Positions 1 to 64,000 of a stretch of 64,000 nucleotides of DNA are shown here, one piece after another. A model generated the notes under the pieces. The model ran no database searches. It had not been told where the DNA came from and worked only from the letters and a program-made list of their open reading frames with translations. Location of the stretch: assembly GCF_000744415.1 (NCBI RefSeq), contig NZ_JQLW01000008.1, positions 186,001-250,000 of the forward strand, written 5' to 3'. Every line of letters begins with the position of its first letter. Positions within the stretch are counted from its first letter, which is position 1. Both the position numbers and the translations under genes were made by a program. The DNA comes from Ghiorsea bivora. Its GTDB lineage: Bacteria; Pseudomonadota; Zetaproteobacteria; Mariprofundales; Mariprofundaceae.

Positions 1-595
1 AATATTCAGTGGTGCTTAGTCTATAGCGGTCAAACAAAAAGTGTTTCAACTCATGCATAGACGCTTCCGTATCAGGCAACCAATCACGCAAACATGCGCC
101 CCACGCAAAGTTATTACCATAGTTCGCCCAAATAGGCGGGATATACCTATCTTGACCAATACCCACGGTGTATGCACCAAGGCTGTCACATGCAATAATA
201 TCAATATCACTCACACATAAAAAGCCATTGTCCATCATATCTTCACACAAGCGTTTTACAGACCGCTCCAAGTCCACCCAATCAAGGTTCAAACCTTCTT
301 CGGGGATGCGTACCGTATCAGGTGGCATAAGAATTTGGCGCAGTTGCGCAGGACGCTTAAATAAATCTAGCATTTCGTAAAAATCTTCTGCGTTACCTAC
401 ATTCACACTCTGTTGAGCATGGTTACGAAACTTGTGCAGACTATCAATTTCCATTTGCCGTTCTTCTGCATTTTTCGCACCTTTAATATCACGGTCATAC
501 ATACGAATAGTATCGTGATAATTCAACCTGCGCTCATTAATATAAAATAACATGCAAAAAGCCAACGTATAACCATTGAGTAGACCAGCCCATAA
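1..595 (-). pseudogene. Broken open frame running off the left edge, unrecognised
   Basis: A minus-strand frame stays open from a TAA at 596-598 to the left edge. The first ATG is at 551-553. It begins with a hydrophobic stretch (LWAGLLNGYTLAFC, codons from 595) and continues with a plausible soluble protein that includes the string NLDWVDLERSVKRLCEDM and several Trp-rich segments. I do not recognise the family. No ribosome-binding site precedes the ATG. The frame starts inside one arm of an inverted repeat, and another broken frame lies just upstream on the same strand. It is probably the 3' part of a disrupted gene, but a short intact gene starting at 553 cannot be excluded. Confidence 0.5.
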
Positions 596-776
596 TTATT
601 CAAAAAGCCACCTTGGTATTATTCATGTTGAAAGGTTATGAAGTCAAACGTCTTCACCATCAGGTTGAGTGGTTTACTGGGTACAGGACTGGAGGACACA
701 GGAAAGATGTGCATTGCTATACCCTATTCCGTGTAAAAAAATACTGGGTGGTTTTTTTGAATAATTATGGGCTGGT
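584..776. repeat. Long imperfect inverted repeat, arms 584-612 and 747-776
   Basis: The arms are 29 and 30 nt, and read against each other they differ by one substitution and one extra T. About 134 nt lie between them. Weaker similarity continues outward: both arms, read towards the outside, encode LWAG followed by a hydrophobic stretch, with the same TAA just before it. This looks like an inverted duplication of part of the neighbouring broken gene rather than a transposon end. The spacer holds no convincing gene. Confidence 0.7.
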
Positions 777-1267
777 TTTTTATGCCAATGGGATGGCTTT
801 TTGATGGTAATCTATAATTAAAGCCAAGGCAATAATTAAGGTGCAATACAGCGAACGTATGCACTTCGGGCAAGAACTCATGGGTCATGCCGATACTATG
901 CACATCCATCACAATATCTTTCCATTGCGGCAATCGACCATCAAGGCTGTATTTACCCCAATTCCGATTATCTTTTAACCGCAACCCACGCAATAGAATG
1001 AGATACCCCCCCAAGACGGCGACCTTTACCCTCAAATTGCTGTCGTAATTTTGCAATACCAAGATACGGGTCAACCACCTTATCCTGTAATGTACCAGGT
1101 GAAAATGCCGAGATAGATTCAGGCACACCTTGAGGCAATGGCACATTGATAGGCGCTAATTGTGGTGTGTAATCATGGTTAAAAGTAGAAAACTTAGCAG
1201 CTCACGCACCGTGAATATCAAAGTGATACCATTCTGCATCATCCCGTGCTTCTCTTTGCTGTGTCAT
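724..1267 (-). pseudogene. Degenerate gene with in-frame stop and homopolymer frameshift
   Basis: A good ribosome-binding site (GGAGGTGATG) precedes an ATG at 1265-1267, giving MTQQREARDDAEWYHFDIHGA and then a TGA at 1202-1204. The same frame continues as a sensible protein (PLPQGVPESISAFSPGTLQ and onward) until a run of seven C at 1006-1012. There it must shift frame to continue as RLGGYLILLRG and NRNWGKYSLDGRLPQWKDIV. The final open segment ends at 724, beside the inverted repeat. One nonsense codon plus one homopolymer frameshift indicates a dead gene. I do not recognise the family. With the segment at 1-595 it may once have been one longer gene. Confidence 0.6.
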
Positions 1268-1363
1268 ATCATCACCTCCTTACCTTTCCCCAAAGGTCGG
1301 CAGAGCCATTTATGCATAAGTTGTTGTATCATAAAGGTAAAATAATTGATTGTTTATTGGTTT

Positions 1364-1981
1364 CTAAACTTCCCACTCACCAAGACCTTGACGTAAAACT
1401 TGTGGGCTGTCATCACATAAGTCGATAATCGTGGTGGGGGTCATGTCACCCCAACCTGCATCGAGTAGTACGGCATTCAGGTGTTTGATGCGGGGTTCGA
1501 TAGCATCAGGGTCGGTGGCGATGAAATCTTCATCGGGGAATTGCATGGATGTAGCCAATAGTGGTTCGCCAAGTTCTTCTAAAAGCATGGAACACACGGC
1601 ATGGTCGGGCATACGAATGCCGACATCTTTGCGTTTGCCAAAAATGCGTTTGGGAAGCTTGGAGTTGGCGGGTAAAATGAAGGTGTACGGCCCTGGTAAA
1701 TGATGTTTTAGGATTCGATGCGAAGGATTGTCTATGCTTACAAACTGGGAAGCTTGTTTTAAATCTTTGCATACCAATGACCATAAATGATGTTCATCCA
1801 AACCGCGAAGCTGGCGAATGTTTTCTTGGGCTTTGAGTGCGGTGGGTAGTACCATGATGGCATAGGTGGTTTCCGTGGGCACGACGGCAAAACAGCCATC
1901 GTTGAGCAGCTTGGCGGCATGTTTGATTTGTCTGATTTGGGGGCGTTCTGGGTGCAAACGCATGTGTTCAAAGATATGCAT
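1364..1981 (-). CDS. yciO: YciO/YrdC/Sua5-family protein
   Basis: A 205-aa YrdC-fold protein. The family includes the threonylcarbamoyl-AMP synthases TsaC/Sua5, which act in tRNA t6A formation, and the less characterised YciO branch. The motif VPTETTYAI (about residues 34-42, the usual PTETVYGL position), the IRQLRG segment and the LPGPYTFILPA block are all visible. Length and N-terminus resemble YciO more than TsaC, because there is no long C-terminal Sua5 domain and the TsaC-type KxR context is altered. The gene begins 4 nt after the stop of the AsmA-like gene upstream, so the two are probably co-transcribed. Whether it makes t6A here is uncertain. Confidence 0.8.
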   Translation of the reverse strand: MHIFEHMRLHPERPQIRQIKHAAKLLNDGCFAVVPTETTYAIMVLPTALKAQENIRQLRGLDEHHLWSLVCKDLKQASQFVSIDNPSHRILKHHLPGPYTFILPANSKLPKRIFGKRKDVGIRMPDHAVCSMLLEELGEPLLATSMQFPDEDFIATDPDAIEPRIKHLNAVLLDAGWGDMTPTTIIDLCDDSPQVLRQGLGEWEV

Positions 1982-1984
1982 GTT

Positions 1985-4372
1985 TTAAAAACCAAAACCT
2001 TTGAACATATTTTTCAATTTTTCTTCAGCTTTTTTCTTGGCATCAGCTTGTAAACGTGCTTTTTCAGCTGCAATTTTTGCATCGGCTTTTCGTTTGGCTT
2101 CTGCCTTGGCTTTGGCGATTTCTTCATCGCGGGTTTTGATAAAACCTTGGTCGAGCACTTTGCCGCCTACACCACCAATGGGTTTGCCTGCGGCATTGTT
2201 GATTGCTGCTGCGCTATTGAGCAAGGCATCTTTGTCGAACTCTACGGACACCTGAATATTATCGATTGGTCCTGAAATATGCAGTGGGACTTCGATACCA
2301 CGGTCAGCTCGGCTGCCACCTTGCCCAGCCAGAGACTCAATTAAACGAGGGCGCACATGGTAGTCCAGTTTGAGTGGGTCAAGGTATAACTTACCTTTAC
2401 CTGTAAGGCGGAATAAGGGGGATGCCATATAGAGGTCGTTGTTGGTGAGTACCCCTTTATGAATGCGGAAACTGCCTTGCATTTGGGCAAAATCTGTGGT
2501 GTTTTGTGATGGTGTATCTTGTTTTTTAAACTTGCGTACTTCTTTGGCAATATCCACACCTTCAAATTGACCATCTTCAAATACAAAATGACCATTGCCG
2601 TTTAAATTTTTGCTGATGTTTGCAGGAAGTAAACCTTTGCCTGATAGACTGGTGTTTAAGGTGGCAGTGCCCGAAAGTTTATCAAAATCGGCAACGGCTT
2701 TGAGAATAGGTTGCACGGATACACCATTCAACTTCATCGATTCTTTCCATGTCGCAGGGTAAGTATTGGTATATAAAGTGAAGTTTTCAGACACTCTGCC
2801 ACCTGCAACTTCAAACTTGAGTGGATTTAAACGTACCACACCTTTTTCAGTGCTTAAGGTAAGCCTAAGATTATCAAGTTGGAGGTTGATAACATCGATA
2901 CGTTTGGCACTCAGCTGTAGTGAGAGATACCATGGTTTTAAGAAGGTTAAGTCTGGCTCTACATCATTTTTCACTGCGCCATTTTGTTCTGCATCATTTT
3001 GTTCCGAACTATTTTGTACTTCGGCGGTTGTTTGCGTATTTTCAGCTTGTTTCGCTTCACTTTGGGGCAACCAAGGGTCTAAATGCAGAGTATTGGTTGT
3101 GATGCGCAGTTGAATATCAGGTGCTTCACCCCATGCGAGATTGCCCGATGCTTGCACATGTTCATCGTTGAGTTGGAGTTGTAGGTCACGAATATCGAGA
3201 ATATCCGCATCCCCTGCAATCAATGCACCCAATTTGATGCTTTCCCACGGTTCGGGGTGGTGCAAGTATAAAGCTTGTAAACTGGGCGAGAAATGATTGA
3301 GCCAGATGCGCTGCAGTTTGGCTGTTTCAATGCGAAGCTCATAACTTGGCGATTGCGTAATATTTTTGATATTACCTGATATATTCGCAACTTGTGTGTC
3401 ATTGATGCTGACATCAAGGTCTTGAATATGCATGGATTTAAGCGCTTTTGCATTCAGTTTCCATGCCATATCAAGCTTGTCTTTGAGTTGCAGCTGCAGC
3501 TTACCACTGCTGGCAATCGCACTGTCTTTATGTTGTTCAAGGGAAATATTAAGGTCTACTTTTGCCGCTTTAAGGTCGCCAAATTGTTCCACTTGTGCAG
3601 CTTCTAAATCGGGCAACCATGCTGAAAATGGGGCAAGTGAGAAACCTTGCGTTTTAAACTGGAGACGAACGGGTAGTTTATTAACAGCCAATGTGTTGAA
3701 GTCGCCAAGGGGGCCAACTTCGGCGTTTACCTCGAAAGGATTTTTATCCAGTTTGGCAGATAACTCAATTTGAATGGGTTTGGTCAGTTGTAAATCTTTA
3801 ATGGTTAATTGAATATCAGAAACCACAAGCTTTCCATTGGCTGTGTCAGACCAAATCACTTGACCATTTTTGAGTTGTAATAAATCTGCATTAAGCGCGA
3901 TAGGGGAGCGCACCACACTGCTTGACTTGGTTTTGTTGGCACGCACTGCGGGTGTTGTGGTGGCTGCTTTGGCATGGGTTGGGGTTGGTTGTAAGTCTTG
4001 CCAGTTGTTGGATGCATCTCCGCGTTGCTCAAGCCAAATCTTGGGTGTGTCTAAGAGAAAGCGTTTGACTTCGATTTGTTTGTTTAACAGTGGTATAAGT
4101 TCGAGTTGGATATCCACTGTATCAATGGTGATCATATGCTGATGTTGAAACCCAGGGGCATTTTCAAGTTGTACATTTTTGAGGGTTAAACCCACCCATG
4201 GGAAAGCAGAAAGTTGGATATGTTCAATCTGCACATTTCTTCCCGTCGCATCATGTACAGCTTTGCTGATTTCGGGTTTATAGTCATTGACATCAATAAA
4301 AAATGGCGCTGCCAATAAAGCCAAAATAATGAAGACAATAAGCCCAAATAATACTTTAAGAACCTTGAACAT
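1985..4372 (-). CDS. AsmA-like inner-membrane-anchored protein
   Basis: A protein of about 795 aa. An N-terminal membrane anchor (KVLKVLFGLIVFIILALL) is followed by the AsmA-type sequence FIDVNDYKPEISKAV, a long periplasmic beta-rich body and an AsmA C-terminal block (about residues 560-740). The tail after residue about 745 is Ala/Lys/Glu-rich and probably helical. AsmA-like proteins belong to the group proposed to bridge inner and outer membranes in phospholipid transport or outer-membrane homeostasis. The start is set at 4372 because AGGGGA lies just upstream. A longer in-frame start at 4450 would lie inside RNase P RNA. A QN/EQN-repeat-like stretch near residues 450-480 is a low-complexity linker. 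Confidence 0.85.
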   Translation of the reverse strand: MFKVLKVLFGLIVFIILALLAAPFFIDVNDYKPEISKAVHDATGRNVQIEHIQLSAFPWVGLTLKNVQLENAPGFQHQHMITIDTVDIQLELIPLLNKQIEVKRFLLDTPKIWLEQRGDASNNWQDLQPTPTHAKAATTTPAVRANKTKSSSVVRSPIALNADLLQLKNGQVIWSDTANGKLVVSDIQLTIKDLQLTKPIQIELSAKLDKNPFEVNAEVGPLGDFNTLAVNKLPVRLQFKTQGFSLAPFSAWLPDLEAAQVEQFGDLKAAKVDLNISLEQHKDSAIASSGKLQLQLKDKLDMAWKLNAKALKSMHIQDLDVSINDTQVANISGNIKNITQSPSYELRIETAKLQRIWLNHFSPSLQALYLHHPEPWESIKLGALIAGDADILDIRDLQLQLNDEHVQASGNLAWGEAPDIQLRITTNTLHLDPWLPQSEAKQAENTQTTAEVQNSSEQNDAEQNGAVKNDVEPDLTFLKPWYLSLQLSAKRIDVINLQLDNLRLTLSTEKGVVRLNPLKFEVAGGRVSENFTLYTNTYPATWKESMKLNGVSVQPILKAVADFDKLSGTATLNTSLSGKGLLPANISKNLNGNGHFVFEDGQFEGVDIAKEVRKFKKQDTPSQNTTDFAQMQGSFRIHKGVLTNNDLYMASPLFRLTGKGKLYLDPLKLDYHVRPRLIESLAGQGGSRADRGIEVPLHISGPIDNIQVSVEFDKDALLNSAAAINNAAGKPIGGVGGKVLDQGFIKTRDEEIAKAKAEAKRKADAKIAAEKARLQADAKKKAEEKLKNMFKGFGF

Positions 4373-4400
4373 ACATTCCCCTGTTAATAAAAAAACATTG

Positions 4401-4773
<373 letters not shown>

Positions 4774-4802
4774 GAGGCAAGTCTAGTGTGTTTTTGTGAC
4801 AA

Positions 4803-4925
4803 TTACGAATGGTCAGATTTATGGGTATCCGTTTTCTTTTTTTTCACAGGTTTAAAGAATACCCAAGCAACAATAGCGGCAAGGATAAAAAACAGCGAAA
4901 GTTCAATAAAGGCAAACCACGACAT
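4803..4925 (-). CDS. 40-aa single-span membrane peptide beside the cbb3 assembly genes
   Basis: The ATG at 4923-4925 directly follows the TAA of the upstream SafE-type gene, so translation is probably coupled. The peptide has one hydrophobic helix (about residues 4-24, starting MSWFAFIELSLFFILAAIVA) and a Lys-rich, then His/Asp-containing tail (KKKKTDTHKSDHS). This fits a one-span inner-membrane peptide with a charged end. No family was recognised. Its place as last gene of the cbb3 assembly run suggests a role with that complex, which is inference only. Confidence 0.7.
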   Translation of the reverse strand: MSWFAFIELSLFFILAAIVAWVFFKPVKKKKTDTHKSDHS

Positions 4926-5756
4926 TTATTCTTTTATACCATCCATATTCATATTTTGCATGTCCATATCATCCATGTTTATACCTTCCATGTTCATTTT
5001 TGGCATGGTATGTGTGTTGGGATGCATCTCATGGTTCATGGGCATAGAATGCCCAGAGTGATTCATGCCTTGCATATTATCCATATCATGCATGCTATGC
5101 ATGAAGGCACTGCCGCGAATCATGGTGAATGCACCCATTAAAATCAGTAGTATTGCAGCAATTTTTAAAACCCAGCCACGCGCTTTGGGTGATGCTGATT
5201 TGAGCACCACAGGTACAAACATCATCGCTGGCACAGTGCCCAATCCAAAAGCCATCATCATGGCAGCCGATAACCCTATACTGCCAGAGGTTAGGCTAAG
5301 TGCTAAACCTGCATAGACCAAACCACAAGGTAATAAACCATTGAATAAACCAACCATGAACCAACTCATGGGCATGCGACTATTTGTCGCAGTATAAATC
5401 CATTTACTTAGCCCAACCACGCGACTCAATTGTGACATTATTTTTACCAATGGGTCAGGCACCGAGCCTGCAAGGGTAAGCCCGAAAAGTATCATCAAAC
5501 TACCTGCAAATAGCGTGAGACCACGTTGCACATCTGCAAACCAAGTCACTTGGGTAATCACCATGCCCATCATGCCAGCCAATAAACCTAAAAATGTGTA
5601 AGTGAGTATTCGACCCAGTTGGTAACTTATAAGCCCAGTCCACCATGTCCTTTTTTGAGACATAGCAAGAGTTGTGACAAGCCCTCCACACATCCCTACA
5701 CAATGTAAGCTGCCTAAAAAACCCACCAAAAATGCTGCGCCTAAAAGTGTTGTCAT
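4926..5756 (-). CDS. SafE/DsbD_2-type membrane protein with Met/His-rich tail
   Basis: A 276-aa polytopic membrane protein of about six spans. It carries the paired Cys motifs typical of the DsbD-like 'cytochrome c biogenesis transmembrane' family often annotated as sulfite exporter TauE/SafE: SLHCVGMCGG (about residues 16-25) and LFNGLLPCGLVY (about 137-148). Such genes often sit in cbb3 oxidase clusters and are thought to serve copper or thiol traffic for oxidase assembly. Unusually, the last 58 or so residues form a soluble tail with 16 Met and 7 His, including MHSMHDMDNM and MNMDGIKE, consistent with Cu(I) or Ag binding. It starts 12 nt after the upstream unknown gene and abuts the 40-aa peptide. 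Confidence 0.85.
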   Translation of the reverse strand: MTTLLGAAFLVGFLGSLHCVGMCGGLVTTLAMSQKRTWWTGLISYQLGRILTYTFLGLLAGMMGMVITQVTWFADVQRGLTLFAGSLMILFGLTLAGSVPDPLVKIMSQLSRVVGLSKWIYTATNSRMPMSWFMVGLFNGLLPCGLVYAGLALSLTSGSIGLSAAMMMAFGLGTVPAMMFVPVVLKSASPKARGWVLKIAAILLILMGAFTMIRGSAFMHSMHDMDNMQGMNHSGHSMPMNHEMHPNTHTMPKMNMEGINMDDMDMQNMNMDGIKE

Positions 5757-5768
5757 GATTTGTTGTTC

Positions 5769-6443
5769 CTATTTCTGTTGATTATTCACCAGTGGCTGTA
5801 GGAGCTCTTGGTCAAACACATCGGGTGACACAAATTGCAAAATATGTGCACCACCAGCTGGCTGAATTAAGTCTAACCCCAGTTGTGGATAAAGAAAATG
5901 TGCGTTGCCCTGCCTATCGCTGAGAATTTTATCAGGTTTGCCAAAATGTTCTTGAAAAGCCTCAAATTTAATTTGTCGCCCTGCAAGTATTGTGATGCTG
6001 CTAATAGTGAGGTGTTGCAAGCTAGGGTATAATTTTTGTCTTATGCCAACCCGAATCACATCATTGGGCATCCATTCGGGTTGATATGCTTCTTTTTTAA
6101 TGTGTTGCAGTAGTTTTTTGTCGGCAAGCAGTGTTATAATAACATTATCACCTTCATCAAAAACATCTGCAAAAAATGCTTCAAGGTGCATGGGTGGCTC
6201 AGGTTGGTTTTTACCTTGGCGGCGGGTGAAAAGGGCAACCTTGGGCGGTGTTTTCAGGGTATTTATAGCATCATTAAGTTGACTTTTATTTAAGCTTAAG
6301 CCCAACACAGTTAAAGTATTAGAACCTGGTTGGATATTCCACCAGGTTGGACGAGGGTTGGGTTCACTGTTTGGAAAAAGAACGTATAATACGGCTGCAA
6401 TAGCTAGACCTGCAATGATGCGATAAACCCACTTGGTTGACAT
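5769..6443 (-). CDS. Membrane-anchored protein of unknown function, copy 2 of a paralogous pair
   Basis: A 224-aa protein with an N-terminal anchor (about residues 7-23) and a soluble domain predicted outside the membrane. It aligns end to end with the protein at 6943-7572. Shared features are the opening LTVLGLSLNKSQ versus LHVMGIVLGEST, an acidic middle (LEAFFADV versus LEAYFPSI), a PNDVIRVGI versus PNGVIRMNL block and a late FGKPD versus FGKPE. I cannot name the family. The ribosome-binding site AAGGA precedes ATG 6443. It heads a run with the SafE-type protein and the 40-aa peptide inside the cbb3 locus, so a role in oxidase assembly is plausible but unproven. Confidence 0.75.
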   Translation of the reverse strand: MSTKWVYRIIAGLAIAAVLYVLFPNSEPNPRPTWWNIQPGSNTLTVLGLSLNKSQLNDAINTLKTPPKVALFTRRQGKNQPEPPMHLEAFFADVFDEGDNVIITLLADKKLLQHIKKEAYQPEWMPNDVIRVGIRQKLYPSLQHLTISSITILAGRQIKFEAFQEHFGKPDKILSDRQGNAHFLYPQLGLDLIQPAGGAHILQFVSPDVFDQELLQPLVNNQQK

Positions 6444-6547
6444 AAATAATCCTTTTGTTTTGGAATGGAATGATTATTGCCGATGTTGATGCATTGACAA
6501 GGAAAAGAGGTATTTTGAGTATAATTTCTAATGCAGCAAGAGAAATC

Positions 6548-6576
6548 TTGGCAGGTGACTTATTATCCTGTATAAT
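6548..6576 (+). promoter_or_regulatory. Sigma70-type promoter of the DUF2892 gene
   Basis: TTGGCA (6548-6553), 17 nt, then a perfect TATAAT (6571-6576). Transcription would begin near 6583, leaving a leader of about 70 nt before the ATG at 6653. Confidence 0.65.
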
Positions 6577-6603
6577 ACGCTCAAAATAAAAATGGATACC
6601 ATA

Positions 6604-6617
6604 GTGATTCTCATCAC
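6604..6617. promoter_or_regulatory. Perfect palindrome resembling a CRP/FNR-family operator
   Basis: GTGAT-TCTC-ATCAC matches the symmetry of the FNR consensus TTGAT-N4-ATCAA with one symmetric change per half-site. It lies about 20-35 nt downstream of the predicted start of transcription, where a bound regulator would normally repress. The site is shared by the divergent gene at 6443. Binding by a specific factor is inference. Confidence 0.4.
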
Positions 6618-6652
6618 TTGAGGGTGTTTTAAATAGAGCGGAGGAGTGAGGA

Positions 6653-6871
6653 ATGAATAGTAATGTTGGAACAGTAGATCGTACTTTACGTGTTGTTTTT
6701 GGTCTTGGTTTTGCCTTGGGTGGTTGGTTCACTGAAGATGGCGGTGCTATGAGCATGATATTTATTATTGTGGGATTGGTATTGGTTGTTACAGGTTTGA
6801 CGAGTCGTTGCCCAATTTATAAAGTGGCAGGTATTGAAACAAATGAAAAACCAGATCCACGTGGTCATTAA
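6653..6871 (+). CDS. DUF2892 (YgaP-like) small membrane protein
   Basis: 72 aa. It begins MNSNVGTVDRTLRVVFGLG, the usual start of DUF2892 proteins (N-x-G-x-x-D-R-x-x-R), followed by two membrane helices (about residues 13-28 and 33-49) and the CP-containing end SRCPIYKVAGI. In YgaP-type proteins this domain is fused to a rhodanese. Here it stands alone, as is common. A strong ribosome-binding site (GGAGGAGTGAGG) precedes the ATG. It is the only plus-strand gene in the minus-strand assembly block and separates the two paralogous unknowns. Function is not established. Confidence 0.85.
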   Translation: MNSNVGTVDRTLRVVFGLGFALGGWFTEDGGAMSMIFIIVGLVLVVTGLTSRCPIYKVAGIETNEKPDPRGH

Positions 6872-6900
6872 TTCTTAATTGAATAAAGTGTTTTGTAAAA

Positions 6901-6924
6901 AGGCGACCTTGGGTCGCCTTTTTT
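6901..6924. terminator. Intrinsic terminator, probably bidirectional
   Basis: Stem AGGCGACC / GGTCGCCT with loop TTG, followed by T5 on the plus strand and preceded by a run of A, so it can also act on the minus strand. It sits between the convergent DUF2892 gene and the end of the ccoG-H-I-S run. Confidence 0.9.
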
Positions 6925-6942
6925 ATGCCTGTTTTAAGGAAG

Positions 6943-7572
6943 TTATGGGTTATTAAACGTTAGTTTATCGTTGTCATCCTGATTGATGGTTGCAACCAAA
7001 CCAATTTTGGGAAACGTATATACTGTGATATTTGGGCTGGTGTTGGTTACCGATTCAGGTTTACCAAATTGTGCCATAATTATTTCTTCTGTAAGTTGTA
7101 CACTTGGAATAAGTGACATTTCAGTAATTATCATGCGTCGCACAGCCAAAATATCTTGACTGGATAAGTTCATGCGAATCACCCCGTTGGGGTATATTCG
7201 TGGGCTAGCGCTACGTTTACGTATAGCTTCTAATGCCGTATCCGTAATTTTTAATGTGAGTAATACTTTACTGTGGTCGGCAATGGATGGGAAATAGGCT
7301 TCAAGCTTACCCGTATATTGCGCTTCTTGCCCTTCTTTTGTTTCTTTAGGGTATAAAAATAAAGCCGCATCAGTACGGCTCCTAAATGCCAGTTCAGCAT
7401 CACGAACAGTGCTTTCACCCAGTACAATTCCCATAACATGCAGATGTTGTTTTTCATCAAAGAAAGTTCGTTGTTTTGTGGACTCTCCAGACTGCTTATA
7501 AACGGAACTGGTAATGTAAAATGTAGCTGAGCCAACAATAAGAATCAGTGCAAGAGATATTTTCCACATCAT
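6943..7572 (-). CDS. Membrane-anchored protein of unknown function, copy 1 of a paralogous pair
   Basis: A 209-aa protein with an N-terminal anchor (about residues 4-22) and a soluble domain outside the membrane. It is homologous along most of its length to the product of 5769-6443 (see FGKPE, LEAYF, PNGVIRMNL). Its ATG directly follows the stop of ccoS, so it is translationally coupled as the last gene of ccoG-H-I-S. It ends 19 nt before a bidirectional terminator. No named family was recognised. Being tied to ccoS and duplicated nearby makes it a good candidate for an uncharacterised cbb3 maturation factor, but this is context only. Confidence 0.78.
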   Translation of the reverse strand: MMWKISLALILIVGSATFYITSSVYKQSGESTKQRTFFDEKQHLHVMGIVLGESTVRDAELAFRSRTDAALFLYPKETKEGQEAQYTGKLEAYFPSIADHSKVLLTLKITDTALEAIRKRSASPRIYPNGVIRMNLSSQDILAVRRMIITEMSLIPSVQLTEEIIMAQFGKPESVTNTSPNITVYTFPKIGLVATINQDDNDKLTFNNP

Positions 7573-7800
7573 TTAATTCGCGCCACCATCTGATTTGTTT
7601 TCTAATTCTTTCTTTTTAAGGTCTGCGTGAGGCACTTTTTTTGCAGATTCAGGAATCATATCTTCATCATCCATAAGTATGCGGAATGCCTCACCTGCCA
7701 TATCATCATATTGGTCAGATTTGACTGACCAACGAAAGACTAGCAAGGCAATGATACTAAAGAGTAGCGCAGCTGGAATCAGCATTAAAATAATATCCAT
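7573..7800 (-). CDS. ccoS: cbb3 oxidase maturation protein CcoS
   Basis: 75 aa: one N-terminal membrane helix (MDIILMLIPAALLFSIIALL), then FRWSVKSDQYDDMAGEAFRI, matching the CcoS pattern of a helix followed by a W-x-V-x-S-x-Q-[FY]-D-D-x-x-x motif. In Rhodobacter and related bacteria CcoS is needed to insert cofactors into the cbb3 oxidase. It lies 5 nt after ccoI and abuts the unknown gene at 7572. The Asp/Glu/Lys-rich tail is longer than in some CcoS proteins. Confidence 0.93.
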   Translation of the reverse strand: MDIILMLIPAALLFSIIALLVFRWSVKSDQYDDMAGEAFRILMDDEDMIPESAKKVPHADLKKKELENKSDGGAN

Positions 7801-7805
7801 ATCAG

Positions 7806-10289
7806 TTATCCTTTGACGCGTTTATGAATGAGCAAAGCATTGCCTATAACCAATAAAGAAGAAACAGGCATTGCAATAGCTGCAAACAATGGATGAATCA
7901 TACCACCCATTGCAAGTGGAATAACCAAGATATTGTAGCCCAAGGATAAAGCAAGGTTTTGTTTGATGGTTTTCATGGTTTGTGTGGATAGGCTAAATGC
8001 AGTAGGCAATTTGTTTAAGCCTCCCAACAATACAACATCGGCGGCATGTGCTGAAACATCTGTAGCTTGCCCCATGGCAATGCCAACATCAGCTTGTGTT
8101 AGTGCTGGTGCATCATTCACACCATCACCAACCATACCCACGTGAAAACCTTGGGTTTGCAACGCTTTAATTTTGTCAGCTTTTTCACCTGGTAATACTT
8201 CGGCAATCACTTGAATGGGTTCAAGCGTATCTAACTGTGCAGCAATGGCTTGCGCTGATGCTTTTCGGTCACCGGTGAGTAAACTTACAATCACACCTTG
8301 CGATTGAAGGGCACGAATGACAGAAGATGATTCGTCTCGCAGCTCATCGCCAAGAGCCACCCAAGCTAAGAGCTCTTTATCATTAAAGATAACAACTAAG
8401 GTATGCCCTTGTTGTTCTTCGTGTTGCAGTTGTTTGCTTATTTCATCGGTTAAAACTATACCTTCAGATAAAAGCCAACCCAATGAGCCAACATGTAATA
8501 GCGATCCATTAAAACTTCCTTCAACACCACGCCCTGCAATATTGTTAAATTTTGATAAGTTTTTATCAGTAGGGAAGGGTTCTAGTGCTGAGACAATAGC
8601 TTGGGCCAAGGGATGTTCGGATGCTTGCTCTAAAGCATGAACTTGCGACCATAGTTGGCTTTCATCTTTGACCAAGACTTGCTGGTGTACCACTGTCAAT
8701 TGTCCGTGGGTAAGGGTGCCTGTTTTATCGAAGACGATATGATTAAGATGTAATAATTGTTCCAGTGCGCTGCCGCGTTTGATGAGTACACCCAGTTTTC
8801 CACCAAGGCCTGCACCGATGGAAATTGCCATAGGTGTTGCTAGCCCCAATGCACAAGGGCAGGTAATGATAAGCACGGTGACAGCAGTCATGGTTGCGGT
8901 TGCAAAGTCAGCCTGATTAAACCAATACAAAAATGTCACAGCCGATAAAGCCAAAATAATAGTCACAAACCAAGGCACAATTTTATCTGCAACACCCTGA
9001 ATCTTAACTTTTGAGTCTTGGGCTTGTTCTACAAGTTCTACAATTTGGGATAACACTGATTCATGTCCAAGGTGGGTGGCTTTGATTTTGAGTTGTCCTG
9101 AGATGTTTTGTGTGCCGCCAACGACTTGACTACCTTGTTTTTTGATAAGAGGGCGAGATTCACCAGATATAATGGATTCATCCACTTCGGAGTACCCGTC
9201 CAAGACTTCCCCATCAACGGGTACGCGGTCTCCAGGTTTTATGCGTAAAATATCACCTTGTTTAACAGAGCGAAGCGGAATCAGTTCCTCATCACCATTA
9301 TCATGAATCAACCTTGCAGCACGGGGTAATAATGCCAATAAATGACGCGTGGTTGAGCCTGCTGTTTCACGAGCGGAAGACTCTAAGAAACGCCCAACAA
9401 GTATCAAAAACACAAACATGGAAACCGAATCAAAATAAACATGGTGCTCAACAGTGTCAGGGTTGAAGATGGTAACATAAGAAGACCATAAAAAGCTGGT
9501 GCTGATGCCAATTGAAATGGGTAAATCCATATTGGGTTTAACTGCTTTGATAGACTTCCACGCACCAATAAAAAAAGTACGCCCAGAATAGGCTATACCC
9601 GCAAAGGTAAGTACCATGGAATACCATTCAAACACGGCGCGCCATTCATCGGCAATGCCAAAAAACGAACCGCCATACAAACAAACTGCGGCAGTCATAA
9701 CATTGGCAAATACAAAACCTGCAAATGCCATGCGAAACAGAAGGTCTTGTCGACGAGCTTTATTGGCTTTTTGTTCAAGGTCTTCTTGATAAGGGATAGC
9801 TTGGTAGCCAAGTTTACCCATTACTAGAATAGCTTCGGACAATAACATCTCATCAGGTTTCCAGCGTAGACGAAGACGACGGCGCGTAAGGCTAACATCA
9901 GCAAAAGTGACGGCATCCATGTGTTGCAAGGCTTGTTCGATTAACCAAACACAAGCTGGACAATGGATGCCTTCAATCAATAAGTCAGCTTGGTATGTGC
10001 CATCAGGAAACTGGCGAACAAAGTCAGCTTGAAGCTCTAAGCTATCAAAAAGTTTGGCATCTTCAGGCGCTTGTTCAGGGGTGTTCCAGTCACGTGATTC
10101 TGGTGCGAATTTATAAAATGAATCCAGTCCAGAGTCATGGATAATAGCACATACTTGAGCGCAACCGGTGCAACAAAAATCATGTGATTCATCTTGGATA
10201 TCAGCATGAATAATATTTTGTTTTGTCAGCATTAAACCACAATGAAAACAAGTGCCTTCAAGTGCTTCTGTTGGATTTTGTGTGTTCAC
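7806..10289 (-). CDS. ccoI: Copper-exporting P1B-type ATPase CcoI/FixI
   Basis: 827 aa. Copper ATPase required for loading the cbb3 CuB centre. Visible in order: a Cys-rich N-terminal metal-binding segment (C14-x2-C17, then CCTGC near 39-43), an HMA-like domain with CPAC at 110-113, transmembrane helices, the membrane metal site CPC in TCPCALGLATP (about 475), the phosphorylation motif DKTGTLT (about 518), and the hinge GDGVNDAPAL (about 725). This matches the CcoI/FixI/CtpA branch and not CopA, because of the Cys-rich N-terminal extension and the operon. It sits between ccoH and ccoS with gaps of 12 and 5 nt. Confidence 0.95.
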   Translation of the reverse strand: MNTQNPTEALEGTCFHCGLMLTKQNIIHADIQDESHDFCCTGCAQVCAIIHDSGLDSFYKFAPESRDWNTPEQAPEDAKLFDSLELQADFVRQFPDGTYQADLLIEGIHCPACVWLIEQALQHMDAVTFADVSLTRRRLRLRWKPDEMLLSEAILVMGKLGYQAIPYQEDLEQKANKARRQDLLFRMAFAGFVFANVMTAAVCLYGGSFFGIADEWRAVFEWYSMVLTFAGIAYSGRTFFIGAWKSIKAVKPNMDLPISIGISTSFLWSSYVTIFNPDTVEHHVYFDSVSMFVFLILVGRFLESSARETAGSTTRHLLALLPRAARLIHDNGDEELIPLRSVKQGDILRIKPGDRVPVDGEVLDGYSEVDESIISGESRPLIKKQGSQVVGGTQNISGQLKIKATHLGHESVLSQIVELVEQAQDSKVKIQGVADKIVPWFVTIILALSAVTFLYWFNQADFATATMTAVTVLIITCPCALGLATPMAISIGAGLGGKLGVLIKRGSALEQLLHLNHIVFDKTGTLTHGQLTVVHQQVLVKDESQLWSQVHALEQASEHPLAQAIVSALEPFPTDKNLSKFNNIAGRGVEGSFNGSLLHVGSLGWLLSEGIVLTDEISKQLQHEEQQGHTLVVIFNDKELLAWVALGDELRDESSSVIRALQSQGVIVSLLTGDRKASAQAIAAQLDTLEPIQVIAEVLPGEKADKIKALQTQGFHVGMVGDGVNDAPALTQADVGIAMGQATDVSAHAADVVLLGGLNKLPTAFSLSTQTMKTIKQNLALSLGYNILVIPLAMGGMIHPLFAAIAMPVSSLLVIGNALLIHKRVKG

Positions 10290-10301
10290 AGATGTTAAAG
10301 T

Positions 10302-10862
10302 TTAAAGTGTGATGAAATTAACGATTTTTTCAAGCGTTGTAGGTTCTTCATTGCTTTTACCTTTAATGACTACACGTTTGTTTAACATGTGTTTGTCTTC
10401 ATCTTTGGCAAAAAGGAGGTTCATATCCCAAATGCCAGGTGTTAGCAGTGTTAGCTCTGCCTGATAGACTCCTTCCTTGTCTGTTTCCTTAAGATTAAGC
10501 AGTACATCAGCTTTAGCATCGCTGGGGCGATATGCCCTTAGTTCAGCATGACCATGGCTGATAGGTTGTGCATACTGATCCGTAACAACCAAAGTAATGA
10601 TGCTGGGTTGATTGGCTTGGATGGCATCATCAATTTGTAGGTCAACATTCCACCCGCGCTCTGCTTGTGTTCGATATTGACGGTCAAATTTATTTTGCTG
10701 CAAGCCGTATTTGTAGTATTTTTCAGTGACAAGACCTGGGCTGGTATCAAGTGCTGCTGTTACAAATCCAAAGTTAACAGTAAATACAATGGCAAAAAGT
10801 GCTAGCACTGACCATACATAAGGGCTACGAAAAGCTTTATTTTTTTTATTGGGTTTATTCAT
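10302..10862 (-). CDS. ccoH: FixH/CcoH family cbb3 assembly protein
   Basis: 186 aa. One membrane helix near the N-terminus (SPYVWSVLALFAIVFTVNFG, about residues 13-32) is followed by a periplasmic domain with the FixH signature (SPGLVTEKYYKYGLQQNK at about 40-57 and a later ARLVV-like block, PISHGHAELRAYRP). CcoH is needed for stable cbb3 assembly and contacts CcoN/CcoI in Rhodobacter. It starts 3 nt after ccoG and ends 12 nt before ccoI, a classic ccoGHIS order. Confidence 0.92.
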   Translation of the reverse strand: MNKPNKKNKAFRSPYVWSVLALFAIVFTVNFGFVTAALDTSPGLVTEKYYKYGLQQNKFDRQYRTQAERGWNVDLQIDDAIQANQPSIITLVVTDQYAQPISHGHAELRAYRPSDAKADVLLNLKETDKEGVYQAELTLLTPGIWDMNLLFAKDEDKHMLNKRVVIKGKSNEEPTTLEKIVNFITL

Positions 10863-10865
10863 GGT

Positions 10866-12287
10866 TTAATTTCCTGGTCCAAAGAACATTGATTCATAGG
10901 TTTTAGTAAGCTCAGGATGATCCACAGCTTCTAGTTTAAGTGTGATGGGCTGGCGACCACCACTTAAATTCTTTTGTGGTACTTTTACAAGCAGGTCAAT
11001 TTTTTTCGCTTGCCCACTTGTAAGTTTAAGCACTTTATTGTCGAAGTTGGTAGTGATGCCATCAATACCTGTAACTTTCAGGGTAAAGTTAGCTGCCAAC
11101 TCGGTTTTATTGAGAATAATAGCATGATACATATTCTGAATCGTACGGTCAGACATGACTGTATATGTTGGGCTGCGCTCATGATTTACATTCATGTCCA
11201 AGTCTGCCTTGAAGAATATAGTGTACATAATACCAGTAAATGTAATTGCTGTAGCCAACATATAAATCATAGGTCGTGGGCGTAAAAAACGTTTGCCTGC
11301 TGAAAGGTTGTTTTCTAATTCATGATAGGACATGAAGCGAATCAAACCTTTCTCGCGTCCAACTTTGGTCATAATATCATCACATGCATCAATACATAAA
11401 CCGCAGTTAATACACCCAATCTGACTGCCATCGCGAATATCGACACCTGTTGGGCATACTGATACGCACATATTACAATCTACACAATCACCTTTATCGC
11501 TATTATCTTGTCCTTTTTTAACGCGACCACGTGGTTCGCCACGATGATAATCATAAGTGGTTGTAATCGTATCTTTGTCTGTCATCACCGCTTGAATACG
11601 GGCATAAGGGCAAACCCAGTTGCAAATTTGTTCGCGAACAAAACCAGTGTTGATATAAAATAAAAAGAATACAAACCAAAAGGATACCCACTCGTACACA
11701 TTGTAGTCTAAGTTGAACAACTTAGACCAAGCATTGTCTATACCAGAGAAGTAGCCCAGAAAAGTTACGGAAGTCAGTGTGCAAATGGTAACCCACATCA
11801 AATGTTTAAAGACTTTTTTACGAATTTTCTCTGCGTTCCAAGGCATGGCATCCAGCTTGATGCGTTGGCGAGCAGAGCCTTCGGCCCAACGCTCCGTAAG
11901 GGTCATTAAGTCTGTCCACATGGTTTGTGGGCACATGGTTCCACAAAAAATGCGCCCAGCAATCGCAGTCATGGAGAATAAGAGAATAAATGCAAATAAC
12001 ATCAGCAAAGCAAGAATAAGTAAGTCTTGTGGCCAAATGGTGACATCAAACAAATAAAATTTACGGGCTGGGATATCAAAATAAATGGCTTGTCTACCAT
12101 TCCACGTAAAGTAAGGTAGAATGAAAAAAGGTATTAAAAGTGTTGCCATGGTTAACCATTTAATATTTCTGAACCGCCCAGAAATACGGCGGGCGTGTAC
12201 AGTGGAATCACCCGAATTGATATTCCAAACAGCATAATCCTCATGCTCAATCAAATAATCTGATTTCTTTGTTTGTGTCTCAGGCAT
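10866..12287 (-). CDS. ccoG: Polyferredoxin-like cbb3 accessory protein CcoG/FixG/RdxA
   Basis: 473 aa with several membrane helices. Motifs include CGTMCPQTMW (about 116-125), CNWVCPYARIQ (about 220-230), and a soluble dicluster ferredoxin region with CVDCNMCVSVCP and CINCGLCIDACD (about 265-310). The C-terminal third is an Ig-like FixG domain. CcoG is a membrane protein of cbb3 biogenesis, reported to reduce Cu(II) so that Cu(I) can be delivered. It is the first gene of the assembly run and diverges from the oxidase genes, with about 230 nt of control region between them. Confidence 0.96.
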   Translation of the reverse strand: MPETQTKKSDYLIEHEDYAVWNINSGDSTVHARRISGRFRNIKWLTMATLLIPFFILPYFTWNGRQAIYFDIPARKFYLFDVTIWPQDLLILALLMLFAFILLFSMTAIAGRIFCGTMCPQTMWTDLMTLTERWAEGSARQRIKLDAMPWNAEKIRKKVFKHLMWVTICTLTSVTFLGYFSGIDNAWSKLFNLDYNVYEWVSFWFVFFLFYINTGFVREQICNWVCPYARIQAVMTDKDTITTTYDYHRGEPRGRVKKGQDNSDKGDCVDCNMCVSVCPTGVDIRDGSQIGCINCGLCIDACDDIMTKVGREKGLIRFMSYHELENNLSAGKRFLRPRPMIYMLATAITFTGIMYTIFFKADLDMNVNHERSPTYTVMSDRTIQNMYHAIILNKTELAANFTLKVTGIDGITTNFDNKVLKLTSGQAKKIDLLVKVPQKNLSGGRQPITLKLEAVDHPELTKTYESMFFGPGN

Positions 12288-12350
12288 AATAGCAAATCCT
12301 TCCTTTGTTCTTCATTATGATGAATTTTACCGTATAATACTATTATTGGT

Positions 12351-12370
12351 TGTAATTCATCTAAATTACA
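12351..12370. promoter_or_regulatory. Palindromic candidate operator between ccoG and the oxidase genes
   Basis: TGTAATT-CATCTA-AATTACA is a perfect 7+7 inverted repeat with a 6-nt spacer, in the 232-nt intergenic region shared by the divergent ccoG and the ccoNOQP block. It does not match the FNR consensus. The remainder of the intergenic region is AT-rich, with a possible promoter TTGTTA-N17-TAAAGT (12446-12474) for the plus strand. The binding factor is unknown. Confidence 0.4.
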
Positions 12371-12519
12371 GTTGCGCAAAATCGTATAGAATCTATTTCC
12401 ATAAGTCCAAATATAAAACCATAACCAATGTAGGGAAAATAATGCTTGTTAAAATATTTTAATGGTTTTAAAGTTCCGCCAAGTGAAAAATTCTCGAATG
12501 GAGAAACAGGAGGGATAAT

Positions 12520-12603
12520 ATGCCGTTTATCTTAGGATTTGTTTATTATTTTACGTTTGTTGCGATTGTAGCTATTACATCAATGATAACAGGCGCAGTT
12601 TAA
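12520..12603 (+). CDS. 27-aa single-span membrane peptide upstream of ccoN
   Basis: ATG at 12520 has a strong ribosome-binding site (AGGAGGG, 5 nt spacing). The peptide begins MPFILGFVYYFTFVAIVAI and is almost wholly one membrane helix ending in SMITGAV. It is similar in size and position to accessory one-helix subunits such as CcoM of Pseudomonas stutzeri, but I cannot show homology. It is the first gene of the oxidase transcription unit, 46 nt before the next gene. Confidence 0.65.
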   Translation: MPFILGFVYYFTFVAIVAITSMITGAV

Positions 12604-12649
12604 TATCTAATAAGAGTTAGATGAATTTAATATTAAAAGGAGTTGAGGT

Positions 12650-12844
12650 ATGAATGAAATAGAAAAACCTGGTCATGTCTTGTTCAATGCTGATGCATGG
12701 ATTTTCAATGACCCAGTAGTATTCTGGTCAGTTTTTACTGTGCTGTTTGCGGTTAGCATGGTGATTTATGCTATTCGCGTAGCATTAAAAAAAGCTGAGC
12801 AAGAAAGGTTGGAAAAAGAAAAGAAGGGAGGAACTAACTCGTGA
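12650..12844 (+). CDS. 64-aa one-helix membrane protein upstream of ccoN
   Basis: 64 aa. A soluble N-terminus (MNEIEKPGHVLFNADAWIF), one helix (about residues 22-44, FWSVFTVLFAVSMVIYAI) and a strongly charged tail (KKAEQERLEKEKKGG). The ribosome-binding site GGAGTTGAGG lies close to the ATG. Its stop overlaps the GTG start of ccoN by 4 nt, so the two are translationally coupled. The family is not recognised. It could be an additional cbb3 subunit or assembly factor. Confidence 0.8.
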   Translation: MNEIEKPGHVLFNADAWIFNDPVVFWSVFTVLFAVSMVIYAIRVALKKAEQERLEKEKKGGTNS

Positions 12845-14271
12845 GTTCTGTAGCTGAAAAAGACGAATATAATTACGATATCGTTAAGTTTTGCGTTATC
12901 GTAGGTATTATGATGGGTGTGGTTGGTACGGCCATTGGAACATGGGTTGCATCTGAGTTGGCTTGGCCATTTTTAAACTTTGATGTTGCTGAAATAAGCT
13001 TTGGTCGCCTGCGCCCAGTGCATACCAACACCGTGATTTTTGGTTTTGGTGGGTTCTTATTGTATGGTGCAGGTTTTTATATGGTGCAGCATGCAACACA
13101 TGCACGTGTAGCATTTGAAAAAGTTGCATGGGCAGCTGTATATTTATGGTTGTTTGCCATGGTTTGTATTTGGATTACTTTGCCATTGGGCTGGACACAA
13201 TCCAAAGAGTATCATGAGCCAGAGTGGTGGATTGACATTATCATGGCAGCTTCTTGGGTTTGCATGACGATTTCTTTCTTAGGCACAATTGCAAGACGTA
13301 AGATGTCTCATATCTACGTTGGTCTTTGGTTCTTCATGACCATGTTGTTTATGGTAACTTATATCTTCGTGTTTAACGGTCTTTGTATTCCAGTTGATAT
13401 GACTTTTTCATATTCTGCTTATGCTGGTATTCATGATGCGATGACACAATGGTGGTGGGGACATAACGCGGTTGGTTTCTTCCTAACAGCGGGTTTTATT
13501 GGTGTGATGTATTACTTCGTACCAAAACATGCGAACCGTCCTATTTACTCTTACCGTTTATCAGTGTTGCACTTTTGGTCTTTGACTTTCTTGTATGTAT
13601 GGGTTGGCGCACATCACCTTCACTACACTGCAATTCCTGATTGGACACTTTCTCTAGGTGCTGGTATGTCTATCGCGCTTATCTTCCCATCTTGGGGTGG
13701 TATGATTAACGGTATGATGACCATGTCTGGTGCTTGGGATAAAATTCGTACTGACCCTGTGATGCGCTTCATGGTTGTAGCCCTTGCATTCTACGGTATG
13801 TCTACATTTGAAGGCCCATTGATGGGTACGAAATCTGTGAATGCACTTTCTCACTACACTGACTGGACAGTTGGTCATGTACATTCAGGTGCTTTGGGCT
13901 GGAACGCAATGATTGCGATTGGCGCGATGTATCACATGATTACACGTATGTGGAATACTGAAATGTGGTCTGCAAAACTTGTAAACACACATTTCTGGGT
14001 TCATTTGACAGGTGCAATTTTCTACATCACAGCAATGTGGGGTTCTGGTGTATTGCAAGGTTTGATGTGGCGTGCATTTGATGAGTACGGTAACTTGGTT
14101 TATACCTTTGCTGACTCTGTTGCTGCTATGCATCCTTTCTATGCATTACGTGCACTTGGTGGATTCCTCGTATTCTGTGGCTTCTGCATCATGTTGTTTA
14201 ATACACTAAAAACTATTAGCGCAGTGAAAGCGGGCACAAACGTCATGCTTACAGCTGAAGCTAGAGCATAA
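12841..14271 (+). CDS. ccoN: cbb3 cytochrome oxidase catalytic subunit I
   Basis: 476 aa, normal for CcoN. It holds heme b, heme b3 and CuB and reduces O2 with high affinity. Visible ligand regions: the low-spin heme His in RPVHTNTVIFG (about residue 60), the CuB region WWWGHNAVGFFL (about 203-214), VGAHHLHYTAIPDW (about 257-270, two adjacent His), and the heme ligands in YTDWTVGHVHSGALG (about 341-355). About twelve helices are evident. The start is a GTG overlapping the upstream gene by 4 nt. ccoO follows after 10 nt. Confidence 0.97.
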   Translation: MSSVAEKDEYNYDIVKFCVIVGIMMGVVGTAIGTWVASELAWPFLNFDVAEISFGRLRPVHTNTVIFGFGGFLLYGAGFYMVQHATHARVAFEKVAWAAVYLWLFAMVCIWITLPLGWTQSKEYHEPEWWIDIIMAASWVCMTISFLGTIARRKMSHIYVGLWFFMTMLFMVTYIFVFNGLCIPVDMTFSYSAYAGIHDAMTQWWWGHNAVGFFLTAGFIGVMYYFVPKHANRPIYSYRLSVLHFWSLTFLYVWVGAHHLHYTAIPDWTLSLGAGMSIALIFPSWGGMINGMMTMSGAWDKIRTDPVMRFMVVALAFYGMSTFEGPLMGTKSVNALSHYTDWTVGHVHSGALGWNAMIAIGAMYHMITRMWNTEMWSAKLVNTHFWVHLTGAIFYITAMWGSGVLQGLMWRAFDEYGNLVYTFADSVAAMHPFYALRALGGFLVFCGFCIMLFNTLKTISAVKAGTNVMLTAEARA

Positions 14272-14281
14272 GGAGAATACG

Positions 14282-15127
14282 ATGTCTGAATACAAAAAAG
14301 AAGGTGGAATGATTCGCGGTATTCCTCATGATACCATCGAATCAAACTTACCTATTTTAGCAGTCTTCGTAGCTATCTTGGTAGCGGTGGGTGGTATTGT
14401 GGAGATTATTCCTGCATACCATTTGGAAGATTCTGAGCCGAATGTTGAAGGTGTGCGCCCATTGACGCCACTTGAGCTTGAAGGTTTTGCTATTTTCCGT
14501 CGTGAAGGTTGTTTCTTATGTCACTCGCAAATGATTCGTCCTTTTCGTGATGAAAAAGAACGTTATGGTCACTTCTCGTTAGCGATTGAGTCGGGTTTCG
14601 ACCATAACTACGCTTGGGGTTCAAAACGTACTGGTCCTGACTTGGCACGTGTTGGTCATAAATATACCGATGCATGGCATATTCAACATTTGCGTCATCC
14701 ACGTTCAGTTGTTCCTGAATCTGTAATGCCAAATTACTATTTCTTAGAAGAACGTAAGTTGGATACAAGCTTGACCAAGAAACGTATGGAAGTGTTGGCC
14801 ATGATGAATGTGCCGTATAGCGCTGACGATATTGCGAATTGGGAAGCGGATTTGAAAGCACAAGCTGGCGTTGATGACGGTGAAGGTGAAGATGCTCTTC
14901 GTGCTAGATATGAACGTAAAACTTGGAAGCATGATGGTAAAGTGATTCAGTGGACTGATTCATTTGAACCTACTGAGTTGAATGTACGTGCATTTGATGG
15001 CGATGCTTCTGATGTTACTGAAATGGATGCATTGATTGCATACCTACAGCAGCTTGGTACACATGTTCACTTTGAAGAAGGCGTTGACTATTACCATGAT
15101 AAATTTGGTCAACCTTACCGTGAGTAA
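14282..15127 (+). CDS. ccoO: cbb3 oxidase monoheme cytochrome c subunit II
   Basis: 281 aa. N-terminal membrane anchor (about 25-44) and a single heme c site CFLCHS (about residues 77-82), with a probable Met ligand downstream (SVMPNYYF). It passes electrons from CcoP to CcoN. The C-terminal part (about residues 180-250) is extended compared with short CcoO proteins and is rich in acidic and Trp residues (AQAGVDDGEGEDALRARYE). Ends 3 nt before ccoQ. Confidence 0.96.
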   Translation: MSEYKKEGGMIRGIPHDTIESNLPILAVFVAILVAVGGIVEIIPAYHLEDSEPNVEGVRPLTPLELEGFAIFRREGCFLCHSQMIRPFRDEKERYGHFSLAIESGFDHNYAWGSKRTGPDLARVGHKYTDAWHIQHLRHPRSVVPESVMPNYYFLEERKLDTSLTKKRMEVLAMMNVPYSADDIANWEADLKAQAGVDDGEGEDALRARYERKTWKHDGKVIQWTDSFEPTELNVRAFDGDASDVTEMDALIAYLQQLGTHVHFEEGVDYYHDKFGQPYRE

Positions 15128-15130
15128 TAC

Positions 15131-15283
15131 GTGAGCTTTGGTACGTTAACCATTCTTATATGCCTTTTTACGGCGATTGCCTATGTGGCTTTCTTCCGTA
15201 AAAAGGACGAAGAGTATACAAATCAAAAAAACATTATTTTCGATGAAGATAATGATAATATTTCCGAGGAGGGAAAATCATGA
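15131..15283 (+). CDS. ccoQ: CcoQ-like small subunit of the cbb3 oxidase
   Basis: 50 aa from a GTG start 3 nt after ccoO. One helix (SFGTLTILICLFTAIAYVAF), a basic RKK turn, then an acidic tail (IIFDEDNDNISEEG). This is the CcoQ pattern of Y/F-GTL, helix, basic turn and acidic end. CcoQ stabilises CcoP in the complex in other bacteria. The stop overlaps the ATG of ccoP by 4 nt, and the ribosome-binding site of ccoP (GAGGAGGG) lies inside this gene. Confidence 0.85.
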   Translation: MSFGTLTILICLFTAIAYVAFFRKKDEEYTNQKNIIFDEDNDNISEEGKS

Positions 15284-16377
15284 GTGATCATAACGCTCCA
15301 AATGATGGCAGCACAGGCCATGAGTGGGACGGCATTAGAGAATTAACCAATAAACCACCAACGTGGTGGGCTTGGGGCTTCTATATAGGCCTTACCTTCG
15401 TAACATGTTACTACATCATTTATCCATCAACACCGCTAAACCTTAAGATGCAAAATGCTATTAATAGTATCACGGGAACAGAAATGTTTGTTCACGGACA
15501 CTCGAAAGGTATTATGGGTGTATTGGGCATCAATAAATACTACGAAGGTGAAAACTGGACTCAGTCTGAAATTGATGCATTAAAAGCTAAAGGTTATAAT
15601 GAGCTAACCATTAAAGCTGGCGATCGCAAGTATTTGAATGGCTGGACAGCTATCAATGAAATGCGTGATGATGTAGCTGAAATTGAAGCTGTTCGTGAAG
15701 GTTACATGAAGAAATTGGCAACCATGTCTGCAGATGAAATTATTGCAGATGATGAAATGCGTCAATTTGCATTGGGTCGTTCAGTGGTGTTGTTCGGTGA
15801 TAACTGTGCAGCATGTCATGGCTCTGGTGGTCAAGGTAACTTGAACAAAGCACATCCTGGTGAATCATTTCCAAACTTAACTGATGATGATTGGTTGTAT
15901 GGTGGTTGGACTGCAAAAATCATTGAAACCATTACAGATGGTCGTCAAGCTGAAATGCCTCCTAAAGGTGGGAATGACGAGCTAACTGCATCGGATGTTG
16001 ATAAACTTGCTACATTTATTCATGATGGTTTGTCAACGGGTGATGCTGAGCTTAATGATGATGGTGAGTTGGTGAAAGGTGCTAACAATCCAACATTTGC
16101 AGCTGCAAATGAGCTTTTCCAAGAAACCTGTGCTGGTTGTCATAGTGCAAACGCTAAAGGTTCTATGCTAAATGGAGACTTTGATACAGGTGCTGTAAAC
16201 TTGACTGATGGTATTTGGCGTTTTGGTGGCAATTTAGCAACCATTAAAGAAACCATTACCAACGGACGTAAAGGTACTATGCCTGCATGGGGCGGTCGTC
16301 TTGATGAAACATCAATCAAGATTTTAGCTGTTCGTGTACACCAAATGGGTGGTGGCATGGCTGCTGAGCCTGAATAA
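15280..16377 (+). CDS. ccoP: cbb3 oxidase diheme cytochrome c subunit III
   Basis: 365 aa, somewhat longer than the usual 290-310. An N-terminal CcoP motif (HEWDGIRELTNKPPTWW) leads to one membrane helix. Two cytochrome c domains follow with heme sites CAACHG (about 179-184) and CAGCHS (about 285-290) and probable axial Met in EMPPKGG and TMPAWGG. It accepts electrons from soluble cytochromes. It is the last gene of the oxidase set and is followed 23 nt later by a strong terminator. Confidence 0.97.
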   Translation: MSDHNAPNDGSTGHEWDGIRELTNKPPTWWAWGFYIGLTFVTCYYIIYPSTPLNLKMQNAINSITGTEMFVHGHSKGIMGVLGINKYYEGENWTQSEIDALKAKGYNELTIKAGDRKYLNGWTAINEMRDDVAEIEAVREGYMKKLATMSADEIIADDEMRQFALGRSVVLFGDNCAACHGSGGQGNLNKAHPGESFPNLTDDDWLYGGWTAKIIETITDGRQAEMPPKGGNDELTASDVDKLATFIHDGLSTGDAELNDDGELVKGANNPTFAAANELFQETCAGCHSANAKGSMLNGDFDTGAVNLTDGIWRFGGNLATIKETITNGRKGTMPAWGGRLDETSIKILAVRVHQMGGGMAAEPE

Positions 16378-16400
16378 GTTTTTTAGGCTATTATAAATAG

Positions 16401-16431
16401 AAAAGGCGGCCATATTGGTCGCCTTTTTTTT
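16401..16431 (+). terminator. Intrinsic terminator of the ccoNOQP unit
   Basis: Stem AAAAGGCGGCC / GGTCGCCTTTT (one G-T pair), loop ATATT, then a run of eight T. It lies between ccoP and the next small gene, so the two probably have separate transcripts. Confidence 0.93.
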
Positions 16432-16454
16432 GATATAGTTGTGAGGGTTTGCTG

Positions 16455-16643
16455 ATGAATTTAACTACATTAAAAGCAACGTTGATCGGGTTATTGATGA
16501 TTTGGTTGTTGTTGTTTGCCATTGATTCCATCTTTGGCATTACTTGGCCAAACTATATGATACATAGGGTATTTGTTTGGACACCAACGGCACTGATTGG
16601 TGTGTATTGGTTAACTTTTGGTGGTGCTAAGAAGAAAAAATAA
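16455..16643 (+). CDS. 62-aa two-span membrane protein, unknown
   Basis: Start chosen at ATG 16455. The sequence shows two hydrophobic segments (about residues 8-26, LIGLLMIWLLLFAIDSIFG, and 37-53) separated by WPNYMIHRVFVW, and a basic end (GGAKKKK). No family was recognised. The IS1595-like element inserted immediately after its stop codon, which overlaps the 8-bp target duplication. The gene is therefore intact but probably lost its native downstream sequence. Confidence 0.7.
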   Translation: MNLTTLKATLIGLLMIWLLLFAIDSIFGITWPNYMIHRVFVWTPTALIGVYWLTFGGAKKKK

Positions 16644-16692
16644 AAGTTTGGGTCTGTCCTTGATATCTAGAAATAGTTATGGTGGGGGCAGT

Positions 16693-17326
16693 ATGAGTAA
16701 GAGCCGATTAATTTATTCAAAACAGCTACGGCTAATGGAACATTTTGTAGCTGGAAGCACATCTAGCTGTGCTTGTGAGTAGGTAAGCGTAAATCGTAAG
16801 CAGGTGCATATTATTATCATCGTTTACGGGTAATATTAGCACTGAAGTTGAGCAAGAAGCAGCTAAATTTTAAGTGGTGAGATCGGAGTTGATGAGAGCT
16901 ACTTTGGCTGTCACAGGGAAGGGAAACGAGGTAGGGCTGCTGCGGGTAAAGTACTGCTTTGGTTTACTTAAAAGGGACGGCAAAGTTTATACCAAAATTA
17001 TATCTTATGTAAAACTATCAACCTTAATGCCTGTTATTCAAAATAAATTAAAGCCTAATCGTATCGTATATACTGACTGTTGGCGGGGTTCATGTCTGAG
17101 TTTAAGCACTGTCGAATTAACCATTCAAAGCTCTTTGCACATCGCATAATGAGATCAATAGCATTGAAAACCTTTGGAAGAAAACCTCATATGCGTAAAA
17201 TTTAATGGTGTTCCCAAAAAACATTTGCACTACTTTTTGAAGGAATGTGAGTGGCGTTTTAACAACCCAAGTCCAAAAGAGTAATTAGCGTTGTTAAAAC
17301 AGTGGGTTAGAAAGTATAATGTCTAG
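16693..17326 (+). pseudogene. IS1595-family transposase remnant
   Basis: Starting MSKSRLIYSKQLRLMEHFVA, the gene is interrupted by many stops, but fragments in several frames match the family: SGEIGVDESYFGCH (catalytic DDE-like region with DES-Y-F-G), KRGRAAAGKV, a GGKVYTK-like segment, IVYTDCWRG (second acidic residue), FKHCRINHSKLF, then HMRKFNGV and the end ECEWRFNNPSPK. At least four frameshifts or stops are needed to join them, so no active enzyme can be made. Confidence 0.85.
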
Positions 17327-17384
17327 TTATCTGGGACAGCCCCTTAATGTTGTAAAGATAGTGTCTAGTTGATGGGGGCAGCCC
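17311..17384 (+). repeat. Tandem pair of IS right ends
   Basis: Two similar stretches of 31-33 nt (17311-17343 and 17354-17384) both run AAAG...GTCTAGTT...GGG.CAGCCC. The inner copy is closer to the canonical end; the outer one borders the target duplication. Confidence 0.7.
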
Positions 17385-17405
17385 AAAAGTTTTTATAGAC
17401 GGTAG

Positions 17406-17756
17406 TTATTTTTCAACGAGAAAGTTTTGCCATCCTGGACCACAGCTTGTACCACGGCACTCAAACCAACGTACACGCCCTTGAACACGACCATCGCCAG
17501 CATCAATATTTTCATCATTTTGTTTGCAATAGTCCAAGGTCATTTCTTCAAGTAATTTAAAGTCTTCCCGCTGCAAAGGGTCTTTTTTATAGTCGCTGGC
17601 TTGTGCTGAAATCGTACAAAAGGCATCAATGTGTGAATCAGCTGTCATACTCATGTAAACTGCAATAATTGCGAAGGCAATCATGGGTACAGGAATCAAA
17701 AAATAACTAATTTTATAAAAACGCTCTGTACTTTTATCTTCATCAAGCTCTTGCAT
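17406..17756 (-). CDS. 116-aa membrane protein with Cys-containing outer domain, unknown
   Basis: Start chosen at 17756, where AAAGGAG precedes the ATG (an upstream in-frame ATG at 17879 would overlap mutS). The short cytosolic N-terminus MQELDEDKSTERFYKISYF leads to one helix (about 18-38, LIPVPMIAFAIIAVYMSM), then a domain with five Cys, including FCTISAQAS, YCKQN and ECRGTSCGPGW near the C-terminus, suited to disulfides or metal binding. No family recognised. It diverges from mutS, sharing about 90 nt of control region, and its 3' end adjoins the dead IS. Confidence 0.7.
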   Translation of the reverse strand: MQELDEDKSTERFYKISYFLIPVPMIAFAIIAVYMSMTADSHIDAFCTISAQASDYKKDPLQREDFKLLEEMTLDYCKQNDENIDAGDGRVQGRVRWFECRGTSCGPGWQNFLVEK

Positions 17757-17848
17757 GTCAACTCCTTTGAATATTTGGCAGTGTAAGTAAAAAGTGAAGA
17801 AGCTCAACAATGGGTAGGTTTTTTTATACATCACGCTAGGTTTACGCG

Positions 17849-20446
17849 ATGGCAACAAAGAAAAAACCAGAACATACACCCATGATGCAGCAGTACCTCA
17901 AAATCAAAGCAGAGCATGCTGATTGTTTGCTTTTTTATCGCATGGGTGACTTTTATGAGATGTTTTTTGATGACGCGATTGAAGCGGCTAAAATTCTTAA
18001 TATTACATTAACTAAACGTGGTAAAGCCAATGGCGATGATATTCCTATGGCAGGTGTACCTTGGCATCAAGCTGAGGGCTATTTAGCCAAATTGGTTGCT
18101 GCAGGTTGTAGGGTTGCCATTTGCGACCAAATGGAAGCTGCGGATGCAAGCAAAGGGCCAGTGCGACGGGAAGTAGTACGTATTGTTACACCTGGCACCA
18201 TCACTGAATCTTCGTTGCTAGAGCAAGAAACTTCAGCACCTCTTGCTGCTTTATATTTGAAGCATGATATGTGGGCAGTGGCTTCTTTGGATGTTGCTTC
18301 TGGGCAATGGAAATTGGAGCAAGGCAGTTTGAATGATGGGCAATTATTGCAGGAGTATTTAAGTGTACTCAACCCTGCGGAACTTTTGGTTCAGCGGGAC
18401 ATTGATATTTCACAAATTCCAAGTGGCATGAAGACATGGGAAGTGGGTGACTGGAGTTATTCACTTGAAGTATGCAAAGAGAAACTTGCACAATTCTTTG
18501 GTTTGGGTGATTGGTCATCGCTCAATTTAGAAGCCCATGAGGTGATTGCCAAAGCGGTTGCTGCGGTGTTGGTGTATGTAGAACAAACACAGAAGAGCAG
18601 TATGGCACATTTGAGTTTGCCCGTGTATCAAGAGCAGCAGCAGGGGATGCGTATTGATATGCGCTCGCGGCGTAATTTAGAAGTGCATTGCACTATGACA
18701 GGTCAGCGTAAGGGCAGTTTGATTTCAGCACTGGATAAAACGCAAACGCCTATGGGTGCACGTTTGATTCGTGATTGGATTGATAACCCACTTACTGAGC
18801 TAGAGCAGATTAAACAACGTCAGCAAGCTGTACAAAGTTTGGTTGATGATGTGGAAACACGTGAATCTATAGCAGAAGGTTTAAAACATATTCGTGATAT
18901 GGAGCGCATGCTGGCGCGTATTGTATTACACCGTGCAGCACCAAGGGATTATCGGGGTTTAACTGATAGTATTTTAGCTTTACCCGCATTGATTTCAGCT
19001 TTGCAAGATAGAAGTGGGCTGTTTAAACCCATGCGCGAAGCCATGTTGGGTCTTGAAGAGTTGGGTGCATTGTTATCGTCTGCCTTGGTTGATTTGCCAC
19101 CTGCATTGTTTCGTGATGGCGGGGTGATTCGGCAAGGTTTTGATGCGGAACTAGACAGGTTGCGCACCTTGGCAGGGGATGCCGATGATTGGCTTAAAAC
19201 CTACGAAGCCAAAGAGCGAGAGCGCACTGGGCTTGCCAATTTGCGGGTGAAATATAATAAAGTATTTGGTTATTTTATTGAAATATCCAAAGCCCAAGCC
19301 ACTTCCGCACCACCTGAATATGTACGCAAGCAAACCTTGGTCAATGCAGAGCGGTTTATCACCGATGAGTTACATACATTTGAATCCGAAATATTGGGTG
19401 CCAAAGATGCTGCCATGCAAAAAGAAGAAACTTTGGTGGCAGAATTGCAACAGCACATCACTGCCAAAACCAGTGTCATTCAAGCTGCGGCTTTGGCAGT
19501 GGCAAGTTTAGATGTATTCACTTGTTTTTCAGGTTTGGCGGTTACGCATCAGTATGTTTGTCCTGAAGTCCATGGTGGGTCTAGCCTCAAAATTGAAGGT
19601 GGTCGTCACCCAGTGGTGGAACAGTTTCTTAATGATTCTCCTTTTGTCGCCAATGATACGCATATGGATATGCGTAAGCGCCAGTTTATGTTGCTAACAG
19701 GACCAAACATGGGTGGTAAATCGACATACATGCGCCAAGTGGCATGGATTGTTTGGTTAGCACATGTGGGTTGTTTTGTGCCTGCTGAAGCGGCACGAAT
19801 CCCGATCACCAAACGTCTGTTTACCCGTGTTGGAGCAGGGGATGAATTATCTTCTGGGCGTTCAACTTTTATGGTCGAAATGATGGAAACGGCTGCCATT
19901 TTGAATCACCTTGAACCTAAGTCTTTGGTGATTGTGGATGAGATTGGGCGCGGCACCAGCACTTGGGATGGTCTTGCCATTGCATGGGCTGTGGCTGAGC
20001 GCTTGATTGCTGCTAAAGATGTACTCACCTTGTTCGCCACGCATTACCATGAATTAACCGATTTGCCTGAAACACATGCTACAGCCTTTAATGCATCAGT
20101 AACGGTGCGTGAATGGAAGGGTGAAGTGATTTTTATGCATCAGGTGGTTGAAGATGCTGCGGATAGGTCATACGGCATTGCCGTCGCACAATTGGCAGGG
20201 TTGCCGCGTGATGTGGTGAAGTCTGCACGCGAACATTTGTATAGGCTTGAGCATGATTCACAATTGCAGGCTGAATCAGGAAAAACGCAGTTGGGTTTGT
20301 TTGCTGAAGCAGAAAAACGTAAACAAGAAGAAAGTTTAAAACGTTTGGAAGTGGTGGAAAGCATGATTGAAGCAGCCGATATTAACAATATGCGTCCCCT
20401 TGATGCCCTGACTTTTTTGGACGAATTAAAAAAGAAACTATCTTAA
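17849..20446 (+). CDS. mutS: DNA mismatch repair protein MutS
   Basis: 865 aa. Recognises mispairs and starts repair with MutL. The N-terminal mismatch-binding motif [11 protein letters not shown] (about residues 33-43, with the Phe-x-Glu wedge) is present. The connector, lever and clamp regions are full length. The ATPase has Walker [14 protein letters not shown] (about 620), Walker [16 protein letters not shown] (about 693-707) and the late HTH-like region. The C-terminal tail after about 820 is variable. The start ATGGCAACAAAG is 92 nt from the start of the divergent small gene. Confidence 0.98.
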
Positions 20447-20488
20447 GTCGGGTAGGGGAATTGCATCAGAATAGAGCATTCGTTTTGG

Positions 20489-20538
20489 TTCACCGCAGTA
20501 CCCGCAAGGGGAAGGCTTCTTGCGGGTACTGCGGTGAA
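20489..20538. repeat. Perfect 20-bp inverted repeat with 10-nt loop
   Basis: Arms TTCACCGCAGTACCCGCAAG (20489-20508) and its exact complement (20519-20538) around the loop GGGAAGGCTT. No T-run follows, so it is a poor terminator, though it could stabilise the 3' end of the mutS transcript. The GC-rich arms contrast with the AT-rich surroundings, suggesting an imported element or protein site. Confidence 0.85.
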
Positions 20539-20999
20539 TATGCCTACCAAGGCAATATTTCATGCGATTGCTATAAGTCAGTTCGTTTGTATAGATTAAA
20601 CTCGTCAATTCATATCCTATTGATATAATATAATATTTTCAGCTGCACATTAAGTGCAAAGCTTATGATGGATTTGATGCAAAAAAGCTTGCACATGACT
20701 TAGAACTTAGGCTGTTGTTTTCATTGGAAGCTAGCCGCAAGGTAAAGGTGTAATCTTCATTTCAAAAAAAATACAAGGTTTTTGTATAAGGGATGTTTGT
20801 TCATTTTTGGGCAGCCAAAAACGAACCAAAAAACTGCCCTTTATAATCTGCTTGTTTCCTTCGCTTACTTGCGACAAAAGGGGCGCGTGTTACTGCGTTT
20901 GCCACAAGACGCTCAGGCGCAGCTTAGCAAAGGAGATAAGTGTTTATTTACTTCGTGTGCTTCGTGGTCGTTTTAATACTTTTTGAGGAAGCTCTATAT

Positions 21000-21024
21000 A
21001 AGCGGGTTTGAAATAAGCCCACTT
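21000..21024 (-). terminator. Weak hairpin downstream of pstB
   Basis: AAGTGGGCTT / AAACCCGCTT with one mismatch and a 5-nt loop lies 10-34 nt after the pstB stop on the minus strand. No clear T-run follows, so termination is uncertain. Confidence 0.3.
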
Positions 21025-21033
21025 AAAATATCA

Positions 21034-21825
21034 TTAGTCACAATCACAGACTTCCCAGCGCAGAAATTCACGGGTTTCCAGTCTTTGTGGATTTTGCAAT
21101 AGTTCTTGGCTATCACCTGTTTCAATGATTTTTCCACCACACATAAAAATAAGTTGACCTTGTAAACGTTTGGCTTGTTCCAAGTCGTGGGTGACACACA
21201 AGATAGGCATGTTTTTTGCCAAGGTGCGAAGCGATATTTCAATCAACTGTTTAGAGCGCGGGTCTAATGATGCTGTGGGTTCATCCAATAGCAGTATGGA
21301 GGGTTGCAGAGCCAAAGCACGAGCAAGGCATAAGCGCTGTTGTTGCCCAATGGATAGGGTGACGGCGGGTTGGTGTAATCGGTCTTTCACTTCATCCCAA
21401 AGGGCAGCTTGGGCGAGGCAATCATGGGTACGTTCGGATGTATCTTGCTTGCGCTGTTTGCGAGTCAAGCCAAAGGTAACATTGTCAGCAATGCTTACTG
21501 GGAACACAGCCGGTTTTTGAGCAATCAAACCCACAAATTGACGCAGATTATCTTCACCACCTTGCCAGTGTTTGATACTGGTTTGGTTGATTTGAATATC
21601 GCCTTGCCAAGTGCTGTGCAGCATGTTTAAACAGCGAAGCAATGAGCTTTTACCTGCACCTGAAGGTCCAATCAACGTGGTGATGCCAGTGTTAGCGAGT
21701 GAAAAACTGATGTTTTTAAGGATAGGCTTATTTTCAAGTTGAAGGCATAATTGCTTAACAACAAGGGAGTCTTCTTGGGTATGTATTTTGGGTATATTGA
21801 TAACATCTTTATGGGTTTGCATCAT
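21034..21825 (-). CDS. pstB: Phosphate ABC transporter ATP-binding protein PstB
   Basis: 263 aa ATPase of the high-affinity phosphate importer. Walker A GPSGAGKSSLLRCLNML (about 53-69), ABC signature LSIGQQQRLCLARALAL (about 157), Walker B ILLLDEPTASLDP (about 177-189) and the switch His in CVTHDLEQA. The signature reads SIGQ where most PstB proteins have SGGQ, a mild departure. The start overlaps the end of pstA by 4 nt. It is the last gene of pstSCAB. No phoU follows within the window. Confidence 0.9.
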   Translation of the reverse strand: MMQTHKDVINIPKIHTQEDSLVVKQLCLQLENKPILKNISFSLANTGITTLIGPSGAGKSSLLRCLNMLHSTWQGDIQINQTSIKHWQGGEDNLRQFVGLIAQKPAVFPVSIADNVTFGLTRKQRKQDTSERTHDCLAQAALWDEVKDRLHQPAVTLSIGQQQRLCLARALALQPSILLLDEPTASLDPRSKQLIEISLRTLAKNMPILCVTHDLEQAKRLQGQLIFMCGGKIIETGDSQELLQNPQRLETREFLRWEVCDCD

Positions 21826-22640
21826 GCTCTGTCATACCTCCGCAGATACCAAGCTGTTAATGAAAAACATAAGACCAACAACAATAGTGTGGCAGCCGAT
21901 GCCCATGCGGTGTGAATCGCTTGGACATTGCTGCCTTCTTGGGCAAGGTAAAAAATATGGGTTTGTAAGCTGGTGACGGGTGAAAAGATGGAATCAGGCC
22001 ATGTGATGCCTGAAAATACGGTGGCAGTGAACAATATGGGAGCTGTTTCAGATAAGGCGCGAGCCATGCTTAATAATAAACCTGTGAGTATATTTGACCA
22101 TGATGCAGGTAGCCAAACGCGCACAATCACCTTAAACTTAGAAAGCCCCAATGATAAAGCAGCATCGGTTTGTTCATGAGGGATACGGGCAAAAGCATGG
22201 ATAAGACTGTTGCTGAGCAAAGGTAAAATGATGATAGCTAGAATCACGCCACCTGTAGCCAGAGAAATGCCCCATTGCAGGGTGTGTACCAATACAATCA
22301 ACCCACATAAACCATATACAATGGGCGGAATGCCTTGCAACATTTGTAATACCGCCATCAACAGTTGTTTTTGACGCTGACTTGCCCAAAAAGCATGAAA
22401 CAGTGCAATGCTAAAAGCGATGGGTAAGGCGATAAAACATGCCAAAGCCATCAATAATAAGGAGCCTGTGATTTGTGGAAGTATGGATTGTCCTATGCTA
22501 TTTACACCAACAACGCTTATATCCGAACCAAAGATAAGCGAGAGGTTGAGCGCAGGCATGGCTTGGTAAAAGATATAAAGCACACATGCCGCGGGCAATA
22601 ACATGGCTGGTATCGCAAGCAAGATGAGGATGATTTTCAT
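21822..22640 (-). CDS. pstA: Phosphate ABC transporter permease PstA
   Basis: 272 aa with six predicted helices and the binding-protein-dependent transport loop around EQTDAALSLGLSKFKVIVRV (about 155-174), which contacts the ATPase. The N-terminus (MKIILILLAIPAMLLPAACV) is one helix. It overlaps pstC and pstB by 4 nt each, so all three are translationally coupled. PstA pairs with PstC to form the channel. Confidence 0.93.
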   Translation of the reverse strand: MKIILILLAIPAMLLPAACVLYIFYQAMPALNLSLIFGSDISVVGVNSIGQSILPQITGSLLLMALACFIALPIAFSIALFHAFWASQRQKQLLMAVLQMLQGIPPIVYGLCGLIVLVHTLQWGISLATGGVILAIIILPLLSNSLIHAFARIPHEQTDAALSLGLSKFKVIVRVWLPASWSNILTGLLLSMARALSETAPILFTATVFSGITWPDSIFSPVTSLQTHIFYLAQEGSNVQAIHTAWASAATLLLLVLCFSLTAWYLRRYDRA

Positions 22641-23497
22641 GTGCTAGGTCTCATTTTTTGTGCGCTAAAGCTGAAGATTAGGGCAAGGATGGCGAGTATC
22701 AGCCCACATGCCATCAATGCTGAAAAGTGAATCGAGCCAAAGGCTGCTTCGCCCATTTCTCTGCCTATGCGAGAGGTCAATGTTTGTGCGGGCTCTAAGA
22801 TATTATAAAAAGGTTGGGGCATTCTATCGAGTGAACCCACGACCAACATCACAGCCATGGTTTCACCCAAACCGCGCCCAATAGCCAATAATATGCCACT
22901 GCGAATGCCAGCCCATGCTTGGGGTAATAAGATGCGCAATAGGATTTGGTTCCAATTTAAACCCAATAGCTTCGCTGCTTCACGTTGTTCCGCTGCCACA
23001 CCTTGTAAGGCATCTTGTGCCATCAGCATGATGGTGGGCAATATCATGAGTGACAAAATCAAACCTGCGGCAAGCAAGCTATGTCCTGTGAGCAGGTCTA
23101 AGTGGGATTGTAATAAAGGAAGCAATAACCAAAGCCCAATCAGCCCATACACCACAGAAGGAATGCCTGCCAAGACTTCCATGCTTAAACGAATCCATGC
23201 CTGCCATGTTGAAGATACGATTTCACTGCTGACAATAGCAGCAGCAAGCCCGCAGGGGATTGCAATAAGCAAAGCAATCAATAGTGCCCAAGCTGTGCCT
23301 GTAATGGCGGGCAAAAAACCATATAAATTTTCGTAGGGGTACCATTCATCTAACCATAAGGTTTGGATGCCAAATTGCTGGAAGAACAACCAAGCACTAT
23401 CCCATAAAAACCACAGCAACACAGCAATGCTAAAGACTGCGGCCAAGCAGCCAAGCCAAACAAAACTGGCAAGTATCGATGGGCGTGATATTAACAT
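22637..23497 (-). CDS. pstC: Phosphate ABC transporter permease PstC
   Basis: 286 aa, six helices. It includes the PstC-type segment YGFLPAITGTAWALLIALL (about 60-78) and the coupling loop AAEQREAAKLLGLNWNQILL (about 173-192). The MEVLAGIPSVVYGLIGLW motif (about 110-127) is typical of PstC/PstA. The gene begins directly after the pstS stop with no gap and overlaps pstA by 4 nt. Confidence 0.94.
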   Translation of the reverse strand: MLISRPSILASFVWLGCLAAVFSIAVLLWFLWDSAWLFFQQFGIQTLWLDEWYPYENLYGFLPAITGTAWALLIALLIAIPCGLAAAIVSSEIVSSTWQAWIRLSMEVLAGIPSVVYGLIGLWLLLPLLQSHLDLLTGHSLLAAGLILSLMILPTIMLMAQDALQGVAAEQREAAKLLGLNWNQILLRILLPQAWAGIRSGILLAIGRGLGETMAVMLVVGSLDRMPQPFYNILEPAQTLTSRIGREMGEAAFGSIHFSALMACGLILAILALIFSFSAQKMRPST

Positions 23498-24355
23498 TTA
23501 GTGAACAGGTAAATAACCCACTTCTTGGACAATGGTTTGCCCTTGTTTGGCGAGCAAGAATTGTACGAAATCTTGGGCGTTTTTTGAGGCATTTTTGGGT
23601 AGCAATACATGCAAACCACGCGCCAGCGGATAGCTATGATCACGCACATGTTCAATAGTTGGTGAAATCAATTTTCCATCAACAATAATAGCAATGCCAC
23701 GCACTTTATCATTCAGCCAAGCATTGGATAACATGCCAATGGCAGCATGGCTGCGTGAGATAATGGCTTGTTCTTCATTGTTGGAGCCTGAAATGATGGA
23801 TGCACCTTTTGCGCGGGCGTGTTTGTCGCCCAAAATAGCTTCGGCAAAGACATGGCGTGTACCGCGTGATGCTTCTTTATCAATCACTACAATACGTGCA
23901 TTCAAACCTCCTACATCCTTCCAGTTACGAATATTGCCACGATAAATATCCGCGATTTGCCCTACACTTAAGGCGTGGACACCGCTTTCATATACTGCTT
24001 TCGAAACTGCAACAGCGACGGCATCGGCTGCGATAACAATATTATCGACCTTGCCCTCTAGTTTGGCTTGTTCTTCCGCTGTGGTATTACGTGAAGCCAT
24101 GCCGATTTGCGCTATGCCTTGGATAACAGAAGCAATACCTACGCCTGAGCCACCGCCTGATACCGTAATTTTAATATCAGGGTGTTGTTGATGGTATAAT
24201 GTTGCAGCCTGTGAAACCACGGGTAATACGGTGGTTGAACCTACTACATGTATGCGTTTATCAAGCTGTTCATCCACTTGTTCACCCGCCCATCCATCAG
24301 CCAATAAGGGGGTGGTGAAACATAAGCAGGTTAAAAGTAGTAATGGTTTAAACAT
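23498..24355 (-). CDS. pstS: Phosphate-binding protein PstS, short form
   Basis: 285 aa. Start set at 24355, where GAGGGAGAAAATTC precedes the ATG. An earlier ATG at 24379 would spoil the signal peptide, which here reads MFKPLLLLTCLCFTTPLLA with cleavage near DGWAG. Phosphate-binding motifs are VVGSTTVLPVV, SGGGSGVGI, ASRNTTAEE and DKEASRGTR. It delivers phosphate from the periplasm to PstCAB. It is shorter than E. coli PstS, resembling the compact PstS branch. It diverges from the acyltransferase gene at 24495. Confidence 0.92.
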   Translation of the reverse strand: MFKPLLLLTCLCFTTPLLADGWAGEQVDEQLDKRIHVVGSTTVLPVVSQAATLYHQQHPDIKITVSGGGSGVGIASVIQGIAQIGMASRNTTAEEQAKLEGKVDNIVIAADAVAVAVSKAVYESGVHALSVGQIADIYRGNIRNWKDVGGLNARIVVIDKEASRGTRHVFAEAILGDKHARAKGASIISGSNNEEQAIISRSHAAIGMLSNAWLNDKVRGIAIIVDGKLISPTIEHVRDHSYPLARGLHVLLPKNASKNAQDFVQFLLAKQGQTIVQEVGYLPVH

Positions 24356-24494
24356 GAATTTTCTCCCTCGAAGTATCATTGCTGAGTTTAAGTCGATGGC
24401 AAGCGAAAAGACTTACATTTTTTTTCATGATTTGTCATGCAGATAACACAGTGGGCATATATCATGGTTTTTGTGTACAAACACGGAGGCTGAT

Positions 24495-26219
24495 ATGTTG
24501 GATATTGACCAAGTTGTGACGAAGAACTTTCCTAAAGTGGCAGCCAAACCGTGGTTGTTTTCTAAACCTGTCAAATCTGCATTGCGCATGCTTTTCCATG
24601 AACGCGAACTGCAAAAATTCCAAGCGCAATATCCACATCTACAAGGTTTAGATTTTGTTGAACAAATTCTTGAGCACTTTGATTTTTCCTACACCATCAA
24701 TGCCAAAGAATTGGAGAGAATCCCCAGCACAGGGCGAGTGGTGATTGTTGCCAATCATCCTTTGGGCACTTTGGATGCTGCTGTATTACTCAAGCTTGTG
24801 GGGCAGGTTCGCACGGATGTGAAAGCGGTTGCCAATCAAGTGTTGTCCAGTATTCAACCCATTCATGGTTTGCTGTTGCCTGTGGATAATATGGGAGGCA
24901 ATACCAAACCATCACAACTCAAAGCGGTATATCAACATTTACAACATGAAGGGGCGGTAATTATTTTTCCAGCAGGAGAAGTCTCACGTTTGAGCCCGTC
25001 GGGCATTAAAGATGGCAAGTGGAACCGAAGTTTTTTACAAATTGCCAGTGCGAGTAGAGCACCCATTCTTCCCATTTATGTGAACGGGCGAAACTCTGCT
25101 TTTTTCTACGCTTTATCGTGGTTGGCAAGACCACTTTCCACATTGTGGTTGGTGCGCGAAATGTATAAACAGGCTAAACGCTCTGTTGCTGTTTCGATTG
25201 GTAAGCTAATTCCCGTGGAAGCTTTGGAACATGTAAAGTTGCCCATGGATGCCAAAGCCAAGCTGATGAAAAAACACCTGTATCGCTTGGGTAGCCACAA
25301 ACCCGCACTTTTTGAAAGCATATCACCCATTGCCCACCCTGAAAAACGTCAAGCCCTACGCCAAGAGTTGCAAGCCTGTGAACTACTGGGGAAAACCCAA
25401 GATGGTAAACAAATCTATCTGGCAGAATATCATGCCGATAGCAGTTTGATGCGTGAAATTGGGCGGTTGCGAGAGATTGCATTTCGGGCAGTGGGCGAAG
25501 GCACAGGTTCACGCCGCGATGTGGATAAATATGATAGCCATTGCTTTCAATTGGTTTTGTGGGATGAACAAGACTTGGAAATCGTGGGGGCGTACCGTTT
25601 ATGTAAAATCCAAGAGGTTTTACAAACTAACCCAAATGATACACCACTATATAGCCAAACCCTTTTTCATTTTTCACCCGCCATGCAGCCTATGATGGAA
25701 CAAGGCTTAGAGCTTGGGCGGAGCTTTGTGCAACCGCGTTATTGGGGCAGGCGTAGTTTGGATTATTTGTGGTATGGTATTGGTGCATTTTTGCGCCAAC
25801 ACCCTGAATACCGTTATCTATTAGGCCCAGTATCTTTGAGCGACCATTATCAAGCTGCGGCGAAAGATTTGTTGGTCTATTTCTATACGCTTTATTTTGG
25901 CGATAAGGATTGCAAAGTGACAGCCAAGCTTCCTTATCGTATTGCACCGCATACGCAGGAGGAATTGGCAAAGCAGTTTTCAGGTCAGGATTACAAGAAA
26001 GATTTCATGCACCTCAAATCAAGCTTAAAACACATGGGTTGTACCGTGCCAACACTGTATAAACAATATACTGAGATTTGTCAGCCTGAAGGTGTTCATT
26101 TTTTAGGTTTTAATATTGACCCAGATTTTGCCAATTGTATTGATGGCTTAGTTGTTGTGGATTTAACACGACTGCATGAAAAAACGCGTAAACGTTATAT
26201 AACGTGGGAAGTGAAGTAA
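24495..26219 (+). CDS. Two-domain acyltransferase resembling OlsF (ornithine-lipid synthesis)
   Basis: 574 aa. Start at 24495 from GGAGG 5 nt upstream. The N-terminal half is a PlsC-type lysophospholipid acyltransferase: NHPLGTLDA (about 91-99, the His-x5-Asp spacing seen in OlsA-like relatives) and IIFPAGEVSRLSPSG (about 156-170). The C-terminal half (about 295-520) is a GNAT/hemolysin-type N-acyltransferase with REIAFRAVGEGTGSRRD and ELGRSFVQPRYWGRRSLDYLW. This N-PlsC plus C-GNAT order matches bifunctional OlsF proteins, which make phosphorus-free ornithine lipids. The position opposite pstSCAB supports a phosphate-stress role. The substrate is inferred. Confidence 0.8.
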   Translation: MLDIDQVVTKNFPKVAAKPWLFSKPVKSALRMLFHERELQKFQAQYPHLQGLDFVEQILEHFDFSYTINAKELERIPSTGRVVIVANHPLGTLDAAVLLKLVGQVRTDVKAVANQVLSSIQPIHGLLLPVDNMGGNTKPSQLKAVYQHLQHEGAVIIFPAGEVSRLSPSGIKDGKWNRSFLQIASASRAPILPIYVNGRNSAFFYALSWLARPLSTLWLVREMYKQAKRSVAVSIGKLIPVEALEHVKLPMDAKAKLMKKHLYRLGSHKPALFESISPIAHPEKRQALRQELQACELLGKTQDGKQIYLAEYHADSSLMREIGRLREIAFRAVGEGTGSRRDVDKYDSHCFQLVLWDEQDLEIVGAYRLCKIQEVLQTNPNDTPLYSQTLFHFSPAMQPMMEQGLELGRSFVQPRYWGRRSLDYLWYGIGAFLRQHPEYRYLLGPVSLSDHYQAAAKDLLVYFYTLYFGDKDCKVTAKLPYRIAPHTQEELAKQFSGQDYKKDFMHLKSSLKHMGCTVPTLYKQYTEICQPEGVHFLGFNIDPDFANCIDGLVVVDLTRLHEKTRKRYITWEVK

Positions 26220-26298
26220 CCACACATTGACTTTTTGGGTATAAAACACAGGTTTGTTGCGCATTGAAAAACAGCGCAAACAAAGAGAGTGTGTGATT

Positions 26299-27018
26299 AT
26301 GGGCAGAGCTTACCAAAACAAAAAAGAAGATATGGCGAAAACGGCAGGCATGAAGACCAAGATTTATTCTAAATATGGTCGTGAAATTTATGTGTGTGCT
26401 AAAAGTGGTGGCATTGACCCCGATGGTAATTTATCGCTGCGTCGTTTGATTGATAATGCAAAAAAAGATCAAGTACCAGCACATGTGATTAAAAATGCCT
26501 TGGATAAAGCAGAAGGCGGAGCGGGCGAAGATTTTCAGCCTGCGCGTTATGAAGGTTTTGGCCCTGCGGGCTGCATGGTGATTGTGGATTGTTTAACGGA
26601 TAACCCTAACCGTACCTTTGCTGATGTGCGCAAATGTTTTACAAAAAATGCTTCTAAATTGGGTGGACCTGGTGCTGTTGCACATATGTTTGACCACGTT
26701 GCTGTGTTTGTCTTTAAAGGTGATGATGAAGAAGCTGTGCTTGAAGCGTTAATGATGGCAGATGTTGATGTGCAGGATATTGAGCTTGAAGATGGGATGA
26801 TGACAGTATTGGTGCCCCATACGGAGTATTTCAAAGCCAAAACATCGCTTACTGAGGCTTATCCGGATATTACATTTGAAGTGGATGATATTTCATATGA
26901 ACCCCAAACATTATGCGCGGTTACGGGCGATGATGTAGAAGATTTTAAAGGTTTACTTGAAGCTTTAAATGATTGTGATGATGTACAAAAAGTGTATCAC
27001 AATGCGGAGCTTAATTAA
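26299..27018 (+). CDS. yebC: YebC/PmpR-family protein
   Basis: 239 aa. Start at ATG 26299 ([20 protein letters not shown]), the usual family start. Three YebC domains are recognisable: an N-terminal helical part with [15 protein letters not shown], a middle part with ALDKAEGG and [23 protein letters not shown] (about 95-117), and a C-terminal part with VYHNAEL. YebC proteins act as DNA-binding regulators and, in newer work, as translation factors at proline stretches. The opening sequence resembles the YeeN/YebC2 branch. Its 3' end overlaps the convergent transglycosylase gene by 8 nt. Confidence 0.93.
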
Positions 27019-27664
27019 TTCGCTGAAACTGAGGTAAGACAGCAAATATTTTGTTGGGATATTTGCTTCTTCCTTTAGAGCCATTGTACGCAGCCAATGC
27101 TTTTTCTGCTGTTTTATAACGCTTAAAATAGTGTTTAAGAATAGCACAGCCATAACGAATATTGGTGGCAACATCAAACAAGTTGTCACTTTCATTGCCC
27201 AGCTCTTTTTTCCAGAATGGCATAATTTGCATCAGCCCCTGCGCGCCTACGCTGCTCACTGCAAACGGGTCAAATTGTGATTCAATCGTAATGAGCGCAA
27301 GAATTAAGTTGGGGTCTAGCTCATGGCGTTGCGCATATACCCAAACCCATCGTGCAATCGCTTTTGCATTATGTTCATTTTTTTCATACTGCATGATTTT
27401 GGGGCTTACTTGCGCCACCCATGCATCCCGTTCAGGTTGGTTACTTAAAGGTTTTACTTTTTTGTTTAGTAGAGTTTTTAATTCTTTACGTTCATCGGGG
27501 GTAACATCGAGTAAACCCACGTGATGTTCTAAAATACGCATGGTGGCTGTGCTTTGGGTGAGCCGTTGTTTTTCATCGGGCGTGCTTAATAACAGCAGAG
27601 GCAAAGTGACAATAAAACCCAGACCCAAAATCACAACCAGACCGCCTTTATGTTTGGCGGTCAT
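27011..27664 (-). CDS. Membrane-anchored lytic transglycosylase (SLT domain)
   Basis: 217 aa. N-terminal helix (about 8-26) then a linker, and a C-terminal SLT domain with the catalytic Glu in [20 protein letters not shown], followed by [14 protein letters not shown] and [15 protein letters not shown]. These enzymes cut the glycan strands of peptidoglycan, here from the outer face of the inner membrane. It lies 20 nt downstream of proS on the same strand and ends overlapping yebC by 8 nt. Confidence 0.92.
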
Positions 27665-27684
27665 GAACTGTTTAAAGCTTTGGC

Positions 27685-29406
27685 TCAGTTGGTCTCCTGC
27701 TGCAAGTGATGCAGCATGTCTAATGCCTTTTGGCTTGCAGCATCAGGTGTAGCTTCTTCTTTTCCACCCCAACGTGTTTTGATTTCCAAAGTATTATTAT
27801 CTAAACCTCGGTCACCAACGACAATGCGTAGGGGGATACCTGTTAACTCGGCATCCTTGAATTTTACGCCAGGGCTTTCCTTGCGGTCATCCCAGATGAC
27901 ATCAACACCAGCATCAAGAAGCTGGGTATAAATCTTTTCTGATGCGGTAAATGCAGATTCAGACTTACCAAGTGTAATCACAGATATTTGGAAAGGCGCT
28001 AGATTAACCGGCCACATAATGCCATAATCATCATTGCACTGCTCCACGACAGCTGCCATCAAGCGTGATACACCAATACCATAACAACCCATGGTGGCAA
28101 TATCACGTTTGCCTTGTTCATTTTGAAACAATACTTCCATAGGTTTAGCATACACGGTACCCAATTCAAAGATGTGACCCACCTCAATACCGCGCGACAT
28201 TTCCATGTGTCCTTTGCCGCATTTTCCACAAGTATCACCCACTTGGGTTTCACGCAAGTCAGCAAAAATAGCACCCTGAATATCACGGTTAATATTTAGA
28301 CCAGTGATGTGTATATCCTTTTTGTTTGCACCAGCAACAAGACCAACAGCATGTTGCAGCGATTGATCTATATATATGGGGCAGTTGAGTTGGATGGGTC
28401 CTGCAAAACCAGTCACAGTGCCAATAGCTAAAAGTTGCTCCACCGATGCCAAAGTAACTTCATCGGCACCAATGGTACGTGCTAATTTTATTTCCTGTAC
28501 ATTGTCATTGCCACGCACACAAGCAGCAATAATTTGCCCATCGTTTTCACCACCAATGGCAACATAAACAAGGGTTTTAAGCAAAGATGATGGTTTTACT
28601 TTCAAAAATGTTGCCACATCTTCAACCGCACTTTTATTGGGCGTGGATACTTCAATTAAAGCACTGTCTTCACCTAAATATTCGACTGGCGTGGACAATG
28701 CTTTTTCAACATTGGCAGCATAATCACACGCCGAACAATGGGTAATCAAATCTTCGCCTGATTCTGCCAACACATGAAACTCATGACTTGCTGAACCGCC
28801 AATGGAACCATTATCTGCTTCTACAGCGCGAAATTTTAAACCCAGACGATTAAAAATGCGGTGGTAAGTATCAAACATGTTTTGGTATTCTTTTGCTAAA
28901 CATTCAGGTGATGCATGGAAAGAATAGGCATCTTTCATCACAAACTCACGCCCACGCATCAACCCAAAACGAGGGCGAATTTCATCGCGAAACTTGTTTT
29001 GCACTTGATACAAGTTCATTGGTAGCTGTTTGTACGATTTTAATTCACGGCTGACCAAATCACAAATTACTTCTTCATGGGTAGGACCAAGGCAAGATTC
29101 ATGTCCATGACGGTCTTTAAAACGAAGAAGTTCAGGGCCGTATTTGTCCCAACGCTCGGATTTCTGCCAAAATTCTGATGGTTGCACCATAGGCATCAAT
29201 AATTCTTGCGCACCTGCGCGGTTCATTTCTTCGCGCACGATTTTTTCGATATTACGCAATACACGTAAACCCAAGGGTAAATAATCATACACACCCGAAG
29301 TGACACGGCGAATAAAACCAGCACGAAGCAAAAGTTGGTGCGACACCACTTCTGCATCGGCAGGGGTGTCTCTAAGAGTAGGGGAGAAAAGTTTTGAATA
29401 ACGCAT
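27685..29406 (-). CDS. proS: Prolyl-tRNA synthetase, bacterial type
   Basis: 573 aa, the bacterial form with the editing insertion. Class II motif 1 (RNIEKIVREEMNRAGAQELLMP, first part at about 49) and motif 2 (FRDEIRPRFGLMRGREFVMKD, about 135), the YbaK-like editing domain (about 225-375), motif 3 (GCYGIGVSRLMAAVVEQ, about 437) and the anticodon-binding domain (about 470-565). It charges tRNA-Pro and clears Ala-tRNA-Pro. Neighbouring genes appear unrelated in function. Confidence 0.98.
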   Translation of the reverse strand: MRYSKLFSPTLRDTPADAEVVSHQLLLRAGFIRRVTSGVYDYLPLGLRVLRNIEKIVREEMNRAGAQELLMPMVQPSEFWQKSERWDKYGPELLRFKDRHGHESCLGPTHEEVICDLVSRELKSYKQLPMNLYQVQNKFRDEIRPRFGLMRGREFVMKDAYSFHASPECLAKEYQNMFDTYHRIFNRLGLKFRAVEADNGSIGGSASHEFHVLAESGEDLITHCSACDYAANVEKALSTPVEYLGEDSALIEVSTPNKSAVEDVATFLKVKPSSLLKTLVYVAIGGENDGQIIAACVRGNDNVQEIKLARTIGADEVTLASVEQLLAIGTVTGFAGPIQLNCPIYIDQSLQHAVGLVAGANKKDIHITGLNINRDIQGAIFADLRETQVGDTCGKCGKGHMEMSRGIEVGHIFELGTVYAKPMEVLFQNEQGKRDIATMGCYGIGVSRLMAAVVEQCNDDYGIMWPVNLAPFQISVITLGKSESAFTASEKIYTQLLDAGVDVIWDDRKESPGVKFKDAELTGIPLRIVVGDRGLDNNTLEIKTRWGGKEEATPDAASQKALDMLHHLQQETN

Positions 29407-29458
29407 GGCGCTAAGCTAAAGCATACATCCAACCCTGCAAGCAGAAGAGTGTAGGTAT

Positions 29459-29878
29459 TTAGGCGTTCAGAGTTTTTTTACCATATTTATTGTCTTCTTC
29501 GCTGGGTTTGACGAGGAATACCAATAAAATAACAAAAAGGGTGAGCATGAAAATAGCACCGCTTATCATTAACACTTTTGATTCTTGGAATATGCCAACC
29601 AAGCTGAAAACCATGCCAATATAAGGTGAAAGTTGCCACCAGCCTGAGCGCCCTACATCATGTAAGCGGCGGGCTGTGATGCTTAAGCTGGGGATGATGA
29701 CAGCAAAAGAGAGTATGGTTAGCATAACTTGAAATACTTGGCTTTCAAACATCAATGCAATGGCTGAAAGCACAAGATAGACCAGTAAATAAATCAAGGT
29801 GAACATCCAATATTCTTCGCGTGTGGAACGGCCTGTGAACACACCGTACAATTCAAATGCTCTGATAAAATGTTGCAT
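29459..29878 (-). CDS. DUF805 family inner-membrane protein
   Basis: 139 aa. Opens FIRAFELYGVFTGRSTREEYW, the usual DUF805 start, and contains ITARRLHDVGRSGWWQLSPY (about 67-86), the family signature. Four membrane helices. The acidic end (SEEDNKYGKKTLNA) matches the common G-x-N-x-[YF]G tail. Function unknown. It lies between trmFO and proS, with gaps of 34 and 52 nt. Confidence 0.94.
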   Translation of the reverse strand: MQHFIRAFELYGVFTGRSTREEYWMFTLIYLLVYLVLSAIALMFESQVFQVMLTILSFAVIIPSLSITARRLHDVGRSGWWQLSPYIGMVFSLVGIFQESKVLMISGAIFMLTLFVILLVFLVKPSEEDNKYGKKTLNA

Positions 29879-29912
29879 AAACTATCTCCCAATTAAGAGC
29901 ACTTGGAAAAGT

Positions 29913-31250
29913 TTAGATATTTTTCCAAGCTGCTAATGATGCCAAGGCTTTATCAGACACCAAACGTCTGCGTTCGGACTTTTTAAGGCGTTTCTTACCA
30001 TCGCGTTTGGGAGCGGTGGGCAGCAAGCCAAAATTGATATTCATGGGTTGAAAGCTTGAAATATGTGTGCCTGAAATATGTCCTAATAATGCGCCCATAG
30101 CAGTATCTTCAGGTGGAATGTTGGGTTCATGACCGCGCATGATGTCAGCGATAAACCTGCCAGCCATCAACCCCATGCTTGCTGATTCCACATAACCTTC
30201 CACCCCCGTGATTTGACCCGCAAACATAATGCGTGGTTCTTTTTTCAGGCGAAGTGATTTGTCCAACAGAAGAGGGGATTTGATGAATGTGTTGCGGTGC
30301 AAACTTCCTAGCTTAAAGAACTCGGCTTCTTCTAGACCTGGAATCATGCGGAATACGCGCAGTTGTTCGCTATATTTCATTTTGGTTTGAAAACCAACAA
30401 TATTTAAAAGGCTTTTGGCACGATTATCTTGGCGTAGTTGCACCACAGCATAAAATTCCTCACCTGTTTCAGGGTGTTCTAACCCCACAGGTTTCATCGG
30501 ACCAAAGCGGGGGGTATCAATGCCTCGCTCAGCCATGACTTCAATCGGCATGCAGCCATCAAAAAATGGTACATCTTCAAAGTCTTTAAACGCCATGTAT
30601 TCAGCATTTAACAACTCTTGAATAAAGGTTTTGTATTGTTCTTCATTCATAGGGCAATTTAAATAATCGCCATCTTCACCTTCGACTACATTTTTATCAT
30701 AGCGTGATTTCCAGTAGGCAATGTCCATGTTCACAGTTTCAGCATCCACAACGGGAGCAATTGCATCAAAGAAACTCAAATGCTCTTCGCCTGTAAGTTG
30801 CTGAATAGATTGATACAAAGCATCGGATGTTAAAGGTCCAGAGGCAATAAGGACGATACCATCTTTGGGTATTTCAGTGACTTCTTCTTTGATGAGTGTA
30901 ATTAATGGTTCATTTTCTAATTTTTGGGTAACCGTGCTAGAAAACAACTCTCTATCCACAGCCATCGCGCCACCAGCAGGCACTTTGCATGCATCGCCTG
31001 TAAACATGATGAGTGAATCAAGCTGACGCATTTCTTCATGCAATAAACCCACTGCATTTTCCAAGTTGTCCGCACGGAATGAGTTGGAACAAACAAGCTC
31101 TGCGCATTTATCCGTTTTATGCGCTGGTGTCATGCGGGTTGGACGCATTTCATACAAGTTGACTGCAAAACCTTGTTTGGCTAATTGCCAAGCCGCTTCT
31201 GAGCCAGCCAAACCTGCGCCTATGATGTGAATGGTTTGTTGCTGGCTCAT
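29913..31250 (-). CDS. trmFO: Folate/FAD-dependent tRNA U54 methyltransferase TrmFO
   Basis: 445 aa. FAD-binding GAGLAGSEAAWQLAKQGFAV at the N-terminus, then VCSNSFRADNLENAVGLLHEE (TrmFO signature, about 53), PAGGAMAVDR, and the C-terminal GQITGVEGYVESASMGLMAG (about 343). It makes ribothymidine at U54 of tRNA using methylenetetrahydrofolate. Its presence in place of TrmA is a useful taxonomic hint. Gene gap to the beta-propeller gene is 21 nt. Confidence 0.97.
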   Translation of the reverse strand: MSQQQTIHIIGAGLAGSEAAWQLAKQGFAVNLYEMRPTRMTPAHKTDKCAELVCSNSFRADNLENAVGLLHEEMRQLDSLIMFTGDACKVPAGGAMAVDRELFSSTVTQKLENEPLITLIKEEVTEIPKDGIVLIASGPLTSDALYQSIQQLTGEEHLSFFDAIAPVVDAETVNMDIAYWKSRYDKNVVEGEDGDYLNCPMNEEQYKTFIQELLNAEYMAFKDFEDVPFFDGCMPIEVMAERGIDTPRFGPMKPVGLEHPETGEEFYAVVQLRQDNRAKSLLNIVGFQTKMKYSEQLRVFRMIPGLEEAEFFKLGSLHRNTFIKSPLLLDKSLRLKKEPRIMFAGQITGVEGYVESASMGLMAGRFIADIMRGHEPNIPPEDTAMGALLGHISGTHISSFQPMNINFGLLPTAPKRDGKKRLKKSERRRLVSDKALASLAAWKNI

Positions 31251-31271
31251 ATTGGTATTACTCCATCAAAC

Positions 31272-32318
31272 TTATTTCGGCAAAGCTACTGTCCATAAAC
31301 GCCAGTTGTCCACTGTATCGGTACTTGGCGCTTTAGGGTCGCGGTTGGAGTGGAATATAATGGTATGATTATCAAGCCAAGATGGACCGCCATCAATGGT
31401 GCCCATACCCGATGTTACGGCTGTAATTTTTCCTGTTTGTATGTTGAGTACATGAATAAAGGTTTGTAATACATCACCACGGCTATTTCGGTTGGAAACA
31501 AAGGCAACACGTTGACCATCGGGGCTAAAGCTTGGCTCAACATCGGCATAGATGTTTTTGGTCAAACGTTTGAGACCTGTACCATCCAAGTTTTGCATCC
31601 AAAGGTCGAAGTTACCATGGGTTTCTCGCACAAATACCATGCTTTTACCATCTTGAGATAAAGTTGCATCGAAACCATCACCCAACATGGTGAGGCTATT
31701 ATTATTGGGGTGCATAACAAACAGTTGGGGTTGGGCAAAGGTGTTTTCCATGCCTTCTTCTGTTTTAGGGTAACCTGATTTTTTTAGCCATAAACGCTCA
31801 TGATACATACGCCAAGCTTGACCTAGCAGCTCATGGTCAAGTTTTTTGTCGGTGAATTGTTTGCTAATACGCAGGGCGCGAGAAGTTTCTAAGCTGCTGT
31901 CAAACACCCAAGTATCACCGTTTGCGGATACTTCAAGGTGATTGGGCATCAATAATGACTGAAACATACCTGGATGCATGGCAACTTGTGCATGTTCGCT
32001 TGCAAACCAAGGTGTAAGCGTACCTAGTCGATTGCTAACAAAGGCAATATCACCATTGGCAATGGCTGCGCCATAACGTACCACTTCGTTTGTAAATGCA
32101 GCATCCACATGTTTGGCTGCGCCACCCAGCTGATGGCGGTTCAATTGCATAATTTGGTGGGATTTATGTACACGTTGTGAGTACACCAAATAATCACCCG
32201 CTACATCAGGGTAAGTAATGTCGATGATAGGGTTGTTAAAAAGGAGCTGTGGTTGCTCTTGCGCATAAGCTGAGCTAACGCTGATGAAAGCAAAAGATAT
32301 GGCGAGTAATTTTTTCAT
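31272..32318 (-). CDS. Secreted TolB-like beta-propeller protein
   Basis: 348 aa. A signal peptide (MKKLLAISFAFISVSSAYA) is followed by PD40/TolB-type repeats: DGKSMVFVRETHGNFDLWMQ, a DGTGLKRLTKN turn, and FSPDGQRVAFVSNRNSRGD (about 245-265). The final blade includes IIFHSNRDPK. It is likely periplasmic. It is not TolB itself, because tolQRA and pal are absent and the N-terminal TolB domain is missing. A GGAGG site precedes the ATG. The ligand or partner is unknown. Confidence 0.75.
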   Translation of the reverse strand: MKKLLAISFAFISVSSAYAQEQPQLLFNNPIIDITYPDVAGDYLVYSQRVHKSHQIMQLNRHQLGGAAKHVDAAFTNEVVRYGAAIANGDIAFVSNRLGTLTPWFASEHAQVAMHPGMFQSLLMPNHLEVSANGDTWVFDSSLETSRALRISKQFTDKKLDHELLGQAWRMYHERLWLKKSGYPKTEEGMENTFAQPQLFVMHPNNNSLTMLGDGFDATLSQDGKSMVFVRETHGNFDLWMQNLDGTGLKRLTKNIYADVEPSFSPDGQRVAFVSNRNSRGDVLQTFIHVLNIQTGKITAVTSGMGTIDGGPSWLDNHTIIFHSNRDPKAPSTDTVDNWRLWTVALPK

Positions 32319-32410
32319 TTAGGGTTATACCTCCGTGTATGGTGTTTCATGGGAGTGCGATGGATACGTATTGTTGGGCTCGCCGATGTGACGTATGTTA
32401 CGAATACATT

Positions 32411-33247
32411 TTATAACAGGCGGATACCATCTGAGGTTATGCTTATTTTTTTTTGTTTATACAGGGCCCCCAAAGCTTTTTTGAACATGCCTTTGCTGAT
32501 GCCAAAGGTCTTTTGTATGTCTTTGGGGTCGCTTTTATCATGCAAGTTTAAGAAACCACCATTGGCTTTGAGTTTGTATAAGATAAGGTCTGTAATTTCA
32601 GCTGTTTTTTCACTGGGTTTGAGGTGCAAACAAACATCGATTTTTCGGTCTTCTCGGATGTTTTGGATAAAACCTTGGAACTTTTCACCATGTTTGATGC
32701 TGCGAATCACTTCATGCTGATGCAATAAACCGACATGTGTATTGTTGATAATCATTTGATAACCCAAATCGGTTTTATTGGCACTCATCAGCGATACTTC
32801 TTGCCCAACTTTGAATTCATTTAACGATTCATCATCCAAAAAATCACGGATTTTCATGGAGGCAATAGGGCGACCCGTTGTGCCATCTTGTAAAATATAT
32901 ACCACATACGATTTACCAACTTCTGGGCGGTGGGTTTGCTCATCATAAGGCAGCAATAAATCTTTCATCAGGCCCCAATTCATAAAGGCCCCTGTATTGT
33001 TTACATCAACGACTTCTAAAAAAGCAAACTCGCCAACTTGGGCATAAGGTGCTTCTGTGGTGGCAATAATACGATCTTCTGAATCAAAGTAGATAAACAC
33101 TTCAATGTCATCATCAGTTTGCACATTTTTTGGTACATAACGTATGGGTAAGAGTATTTCACAATATTCTTTTCCACCATCTAAATATATGCCAAAATCA
33201 ACTTCTTTAACGATGCGTAATGTATTTATTTTTCCAATAGAGACCAT
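32411..33247 (-). CDS. CvfB-like S1-domain RNA-binding protein
   Basis: 278 aa. Starts MVSIGKINTLRIVKEVDFGI, with LEVVDVNNTGAFMNWGLMKDLLLPY (S1 domain around 65-95), a middle S1-like domain, the KINVCLHL-like segment RKIDVCLHLKP, and a C-terminal winged helix ending FGISKGMFKKALGALYKQ. This order matches CvfB/YitL. CvfB binds RNA and influences virulence in Staphylococcus; its role in Gram-negatives is unclear. It diverges from mlaA. Confidence 0.9.
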   Translation of the reverse strand: MVSIGKINTLRIVKEVDFGIYLDGGKEYCEILLPIRYVPKNVQTDDDIEVFIYFDSEDRIIATTEAPYAQVGEFAFLEVVDVNNTGAFMNWGLMKDLLLPYDEQTHRPEVGKSYVVYILQDGTTGRPIASMKIRDFLDDESLNEFKVGQEVSLMSANKTDLGYQMIINNTHVGLLHQHEVIRSIKHGEKFQGFIQNIREDRKIDVCLHLKPSEKTAEITDLILYKLKANGGFLNLHDKSDPKDIQKTFGISKGMFKKALGALYKQKKISITSDGIRLL

Positions 33248-33351
33248 AAAACTACTCCAAGTGATGAAACTTTTGCTGGATGGTGTGTATATGTAGCATC
33301 AATGTAAAGCAGGCAATCGACATGTGGGATGATTCTTGCATAATCGCCGCC

Positions 33352-34092
33352 ATGAAAAAAATGATAATACTCGTTTTTTTGGCTTTGTTGCAAACAGGTT
33401 GTGCTACGGCTGAAAATGATTTTGACCCGTTAGAGCCGATGAATAGAAAGATAGATGCTTTTAATACAGTGGTGGATGAGGCGACCATGCGCCCACTTGC
33501 CAAAGGTTATACTGCTGTCGTGCCTAAGGGTGGTCGTGATATAGTGACGAATTTTTTTAGTAATTTGTTAGAACCCAACACTATTATTAATGATGTATTG
33601 CAAGGTAAATTGGTGCAAGGGTTCGCTGATAGTACGCGTTTTGTGCTCAACTCTACCTTAGGTGTATTGGGTTTGTTTGATGTGGCATCAAAATTTGGTT
33701 TGGAAAAACATAAAGAAGATTTTGGACAAACACTTGCAGTTTGGGGTGTGGGTCAAGGGGCATACATTGTGTACCCTGTGTTAGGTCCTAACTCTGTGCG
33801 TAATACACCAGGTACTGTGATGAGTTATTACCTTGATGGAGCATCGTATTTTTATATGATTATGAACCCACCTGCTGTGATTGCAGCAACAGCGTTGAAA
33901 TATATTAATGATAGAGCAAACATCGAAGATTTTGTAAAAATGCGTGATGAGATGGCATTGGATGCCTATGTGTTCGTGCGTGAAGGTTGGCGACAAAGTC
34001 GTGAGTATCGTATTTATGATGGGCATCCGCCAGCACCCCAACCCACGGAAGGTGATGATTTTGAAGATGAATTTGCGGATGAGTTCGATTGA
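33352..34092 (+). CDS. mlaA: MlaA-family outer-membrane lipoprotein
   Basis: 246 aa. Start at ATG 33352, giving a lipoprotein signal (KKMIILVFLALLQTGCATAE, Cys at residue 16; the lipobox LQTGC is slightly off consensus). The MlaA signature DPLEPMNRKIDAFN (about 23-36) is clear, with later GLFDVASKFGL, GVGQGAYIVYPVLGP and TPGTVMSYYLDG. MlaA removes misplaced phospholipid from the outer membrane with MlaFEDBC, which are not in this window. The C-terminus is acidic. It overlaps the next gene by 4 nt. Confidence 0.95.
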   Translation: MKKMIILVFLALLQTGCATAENDFDPLEPMNRKIDAFNTVVDEATMRPLAKGYTAVVPKGGRDIVTNFFSNLLEPNTIINDVLQGKLVQGFADSTRFVLNSTLGVLGLFDVASKFGLEKHKEDFGQTLAVWGVGQGAYIVYPVLGPNSVRNTPGTVMSYYLDGASYFYMIMNPPAVIAATALKYINDRANIEDFVKMRDEMALDAYVFVREGWRQSREYRIYDGHPPAPQPTEGDDFEDEFADEFD

Positions 34093-35132
34093 TGGAATCA
34101 CCTGTGTTATCCTTACTTTTAAAGGCTGCAATCAACGCGGCACCCAAACGTGTGGCTTTCATCAATGTCACGGCACACCCTTTATTACTTGAGCTTACAC
34201 AACAAGCAGGTGAATGTGTTTTAAGCCAAACATTTAAACCTTATATTTTGGATCTTGATGCCTTGGGTTTGTCTGTATCTGATATGCAAGGGCAATCTAA
34301 GCATGCACAACCTAATCATACACAATTCGACCTTGTATTATTGATACCAAGCAAAGATAAAAAACAATCCTTGGGTTGGATGGCACAAGCTTTTGCACTC
34401 TTGAACGAACATGGTAAACTGATGGTTGCTTGTGAAAACCAATATGGTGCAAAATCGTATGAATCAGCACTTAAAAAACTGGCAGGGCAAGTGGCTGCAA
34501 GTTCTAAGCGTAAATGTCGATTGTTTTCAGCTAAAAAAACCGCAACATTGAATGTTGGGTTGCAACAACAGTGGTTGGATGCAAGCCAACCAAGTCTGAT
34601 TGAAAGTCACGGCTTATGGGCGCAAGCAGGTTTGTTTAGCTGGAAAACTGCGGATATAGGTTCACAATTTTTGTTGAAACATTTGCCTGTTTTTCAAGGT
34701 AAAGGTATGGACTTATGTTGTGGTTATGGTTTGTTAGCTGCACATGTTTTAAAAACTTCGCAAAGCATTACACATTTGCATTTGGTTGAAGCTGAAAGAT
34801 CGGCACTGGATTGTGCAAAAAAGAATGTGGCTGATATTGTGACAGATGATGGGGTTGTAAGTTTTCATCATTTGGATGCAGCCAATGAAAACCTGCCCAG
34901 ACACCTTAATTTTGTGGTATGCAATCCCCCTTTTCATACTGGGCAAAGCAGGGATGTGGAGCTTGGGCAAACGATAGTCAATAAGGCATGTGGTGCGTTG
35001 ACGCATGGTGGTGAATTGTACCTTGTAGCCAATCGGCAGTTGCCGTATGAACATATATTAAAAGCACACTTGCGTGAAGTAGAATGCCTAGCTGTAGGTG
35101 ATGGTTTCAAAGTAATCAGAGGCAAAAAATAA
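34089..35132 (+). CDS. RsmC-like SAM-dependent methyltransferase
   Basis: 347 aa in two halves. The N-terminal half is MTS-like but lacks the SAM motif. The C-terminal half has GKGMDLCCGYGLLAAHV (about 203-219) and the NPPFHTG motif (about 278-284) typical of base-exocyclic-amine methyltransferases such as RsmC (16S rRNA G1207) and RlmG. I favour RsmC but cannot fix the target base. Translation is coupled to mlaA (4-nt overlap), and the next gene starts directly after its stop. Confidence 0.85.
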   Translation: MMESPVLSLLLKAAINAAPKRVAFINVTAHPLLLELTQQAGECVLSQTFKPYILDLDALGLSVSDMQGQSKHAQPNHTQFDLVLLIPSKDKKQSLGWMAQAFALLNEHGKLMVACENQYGAKSYESALKKLAGQVAASSKRKCRLFSAKKTATLNVGLQQQWLDASQPSLIESHGLWAQAGLFSWKTADIGSQFLLKHLPVFQGKGMDLCCGYGLLAAHVLKTSQSITHLHLVEAERSALDCAKKNVADIVTDDGVVSFHHLDAANENLPRHLNFVVCNPPFHTGQSRDVELGQTIVNKACGALTHGGELYLVANRQLPYEHILKAHLREVECLAVGDGFKVIRGKK

Positions 35133-35864
35133 ATGACACAAAAACTAGAGCCGAAATTAGAACGATTGGAAAAAATTATGTCACGGTTGGGGTATGGTGC
35201 CAGACGGGATGTGCCACATTGGATTCGTGAAGGTTGGCTGACAGTGAATGGTGAAAAACCCAAGTCGGCATCGGTTAAAGTGTATGCAGGTGATGTGGAG
35301 CTTGATGGTGAACCGCTTGACCATCCTTTTGGTTTAACCGTGATATACCATAAACCTTTGGGCACGGTATGTTCACGCAAAGAAGAAGGACGCATTATTT
35401 TTGAAGATTTCCCAGAGCGTTGGTTGGATAGAAAACCACCACTTTCTAGTGTAGGGCGTTTGGATAAAGAGACATCCGGTTTATTGATTGTCACCGATGA
35501 TGGGCAACTTAATCATTATTTAACCAGCCCCAAACACCATATTTCCAAAACTTATGAAGTAACTTTGGATAGCCCACTTCAAGGCAATGAAGTTGAAACC
35601 TTTGCTTCAGGTACACTGATGTTGGAGGCCGATGATAAACCATGTTTGCCTGCAGAGTTGATGATTACAGGCGAGAAAACAGTGCAAGTGGTATTGCATG
35701 AAGGGCGTTATCACCAAGTACGGCGTATGTTTGCCGCAGTGGGTAACCATGTGACAGCCCTAAAGCGCACACATACAGGGAATCTGTCATTGGAATCGCT
35801 GAATTTGCAAGCTGGTGACTACCAAACCATTGAGGTTGAAGCCTTAAAACAGCTTATTGGGTAA
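35133..35864 (+). CDS. rsuA: RsuA/RluB-family pseudouridine synthase
   Basis: 243 aa. An N-terminal S4-like domain (LEKIMSRLGYGARRDVPHWIREG, about 13-34) precedes the catalytic domain with GRLDKETSGLLIVTDDG (catalytic Asp111) and HEGRYHQVRRMFAAVGN (about 189-205). The HYHQVRRM type motif suits RsuA (16S U516) as well as RluE/F. It follows the RsmC-like gene with no gap, so two rRNA modification enzymes share a transcript with mlaA. The exact target is inferred. Confidence 0.88.
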   Translation: MTQKLEPKLERLEKIMSRLGYGARRDVPHWIREGWLTVNGEKPKSASVKVYAGDVELDGEPLDHPFGLTVIYHKPLGTVCSRKEEGRIIFEDFPERWLDRKPPLSSVGRLDKETSGLLIVTDDGQLNHYLTSPKHHISKTYEVTLDSPLQGNEVETFASGTLMLEADDKPCLPAELMITGEKTVQVVLHEGRYHQVRRMFAAVGNHVTALKRTHTGNLSLESLNLQAGDYQTIEVEALKQLIG

Positions 35865-35883
35865 GTTCTAAGCTTGGGTAGCT

Positions 35884-36027
35884 CTGAATAAGTCATAAAT
35901 TTGTACTTTGCGCTCGAAACACCCAAACTTTTTGTTGTAAACCTTCGCAATCGCCCTGCTATGAGGTGTGATTTAGGCCTAGGTTTTGAATATTTCAACA
36001 CAATCTACTTCATTTGGACTTATTCAG
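35884..36027. repeat. MITE-like element with 11-bp terminal inverted repeats
   Basis: CTGAATAAGTC (35884-35894) and its exact complement GACTTATTCAG (36017-36027) bracket 122 nt with no gene. Similarity extends a few bases inward (ATTT before GACTTATTCAG on the right, its complement on the left). A short frame inside resembles no gene I know. Its right end contains the stop codon of the SAP-like gene. No clear target duplication is visible. Confidence 0.55.
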
Positions 36028-36217
36028 GTTGGCATTCTGCGCGATACAAACATGGTGATACGCTGCAATTGTCGATGGTGAGAAAACACGGGTTGTTGCC
36101 TTCTGCGATTTGAATGGCATGAATCAAATCTGTTTTTTTCAATTTTACTGCACCTTTGATGTTGAAAGGTTTGGCATGAATTAAAAGGTCTTTCTTGGTG
36201 ATTTTGTTTGTTGACAT
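36020..36217 (-). CDS. 65-aa SAP/Rho-N-like protein with Cys-rich tail
   Basis: Start at 36217 from AAGGAATC just upstream. The first half, MSTNKITKKDLLIHAKPFNI then GAVKLKKTDLIHAIQIAEGN, has the SAP or Rho N-terminal pattern: two short helices with K-K-x-[DE]-L. The second half carries four Cys (NPCFLTIDNCSVSPCLYRAEC), a possible metal or disulfide site. SAP domains bind nucleic acids. The end (QPE-stop) falls in the inverted repeat at 36017-36027. A stand-alone gene flanked by intergenic DNA. Confidence 0.75.
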   Translation of the reverse strand: MSTNKITKKDLLIHAKPFNIKGAVKLKKTDLIHAIQIAEGNNPCFLTIDNCSVSPCLYRAECQPE

Positions 36218-36334
36218 GATGTGATTCCTTGTATTTTTTAGCAAGCTAACGCTGGCTTGAAATAAAATCAATACGAGGGAGTGAACCACCTATTCAAGGT
36301 GGTTAAAAAAGATGGTTAAGTTATCTTGCGCCAC

Positions 36335-38308
36335 ATGAATGAAGTCACCTCTAACCAACTTAATGAAGCCCAGTATCGTGCAGTGCATTACAGGGGTGGC
36401 CCCTTGTTGGTGCTGGCTGGTGCAGGTTCGGGTAAAACACGTGTAATCACTGAGCGCATTGGTGCTTTGGTGGAGCGTGATGTGCCATTGGACGCAATTA
36501 CAGCGGTAACTTTTACCAATAAAGCAGCCAAAGAAATGCGAGAGCGTTTGGAGTTGCGGTTGGGTGAAGAGAAAGTAAAACGTCTGCGGATTTGTACCTT
36601 CCATGCGCTTGGTTTGATGATGGTGAGAGAACATGCGGCATTGGTCGGGCGAAGGCAGCGACTTTCTATTTTTGCGGTGAATGAGCAGAAGTCCGCCATG
36701 CGCTCGGTATTGGCAGATTTAAAATTGCCTACCGATGCCGACCAAGTGGATAGAATTTTAACAAAAATATCGCAGATGAAAAATGGTATGTTGGAATCTA
36801 AGGACAATGTATTGTCCATGGTTGCCGATAAATACGACACTTTATTGCAAAAAATGAATGCGGTGGACTTTGATGATTTGATTGTGTTGCCCTTGCGAAT
36901 CCTTAATGGTGATGCTGAGGCAAGAGCATTGTGGCAAAGCCGTTGTCGGCATTTTTTGGTGGATGAATACCAAGATTCCAGTCGTATGCAGTATGATTTT
37001 GTGCGTTTGTTGGCGCCTGGCAATGCCAATCTCACCGTAGTGGGTGATGATGACCAATCCATTTACGGTTGGCGTGGCGCAGAGGTGAGAAACCTGTTTC
37101 AGTTGGAGCGGGATTATCCATCGTTGGAAGTGATTAAGTTGGAAGAAAACTACCGTTCCACAGGGGCTATTCTTCAAGGTTCCAATAGTTTGATTGCAAA
37201 CAATTCTGAGCGTTTGGGCAAGAAACTACGCTCCAACCTTGGCGTTGGTAAACCGATTCGTATATGGGTTGCTGAAACATCAGAAGATGAAGCTGAACGT
37301 GTGGTTGCTGAAATAAGGTCGCAGCGGGCAGTAACACAAATCAAGTGGGATGATTGTTGTATTTTATACCGTTCATCCTTCAAATCACGTGCCTTTGAAA
37401 TGGCATTAAGAGAAGCTGATATACCTTACCATGTCAGTGGTGGTTTGTCCTTTTTTGACAGGGCAGAAGTGCAAGACTTTTTAGCTTATTTAAAGCTGAT
37501 TGGTAACTTTTCAGATGATTTGGCATTGATGCGCGCCATTTCAAGACCACGGCGGGGGATTGGCAGCAAAGCTTTGGAATTATTGGGTCAGTTTGCCCAT
37601 GAAAAACAATGTTCCTTGCTTGAAGCTGCGTTGGAAGATGGTTTTCAACATGCTAAAGCGAATGTACTCAAAGCTTTTGGGCAAATGCTGGTAGATATCG
37701 AACATGTGTTTTTGCATGGTGAGCCAGATGATGCTTTTGATATGTTGTTGGAGCGCTCAGGGCTTGAAGATGCTATTCGGGCCGAAGCCGAAGATGAGAA
37801 TGAAGCAGAGCGACGCATGGGGAATATCATGAGCTTGCGCCGTTGGTGGTTAAGACATAGTGAAAACGGGGGTGATTTATCATCCTTTTTGCAACATGTC
37901 TTCTTGGCGGCTGATGATAAAGATGATGACCCACAAGGGCAGGTTCGTTTGATGACAGTGCATGCAGCCAAAGGTTTGGAGTTTTCGCATGTGTTTGTAG
38001 TTGGCATGGAAGATGGTGGTTTTCCGCATAAAAACGCGGTCGCAGAGAATCGTTTGGAAGAAGAACGACGTTTGATGTATGTTGCCATGACCAGGGCACG
38101 GTTTAGGTTGACGTTAAGTTATGCCAAGTCGCAGCGAAAATTTGGACAAGTTGAAAAAATGGGGCCTTCGCCATTTTTGAAAGAAATCGATGGGGATGTA
38201 TTGCATTGGGTGGATAAAACACCAGATACCGAAGAAGGGAAAATGGCAGCCAAAGAAGAGGTGGACGCGCATATGGCAGCGATTCGTGAGATGTTGGGGT
38301 TGAATTGA
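36335..38308 (+). CDS. Rep/UvrD-type superfamily 1 DNA helicase
   Basis: 657 aa from ATG 36335. Motif I LAGAGSGKT (about 27-35), Ia VTFTNKAAKEMRERL (about 62-76), motif II VDEYQDSS (about 209-216), motif III GDDDQSIYGWRGAEV (about 235-249), motif IV LEENYRS, motif V VRLMTVHAAKGLEFSHVFV (about 540) and motif VI VAMTRARFRLTL. Length and the DDDQSIYGWRGA motif resemble Rep. Acts in 3'-5' DNA unwinding during replication restart or repair. No obvious ribosome-binding site precedes the ATG. Confidence 0.95.
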   Translation: MNEVTSNQLNEAQYRAVHYRGGPLLVLAGAGSGKTRVITERIGALVERDVPLDAITAVTFTNKAAKEMRERLELRLGEEKVKRLRICTFHALGLMMVREHAALVGRRQRLSIFAVNEQKSAMRSVLADLKLPTDADQVDRILTKISQMKNGMLESKDNVLSMVADKYDTLLQKMNAVDFDDLIVLPLRILNGDAEARALWQSRCRHFLVDEYQDSSRMQYDFVRLLAPGNANLTVVGDDDQSIYGWRGAEVRNLFQLERDYPSLEVIKLEENYRSTGAILQGSNSLIANNSERLGKKLRSNLGVGKPIRIWVAETSEDEAERVVAEIRSQRAVTQIKWDDCCILYRSSFKSRAFEMALREADIPYHVSGGLSFFDRAEVQDFLAYLKLIGNFSDDLALMRAISRPRRGIGSKALELLGQFAHEKQCSLLEAALEDGFQHAKANVLKAFGQMLVDIEHVFLHGEPDDAFDMLLERSGLEDAIRAEAEDENEAERRMGNIMSLRRWWLRHSENGGDLSSFLQHVFLAADDKDDDPQGQVRLMTVHAAKGLEFSHVFVVGMEDGGFPHKNAVAENRLEEERRLMYVAMTRARFRLTLSYAKSQRKFGQVEKMGPSPFLKEIDGDVLHWVDKTPDTEEGKMAAKEEVDAHMAAIREMLGLN

Positions 38309-38380
38309 TTGTTTGGAGCAACAAGCCTGTACTTAACATGTTTAGAAGGTAGAATAATAGATGGGGCTTTGGGAGTGAGT

Positions 38381-40516
38381 ATGTTTTTTGAACCAAGTGA
38401 AGATCGATTGGTTGGTGGTGACCAACCGAAATCAATCTGGGTGGTATCAAGGCGTACGGCATTTGATATTGGCTTTTATCTTTTTTTACCCATTGTGGCG
38501 GTGTTTTCAGCATTAAACTTTTGGTTAGATTACCAGATTGCAGCAAGCTTTGAAGCTGTGTTATTACTGACTGGAGTGGCAACCTTTGTTTTGCGCAAGC
38601 GTATATCAGATGTTGTGCTGGCTAATATTCTTATCGCCCACTTAACTGCATTGGTTTATGTTTTATTGTTTGTGCCTGCTATCAGTCATAGTGCTTATAT
38701 ATGGGTTGTTGTCTTACCTTTTGTAACCAGTTACCTGCTGAGGTCTTCTGTTACTTTACGCTGGAACTTTGGCTTTTTTATTGCAGCAGTGGTGACGGGT
38801 GTAGTATTGTATATGCAAGATGTGAACTTATATTGGGAGTGGTCTCAAGCGCCTTCATTTATATTGGCTTATGTTGTGATGAGTGTTTTTGCATTTGCTA
38901 TGGGTAAACAAAGCGAAACTTATATAGCTCACTTAAAGGCAGGTGAACATTGGGCAAGAGAAAGCGCACAAGCCTTGGAAGAAAGTGAAGCGCGGTATAG
39001 AACATTATTGCAATCATCGATGAATGCTGTGGGGGTACACCAGAATGGAAAGTGGATTTATGCAAACCCAGCTTGTGTGAAGCTGATGGGTGCAGAAAGC
39101 TTGGAGGATATGATAGGAAAACCCGTTATTGACTTTGTGCACCCCGATTACCGCACGATGGCACTTGAGCGTATTGAAGAAATGCACAAGAATAAAAAAC
39201 CTGTACCCATGGTTGAAGAAAGGTTTGTGCGTTTAAACGGAGAGTCCTTTCCTGCTGAGGTGAGTGCGGCGCCGATTGTGTTTGATGGTGAAGAAGCGTT
39301 TATGATTACTGTTCGGGATATTTCCGAGCTTAAAAAATATGAAAAAGAACAGAAGGAAATGCAATACCAATTGGAGCATGTACAGCGCCTAGAATCTTTG
39401 GGTGTATTAACAGGAGGGATTGCACATGATTTTAATAACTTATTAACTGCAATTACAGGTAATGCTGAGTTGTTGCGCTCAGAAGTGAAACATGTGGAGG
39501 CAGCGATACCTTATTTGGATCACATTGATGACAGTTGTAATCATGCAGCAGATTTGTGCAAACAAATGTTAGCTTATGCTGGTAAAGGCCAATATGAAGT
39601 TGATGATATCGACTTGAATGATTTGGTGAAGTCCATGAGTCGTTTGATGCGGGCATCCGTGAGTAGCCGTATTCGTTTGGGTGTGCAGCTGGATGAAAAC
39701 CTTCCTATGATTGAAGGTGATGTGTCACAGGTCAAGCAGGTTATTCTCAATTTTATTGTGAACTCAGCAGATGCGATTGGTGAGCAAGATGGGCAGATAA
39801 AAATAAGTACGTTTCGCAGAGTATTAAATAGAAAAAAACTGGGCTTGCTTTATAATGGCACACATATGGATGAAGGTGAATATGTGGTTCTTGAGGTTAA
39901 AGATTCGGGCTGTGGTATGAGTGAGTCATTACAAAAGAAAATATTTGACCCCTTTGTGACTACCAAAACAACAGGCAGTGGTTTGGGCTTATCAGCTGTG
40001 TTGGGTATTGTAAAAGCACACAATGGTGGTTTAGAGGTGCATAGCCAAGAGCGTAAAGGTACGGTATTTAGAGTGTTTTTCCCAATGTCTGGGTTTACAA
40101 AGACCACCAGTATCGCCTTAGAAACGGGGGAGATGGATAGCTGGGATGGTGTAGGTTTAATTTTAGTGGTTGATGATGATGTTACAGTACAGGCTGTTGT
40201 CTCTTCGTTTGCAGAAAAACTGAATTTTGATGTGTTGCTTGCGGATAATGGGCGCTCTGGTGTGGACATGTTCCGCCAATATCATCAAAAATTAAAGGCT
40301 GTGATGATGGACATGACCATGCCAAGGTTAGGAGGTTTGGATGCCATGCGAGAAATGCGGACGATCAATGCCAATGTACCGATTGTGTTGATGTCAGGTT
40401 ATGCGGAATCTGAAGCCTTAAGTCAAGATAGTGGTGAGCAAGCGGATGGTTTTGTACAAAAACCTTTCCGTTTTAAATCGGTGAAGAAGGCTTTATATCA
40501 AGTAGTGAAGCCATGA
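38381..40516 (+). CDS. Hybrid sensor histidine kinase (MASE-like, PAS, HisKA, REC)
   Basis: 711 aa. Start at 38381 from GGGAG 5 nt upstream. N-terminal membrane region of about six helices (residues 20-165), short coiled segment, PAS domain (about 195-310), phosphorylated His348 in GGIAHDFNNLLTAI, an ATPase with NSADAIGEQ, DSGCGM and GSGLGLSAVLGIVKAH, then a C-terminal receiver with phosphoacceptor Asp644 in MMDMTMPRLGGLDAM. No DNA-binding output domain or partner regulator is nearby, so the phosphorelay target is unknown. Its TGA overlaps the next ATG by 4 nt. Confidence 0.93.
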   Translation: MFFEPSEDRLVGGDQPKSIWVVSRRTAFDIGFYLFLPIVAVFSALNFWLDYQIAASFEAVLLLTGVATFVLRKRISDVVLANILIAHLTALVYVLLFVPAISHSAYIWVVVLPFVTSYLLRSSVTLRWNFGFFIAAVVTGVVLYMQDVNLYWEWSQAPSFILAYVVMSVFAFAMGKQSETYIAHLKAGEHWARESAQALEESEARYRTLLQSSMNAVGVHQNGKWIYANPACVKLMGAESLEDMIGKPVIDFVHPDYRTMALERIEEMHKNKKPVPMVEERFVRLNGESFPAEVSAAPIVFDGEEAFMITVRDISELKKYEKEQKEMQYQLEHVQRLESLGVLTGGIAHDFNNLLTAITGNAELLRSEVKHVEAAIPYLDHIDDSCNHAADLCKQMLAYAGKGQYEVDDIDLNDLVKSMSRLMRASVSSRIRLGVQLDENLPMIEGDVSQVKQVILNFIVNSADAIGEQDGQIKISTFRRVLNRKKLGLLYNGTHMDEGEYVVLEVKDSGCGMSESLQKKIFDPFVTTKTTGSGLGLSAVLGIVKAHNGGLEVHSQERKGTVFRVFFPMSGFTKTTSIALETGEMDSWDGVGLILVVDDDVTVQAVVSSFAEKLNFDVLLADNGRSGVDMFRQYHQKLKAVMMDMTMPRLGGLDAMREMRTINANVPIVLMSGYAESEALSQDSGEQADGFVQKPFRFKSVKKALYQVVKP

Positions 40517-41976
40517 TAGAAGCTGTAAATATTACTAAGTTAATGTGTTATAGTGGTGTGAAATTTGGCACATCGGGCGCACGTGGCCTGGTTGAGCACA
40601 TGACAGACCGCGTTTGTTTTGCTTATACCTTGGCATTTTTAAATCACCTCGAAGACACAGGTTTGATAACACAAGGTATGAAAGTGGCTGTGGCTGGAGA
40701 TTACCGACCAAGTTCACCACGTATTATGAAGGCAGTAGGGCTGGCGATTGAAAAAGCAGGTTTTAAACCTGTAAACTGTGGTTTTGTACCTACGCCTGCA
40801 GTGGCAGCTTATGCGATCAAGCGTGGTATTCCCTGCATCATGGTCACGGGCAGCCATATTCCTGATGATAGAAACGGAATTAAGTTTTACAAACCTCAAG
40901 GTGAAATTCTTAAAGATGATGAGCAAGGTATGTGTTCACGCCGTGTGGATATTGAAGCTGGATTATTCGATGAGCAAGGGCAAATGCTTGTCGACTTTGC
41001 TTGGACAGAGGAAACGCATGAGGCTTATAAGGAATTTGTGCGGCGTTATATAAGTTTTTTCCCCCACGGTTGTTTGAAAGATAAACGTATTGGCGTGTAT
41101 GAACATTCATCGGTAGCGCGGGATGTGCTCAAAGATGTCATGCAAGGTTTGGGCGCAGAAGTGATTGCTTTGGGTTATTCTGATAAGTTTATCCCTGTGG
41201 ATACTGAAGCTGTGCGTGATGAAGATGTGCAGCTTGCCAAAAGCTGGGCTGCAGAACACAAGTTGGACTGCATTGTATCCGCTGATGGTGATGGCGATAG
41301 ACCACTGGTGAGCGATGAAAATGGTATTTGGTTGCGCGGTGATGTGATTGGCATTATTACGGCGCATTATCTGGGTGCGGAACATGTGGTCACCCCTGTA
41401 AGTTGTAATAGTGCGGTTGAAAAGAGTGGTTATTTCAAATCAGTGCGCCGCACGCGCATTGGCTCTCCTTTTGTGATTGAAGTGATGAATGAATGGATTG
41501 ATAAGGGCAGTCAAAACATTGTCGGTTATGAAGCGAATGGTGGCTTCTTAACGGCAACATCTATTGAACAAAATGACAAAATATTAACAGCATTGCCCAC
41601 ACGGGATGCTGTGGTTGTGCCGCTTGCGTTGTTGATGGCTTCGATTCAGGCAGAGCAAAGCATTTCAGAATTGATGTTAACCCTTCCGCAACGCTTTACA
41701 GCAAGCGGTAGGCTCAAGGATTTCCCCACTGAGCTCAGTCAGCAGAAACTCAAAGGTTTACAGCAGGATATGGGCTGGTTATCGAATGCATTTGGTGAAG
41801 TAAAAAATGTCAATGAAACCGATGGGTTTCGTATTACCTTTGTTTCTGAAGAAGTGGTGCATCTGCGCCCATCGGGTAATGCACCTGAGCTGCGCTGTTA
41901 TGTGGAAGCAGATTCTGAATCACGGGCAGAAGACATGTTGGCACTATGTTTATCAGGGCTTGAGGCTTGGAAATAA
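40513..41976 (+). CDS. Phosphohexomutase (phosphomannomutase/phosphoglucosamine mutase-like)
   Basis: 487 aa. FGTSGARG near residue 19-26 (family start motif), active-site phosphoserine region MVTGSHIPDDRNGIKFY (Ser114; most relatives read TASHNP), metal-binding ADGDGDRPLV (about 254-263), the sugar-binding GYEANGGF (about 337-344), and the C-terminal phosphate site RPSGNAPELRCYVEA (about 455). It interconverts hexose 6- and 1-phosphates for cell-surface sugars. The variant active-site loop makes the sugar uncertain. It overlaps the hybrid kinase gene by 4 nt. Confidence 0.88.
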   Translation: MIEAVNITKLMCYSGVKFGTSGARGLVEHMTDRVCFAYTLAFLNHLEDTGLITQGMKVAVAGDYRPSSPRIMKAVGLAIEKAGFKPVNCGFVPTPAVAAYAIKRGIPCIMVTGSHIPDDRNGIKFYKPQGEILKDDEQGMCSRRVDIEAGLFDEQGQMLVDFAWTEETHEAYKEFVRRYISFFPHGCLKDKRIGVYEHSSVARDVLKDVMQGLGAEVIALGYSDKFIPVDTEAVRDEDVQLAKSWAAEHKLDCIVSADGDGDRPLVSDENGIWLRGDVIGIITAHYLGAEHVVTPVSCNSAVEKSGYFKSVRRTRIGSPFVIEVMNEWIDKGSQNIVGYEANGGFLTATSIEQNDKILTALPTRDAVVVPLALLMASIQAEQSISELMLTLPQRFTASGRLKDFPTELSQQKLKGLQQDMGWLSNAFGEVKNVNETDGFRITFVSEEVVHLRPSGNAPELRCYVEADSESRAEDMLALCLSGLEAWK

Positions 41977-41982
41977 GTCTAC

Positions 41983-42011
41983 TTGATATAAAGTGGGTAA
42001 AATACTATACT
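41983..42011 (+). promoter_or_regulatory. Possible sigma70 promoter upstream of rimP
   Basis: TTGATA (41983-41988), 17 nt, TATACT (42006-42011): a near-consensus promoter in the 112-nt gap before rimP. The expected start near 42018 would fall just before a terminator-like hairpin, so a transcript from it would meet that hairpin at once. Confidence 0.45.
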
Positions 42012-42022
42012 TCGCGATGTTA

Positions 42023-42048
42023 AAAGTGGGCTGCGGCTCGCTTTTTTT
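42023..42048 (+). terminator. Terminator-like hairpin in the rimP leader
   Basis: AAAGTGGGC / GGCTCGCTTT pairing (with G-T pairs), loop TGCG, and a run of seven T. It most simply ends the helicase-kinase-mutase transcript. If the promoter at 41983-42011 is real, it could instead attenuate the rimP-nusA unit. Confidence 0.7.
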
Positions 42049-42088
42049 GTTTTTAGGCGATAAAAAATGAAACGAGGTTATGCTTTAA

Positions 42089-42604
42089 GTGGCTGATATT
42101 GAAACGATAATCAAAGAATTGGCAGAGCCTATTGTAGATGAGCTTGAGATTGATTTTATGGGTGTTGTGCTCGGCGGCGGTAAGGATATGCGCTTGGTTC
42201 GTGTGGTGGTAGATAAAAAAGGTGGTGTAGGTGTGGAAGCACTTAGACGTCTAAGCAAAGGTTTATCACTGCAGTTGGACGCAGAAGATCTGATTCCAGG
42301 CAAATATAACTTGGAAATCAGTTCGCCGGGTTTTGATTGGCCACTAACAACCGAAAAAGATTACGAGCGTTATGAAGGTGATTGGTTGAAAATCACATTT
42401 GAAGATGGTCGCCCAGTGTTGGAAGGTGAAAACCTTGGTTTAAATGAAGACGGTGATTTGCGCGTTGGCGGTAAGCGTGGCGAGCATATCATTAAACTTT
42501 CGGAAACGAGTAAGGTGATTCGCACAGTGAACTGGGGTAAGGTTTCTGGTGCAGGGAAACAAAAGGTTAAACGCGGAAAATCAAACGCGAAAAAGAAGAA
42601 GTGA
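42089..42604 (+). CDS. rimP: Ribosome maturation factor RimP
   Basis: 171 aa from GTG 42089. RimP N-terminal domain (LGGGKDMRLVRVVVDKKGGV, about 30-49) and the family signature YNLEISSPGFDWPLTTEKDY (about 75-94), where most members read SPG-x-[DE]RPL. The C-terminal tail is Lys-rich (KRGKSNAKKKK). It assists 30S assembly. First gene of the conserved rimP-nusA-ylxR-infB-rbfA cluster; nusA follows after 32 nt. Confidence 0.94.
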   Translation: MADIETIIKELAEPIVDELEIDFMGVVLGGGKDMRLVRVVVDKKGGVGVEALRRLSKGLSLQLDAEDLIPGKYNLEISSPGFDWPLTTEKDYERYEGDWLKITFEDGRPVLEGENLGLNEDGDLRVGGKRGEHIIKLSETSKVIRTVNWGKVSGAGKQKVKRGKSNAKKKK

Positions 42605-42636
42605 AAGGTAAAGTATGATGGCAAAGGTTTTAAACA

Positions 42637-44106
42637 ATGAACGCTGATATGTTACAAGTTGCAGATGCGGTAGCACGTGAAAAATCTGTGGACCGTGAGT
42701 TGGTATTGGAGTCTATGGAGCAGGCATTAAAAACAGCTGCGCGCCGTACTTATGGTACTAAGGTTGTGGAAGCATCGATAGATCGTTTAACGGGCGAGAT
42801 TGCTTTGTGCCATGCACGTACAGTGGTTGAAGAAGTTGAAGATGAAGAAAACGAGCTAACTTTGGAAGAAGCAAAAGAACTGGATGCATCAGCAGAAATC
42901 GGTTCTGTTTTTCGTGAGCCGTTAGAGCCGATTCAGCTTGACCGCGTTGCTGCGCAAACAGCAAAACAAGTGATTAACCAAAAGATTCGTGAAGCTGAAC
43001 GTGCGCGTGTTGTTGCCGAGTATGAGCCGCGTGTTGGTGAGATTGTTGTTGGTATTGTAAAACGTGTTGAGCGCGGCAATGTTTATGTGGACTTGGGTCG
43101 TGGTGAAGGTGTGATGTACCGTGAAGACTTGTTGCCACGTGAATCTTTCCGTCAAGGTGATCGTGTGCGTACATACTTGCGTGAAGTTCGCAATCAACCT
43201 AAAGGTGCATTGATTTATTTGTCTCGTGCAGATGCAGGCATGGTTTTGAAATTGTTTGAGCAAGAAGTGCCAGAAATTCAAGATGGTTTGGTGACGATTC
43301 AAGCGATTTCACGTGACCCTGGTTCGCGCAGTAAGATTGCAGTGATTTCTACCGATGTTGGTGTGGACCCTGTGGGTGCATGCGTGGGTATGCGTGGTGC
43401 GCGTGTGCAGGCGATTGTGAATGAATTGCATGGTGAGAAAGTCGATATTATTGAGTGGACTGAAGATCCAGCAGCTTTTGTTGTGAATGCCTTGGCGCCA
43501 GCGGAAGTTGAACGTGTTTTGGTTGATGAAGACAATGGTTCTATTGAAGTTGCTGTGGCAGAAGATCAGTTAGCCATTGCGATAGGTCGCCGTGGTCAGA
43601 ATGTTCGTTTGGCATCAGAATTGACGGGTTGGACTGTTGAAATCATGACCTTGGGTGATGAGAAGCAGAAACGTGAAAATGAAGTTCAAGCGGCTAAAGA
43701 TGCGTTTGTTTCAGGCTTGGATATTGATGAGGACTTTTCGTTATTGCTTATCAATGAAGGTTTCTTGACCTTATCTGACCTTGCGTATTGCGCTATTGAT
43801 GAATTAACAGCCATTGAAGGTTTAGAAGAAGAGTTGGCAACTGAGATTCAAAACCGTGCCAGAAATAGCTTGCTTAATTCTGCCTTGAAAGAAGATGGTG
43901 ATGATGAACCTTTGGTTGCATTGATGGATATTGAAGGTATGAGTGCAGATATTGCAGAGGCGTTAACGTTGCAAGGCATTGTGAGTGCAAATGCTTTGGC
44001 GGATGCAGCCAGTGATGAAATTGAACCGATAGCGGGCGTGGATGAAGAGCGTTTGAACACGTTGATTATTGCCGCGCGTGAAGCATGTGGATGGTTTAAA
44101 GAGTAA
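42637..44106 (+). CDS. nusA: Transcription elongation/termination factor NusA
   Basis: 489 aa. N-terminal RNA-polymerase-binding domain (about 1-125), S1 domain (VGEIVVGIVKRVERGNVYVD, about 131-150), KH1 with VGACVGMRGARVQAI (about 248-262), KH2 with AIGRRGQNVRLASEL (about 314-328), and two C-terminal acidic repeat (HhH-like) units (about 360-485), as in proteobacterial NusA. It controls pausing, termination and antitermination. Lies 8 nt before the ylxR-like gene. Confidence 0.98.
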   Translation: MNADMLQVADAVAREKSVDRELVLESMEQALKTAARRTYGTKVVEASIDRLTGEIALCHARTVVEEVEDEENELTLEEAKELDASAEIGSVFREPLEPIQLDRVAAQTAKQVINQKIREAERARVVAEYEPRVGEIVVGIVKRVERGNVYVDLGRGEGVMYREDLLPRESFRQGDRVRTYLREVRNQPKGALIYLSRADAGMVLKLFEQEVPEIQDGLVTIQAISRDPGSRSKIAVISTDVGVDPVGACVGMRGARVQAIVNELHGEKVDIIEWTEDPAAFVVNALAPAEVERVLVDEDNGSIEVAVAEDQLAIAIGRRGQNVRLASELTGWTVEIMTLGDEKQKRENEVQAAKDAFVSGLDIDEDFSLLLINEGFLTLSDLAYCAIDELTAIEGLEEELATEIQNRARNSLLNSALKEDGDDEPLVALMDIEGMSADIAEALTLQGIVSANALADAASDEIEPIAGVDEERLNTLIIAAREACGWFKE

Positions 44107-44114
44107 ATATTCGC

Positions 44115-44747
44115 GTGAAAGAGAATAAACGAACACAACGGACTTGTTTCTGTTGCCGAAAGGTGTTGGATAAACATATGTTGTTGCGTTTGGTTGTGGA
44201 TGATGAGGGTCAAATATGGCCTGATTTTTCTGCAAAGCTTCCTGGGCGTGGTGTATACCTTTGCTTGGAAGAAGTTTGTTTGCGTAAAATGTCGGACAAG
44301 CGCTTGCAAGTGTTGCGGCGTGACTTTTCGCCGCAGTTGCCACAATGGCAGGTTTTACAGCAGCGATTGTCTGATATGCTTGGGCTAAGATTTAATCAGA
44401 TGCTGTCGGGTATGAAGCGGCAAGCGGTGATTGGACGTGATGCAGTAATGCATCAAATGTGGGATAAGAAACCATTGTTGGTTTTGTTTGCGAGTGATGC
44501 AGGTGATGCATTGCTTAGGCAGGTGAATGATGCAGTGGTAAAACGCGAAGATGGCAAGTCTTTGCGAACAAAAGTGTTGGTGTTGGAGCTGGATGCTAAA
44601 TCATTGGGTTTAGTGTTGGGTAGAGAGAAAGTATCAGTTGTGGCTTTTTTGCAGGCAAGTCCTCAAGAAAAGTTATGGCAATTATGTGTTTGGCAACAGC
44701 ATCTTGTGCAAACAGGTGTGAATGCAGACAAAAGGAAAGCAAGGTAA
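44115..44747 (+). CDS. YlxR/RnpM-domain protein with C-terminal extension
   Basis: 210 aa from GTG 44115. The N-terminal 80 residues are a DUF448/YlxR domain: RTCFCCRKVLDKHMLLRLVV (C-x2-C pattern), then PGRGVYLCLEEVCL. The C-terminal half (KKPLLVLFASDAGDALLRQV and later REKVSVVAFLQ) looks like an L7Ae-type fold seen fused to YlxR in proteobacteria. YlxR of Bacillus has been linked to RNase P RNA. Position between nusA and infB is conserved in many bacteria. Confidence 0.88.
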   Translation: MKENKRTQRTCFCCRKVLDKHMLLRLVVDDEGQIWPDFSAKLPGRGVYLCLEEVCLRKMSDKRLQVLRRDFSPQLPQWQVLQQRLSDMLGLRFNQMLSGMKRQAVIGRDAVMHQMWDKKPLLVLFASDAGDALLRQVNDAVVKREDGKSLRTKVLVLELDAKSLGLVLGREKVSVVAFLQASPQEKLWQLCVWQQHLVQTGVNADKRKAR

Positions 44748-44750
44748 CAG

Positions 44751-47741
44751 ATGGCGAATAAACGTGTTCTTGATTTGGCGAAAGATTTAGGTGTGACTGC
44801 AGATGATGTGCAGCGTGCAGCAGTAAGTTGTGGTGTGGCTGCTGAGAGCCCAACGACAAGCTTGGATAGCAGTGATGTGGTAAAAGTGAAAGCTGCATTG
44901 AAATCCAATGAGAAAAAAAGTGCGGGTGGTAGTAAAACACTGACGCTAGGTAAACCCTTGTCACTTGGTGGTAAAGGTTCAGGCGAGTCGGGTAATCACT
45001 CCGTTGAAGTTTCTGTGCGCAGAAGGCGCTCCAGAGTCGTTGCGGCTGCAGCGGTCACCAATAAACCTGCGATGAAGCCAGCAGATCAAGCGCGTAAAGC
45101 TGTGGAAACGAGTGCAGAGCGGAAAAAGGTTGCAGCGCCAGTGGTGTCTAAACCTGTAGCCAAAGTTGCAGCAGCCTCAGAAACAGTTGTGAAAAAAGTT
45201 GAAGTGAAGAAGGATATTGCGCCGAAAAGAGTTGTGGTGAAGAAAGCTGTTGGTAAAAAAGAAACAGCGCCAGAAAAGATAACGAAGAGTTTGCCTAAAC
45301 CAAGTGTTTCACCGGCGAAGTTGGCTGCTGAAAAAATCGCAGCACAAAAAGTTAAAAAATCTGAGGCACAAGCTGAACAACGGCAAAGAAGGCGTGCAAC
45401 GCAAGTGCAACGTACAGAAAGTCGCTCTAGACCCAACCGTACAGGGGCTGCACCAACACAGCATCAAAAAGATAGGTTGCCTACACGGTCACCCGTACAA
45501 AAACGTGAACAGCCTCGTACACAACGACCAAAAACTGGTGGGCCACGTACAACGATTCGTACGGGGTTAACACCAGCACAAATTGCTGCATCTAAAGCGC
45601 CACGTTCATCGATTAAACAAATTGAAGAAAAGATTACAAAAGAACGTCGTCAACAGCGGCAAAACCGACCACAAGGTCAAAGACCAGGCGCACGCCCAGG
45701 TGGTTCTTCACCGTCGAATGCAACACAGCGCCGTTCTCCATCTGTAGCCGTGGCTCCAGTGGAGCAACCTACAGCACCAGCAGGGCAAAAACGTCGTCCT
45801 GCACAGGGTGGACAGCGTCATCAAAAACGTAGGTTAACACCTGCTGAAAAAGCAGCACGTCGTGACTACTCTTCTAAGCGTCATCAGTCGTTAACACCTG
45901 AGCAAGAAGAACGTATGGCACGTTTAGCCAAAGGTGGTCGCCGCTTGAAAAATAGCACGATTACCAAGGATGATGAGGCGTTTGTGATTAGAGAAGTTGA
46001 GATTTTAGATGGCATGATTGTTTCAGATTTGGCAGCCAAAATGGCAGTGAAATCAGCTGACTTGATTAAAAAGCTGTTTGAAATGGGGCAAATGATCTCG
46101 GTGAATGAAGGCATTGATGCTGATACAGCGATGTTGATTGTTGAAGAGTTTGGGCATAAACCAAAACTTATCAATGAAGCAGCTGTTGAAGATGTGTTGA
46201 TTGCTGATGTAGAAGAAAATGAGGAAGCATTGTCACCGCGCCCACCTGTTGTGGTGGTGATGGGACATGTTGACCATGGTAAAACTTCTATTCTAGATGC
46301 CTTGCGTAAAGCGGCAGTAGCTGAAGGCGAGGCTGGTGGTATTACGCAACATATTGGTGCGTATATGGTTAAGCTTGATAGTGGTGAGCGGGTTGTGTTT
46401 GTGGATACACCTGGTCATGAGGCATTTACAGGCTTGCGTGCTCGAGGTGCGAATTTAACAGATGTAGCCGTGTTGGTTGTTGCGGCAGATGATGGTGTGA
46501 TGCCGCAAACAGTTGAAGCTTTAAATCATGCGCGTTCTGCAGGTGTGCCAATTATTGTGGCAGTGAATAAGATGGATAAAGAAGGTGCTGATCCTGAAAT
46601 GGTTAAACGCCAGTTGGCAGAGCATAATGTTGTGCCTGAAGATTGGGGCGGAGACACTATTTTTGTAAATGTTTCTGCACGGACTGGTGAAGGTCTTGAA
46701 GATTTGCTTGAAATGTTGGCATTACAAACTGAAATTCTTGAACTGCGTGCCAACCCAGGCCGTACAGGTCGTGGTGTAGTGATTGAATCACGCTTGGATA
46801 AAGGTCGTGGTCCTGTAGCAACGGTATTGGTACAAAATGGTACATTCCGTAAAGGTGATACGGTAGTGGTTGGTTCAGTGATGGGACGCATTCGTGCTAT
46901 TATTGATGAGAATGCTGTGCAACACAAAACAGCAGGTCCTTCGATTCCGTTTGAATTGATTGGTTTGAAAGAAGTGCCTGAAGCAGGGCTTGAAATTGTG
47001 GCTGTTGAAAATGAACGCCAAGCCAAAGATATTGTTAGTTATCGTAAAGAAAAAGAACGTCAACATGGTGTCACAAGCGATAAACGCGCAACACTTGATG
47101 AGTTGTTTGCCGATATGGCAAGTGGTATTGCTGAAGTGCCAGTCTTGATTAAAGGTGATGTGACGGGCTCTGTGGAAGCCATGGCAGAATCCTTGGTGAA
47201 AGCGGGTACGGATGAAGTGAAAGTGAAAGTGATTCACAAAGCCATTGGTGGTATTACAGAATCTGACATTATGTTGGCCTCTGCATCCAATGCGATTGTG
47301 ATTGGCTTTAATGTTCGTCCTGAAACCAAAGCGAAGAAACTTGCGGCACAAGAAGGTGTGGATGTTAGATTCTATAAAGTGATTTATGATGCCATTGATG
47401 AAGTGAAAGCAGCCATGGCAGGTAAACTTTCGCCAGATGAAGTTGAAAAAGTTACAGGCTCTGCAGATGTGCGTGAAGTTTTTGTTGCGCCTAAGATTGG
47501 TGCCATTGCAGGCTGTTATATTACCGATGGTTATGTGGTTCGTGGCTCTAAAGTTCGTGTATTACGAGACGGCGTATTGATTTATGATGGTACACTTGCT
47601 TCCTTACGTCGCTTTAAAGATGATGTAAAAGAAGTGAAAGCGGGTTATGAGTGTGGTATTGGCGTTGAGAACTTCAATGATGTAAAAGAAGGGGATACCT
47701 TTGAGTTTTACGTGATTGAAGAAGTGGCGGCAACACTATAA
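44751..47741 (+). CDS. infB: Translation initiation factor IF-2
   Basis: 996 aa. IF2N domain at the start ([20 protein letters not shown]). A long Lys/Ala then Arg/Gln/Pro-rich linker (about 50-390) probably unstructured. Second IF2N region (about 400-480), GTPase with GHVDHGKT (505-512), DTPGHEAF and NKMDKEGAD, then domains II-IV ending [19 protein letters not shown]. It positions fMet-tRNA on the ribosome. The linker is larger than in many species. Begins 3 nt after ylxR; rbfA follows 3 nt after the stop. Confidence 0.98.
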
Positions 47742-47744
47742 TTG

Positions 47745-48095
47745 ATGCGTAAATCTAAATCGCCAGCGCTTCGTCGCTTTGAATCGGATATGCATCGCTT
47801 GCTCACCATATTGTTGCAGCGTGATGTTGAAGACCCCATGCTGTTAGGCATTAGTTTGACGCGTTTTGAGTTAAGTGATGCCAATGGTCAAGCTATTGCC
47901 TATGTACATAGCATGTTACCCATGGAACAAAAGGAAGCTGTGCGGCGCTTAAATGCTTTGCGCCCGCATTTTATGCACTTGTTGCGTAAAGCTATGCCCA
48001 AAAAGCGTATGCCTGATTTGGTGTTCCGTTGGGATGATGCTTTAGATAAAACGCACCAAGTGCTTGATACTATGAAGGGTTTTAAATCTTCATGA
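47745..48095 (+). CDS. rbfA: 30S ribosome-binding factor RbfA
   Basis: 116 aa from ATG 47745 (a TTG one codon earlier is also possible). RbfA features: LRRFESDMHRLLTILLQRDV, the LTRFELSDANGQAIAYVHSM core, and LNALRPHFMHLLRKAMPKKRMPDLVFRWDDALD (about 68-100), the usual R-x-x-[LI]-P-x-L-x-F-x-x-D-x-x end. It helps mature the 16S 5' end and cold adaptation. The stop overlaps nrnA by 4 nt. Confidence 0.93.
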   Translation: MRKSKSPALRRFESDMHRLLTILLQRDVEDPMLLGISLTRFELSDANGQAIAYVHSMLPMEQKEAVRRLNALRPHFMHLLRKAMPKKRMPDLVFRWDDALDKTHQVLDTMKGFKSS

Positions 48096-49072
48096 TTTTG
48101 TGTCCAGAGCAAGACTGGGAAGCCGTTGTTACGCAGTTAACTGCTGCCAAACATATTATGTTAACAACACATCGAAGCCCTGATGCTGATGGTATTGGTT
48201 CTCAGATTGCTTTGTATCATGTTTTGAAAAACATGGGTAAAGAAGTGACCATGTATAACAGAGATGTGGTACCGAGGATTTGTCGTTACTTGCCCCAATC
48301 AGATGCCATACAAATTGGTGAATCACCCGATATGACAGGGATAGACACTGTGGTGGCTCTGGATGCAGGCGCATTTTCCCGTTTGGGTTTTCCTGAAACC
48401 TTGTTTGAAAATTGTTGTTTGATGAATATTGACCATCATGCAAGCAACCCATCCTATGCAGACATTAATGTGGTGAATGCGGATTATTGTGCTACAGGGG
48501 CGATGATGTTTGATTTGATTCAACACCTGGGTCAGCCACTTTCCAAGCCTAGCGCTATTGCGATGTATGCCGCTGTTTTAACGGATACTGCAAGTTTTCA
48601 CTTGGACAGGGTGAATGCTGATGTACACAGGATGACAGCCGAATTGATTGAAGCAGGTGCTGAGCCTGCCGTTGCCGCAGACGCGATTTACGATAGCCAG
48701 CCCCTGGCAAGACTTACATTATTAACTTTGGCATTACAAAATTTATCGATTGAACATGATGGGCGCTCAGCTTGGATGCATGTGACGCAATCTATGCTGG
48801 ATGATACGGGTGCGAGAAACGAGGATACTGAAGGTTTTATTGATGTGAGCCGCAGTGTGCAAGGTGTAGAAGTCGTGGTGTTTATTCGCCCTGAAAGTGA
48901 TACACGTTGGAAGGTAAGTTTCCGTGGCAAAGAAGGGCGTGATGTAGGTGAAGTTGCAGCCAAACTGGGTGGTGGTGGACATCGATATGCATCAGGCTGT
49001 GCTGTGTCAGGAAGCCTTGAAGAAGTGTACACTAAAGTAAGAACTGTCGTTGATGATGTTTACGCCAAATGA
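48092..49072 (+). CDS. nrnA: DHH-family nanoRNase / pAp phosphatase NrnA
   Basis: 326 aa. DHH motifs: HRSPDADGIGSQIAL (about 28-42), VVALDAGAFSRLG, MNIDHHASN (about 110-118), then the DHHA1 domain with AAKLGGGGHRYASGC (about 289-303). NrnA degrades short oligoribonucleotides and removes 3' phosphate from pAp. It is commonly found between rbfA and truB in bacteria lacking Orn. Overlaps rbfA and truB by 4 nt each. Confidence 0.95.
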   Translation: MILCPEQDWEAVVTQLTAAKHIMLTTHRSPDADGIGSQIALYHVLKNMGKEVTMYNRDVVPRICRYLPQSDAIQIGESPDMTGIDTVVALDAGAFSRLGFPETLFENCCLMNIDHHASNPSYADINVVNADYCATGAMMFDLIQHLGQPLSKPSAIAMYAAVLTDTASFHLDRVNADVHRMTAELIEAGAEPAVAADAIYDSQPLARLTLLTLALQNLSIEHDGRSAWMHVTQSMLDDTGARNEDTEGFIDVSRSVQGVEVVVFIRPESDTRWKVSFRGKEGRDVGEVAAKLGGGGHRYASGCAVSGSLEEVYTKVRTVVDDVYAK

Positions 49073-50010
49073 GCCAAGCTGCGCATCCATGCGGTGTAAT
49101 TTTCTTAGATAAACCCAAAGGTTGGACTTCGCGCAAGGCAGTCAATCATATTATCCATAGCTTTGCCAAACCCGAACAAAAAAATCGAAAACAACGCCCC
49201 AAAGCAGGGCATGCTGGTACCCTAGACCCCTTGGCAACAGGTATGCTCCCTATTTTGATAGGTGAAGCGACACGTTTTGCTTCGATGGGGCTGAATGCAG
49301 AAAAAAGTTATATGGTTACACTGGATTTATCTTTTCAAACCAACACCTTAGATTTAGAAGGAGAGGTGTTAGCGCGTTATCTTGATATCAGTATTCAGCA
49401 GCAAGCCGTTGAAGAAGTATTGGATACATTTCGTGGTGTGATTCAACAAACACCACCTGCTTTTTCGGCAATTAAAATTGATGGACAAAGAGCACATACA
49501 TTGGCGAGACAAGGGCAAGATGTGCATATGCAATCACGTGAAGTCGAAATTAAGGCGTTACATTTTGTTGCCTTAGAAGCGAACTTGCTTACGTTGCATG
49601 TGGACTGCAGCAAAGGTACATATATTCGTTCCTTGGCGCGAGATATAGGTTTGGCGTTGGGTTGTGGAGGTTGTGTAACCATGTTGCGGCGCACCAGCAG
49701 CGGTGGTTGGCCAGAGCAATGTATGGTGACAGTTGAGGAACTGGAAGAAAAAAAAGAAACATGTATTGTCCCGTTGCAAGTGTGGTTGCGAGACTTGCCT
49801 GAGCTGGTGCTAAGCGATATAGATGCGAAACGTTTTGTGCAAGGGCAACGTCTGTCATTACAGTTTGATTTGTTAAAGGCTGAGCGTGAAAAGGTGTTAT
49901 GTCGCGTGACGCATGCTGATGTGATGTTAGGCACAGCGATATATGATGTAGCCAAGCATATATTACAGCCAGAACGTGTAATGCCATCGGCGCAGGAGAA
50001 GTTGAAGTGA
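49069..50010 (+). CDS. truB: tRNA pseudouridine-55 synthase TruB
   Basis: 313 aa. GHAGTLDPLATGMLPIL with catalytic Asp53, KSYMVTLDLSFQTNTLDLEG (about 83-102), QTPPAFSAIKIDGQRAHTLAR (start at about 126) and CSKGTYIRSLARDIG (about 182-196). It makes pseudouridine 55 in the T-loop of tRNA, acting at the same loop as TrmFO, also in this window. Starts 4 nt inside nrnA; its TGA overlaps the GTG of the cyclophilin gene. Confidence 0.97.
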   Translation: MSQAAHPCGVIFLDKPKGWTSRKAVNHIIHSFAKPEQKNRKQRPKAGHAGTLDPLATGMLPILIGEATRFASMGLNAEKSYMVTLDLSFQTNTLDLEGEVLARYLDISIQQQAVEEVLDTFRGVIQQTPPAFSAIKIDGQRAHTLARQGQDVHMQSREVEIKALHFVALEANLLTLHVDCSKGTYIRSLARDIGLALGCGGCVTMLRRTSSGGWPEQCMVTVEELEEKKETCIVPLQVWLRDLPELVLSDIDAKRFVQGQRLSLQFDLLKAEREKVLCRVTHADVMLGTAIYDVAKHILQPERVMPSAQEKLK

Positions 50011-50570
50011 AGTATATGTTATTAAGCTTGGTGTTTTGCCTGACGCTGGTGGGTGGATACCAAGCCGATACATTGTTGGCAAAAGATTTGAATATAATGC
50101 AGGATAAATATAAAATGGAGAAGGTAATGAGTGATAGCAATGTGATAACAATTGAATTGGAAACAGGTACGGTAACCATTGAACTTTACCCTGATGTGGC
50201 ACCCAAAACAGTAGAGTCATTTAAAAAATTAATTAGCAAAGGTTTTTATAACGGTTTGACTTTCCACCGTGTTATTCCTGGTTTTATGGCGCAAGGTGGC
50301 GACCCTGAAGGTACAGGCATGGGTGGTCCAGGTTTTAGCTTAAAAGCTGAGTTTAATGATAAAAAACATGTGCGTGGTACATTGGCTATGGCACGTTCTT
50401 CAGACCCTGATTCAGCAGGTAGTCAATTTTATATTTGTTATGGTCCACAACCCCATTTGGATGGCCAATATACTATTTTTGGTCAAGTTACAGACGGTAT
50501 GGAACTGATTGATGATGTAACCAATGGAACAGTGATGAAAAAACTAAGTATTGTTTCGTCTGGGGAGTAA
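50007..50570 (+). CDS. Cyclophilin-type peptidyl-prolyl isomerase, possible dual start
   Basis: 187 aa from GTG 50007. The first 25 residues look like a signal peptide (VKYMLLSLVFCLTLVGGYQA). The cyclophilin core begins near residue 41 (NVITIELETGTVTIELYPDV) with FHRVIPGFMAQGGDP, GPGFSLKAEFND, GTLAMARSSDPDSAGSQFYI and FGQVTDGMELIDDV. A second ATG at 50127 is preceded by GGAGAAGG, so a cytosolic form starting MSDSNVITIEL is possible. SD sequences exist for both starts. It assists protein folding. Set between truB and pyrE. Confidence 0.92.
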   Translation: MKYMLLSLVFCLTLVGGYQADTLLAKDLNIMQDKYKMEKVMSDSNVITIELETGTVTIELYPDVAPKTVESFKKLISKGFYNGLTFHRVIPGFMAQGGDPEGTGMGGPGFSLKAEFNDKKHVRGTLAMARSSDPDSAGSQFYICYGPQPHLDGQYTIFGQVTDGMELIDDVTNGTVMKKLSIVSSGE

Positions 50571-50575
50571 TCACG

Positions 50576-51154
50576 ATGACTGAGCAAGAAATGTTACAAA
50601 TGTATGAAGATGCAGGTGCATTATTGAATGGACACTTTGTTTTATCCAGCGGGCGACATTCAGCCCGTTATTTGCAATCGGCATTGGTATTGATGCACCC
50701 TCGCAATGCCACAGCATTGGCAAAAGAATTGGTAAAAACCATTGATGCAGATGATTATGATATGGTGGTTTCACCAGCCATTGGTGGTTTGGTGATTGGG
50801 CAAGAAGTTGCACGTCAACTGAACAAACCTTTTATTTTTACGGAACGCAAAGAAGGCCAAATGCAAATGCGCCGTGGTTTTTCCATCCCTGATGGCGCTA
50901 AGCTTTTGGTGGTTGAAGATGTGATTACAACAGGTGGTTCGGTGCGTGAATGTATTGCCGTGGTACGTGAGTTTGGTGGTAACCCTACAACCGTTTTAGC
51001 GGTTGTGGATCGAGCACCGCAACAGCAAGGGCGTTTTGATATGCCACACCACACAGTCATCGCTTTGGATGTGGAAACATTTGATACGGATAGTTGTCCG
51101 ATGTGTAAAGAAGGCACTGAAGCTATAAAACCAGGTAGTCGAGGTAATGGATGA
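50576..51154 (+). CDS. pyrE: Orotate phosphoribosyltransferase
   Basis: 192 aa. Transfers ribose-phosphate to orotate in UMP synthesis. Visible: GHFVLSSGRHSARYLQSAL (about 19-37), SPAIGGLVIGQEVARQL, FTERKEGQMQMRRGF (about 90-104) and the PRPP motif VVEDVITTGGSVRE (about 112-125). GGGGAG lies 8 nt upstream of the ATG. The C-terminus is unusual in bearing CPMCKEG, seen in the longer thermophile-type PyrE branch. Overlaps the RNase J gene by 4 nt. Confidence 0.96.
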   Translation: MTEQEMLQMYEDAGALLNGHFVLSSGRHSARYLQSALVLMHPRNATALAKELVKTIDADDYDMVVSPAIGGLVIGQEVARQLNKPFIFTERKEGQMQMRRGFSIPDGAKLLVVEDVITTGGSVRECIAVVREFGGNPTTVLAVVDRAPQQQGRFDMPHHTVIALDVETFDTDSCPMCKEGTEAIKPGSRGNG

Positions 51155-52809
51155 GTAAGGCTGTCGTTCGCTGCTTCCCTTTTGGGGGCGTTGGCGAGTT
51201 TGGTAAAAATATGATGGTGTATGCCATTGATGATGAAGCTATCATCGTTGATTGTGGTATGGGTTTTCCAGAACCCAGCATGCATGGTATCAATATTACC
51301 ATTCCTGATATTGCAGCTTTAGATGAATTAGGTCTTAAAATTCATGGTATTGTTTTAACCCATGGTCACGAGGATCATATTGGTGGTCTTCCCTTTTTAT
51401 TGCCACGATTAAAACTTCCAGTGTGGGGTACACCGATTACCCTTGCTTTGGTCAAACATAAAATGGATGAAGTGAAGTTTAAACCTGAACTTCACCCACT
51501 GCCTGAAGATGGTACATTAACCCAAGTGGGTTCTTTTCAGGTGGAAGCGATTCCAGTAACCCATTCGATTATGGATGCTGTTTCAGTAGCGATTCATACA
51601 CCTTTGGGTGCGATTATTCATACGGGTGATTTTAAGTTTGATCCTTCACCTTTGGATGGACGCGCCACAGCTTTGCACAGATTTGCCAAACTTGGTGATG
51701 ATGGTGTGCTGTTGCTTTGTTCAGATTCTACCAATGCTACCCAAAGTGGTAGCAGTGCTAGTGAAGCCAGTGTGGGTGCGCCGCTGAAACAAGCGATTTC
51801 ACAGTGTTCGGGTAAGGTGATTGTATCAACCTTTTCATCGAATATGTTTCGTATTCAACAAATTATTGATGCGGCATTGGCTTGCGGGCGAAAAATTGCT
51901 TTTGCAGGTCGAAGTTTAGAGAAGAATGTTGAAATCACTAAACTTATGGGGCGTTTGAATTTGCCTGATAGTCAGGTGGTTAATGTTAGGGAAACACAAA
52001 ATATTGCAGACCACGAGTTATTGGTGATTGCCACAGGCTCACAAGGTGAGTGGCGTGCAGCTTTGGCAAGGATTGCGCAAAACCAGTTTCCTGGGCTGCG
52101 TATTGGCGCTGGTGATTTGGTGATATTTTCATCCTCTTCTATACCGGGTAATGAGCGGGTGATTGCAGGTTTGTATAATCATATTTATCGTCGTGGTGCA
52201 CGTATTTTGCATTCGAGGCAAGCACATTTGCACGTGTCAGGACATGCTCAGGCTCATGAGTTAAAAACCATGATTCAGCTTACACGCCCTAAATATATGT
52301 ATCCCGTACATGGTGAATATCGGAATTTGGTTGAACATCAATATCTTGCTATCGCAACAAATGTGCCCTATGAAAACACGATTATTGCAGAAAATGGACA
52401 TAGTGTTGTAGTGACAGAAGACGGTATTAAACATGGTCCAGAATTCCTTGCTGGCGCTATTTTTGTTGATGGCTCAGGGCGTGATGAAGTGGACTACGGC
52501 GTGGTGAAAGACCGACGTGCCTTGGCTGATGAAGGTATGATTACCGCAGTGGTGTTGATTGACCAACATCAAGGCACTGTGATTGGTCAGCCTGAACTGT
52601 TAACACGGGGTGTGCTTAACAATGAAGTGTCAGAAGATGTTTTTGAACAAGCAGCGGCGAGTTTAAGGATTCATTTGCAATCATTTAACCAAGAAACGTT
52701 AGCCGATATGGATACCGCTCGCGAAGAAGTGCGTTTATGGGTACGTCGTTGGTGTAAACGTAAACTTGGGCGACGTCCTATGGTTGTGACAACAATTCTG
52801 GAGGTTTAA
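51151..52809 (+). CDS. rnj: Ribonuclease J
   Basis: 552 aa metallo-beta-lactamase/beta-CASP nuclease. FGGVGEFGKNMMVYAID at the start, metal-binding LTHGHEDHIGGLPFLL (His71, His73, Asp75, His76), HTGDFKFDPSP, SDSTNAT, the beta-CASP signatures GRSLEKNVEI and SGHAQAHELKTMIQLTRPKYMYPVHGEY, and a C-terminal domain. It degrades and matures RNA with both endo and 5'-exonuclease activity. It replaces or adds to RNase E in many alpha- and deep-branching proteobacteria. Overlaps pyrE by 4 nt. Confidence 0.97.
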   Translation: MSKAVVRCFPFGGVGEFGKNMMVYAIDDEAIIVDCGMGFPEPSMHGINITIPDIAALDELGLKIHGIVLTHGHEDHIGGLPFLLPRLKLPVWGTPITLALVKHKMDEVKFKPELHPLPEDGTLTQVGSFQVEAIPVTHSIMDAVSVAIHTPLGAIIHTGDFKFDPSPLDGRATALHRFAKLGDDGVLLLCSDSTNATQSGSSASEASVGAPLKQAISQCSGKVIVSTFSSNMFRIQQIIDAALACGRKIAFAGRSLEKNVEITKLMGRLNLPDSQVVNVRETQNIADHELLVIATGSQGEWRAALARIAQNQFPGLRIGAGDLVIFSSSSIPGNERVIAGLYNHIYRRGARILHSRQAHLHVSGHAQAHELKTMIQLTRPKYMYPVHGEYRNLVEHQYLAIATNVPYENTIIAENGHSVVVTEDGIKHGPEFLAGAIFVDGSGRDEVDYGVVKDRRALADEGMITAVVLIDQHQGTVIGQPELLTRGVLNNEVSEDVFEQAAASLRIHLQSFNQETLADMDTAREEVRLWVRRWCKRKLGRRPMVVTTILEV

Positions 52810-52812
52810 CCT

Positions 52813-55038
52813 TTGAATTTGGATGTGCTAAACCCCAAAAATATTTGGCGTGAATCATTGGCTTTTTTATGGTTGGCTGTGGTGGTGATGTTGGCTTTGG
52901 CTTTGTTTAGCTATCAGCCATCCGACCCCTCGCTTAATCATGCAACCGATAAATTTCCTGTAAATATGTTAGGTATGGCAGGTGCTTATGTTAGTGATAT
53001 ATTGATTCAACTTTTGGGTTATAGTGCTTGGTTGCTTATCGCGCTTGGGGTAGTGTTGGCGTTTCGTATTGCAACCCATAAAACCCCAGTTTTGGGTTCA
53101 TGGACATCCTTATTTTGGTTGCCTTTGTTATTGGCAGTGTCTTCATTGTTATCGGCTTATATTGAAGAAGACCTTTATCCTGCAGGCGCAGGTGGAGCAT
53201 TGGGTTATTTGTTTGTGCAAAGTTTAACCCCTATACTTTCAGCCCTTGGTCGTGATGTGGTATTGATTGCCATGTTGTTGAGTAGTTTTGTTGCTGCATC
53301 GCATATCTCATTGTTAACATTATTGCAGAAAACGATACAAGCTTGTATGTGGTTATTGGCTAGAACGGTTCATTTTGTACAAAGAAGAAAAGATAAAGTC
53401 GCCATCAAAGTGAAACAAAGGCAAGAGCGCGAAGAAGGCAGGCAAGCACGTGAAGAGGAAAAGAAAAAACGACCTGTGCATATTGCCCAATCTGAGCCTG
53501 AAATTGTACGCCCTGAAGTCGTAGAGATTGCAGCGCGCGTAAAAATTGAAGAACATCAGCCCGAATTGGCGTTGGGTAAACCTGAAGGTCAATTCGTTTT
53601 ACCACCTTTAAAGCTTTTCAAAGATCATCCAAAATCAGTGAAAACATACAGTGCTGAAGTCTTGCAAGCTATGTCACGCATGTTAGAGAAAAAGTTGCTG
53701 GATTACCGCGTCGAAGGGCAGGTTGTGGCTGTGCAGCCAGGGCCTGTGGTGGTGCAGTTTGAATTTGAATTGGCAGCAGGCACCAAGGTATCCAAAGTGA
53801 TTGCATTGCAAGATGATTTGGCGCGTTCGATGTCTGCCAATAGTGTACGTGTAGCCGGTAATATCCCTGGCAAAAATGCGATTGGTATTGAGCTTCCCAA
53901 TGAAGAGCGTGAAATGGTGTTTATGCGTGATGTGTTGGCGAGCAAGGCTTTTGCCGATAAAAAACATATTATACCCATGGCATTGGGTGTGGATATTGCA
54001 GGGCAACCTGTGGTGGCTGATTTGGCAAAAATGCCGCATTTATTGGTGGCTGGTACCACAGGCTCGGGTAAATCGGTGTCGGTGAATACCATGATTTGCT
54101 CTATGCTGATGAAATATACACCCGATGACTTGCGTTTGATTATGGTGGATCCAAAAATGTTGGAATTATCGATGTATGATGATATTCCACACTTGCTCGT
54201 ACCTGTGGTGACCAACCCGAGTAAGGCAGCTAAAGCATTGGCATGGGCTGTGTATGAGATGGAGCGTAGGTATCGCTTGATGTCTGAGGCAAGGGTGCGG
54301 AATATCAGCAGTTATAACAAAGCTGCGAAAACCTTGCGTGATGCAGGTGAAACAGGCGACTTATCTGAACACATGCCATATATTGTGATTCTTATTGATG
54401 AGTTGGCAGATTTGATGATGGTGGCAGGCAAAGAAGTGGAGCAATCGATTTGTCGATTGGCACAAAAAGCAAGGGCAGCAGGTTTGCATCTTATTTTGGC
54501 TACCCAACGCCCCAGTGTGGATGTGATTACAGGTTTGATTAAGGCGAATTTACCCAGTCGCTTGGCATTTCAGGTGTCTTCAAAAATTGATTCGCGCACT
54601 ATTCTTGACCAAATGGGTGCAGAGCAATTGCTTGGTCATGGTGATGCCTTGTTTTCAAATTTAGGCCGAGAAATAAACCGTGTACACGGTGCGTTTATCG
54701 ATGATGATGAAGTGATAAATTTGGTGGCACATTTGAAAGAACAAGGTGAGCCAGAGTATCGTATGGAAGTATTTGCAGTGTCTGCGGATGGCGAAGAAAC
54801 AGAGCAAGGCGACCCAGATGATGAAAAAGATAGCAAATACAATGAAGCTGCAGATTTGGTCGCAGAAAAAGGTAAATGTTCGGTATCCATGGTGCAGCGC
54901 TATTTGCGTATTGGTTATAATCGTGCAAGCCGCATTGTGGAGCAAATGGAACGCGATGGTTTGGTAACTCCTCCTGGTGCAGGCGGTGTGCGTAAGGTTT
55001 TATCGCGATCCACGGATGAAGCAGGTTTTGATGTTTAA
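52813..55038 (+). CDS. ftsK: DNA translocase FtsK
   Basis: 741 aa from TTG 52813, chosen because GGAGG lies 7 nt upstream and no ATG is nearby. Four N-terminal helices (about 15-165), a short charged linker (about 185-280, shorter than in E. coli), the motor with Walker A GTTGSGKS (414-421), VDPKMLELSMYDDIPHLL, Walker B ILIDELADLMMVAGKEVE and ATQRPSVDVITGLIKANLPS, and the gamma winged helix (SVSMVQRYLRIGYNRASRIV) that reads KOPS. It moves chromosome ends at division. Overlaps lolA by 8 nt. Confidence 0.96.
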   Translation: MNLDVLNPKNIWRESLAFLWLAVVVMLALALFSYQPSDPSLNHATDKFPVNMLGMAGAYVSDILIQLLGYSAWLLIALGVVLAFRIATHKTPVLGSWTSLFWLPLLLAVSSLLSAYIEEDLYPAGAGGALGYLFVQSLTPILSALGRDVVLIAMLLSSFVAASHISLLTLLQKTIQACMWLLARTVHFVQRRKDKVAIKVKQRQEREEGRQAREEEKKKRPVHIAQSEPEIVRPEVVEIAARVKIEEHQPELALGKPEGQFVLPPLKLFKDHPKSVKTYSAEVLQAMSRMLEKKLLDYRVEGQVVAVQPGPVVVQFEFELAAGTKVSKVIALQDDLARSMSANSVRVAGNIPGKNAIGIELPNEEREMVFMRDVLASKAFADKKHIIPMALGVDIAGQPVVADLAKMPHLLVAGTTGSGKSVSVNTMICSMLMKYTPDDLRLIMVDPKMLELSMYDDIPHLLVPVVTNPSKAAKALAWAVYEMERRYRLMSEARVRNISSYNKAAKTLRDAGETGDLSEHMPYIVILIDELADLMMVAGKEVEQSICRLAQKARAAGLHLILATQRPSVDVITGLIKANLPSRLAFQVSSKIDSRTILDQMGAEQLLGHGDALFSNLGREINRVHGAFIDDDEVINLVAHLKEQGEPEYRMEVFAVSADGEETEQGDPDDEKDSKYNEAADLVAEKGKCSVSMVQRYLRIGYNRASRIVEQMERDGLVTPPGAGGVRKVLSRSTDEAGFDV

Positions 55039-55678
55039 TTTTTTACGTGTTTTTTTTGTTGCGTTATTCATGCTGCAAGCCTGTTTGGTGCAAGCCTCAA
55101 CACAAAGTAACGCATTAGATAAAGGTTCAGCCTTGGGTGTTGCGCTGGAAAAATTGTCCGTATTACAAGGTTTTTCAGCAGATTTCGAGCAGGTTCTGAC
55201 GTATGCTGAGGGTGGAAAACGTGTTTATCTGGGGCAGTTGGCTGTGTTGCGCCCCGGTAAGTTTCGTTGGCATTATGTGAAACCTTATGAGCAACTTTAT
55301 GTGAGTAATGGTGATGGTATTTGGTTGTATGAGCCAGACTTGTTGCAAGCACAAAAGCTACAAGATTTGGGTGATGTCGACCCTATTGTGATGCAACTTC
55401 TGGATGGTCGAGTTAGTTTAGATGATGTACAAGTATTGCAGCATGAAAGTTTTGATGATGGGTTATCGAGTTGGCATGTGCGTATTGGAAGAAAAGAACA
55501 GCAGGTTGAAGTATGGTTGGGTGTGAAAGCGCAGCAATTGATATGGATTGAGAGTAGGGATATGTTATCTAATCGTAACCGACTTCACTTACAACATATG
55601 AAGCAAATACCACCTGCGGCAGAGATATTTGAGTTCACAGCACCTGAGGGTGTGGATGTGATTGGGGCAATAGAATGA
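55031..55678 (+). CDS. lolA: Outer-membrane lipoprotein carrier LolA
   Basis: 215 aa from ATG 55031 (AGCAGG just upstream; an ATG at 55016 is possible). Signal peptide MFNFLRVFFVALFMLQACLVQA, then FSADFEQVLTYAEGGKRVYLG, RPGKFRWHYVKPYEQLYVSNG (about 76-96) and DGIWLYEPDLLQAQ, the LolA pattern. It carries lipoproteins through the periplasm to LolB. Follows ftsK as in many proteobacteria. The stop overlaps the next ATG by 4 nt. Confidence 0.93.
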   Translation: MFNFLRVFFVALFMLQACLVQASTQSNALDKGSALGVALEKLSVLQGFSADFEQVLTYAEGGKRVYLGQLAVLRPGKFRWHYVKPYEQLYVSNGDGIWLYEPDLLQAQKLQDLGDVDPIVMQLLDGRVSLDDVQVLQHESFDDGLSSWHVRIGRKEQQVEVWLGVKAQQLIWIESRDMLSNRNRLHLQHMKQIPPAAEIFEFTAPEGVDVIGAIE

Positions 55679-56790
55679 AATTAGGTTTAAAAGTGTTGGG
55701 TGTTTGTGCCTGTGTATTGATGAATATGCAAAGTGTATCGGCAGCAGCATTGGCACATGATGATTTAACAGCAGTAGGTGCAGGTGCTGCCAATGCTATA
55801 GTGGCGGGTGCAGATGATATTTCAGCAGCGCTTTATAACCCTGCTGGATTGGCATGGCAGGAAGGTGTGCAAGCTTTGGTGGGAAGTCAATCCAATAGCC
55901 GTGGCATCAGTGGTGGGGCAGCGGGTTCTGGTGATGGTAATATGCGTGATTTGGGCGCGTTTGCGATATCGTGGTTGCCTGAAGGTGGAAGTTGGGGTGT
56001 GTCTGGTTCCATTGCAACACCATATATCGCACAAACGAACTGGAATAATCAGTTTACACAGGCTATTGGTCGCACAGATATACAATTTCAACGGTATAGT
56101 TTGGACACCTTTTACAGGGTTAATAATACACTTGGCATAGCTGCAGGCTTGGATATTTATGATACGGGCATAAGTTTGGCGAGTAATGCATCTTCATTTG
56201 CAGCTTCGGGTTGGAGTAATGTGGGTGGGCATATTGCAACACGTTGGCAGTTTATGCCTTTTTGGATGTTGGGGGTGACTTATCGCCAAGGTACAGATGT
56301 ATCGGTAAGTAATGGTGTGGGTGATACTTTTGCCATGACTTTGCCTGATGAGCTGAGTATAGCTGTGGCGCATGATTTGCTAGATGATGAAATACGGATT
56401 GAGCTTGCTGTGAAACGTAGCACATGGTCGTCTTTACAAGATTTAACAGTAGAAAATAATGGTATAATATTACAATCCTTGCCGACTAACCTTAAAGACA
56501 CCACGGATACGTCTTTGGGTTTAACGTGGTTTTGGCGAGAGCGTACCCAACTTCGGTTTGGTTACAGCTACCTTCAAGGTGCCAATGACTTGGCTGCTTA
56601 TCAGCCAGCCATTGCAGATTTAACAGGGCATAAGTTTACAGCAGGTTTTGGTGGAAAGACGTCTGGCATGCATTTGGATGTATCGGCAAGTTATGCGATT
56701 TATCCAAAAACTACGGTGACTGGTGTGAATGCAGATAGTTATAAAGATTCATTGCTGACATGGATGTTCACTTTAAGTAAGAAGTTCTAA
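55675..56790 (+). CDS. OmpP1/FadL-family outer-membrane protein
   Basis: 371 aa. A signal peptide (MKLGLKVLGVCACVLMNMQS to about AAA) and the FadL N-terminal motif GAANAIVAGADDISAALYNP followed by AGLAWQEG (about 37-64), then many amphipathic beta strands, ending SLLTWMFTLSKKF with a terminal Phe. These 14-strand channels move hydrophobic molecules such as fatty acids or hydrocarbons across the outer membrane. The substrate is unknown. Coupled to lolA by a 4-nt overlap. Confidence 0.88.
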   Translation: MKLGLKVLGVCACVLMNMQSVSAAALAHDDLTAVGAGAANAIVAGADDISAALYNPAGLAWQEGVQALVGSQSNSRGISGGAAGSGDGNMRDLGAFAISWLPEGGSWGVSGSIATPYIAQTNWNNQFTQAIGRTDIQFQRYSLDTFYRVNNTLGIAAGLDIYDTGISLASNASSFAASGWSNVGGHIATRWQFMPFWMLGVTYRQGTDVSVSNGVGDTFAMTLPDELSIAVAHDLLDDEIRIELAVKRSTWSSLQDLTVENNGIILQSLPTNLKDTTDTSLGLTWFWRERTQLRFGYSYLQGANDLAAYQPAIADLTGHKFTAGFGGKTSGMHLDVSASYAIYPKTTVTGVNADSYKDSLLTWMFTLSKKF

Positions 56791-56804
56791 GGCTATTTTT
56801 TTAC

Positions 56805-58109
56805 ATGAACATGGGTTTACCGGGGTTGCAACTTTCAGATGTTCAAGTGCCGCTTGCGCATAGACTTCGCCCAAGTTCATTACAAGAAGTGCAAGGACAA
56901 TTGGCTTGCACAGAACCTTCGGGTTGGTTTGCGCAAAGTGTTGCTGAAGGTAGAGCTATTTCCTGTATTTTTTGGGGGCCGCCGGGCGTGGGGAAAACAA
57001 CGCTGGCACGCATTATGGCAGAGCATGCCAATATGCCATTTGCCCAACTTTCGGCAGTATCTGCGGGAAAAAAGGAAGTACAAGCTGTGGTGGCGCAAGC
57101 CAAACAAACAGGGCGAACTTACCTTTTATTCTTAGATGAGATTCATCGTTTTAATAAAGCGCAGCAAGATGTTTTGCTGCCATATCTTGAAGATGGAACG
57201 CTAATATTGGTTGGTGCAACCACTGAAAACCCATCATTTACCTTAAATAACGCCTTATTATCACGTTGTCGCGTGATTGTGCTTAAGGCACTAAGCTGCG
57301 AAGCGGTGGCAAGAATTTTAAGCCACGGGATGACTGCGTTGCAAGATACGTCGCCTAAATTTGTCATGGATGAAGATGCCTTGTTATGGTTAGCACAAGC
57401 GGCAGATGGTGATGCGCGTTATGCCTTAAATGCTTTGGAAGCGATTTATGATGCGGGTAAAGATAAACACTGGATGTTGGCTGATGTTGAAAAACAGTGG
57501 CAGCGTAAACAAGCCAAATATGACCGTGATGGGGATAGTCATTATGACTTGATTTCTGCATTGCATAAGTCGATTCGTAGCTCGGATGCAGATGCTGCTG
57601 TGTATTGGTTGGCGCGTATGCTTGAAGGTGGTGAAGAGCCACTGTATTTAGCGCGGCGTTTGATTCGCATGGCAACAGAAGATATTGGTTTGGCGGACCC
57701 CAAAGCTTTAACTTTAGCTTTGGATGCGCAACGCATGTATGAAATAGTGGGTTCACCAGAAGGGGAGCAGGGTTTGTTTGAAGTGACCATTTATTTGGCA
57801 TTGGCTCCCAAAAGTAATGCTGCTTATATGGCTGAAAAAGCAGCCCGAAGATTGGCCAAAGAAACCCAACATTTAGATGTACCTACACACCTCAAAAATG
57901 CACCAACCAAACTGATGAAAAAGATTGGACATGGCGAGGGTTATCAGTATGCACATTATGAATCTGATGCGGTGGTGAGTCAAAAACATTTCCCTGATAC
58001 GATGGATGAGGTATGTTTGTTTGAACCTGTGGCGCGTGGTTTCGAAAAAACGCTAGCAGAGCGCAAGGCTTGGTTGCAAGCTAGGCGCGATGAAAAACGG
58101 AAGGGGTAA
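56805..58109 (+). CDS. rarA: Replication-associated recombination protein RarA (MgsA)
   Basis: 434 aa AAA+ clamp-loader relative. PLAHRLRPSSLQEVQGQ (family start), Walker A WGPPGVGKTTLARIMA (about 57-72), Walker B LFLDEIHRFNKAQQDVLLPY (about 106-125), sensor GATTENPSFTLNNALLSRC, and the C-terminal MgsA domain with YLARRLIRMATEDIGLADP and LPKKIGHGEGYQYAH-like residues. It acts at stalled forks. Begins 14 nt after the FadL-like gene. Confidence 0.96.
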   Translation: MNMGLPGLQLSDVQVPLAHRLRPSSLQEVQGQLACTEPSGWFAQSVAEGRAISCIFWGPPGVGKTTLARIMAEHANMPFAQLSAVSAGKKEVQAVVAQAKQTGRTYLLFLDEIHRFNKAQQDVLLPYLEDGTLILVGATTENPSFTLNNALLSRCRVIVLKALSCEAVARILSHGMTALQDTSPKFVMDEDALLWLAQAADGDARYALNALEAIYDAGKDKHWMLADVEKQWQRKQAKYDRDGDSHYDLISALHKSIRSSDADAAVYWLARMLEGGEEPLYLARRLIRMATEDIGLADPKALTLALDAQRMYEIVGSPEGEQGLFEVTIYLALAPKSNAAYMAEKAARRLAKETQHLDVPTHLKNAPTKLMKKIGHGEGYQYAHYESDAVVSQKHFPDTMDEVCLFEPVARGFEKTLAERKAWLQARRDEKRKG

Positions 58110-58115
58110 GGTTAT

Positions 58116-58490
58116 ATGTTAAAACAAGTTGCTGCTATTGCTCTGGGTGCATCCATGGGTGCGGTATGCCGCTGGTGGGTGGTCTTACTTATGCAACGCT
58201 GGTTTGGCACAGCTTATCCATGGGCAACCTTGTTGGTGAATGCCGCAGGTAGTTTTGTACTTGGATTTTTGGTGATTTGGTTTTTGGATAAAACTCATTT
58301 GAGTGACTTGTTACGTTTATTGTTAACGGTTGGTTTCTTAGGTTCATTCACGACCTTTTCTACATTTTCAGTTGAAACTGTACGTTTGATAGAGCTAGGT
58401 TCAATTGGTGAAAGCCTTGTGCATACGGTAGGTTCAGTCGTTCTTTGTATTACCATGGCATGGTTGGGTATGTTGTTGGCAAAGGCATAA
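58116..58490 (+). CDS. crcB: Fluoride channel CrcB/Fluc
   Basis: 124 aa, four helices. LGASMGAVCRWWVV, the Asn in TLLVNAAGSFVLGFL (about 42-56) and the conserved GFLGSFTTFSTFSVET (about 68-83), which lines the pore. It exports toxic fluoride as a dimer. No fluoride riboswitch is seen upstream; it sits 6 nt after rarA in a long operon. Confidence 0.95.
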   Translation: MLKQVAAIALGASMGAVCRWWVVLLMQRWFGTAYPWATLLVNAAGSFVLGFLVIWFLDKTHLSDLLRLLLTVGFLGSFTTFSTFSVETVRLIELGSIGESLVHTVGSVVLCITMAWLGMLLAKA

Positions 58491-58547
58491 ATAGAAACAT
58501 TCGGCTTTGATACATTTTAGGTTTTCAGCATGACGTTGGGAGGGAAT

Positions 58548-59843
58548 ATGCAGGAAGGACGATTAGCATCTCAGTTTGAACTTACATTAGCATCCTATGT
58601 ACGAAAATTACTTGGCATTTCGATTGTGATTGTGGTTGGTTTTTGCATTTATCACGCCATGGAAGGGAAAAAAGCGCAAGCGATAGTCGAGGCGATAATG
58701 GTTGTTGCTTATAGCATTGCATTGGTTGTTGTTCGTGATTCCCGCAATGTGAAATATGTGATGCATGTGATTATGGGAGTAGGGCTACTGGGTTTACTGT
58801 TAAATATGCGAGAAGAAACCAATGCGGCAATGTGGTTGGGTACACTGATTGTTGCAGCTTTTGCTTTGTTTGAAAAGAAACAAGGCATGTATTGGGTTAT
58901 TATCGTGAATGTGAGTGTGTTTATCTATATGCTCATGGATAGTTTGCGTGAAGTGCCTGCATACCCTTTATACTTTTCGGCTAATGTTGTGTTAAGCTGC
59001 TTATGGTTAAGTATGATTGCATTTTTTGCCTATCGGAATTCGAGAGAGCAACATGAGTGGACGTTGGAAGAAGAAACCGAGCGCGAGCGAAAGGCTATGG
59101 CGAAAACCTTAGCTGGCGGTATGGCACATGTGATGAATAATGAAATGTTGGCTATTGTTGGTCGGCTCGAATGCCTTCAGTTTCGCTTAAATCGTAAAGA
59201 AGATGCCAATGAATTAGAAGAAATTATTGAGTTGGCGATGAAAGTTAGTGAACATGGTAACCGTTTGGCGCTGTATGCACAGCCAGGCCATGAGCAAAAG
59301 CAGCGTATTCATTTGTATGATATATGTATGGCTGTGGTTAAACAATATGGAAAAAGTTTACCTCGTGAGATTGAAATTAAACTCAAACAACCCGAGTTTT
59401 TTATGCAATGTTTTGGTGATGAAGTGCAAATCGCACAAGCTTTGGCGCAAACTATAGAGAATGCAAAAGATGCCATTGCTGAGCGTTGGAAACAGCGTGG
59501 GCGGGTAAACCATGGTCATATTGCAATTTCGTTTCAACAAGAATCTATTGAGCGAGGTAGGGACAATACCTTGCAACCAGGGCAATATGTATTGATAACC
59601 ATTGCTGATGATGGTTGGGGTGTTCCAGAAGATATGCAGGATAAAATTTTCAAACCGTTTTCAACTTCAAAACTTGCTGGGCGAGGTTTGGGGCTTGCCG
59701 TGGTACAAAGTATTGTACAACGCCATGGTGGGCAAGTGAGTTTTGAGAGTGATGTGGGCAAGGGGAGTTTGTTTCATATTTGGTTGCCTATGGATTCAGG
59801 TACTGCGTCGAGTTTGAAATCGGCGGTTTCAAGTTCCAAATGA
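58548..59843 (+). CDS. Membrane sensor histidine kinase without receiver
   Basis: 431 aa. Start at ATG 58548, preceded by GGGAGG. About six N-terminal helices (residues 20-160) with no large outer loop, then His194 in LAGGMAHVMNNEMLAIVG, an unusual HisKA with MNNEM where most relatives read FNN-L, and an ATPase domain with NAKDAIAER, DDGWGVPEDM and GRGLGLAVVQSIVQRHGG. It is a paralogue-type relative of the kinase at 38381 but has no receiver or PAS domain. Partner regulator unknown. Confidence 0.9.
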   Translation: MQEGRLASQFELTLASYVRKLLGISIVIVVGFCIYHAMEGKKAQAIVEAIMVVAYSIALVVVRDSRNVKYVMHVIMGVGLLGLLLNMREETNAAMWLGTLIVAAFALFEKKQGMYWVIIVNVSVFIYMLMDSLREVPAYPLYFSANVVLSCLWLSMIAFFAYRNSREQHEWTLEEETERERKAMAKTLAGGMAHVMNNEMLAIVGRLECLQFRLNRKEDANELEEIIELAMKVSEHGNRLALYAQPGHEQKQRIHLYDICMAVVKQYGKSLPREIEIKLKQPEFFMQCFGDEVQIAQALAQTIENAKDAIAERWKQRGRVNHGHIAISFQQESIERGRDNTLQPGQYVLITIADDGWGVPEDMQDKIFKPFSTSKLAGRGLGLAVVQSIVQRHGGQVSFESDVGKGSLFHIWLPMDSGTASSLKSAVSSSK

Positions 59844-59887
59844 CCTGCTTCTGTCGGTGGAGTTAACACTCATAACGTTTGTGATAG

Positions 59888-60487
59888 TTATTGTTGTATT
59901 CGGAATACCACAGCTAATGAATAACTCCCATCATTTAAGGGTAGAGCATTTAAGTTTGTTAAGCCCTTTCTTGCAGCGCGGTCTAGCGTGGCATAACCTG
60001 TGGAGGCAAGCATGGTCACTTGTTTGATGCTTTGCTTGTTAATATCGAGCTTAAACTCAGCTTTGCCTTGTAAACCTCGTCGCCTAGCTTGTTTGGGATA
60101 CTGAATATGGCTTAAAATGACCTGTTGTACACGATGGGGCACAGGTATGACTTGTACTGTATTGGTGCTCTTGTGTTGTGGGTTATTTTCTCTTTTTTCT
60201 TGTTGCTTCGGAGCTATGTTAGTAGCTTTTTTTGCGATAGATGTGTGGTGTATGTTTCTACTTTCTTGAGGTGTAGCAAATACAGGTGTGATTTTTTCTT
60301 TCTTGTGTTGTGTTGCTTCCTGCGCTGTGTTTTGCGCTTGTTGTGGCAAAATAATGACTTGTATGGGTGAGGCTTTTGAAGTTTCGTTTTGTTTGGTGTG
60401 TGGATGAATATATAAAAAAATAAGGCTATGCACACCCAAGGCGACACATAGTGCCAACCCAAGTGAAACATAGCCTTGTTTATACAT
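59888..60487 (-). CDS. TonB-family energy-transducing protein
   Basis: 199 aa. An N-terminal helix (about 8-24, SLGLALCVALGVHSLIFLYI), a Lys/Gln/Thr-rich periplasmic linker (poor in Pro, unlike E. coli TonB), and a C-terminal TonB domain (HIQYPKQARRRGLQGKAEF, about 129-147, then STGYATLDRAARKGL). It links ExbBD to outer-membrane receptors. Its ATG overlaps the TAA of btuB (TAATG), so it probably serves that receptor. exbB and exbD are not in the window. Confidence 0.88.
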   Translation of the reverse strand: MYKQGYVSLGLALCVALGVHSLIFLYIHPHTKQNETSKASPIQVIILPQQAQNTAQEATQHKKEKITPVFATPQESRNIHHTSIAKKATNIAPKQQEKRENNPQHKSTNTVQVIPVPHRVQQVILSHIQYPKQARRRGLQGKAEFKLDINKQSIKQVTMLASTGYATLDRAARKGLTNLNALPLNDGSYSLAVVFRIQQ

Positions 60488-62379
60488 TAGAGGTTCGCGT
60501 TAACACCAAGATAGGTTGTTCTTCCTGCAACCGCATAACCTGATACTTCTTCATAGACACGGTCTTGTAAGTTTTCAGCCCTAAAGTTCACTTTCCAAAT
60601 GTTATTCACAGTATAACTCATACGTAAATCTGTTTTGTTATACGCATCAAGAGTTTGGGTGTTTGCACCATCAGAGAAACGTTTACCAACAACTTGGTAT
60701 TGTACTTCTGCATGAAGCCCTGAAACATCAGTGCCCAGCGTGATACTACCTGAATCTTGCGCTCTGCGTGCTAACCATAGACCAGTCGTATCATCAGTTG
60801 CATCCAAAGTTGTCCAGTTGGCGCGAATAAAACCAAGTGTATGACGAACGCTTGCGCTTAACTCTGTGCCTTTGGTTGTAGCTTCACCAACATTACTTGG
60901 GCTATAAAAGAAGTTGGCATCGGGTGCCCACACAATCAAATCTTTATAGCGTGTGTTGAAATAAACCACGCCAATATTATAACTTAATACATCAGCTTGA
61001 ACCTTATAGTTCAAACCAATATCCCAACCTTTGCTGGTTTCAGGTTTAAGGTTTGCATTACCCGCAGAAAATGCAGATGCAGGATAATACAAATCATTGA
61101 TGGATGGTGCTTTAAAACCCGTGCCGTAGTTGGCGCTCACACTAAACGTTTCATTGGCATGAAACACACTGCCAAGTTTATAGGTGCTTTGGTTGCTGCT
61201 CACAGAGTTTTTATCATAACGAACAGATGCATTGATATCAATACGATCAAAGTTGTTGGCAAAGGATGCAAATAGCGCTTGTTGTGTCATTGTTTCATCA
61301 AAACCAGCGCTGGTGCTTTTACCATTGTCTTTGTGAACATCTAAACCAAACAATACCGATGTTGTGTTGAGGTCGAGATGATTTTGCCAAGTCAGTTGGT
61401 CAATTGTAGTTTTAAAATCAGAGTTGTTAAAAGAGCCTGGTGCAGGGTCGGTGCCGACCACATCATCGGTAGAACGCGATACTTGCAATGTGCTCTCAAA
61501 AGTATCTGAAAATGGATATACAACTTTAACGCTGCTTACATTTTGTTTGGTTTTTTGGGTGTAATTTAATATGTCACCAAGGTCAAAAGCGAAGGTGTTA
61601 GAATTAAATACAAAACCATCCAAATCGGTTGTGCCTGTCACATTGCGCACACTTAGTGCAATATCAGCATCACCAGCTTGAAAACCAACACGCCCTGATA
61701 ATGTGGTGCGTTTGTAAGGATCAGCTTCTGTACCCACAGCCGCCACTGAAAAACCATCTGTGCTTAAAGTGTCCGCTGATAATGCGTAAGTTACACCGTT
61801 ATCCGTACCACCTTGCACAGATACGCCACCTGATTTGGTGCCATATGTTCCTGCTTCTGCAAACACTTGTGTTTGCAGACCTTTTTTGCCCGAACGGGTG
61901 AAAATTTGAATCACACCTGCCATGGCATCCGCACCATAAAGTGAAGACTGTGCGCCGCGCACAATTTCAATACGCTCAATATCAGCTGTTGAAATATTTG
62001 CCCAATCAAAGCTACCAAGTGTAACAGAACCAACGCGTACACCATCAATCAAGACCAATGTATGACCGCTATTGCCACCGCGAAGGAATACGGAAGTGCT
62101 TTTACCCAAACCACCATTGGAAGCCACATCAATGCCCGCTTGTGTGCGTAAAATATCAGCGACTGTGTTTGCTTGTGATGCTTCAATGTCTTCTCTTGAA
62201 ATGACTGTAGTATCAGCACTTACATTGGCTGGGTTTTCAGCAATACGTCCAGCTGTCACCACCAAGGGTGATAAGCCATCTGCATGTGCAGATACAGACA
62301 TCACTTGTGATGCTAAGACACCGATAAGTGCTGTTTGTTTTAATGTTTTTATGTTGAAGGGGTTCAATGTTTTCTCCAT
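60487..62379 (-). CDS. btuB: TonB-dependent cobalamin receptor BtuB
   Basis: 630 aa. Start at 62379 (MEKTLNPFNIKTLKQTALIG), since an earlier in-frame ATG at 62610 would lie in the riboswitch. Signal peptide ends near SAHA, then a TonB box (SPLVVTAGR), the plug domain (VADILRTQAGIDVASNGGLG, VFLRGGNSGHTLVLIDGVRV, ERIEIVRGAQSSLYGADAMA) and a 22-strand barrel ending with TYLGVNANL. The riboswitch upstream makes B12 uptake the best call. First gene of the btuB-TonB unit. Confidence 0.93.
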   Translation of the reverse strand: MEKTLNPFNIKTLKQTALIGVLASQVMSVSAHADGLSPLVVTAGRIAENPANVSADTTVISREDIEASQANTVADILRTQAGIDVASNGGLGKSTSVFLRGGNSGHTLVLIDGVRVGSVTLGSFDWANISTADIERIEIVRGAQSSLYGADAMAGVIQIFTRSGKKGLQTQVFAEAGTYGTKSGGVSVQGGTDNGVTYALSADTLSTDGFSVAAVGTEADPYKRTTLSGRVGFQAGDADIALSVRNVTGTTDLDGFVFNSNTFAFDLGDILNYTQKTKQNVSSVKVVYPFSDTFESTLQVSRSTDDVVGTDPAPGSFNNSDFKTTIDQLTWQNHLDLNTTSVLFGLDVHKDNGKSTSAGFDETMTQQALFASFANNFDRIDINASVRYDKNSVSSNQSTYKLGSVFHANETFSVSANYGTGFKAPSINDLYYPASAFSAGNANLKPETSKGWDIGLNYKVQADVLSYNIGVVYFNTRYKDLIVWAPDANFFYSPSNVGEATTKGTELSASVRHTLGFIRANWTTLDATDDTTGLWLARRAQDSGSITLGTDVSGLHAEVQYQVVGKRFSDGANTQTLDAYNKTDLRMSYTVNNIWKVNFRAENLQDRVYEEVSGYAVAGRTTYLGVNANL

Positions 62380-62380
62380 T

Positions 62381-62395
62381 TGCGCCCGCCGCGCA
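62381..62395 (-). promoter_or_regulatory. Small hairpin over the btuB ribosome-binding site
   Basis: On the transcript TGCGC-GGCGG-GCGCA forms a 5-bp stem directly before the ATG (one base between). The only purine-rich candidate for ribosome binding, GGCGGGCG, lies in it. Such sequestration is common in cobalamin riboswitch control. Confidence 0.4.
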
Positions 62396-62529
62396 TGTTC
62401 ATGTTTGCGGTTAAGACCAGTTGGAGAGTTGAGGTGATAGAAAGCCGTTTGAAAGATGCAAAACAGAAGACCACCGACCTGCCTCCCACCGAGACTTAAT
62501 CCGTTTTGAAATCTATAGATTTCGTGTTT

Positions 62530-62705
62530 TAGGCCGGTCTCCTGGCTTGCCTTCATCCTTGGTTGTTTCTGCCTTCCCAGTTTTATTGAAACCAGTGGCG
62601 TTTTAAACAACTTCGTCAGACTTACAGTAGCGGGGGCTGCGTTAGATTCTCACTAACTTCCCGTTTCACTCTTTGGGTATCAAAACCCGCCGAGCACCTA
62701 TAACG
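62530..62705 (-). promoter_or_regulatory. Cobalamin (AdoCbl) riboswitch
   Basis: Upstream of btuB on the minus strand. It has the conserved blocks GGTGCTCGGCGGG, AACGGGAA, CAGCCCCCGCTACTGTAA, the B12 box GCCACTG (62593-62599) and GAAGGCAAGCCAGGAGACC, with GCCAGGAGACCGGCC at 62532-62546. When B12 binds, the receptor is shut off. A possible promoter TTGAAT-N17-TGCTAT lies near 62745-62780 on the minus strand. Ends are approximate. Confidence 0.95.
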
Positions 62706-62893
62706 CGGCGAACGATACTGCCTGTTATAAATATGTCTACCCATAGCATTTGACACCCCCTAATAATTCAACCACGCTGCCCACATCAAAAGATTAAAGG
62801 AAATCACAAATACTTAAGAAGGTAATACAAGAATGAATGAACAAGTATAAAGTCTTACCCAATAATGTGAAAATTAACTAACGAGTGTAAATC

Positions 62894-64000
62894 ATGAGTC
62901 AAGATTTGAAAGCCATAATAAAAAATTACAAAGAAGATCAGGAAACTGTTTATAACAGTTGGTTTGTAAATAATGATGAGAGATTAAAAGCATTTCGTTC
63001 GATTCGAAGAGGTGTTTTTGAAGTCATACAAGACATTAAAACGGGGAACTTTGGCAATGACTTTAAAGGCTCATCTTTAGAGTTTGTACTGAATTGTATT
63101 ACGGAACAAAAACAGGTTTTCAAAGGTGCATCACACCCATTTTACTGGAAACCAAAATTGCGAATTCCTGATATATACGAAAATGAAGAAAATAAACTTG
63201 CTTTTGGTCAGTTTTTAGAGAAATGTATAAATGCAACAAAAGAGGAACAAATCCTCAAAGAAATCATTCTATTAGATAAAAAGAAGATAAAAGGGCTTGG
63301 ACCAGCGGTTGCAAGTATCCTTTATTTCTTACACCCTACAATAATACCACCATGTAATACTGCTATCGTAAATGGATTTAATGCATTATTTAAAGATAAA
63401 GTAAAGCTTGGTTCATGGACTGAATACTTGAGAATGAGAGAGGTTATTCTTGAGAAGAATAATGAACTGAAATCTGAACTATCGAATGATTTAGGTGCAT
63501 TCGCGGGTCTTTTGTTCGATGTGGGGGAAAAGAAATTATTAATAAGTGACGACCATATATCAGAAGAAGAACGCCTGAAAATCGAAAAGAAACTTAAGAA
63601 AAGACACAACGAAGTAACAAGTGCAATGGATGAGGAAGACCTCCACACAGAAATGCAGTATCACATAATGACTATAGGTGGTTCAATAGGTTATGATGTT
63701 ATTGCTGCATCAAATGACCGTTCTAAATGCCACAATGGAGAGAGCCTATCATTTATTAGTCTTGATAAATTCCCTGCATTAGAAGTAGATAGGGATACAT
63801 ATAAAACCATTACACTCATTGATGCTGTGTGGTTTGAAAAAGGTACAAATAAAGTTGCTTGCGCATTTGAAGTAGAAAAAAGTACATCTATTTATTCAGG
63901 AATATTAAGGCTTACTGACCTTCACTTCTCTTTCAAAGACAATCCACCAACTTTATACCTCATTATTCCAGATAATAGGGAAAAAGAAGTGCTTTTCCAG
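62894..64000 (+). CDS. Probable restriction-endonuclease-like protein, incomplete at right edge
   Basis: 369 codons remain open to the edge. Residues 130-165 (KKIKGLGPAVASILYFLHP) resemble a helix-hairpin-helix or glycosylase-like DNA-binding segment. Residues 220-245 are charged and probably helical. The last 110 residues look like a PD-(D/E)XK nuclease: EMQYHIMTIGGSIGYDVI (about 253-270), Asp310 in TLIDAVWF, and AFEVEKSTSIYSGILRLTDL (Glu326, Glu328, Lys329). Similar blocks occur in type II restriction-like enzymes. Codon use (ATA, AGA) and AT content differ from neighbours, suggesting transfer. The 5' start ATG 62894 has a weak ribosome-binding site. Confidence 0.65.
   Translation, partial: MSQDLKAIIKNYKEDQETVYNSWFVNNDERLKAFRSIRRGVFEVIQDIKTGNFGNDFKGSSLEFVLNCITEQKQVFKGASHPFYWKPKLRIPDIYENEENKLAFGQFLEKCINATKEEQILKEIILLDKKKIKGLGPAVASILYFLHPTIIPPCNTAIVNGFNALFKDKVKLGSWTEYLRMREVILEKNNELKSELSNDLGAFAGLLFDVGEKKLLISDDHISEEERLKIEKKLKKRHNEVTSAMDEEDLHTEMQYHIMTIGGSIGYDVIAASNDRSKCHNGESLSFISLDKFPALEVDRDTYKTITLIDAVWFEKGTNKVACAFEVEKSTSIYSGILRLTDLHFSFKDNPPTLYLIIPDNREKEVLFQ

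Follow-up and report, generated by a model that had tools for sequence, protein, structure and literature searches.

A previously unnamed family of membrane-anchored proteins linked to the cbb3 oxidase in Zetaproteobacteria

Lineage-specific additions to the cbb3 oxidase machinery have been described in Campylobacter jejuni, where ccoX, ccoY and ccoZ encode membrane proteins of unknown family that are required for full activity; among them CcoZ, a membrane-associated protein of 200 aa, co-migrates with the oxidase and with bc proteins (PMC8267372). Copper reaches cbb3 through periplasmic delivery by SenC/Sco and PCuAC/PccA (PMC8475189), the PCuAC motif being given as H(M)X10MX21HXM (PMC8267372). 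In addition, CcoH/FixH and CcoS/FixS are small inner-membrane proteins with biogenesis or accessory roles in cbb3. Here we describe two related proteins, X1 and X2, which like the Campylobacter proteins are lineage-specific and cbb3-linked, are close to CcoZ in size, are encoded near ccoH and ccoS (X2 probably in one operon with them), and lie at a locus where periplasmic copper delivery would be the natural pathway. They are found in Ghiorsea, a genus of iron- and hydrogen-oxidizing Zetaproteobacteria, within a 64,000-nucleotide stretch (the window) of a 2.15 Mb genome. The full cbb3 locus occupies bases 4926-16377 of the window, as follows.

4926-5756, minus strand: DsbD_2/SafE-type membrane protein (PF13386) with a His/Met-rich C-terminal tail of ~70 residues
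5769-6443, minus strand: X1, 224 aa, a periplasmic-type domain behind an N-terminal membrane anchor; opens the X1-SafE pair
6473-6500, minus strand: promoter-like TTGTCA-16-AATAAT (10/12) upstream of X1, a consensus match only, the region total not exceeding that of shuffles
6548-6576, plus strand: promoter-like TTGGCA-17-TATAAT (11/12) upstream of the DUF2892 gene, a consensus match only
6653-6871, plus strand: YgaP-like_TM/DUF2892 small membrane protein (PF11127, E 4.6e-20)
6897-6924: hairpin with A/T flanks, terminator-like on both strands (z -4.6 on plus, -6.5 on minus)
6943-7572, minus strand: X2, 209-aa paralogue of X1, closing the series ccoG-ccoH-ccoI-ccoS-X2
7573-7800, minus strand: ccoS (FixS), by Pfam/NCBIfam search
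7806-10289, minus strand: ccoI, P1B-type copper ATPase (Pfam)
10302-10862, minus strand: ccoH (FixH; Pfam)
10866-12287, minus strand: ccoG (FixG; Pfam)
12841-14271, plus strand: ccoN (COX1/CcoN)
14282-15127, plus strand: ccoO (FixO)
15280-16377, plus strand: ccoP (FixP)

The minus strand thus reads ccoG, ccoH, ccoI, ccoS, X2, then X1 and the SafE-type gene, and the plus strand carries ccoN, ccoO and ccoP. The TAA of ccoS directly abuts the ATG of X2, and the SafE-type gene starts 12 bases after the end of X1. Between X1 and X2, on the opposite strand and in a position kept across the window's genus, lies the gene of the PF11127 family, earlier named DUF2892; the hairpin at ~6897-6924 stands between the ends of this gene and of X2. 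Because the hairpin appears bidirectional and a promoter-like site lies 5' of X1, X2 probably ends the ccoGHIS transcription unit, and X1-SafE is probably transcribed on its own, divergently from the DUF2892 gene. A preliminary description of this DNA had placed two unknown proteins on either side of a DUF2892 gene in a cbb3 cluster, one coupled to ccoS and the other heading a SafE-type run; the Pfam matches agree with this layout, the first protein being X2 and the second X1. We note separately a 64-aa single-helix reading frame directly 5' of ccoN (12650-12844, plus strand), seen in the two-copy genomes of the class and without a Pfam match, which is possibly a CcoQ/CcoM-like small subunit.

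Pairwise BLASTP shows X1 and X2 to be homologues (60 bits, E 7e-16, 25% identity over 150 aa), and the order of motifs previously proposed to be common to both could be located in each: an anchor, LEAFF at X1 87-91 or LEAYF at X2 89-93, PNDVIR at X1 126-131 or PNGVIR at X2 127-132, and FGKP at X1 167-170 and X2 168-171. Neither X1 nor X2 nor any of 41 relatives passes the cut-off of a Pfam or NCBIfam model or has a significant match among PDB sequences. Our searches of the literature brought up no account of the family, and plasmid relatives were not found either. The proteins were therefore rightly called uncharacterised, and the family they form is a genuine one that had neither a name nor an entry in Pfam or NCBIfam. 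The 41 members include no match to the Campylobacter families DUF5130/TPM (CcoZ) or DUF4006 (CcoX), and ccoX, ccoY and ccoZ lie downstream of ccoP, whereas X lies by ccoS or SafE. Likewise, CcoH/FixH and CcoS/FixS belong to other Pfam families and are each a separate gene here; FixH (PF05751) has no match in X1 or X2, the true FixH being the product of 10302-10862.

In all 41 members tested, the only hydrophobic segment is the N-terminal one. This supports the periplasmic-type label given to these proteins earlier, and the soluble domain would face the periplasm, an orientation with which the charge rule is consistent in just 28/41 members. Residues that hardly vary across the family are structural ones, namely the Glu in LEAFF/LEAYF, the Gly and Pro in FGKP, and a GL pair.

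The location of X beside CcoI, CcoS, CcoG and a His/Met-rich SafE raises the idea that X is itself a copper or redox chaperone delivering Cu to CcoN. Its composition makes this very improbable: cysteine is absent from all 41 sampled members, the Sco CxxxC, PCuAC H(M)X10MX21HXM and thiol CxxC motifs occur in none of them, His and Met together make up just 3-7% of residues, and the one frequent His column (H182 of X1) is not retained in the X2 clade. Lacking Cys and any known copper motif, X falls outside the Sco, PCuAC and thioredoxin-type chaperones.

The AlphaFold models are confident (pLDDT 89.6 for X2 and 95.2 for X1). The top PDB fold match of the X2 model in Foldseek is the DUF4309 protein YjgB of Bacillus subtilis (PDB 4ygt; probability 1.00, TM 0.51 by target length, E 1.7e-3, rmsd 8.5). 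The DUF4309 Pfam profile matches none of the 41 members, and YjgB is not among the matches listed for the X1 model, which has no significant match among PDB folds or viral structures; for X2, too, the fold search falls short of a significant PDB match. An internal two-repeat structure, prompted by TBP-like and DUF4309-like fold matches, received no support from alignment of the two halves with hhalign (P ~0.1).

We then examined the distribution of the family among 78 zetaproteobacterial genomes. It is present in 39, every one of which also has ccoN and/or ccoS, while 33 genomes have neither X nor cbb3; the other six have cbb3 and no X, and none of these exceeds 85% completeness. When the set is restricted to genomes of 90% completeness or more, 24 have both, 18 have neither and none is discordant (Fisher 6e-16 for all 78 and 3e-12 for the more complete set, values that ignore relatedness). 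X presence also follows cbb3 inside mixed genera (g9, with 15 carriers and 8 non-carriers, g5 and g10), and these joint splits indicate several joint gains or losses. X has cbb3 or SafE genes within ~5 kb in 34/39 carriers; in one more (G026) its locus stops at a contig edge, and in four (G067, G085, G089 and G092) it is unlinked from the cbb3 genes, though each of these genomes still has cbb3. Where the contig extends far enough in two-copy genera, X2 comes after ccoS and X1 before SafE. Zetaproteobacterial X is tied to ccoS and SafE, both biogenesis genes, and is seldom placed with ccoNOP. The motif used for the contig scan, [YF]FP[SA]IADH, is strict and misses X1-type relatives, which came from profile searches. 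In two loci (L115 and L139; Mariprofundus ferrooxydans PV-1) ccoS-SafE-X stands ~12 kb from ccoI with a ~3000-codon reading frame between them, and in another zetaproteobacterial locus (L122) X lies near nuo genes.

All X1 loci that include the relevant gene end have X1 ahead of the SafE-type gene, among them two with the X1-SafE pair moved out of the cbb3 operon. In all 12 X1 loci read, the SafE partner has a tail of 48-75 residues containing 26-41% His+Met (35% in the window protein, 4926-5756, minus strand), whereas in single-copy genomes the tail is mostly short or poorer, an exception being L058 with 26% over 43 residues. From its composition this tail looks like a copper-binding, copper-holding arm, and it would be periplasmic if the protein shares the six-helix layout of the CcdA/DsbD core, as expected for this family.

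Outside the class, a sample of the phylum (Pseudomonadota) yielded two further X carriers, and profile searches in the order of these carriers, presumably betaproteobacterial, detected X in 22 of 349 genomes and added one further carrier. All 22 have ccoN, compared with 235/349 (67%) overall (hypergeometric 1.2e-4, ignoring relatedness). Carriers lacking cbb3, which would speak against the link to this oxidase claimed in the preliminary description, were thus sought in both groups and none was found (0/39 zetaproteobacterial, 0/22 in the betaproteobacterial order), and the co-occurrence with ccoS or ccoN holds in other genomes. The genomic link of the X family to the cbb3 oxidase is therefore strong.

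In nine genomes of one betaproteobacterial family, X is beside, and convergent with, ccoS. Nine betaproteobacterial cbb3 loci (L134:10362-10880, minus strand; L168-L171, L175-L177 and L187) have, next to X, a gene for a membrane protein of 173 aa that reaches no Pfam cut-off. In most betaproteobacterial carriers outside that family the linkage to cbb3 is lost, and X is found after nuoN or by ndk or coq7, neighbours which indicate that its partner could be another respiratory complex. Furthermore, ~90% of the cbb3-bearing genomes in the order have no X, so X is not generally required. Such distant copies with varied neighbours, occurring in several betaproteobacterial families, together with the many cbb3-bearing genomes that do without X, could mean that X has no role in cbb3 and is either a passenger in the cluster or part of some other periplasmic process in microaerophiles. 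We consider this distinctly unlikely, however, as the unlinked copies are still confined to genomes with cbb3, and X presence follows cbb3 within several genera.

Two loci of one betaproteobacterial genus (L133:8447-10627 and L172) have X directly 3' of nuoN, a possible link to complex I. This adjacency, which suggests contact with other respiratory complexes, bears on the main rival to a biogenesis role, namely that X remains with cbb3 as an accessory subunit or tether, holding it to CcoH, the bc1 complex or complex I in the manner of CcoZ. A single anchor with a folded periplasmic-type domain free of metal ligands would suit such a protein, and the co-migration of CcoZ with the oxidase and bc proteins gives, by analogy, a functional precedent, though by Pfam not a homologue. 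On the other hand, the tie of zetaproteobacterial X to ccoS and SafE, and seldom to ccoNOP, is not what a subunit or tether suggests, and X has no Pfam match to the DUF5130/TPM family; on balance we regard this reading as rather unlikely.

Phylogenetic analysis separated, with good support, X1 (100/94) from the betaproteobacterial sequences (99/96) and both from a third group that joins X2 to the single-copy zetaproteobacterial sequences (100/99). The X1 clade was found only in the window's genus and one other (g3), and most relatives have one X copy. X1 and X2 had earlier been called a duplication; their homology stands, but their positions in separate, deep clades rule out a recent tandem event. 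They are instead an ancient paralogue or xenologue pair and, the tree being unrooted, X1 may be an early paralogue that other lineages lost, or may have been acquired later. In two Nitrosomonadales MAGs, X2-type copies nest among Mariprofundus sequences, likely through horizontal transfer. One of these is inside a cbb3 cluster; the other (L121:9396-10522) comes right after a bacterial globin, near hydrogenase genes, in a genome that has ccoN.

Taken together, the homology of X1 and X2, their anchors, the near-perfect co-occurrence and the linkage to ccoS/SafE rather than to ccoNOP support a role in cbb3, and we infer that X is probably, as first proposed, a maturation factor. Our preference, held by a narrow measure of confidence, is for an inner-membrane-anchored periplasmic protein that acts by protein contact in the biogenesis or stability of cbb3. 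In such a scheme the periplasm-facing X domain would assist the assembly or stabilisation of CcoNOP through protein contact, with X2 partnering the CcoG-H-I-S machinery. X1 would partner the SafE-type transporter, whose His/Met-rich tail would serve as a periplasmic copper-holding arm, and might present the nascent oxidase with copper-loaded or reduced partners while itself binding no metal. A bolder version, which we think quite unlikely, is that X represents a new family with a fold not among solved structures: a Cys-free, membrane-anchored periplasmic scaffold that would pass nascent cbb3 between CcoGHIS (through X2) and the Met/His-armed SafE (through X1). Copper insertion would then have a variant with two arms, confined to some iron oxidizers.

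In Ghiorsea genomes from the Favne vent field, cbb3 is the only terminal oxidase type reported (PMC10734525), which makes its assembly central to these iron- and hydrogen-oxidizers. X provides a specific gene candidate, new to Pfam and NCBIfam, that tracks cbb3 closely, and its distribution suggests that Zetaproteobacteria and some Betaproteobacteria have cbb3 parts beyond the known list (CcoGHIS, Sco, PCuAC).
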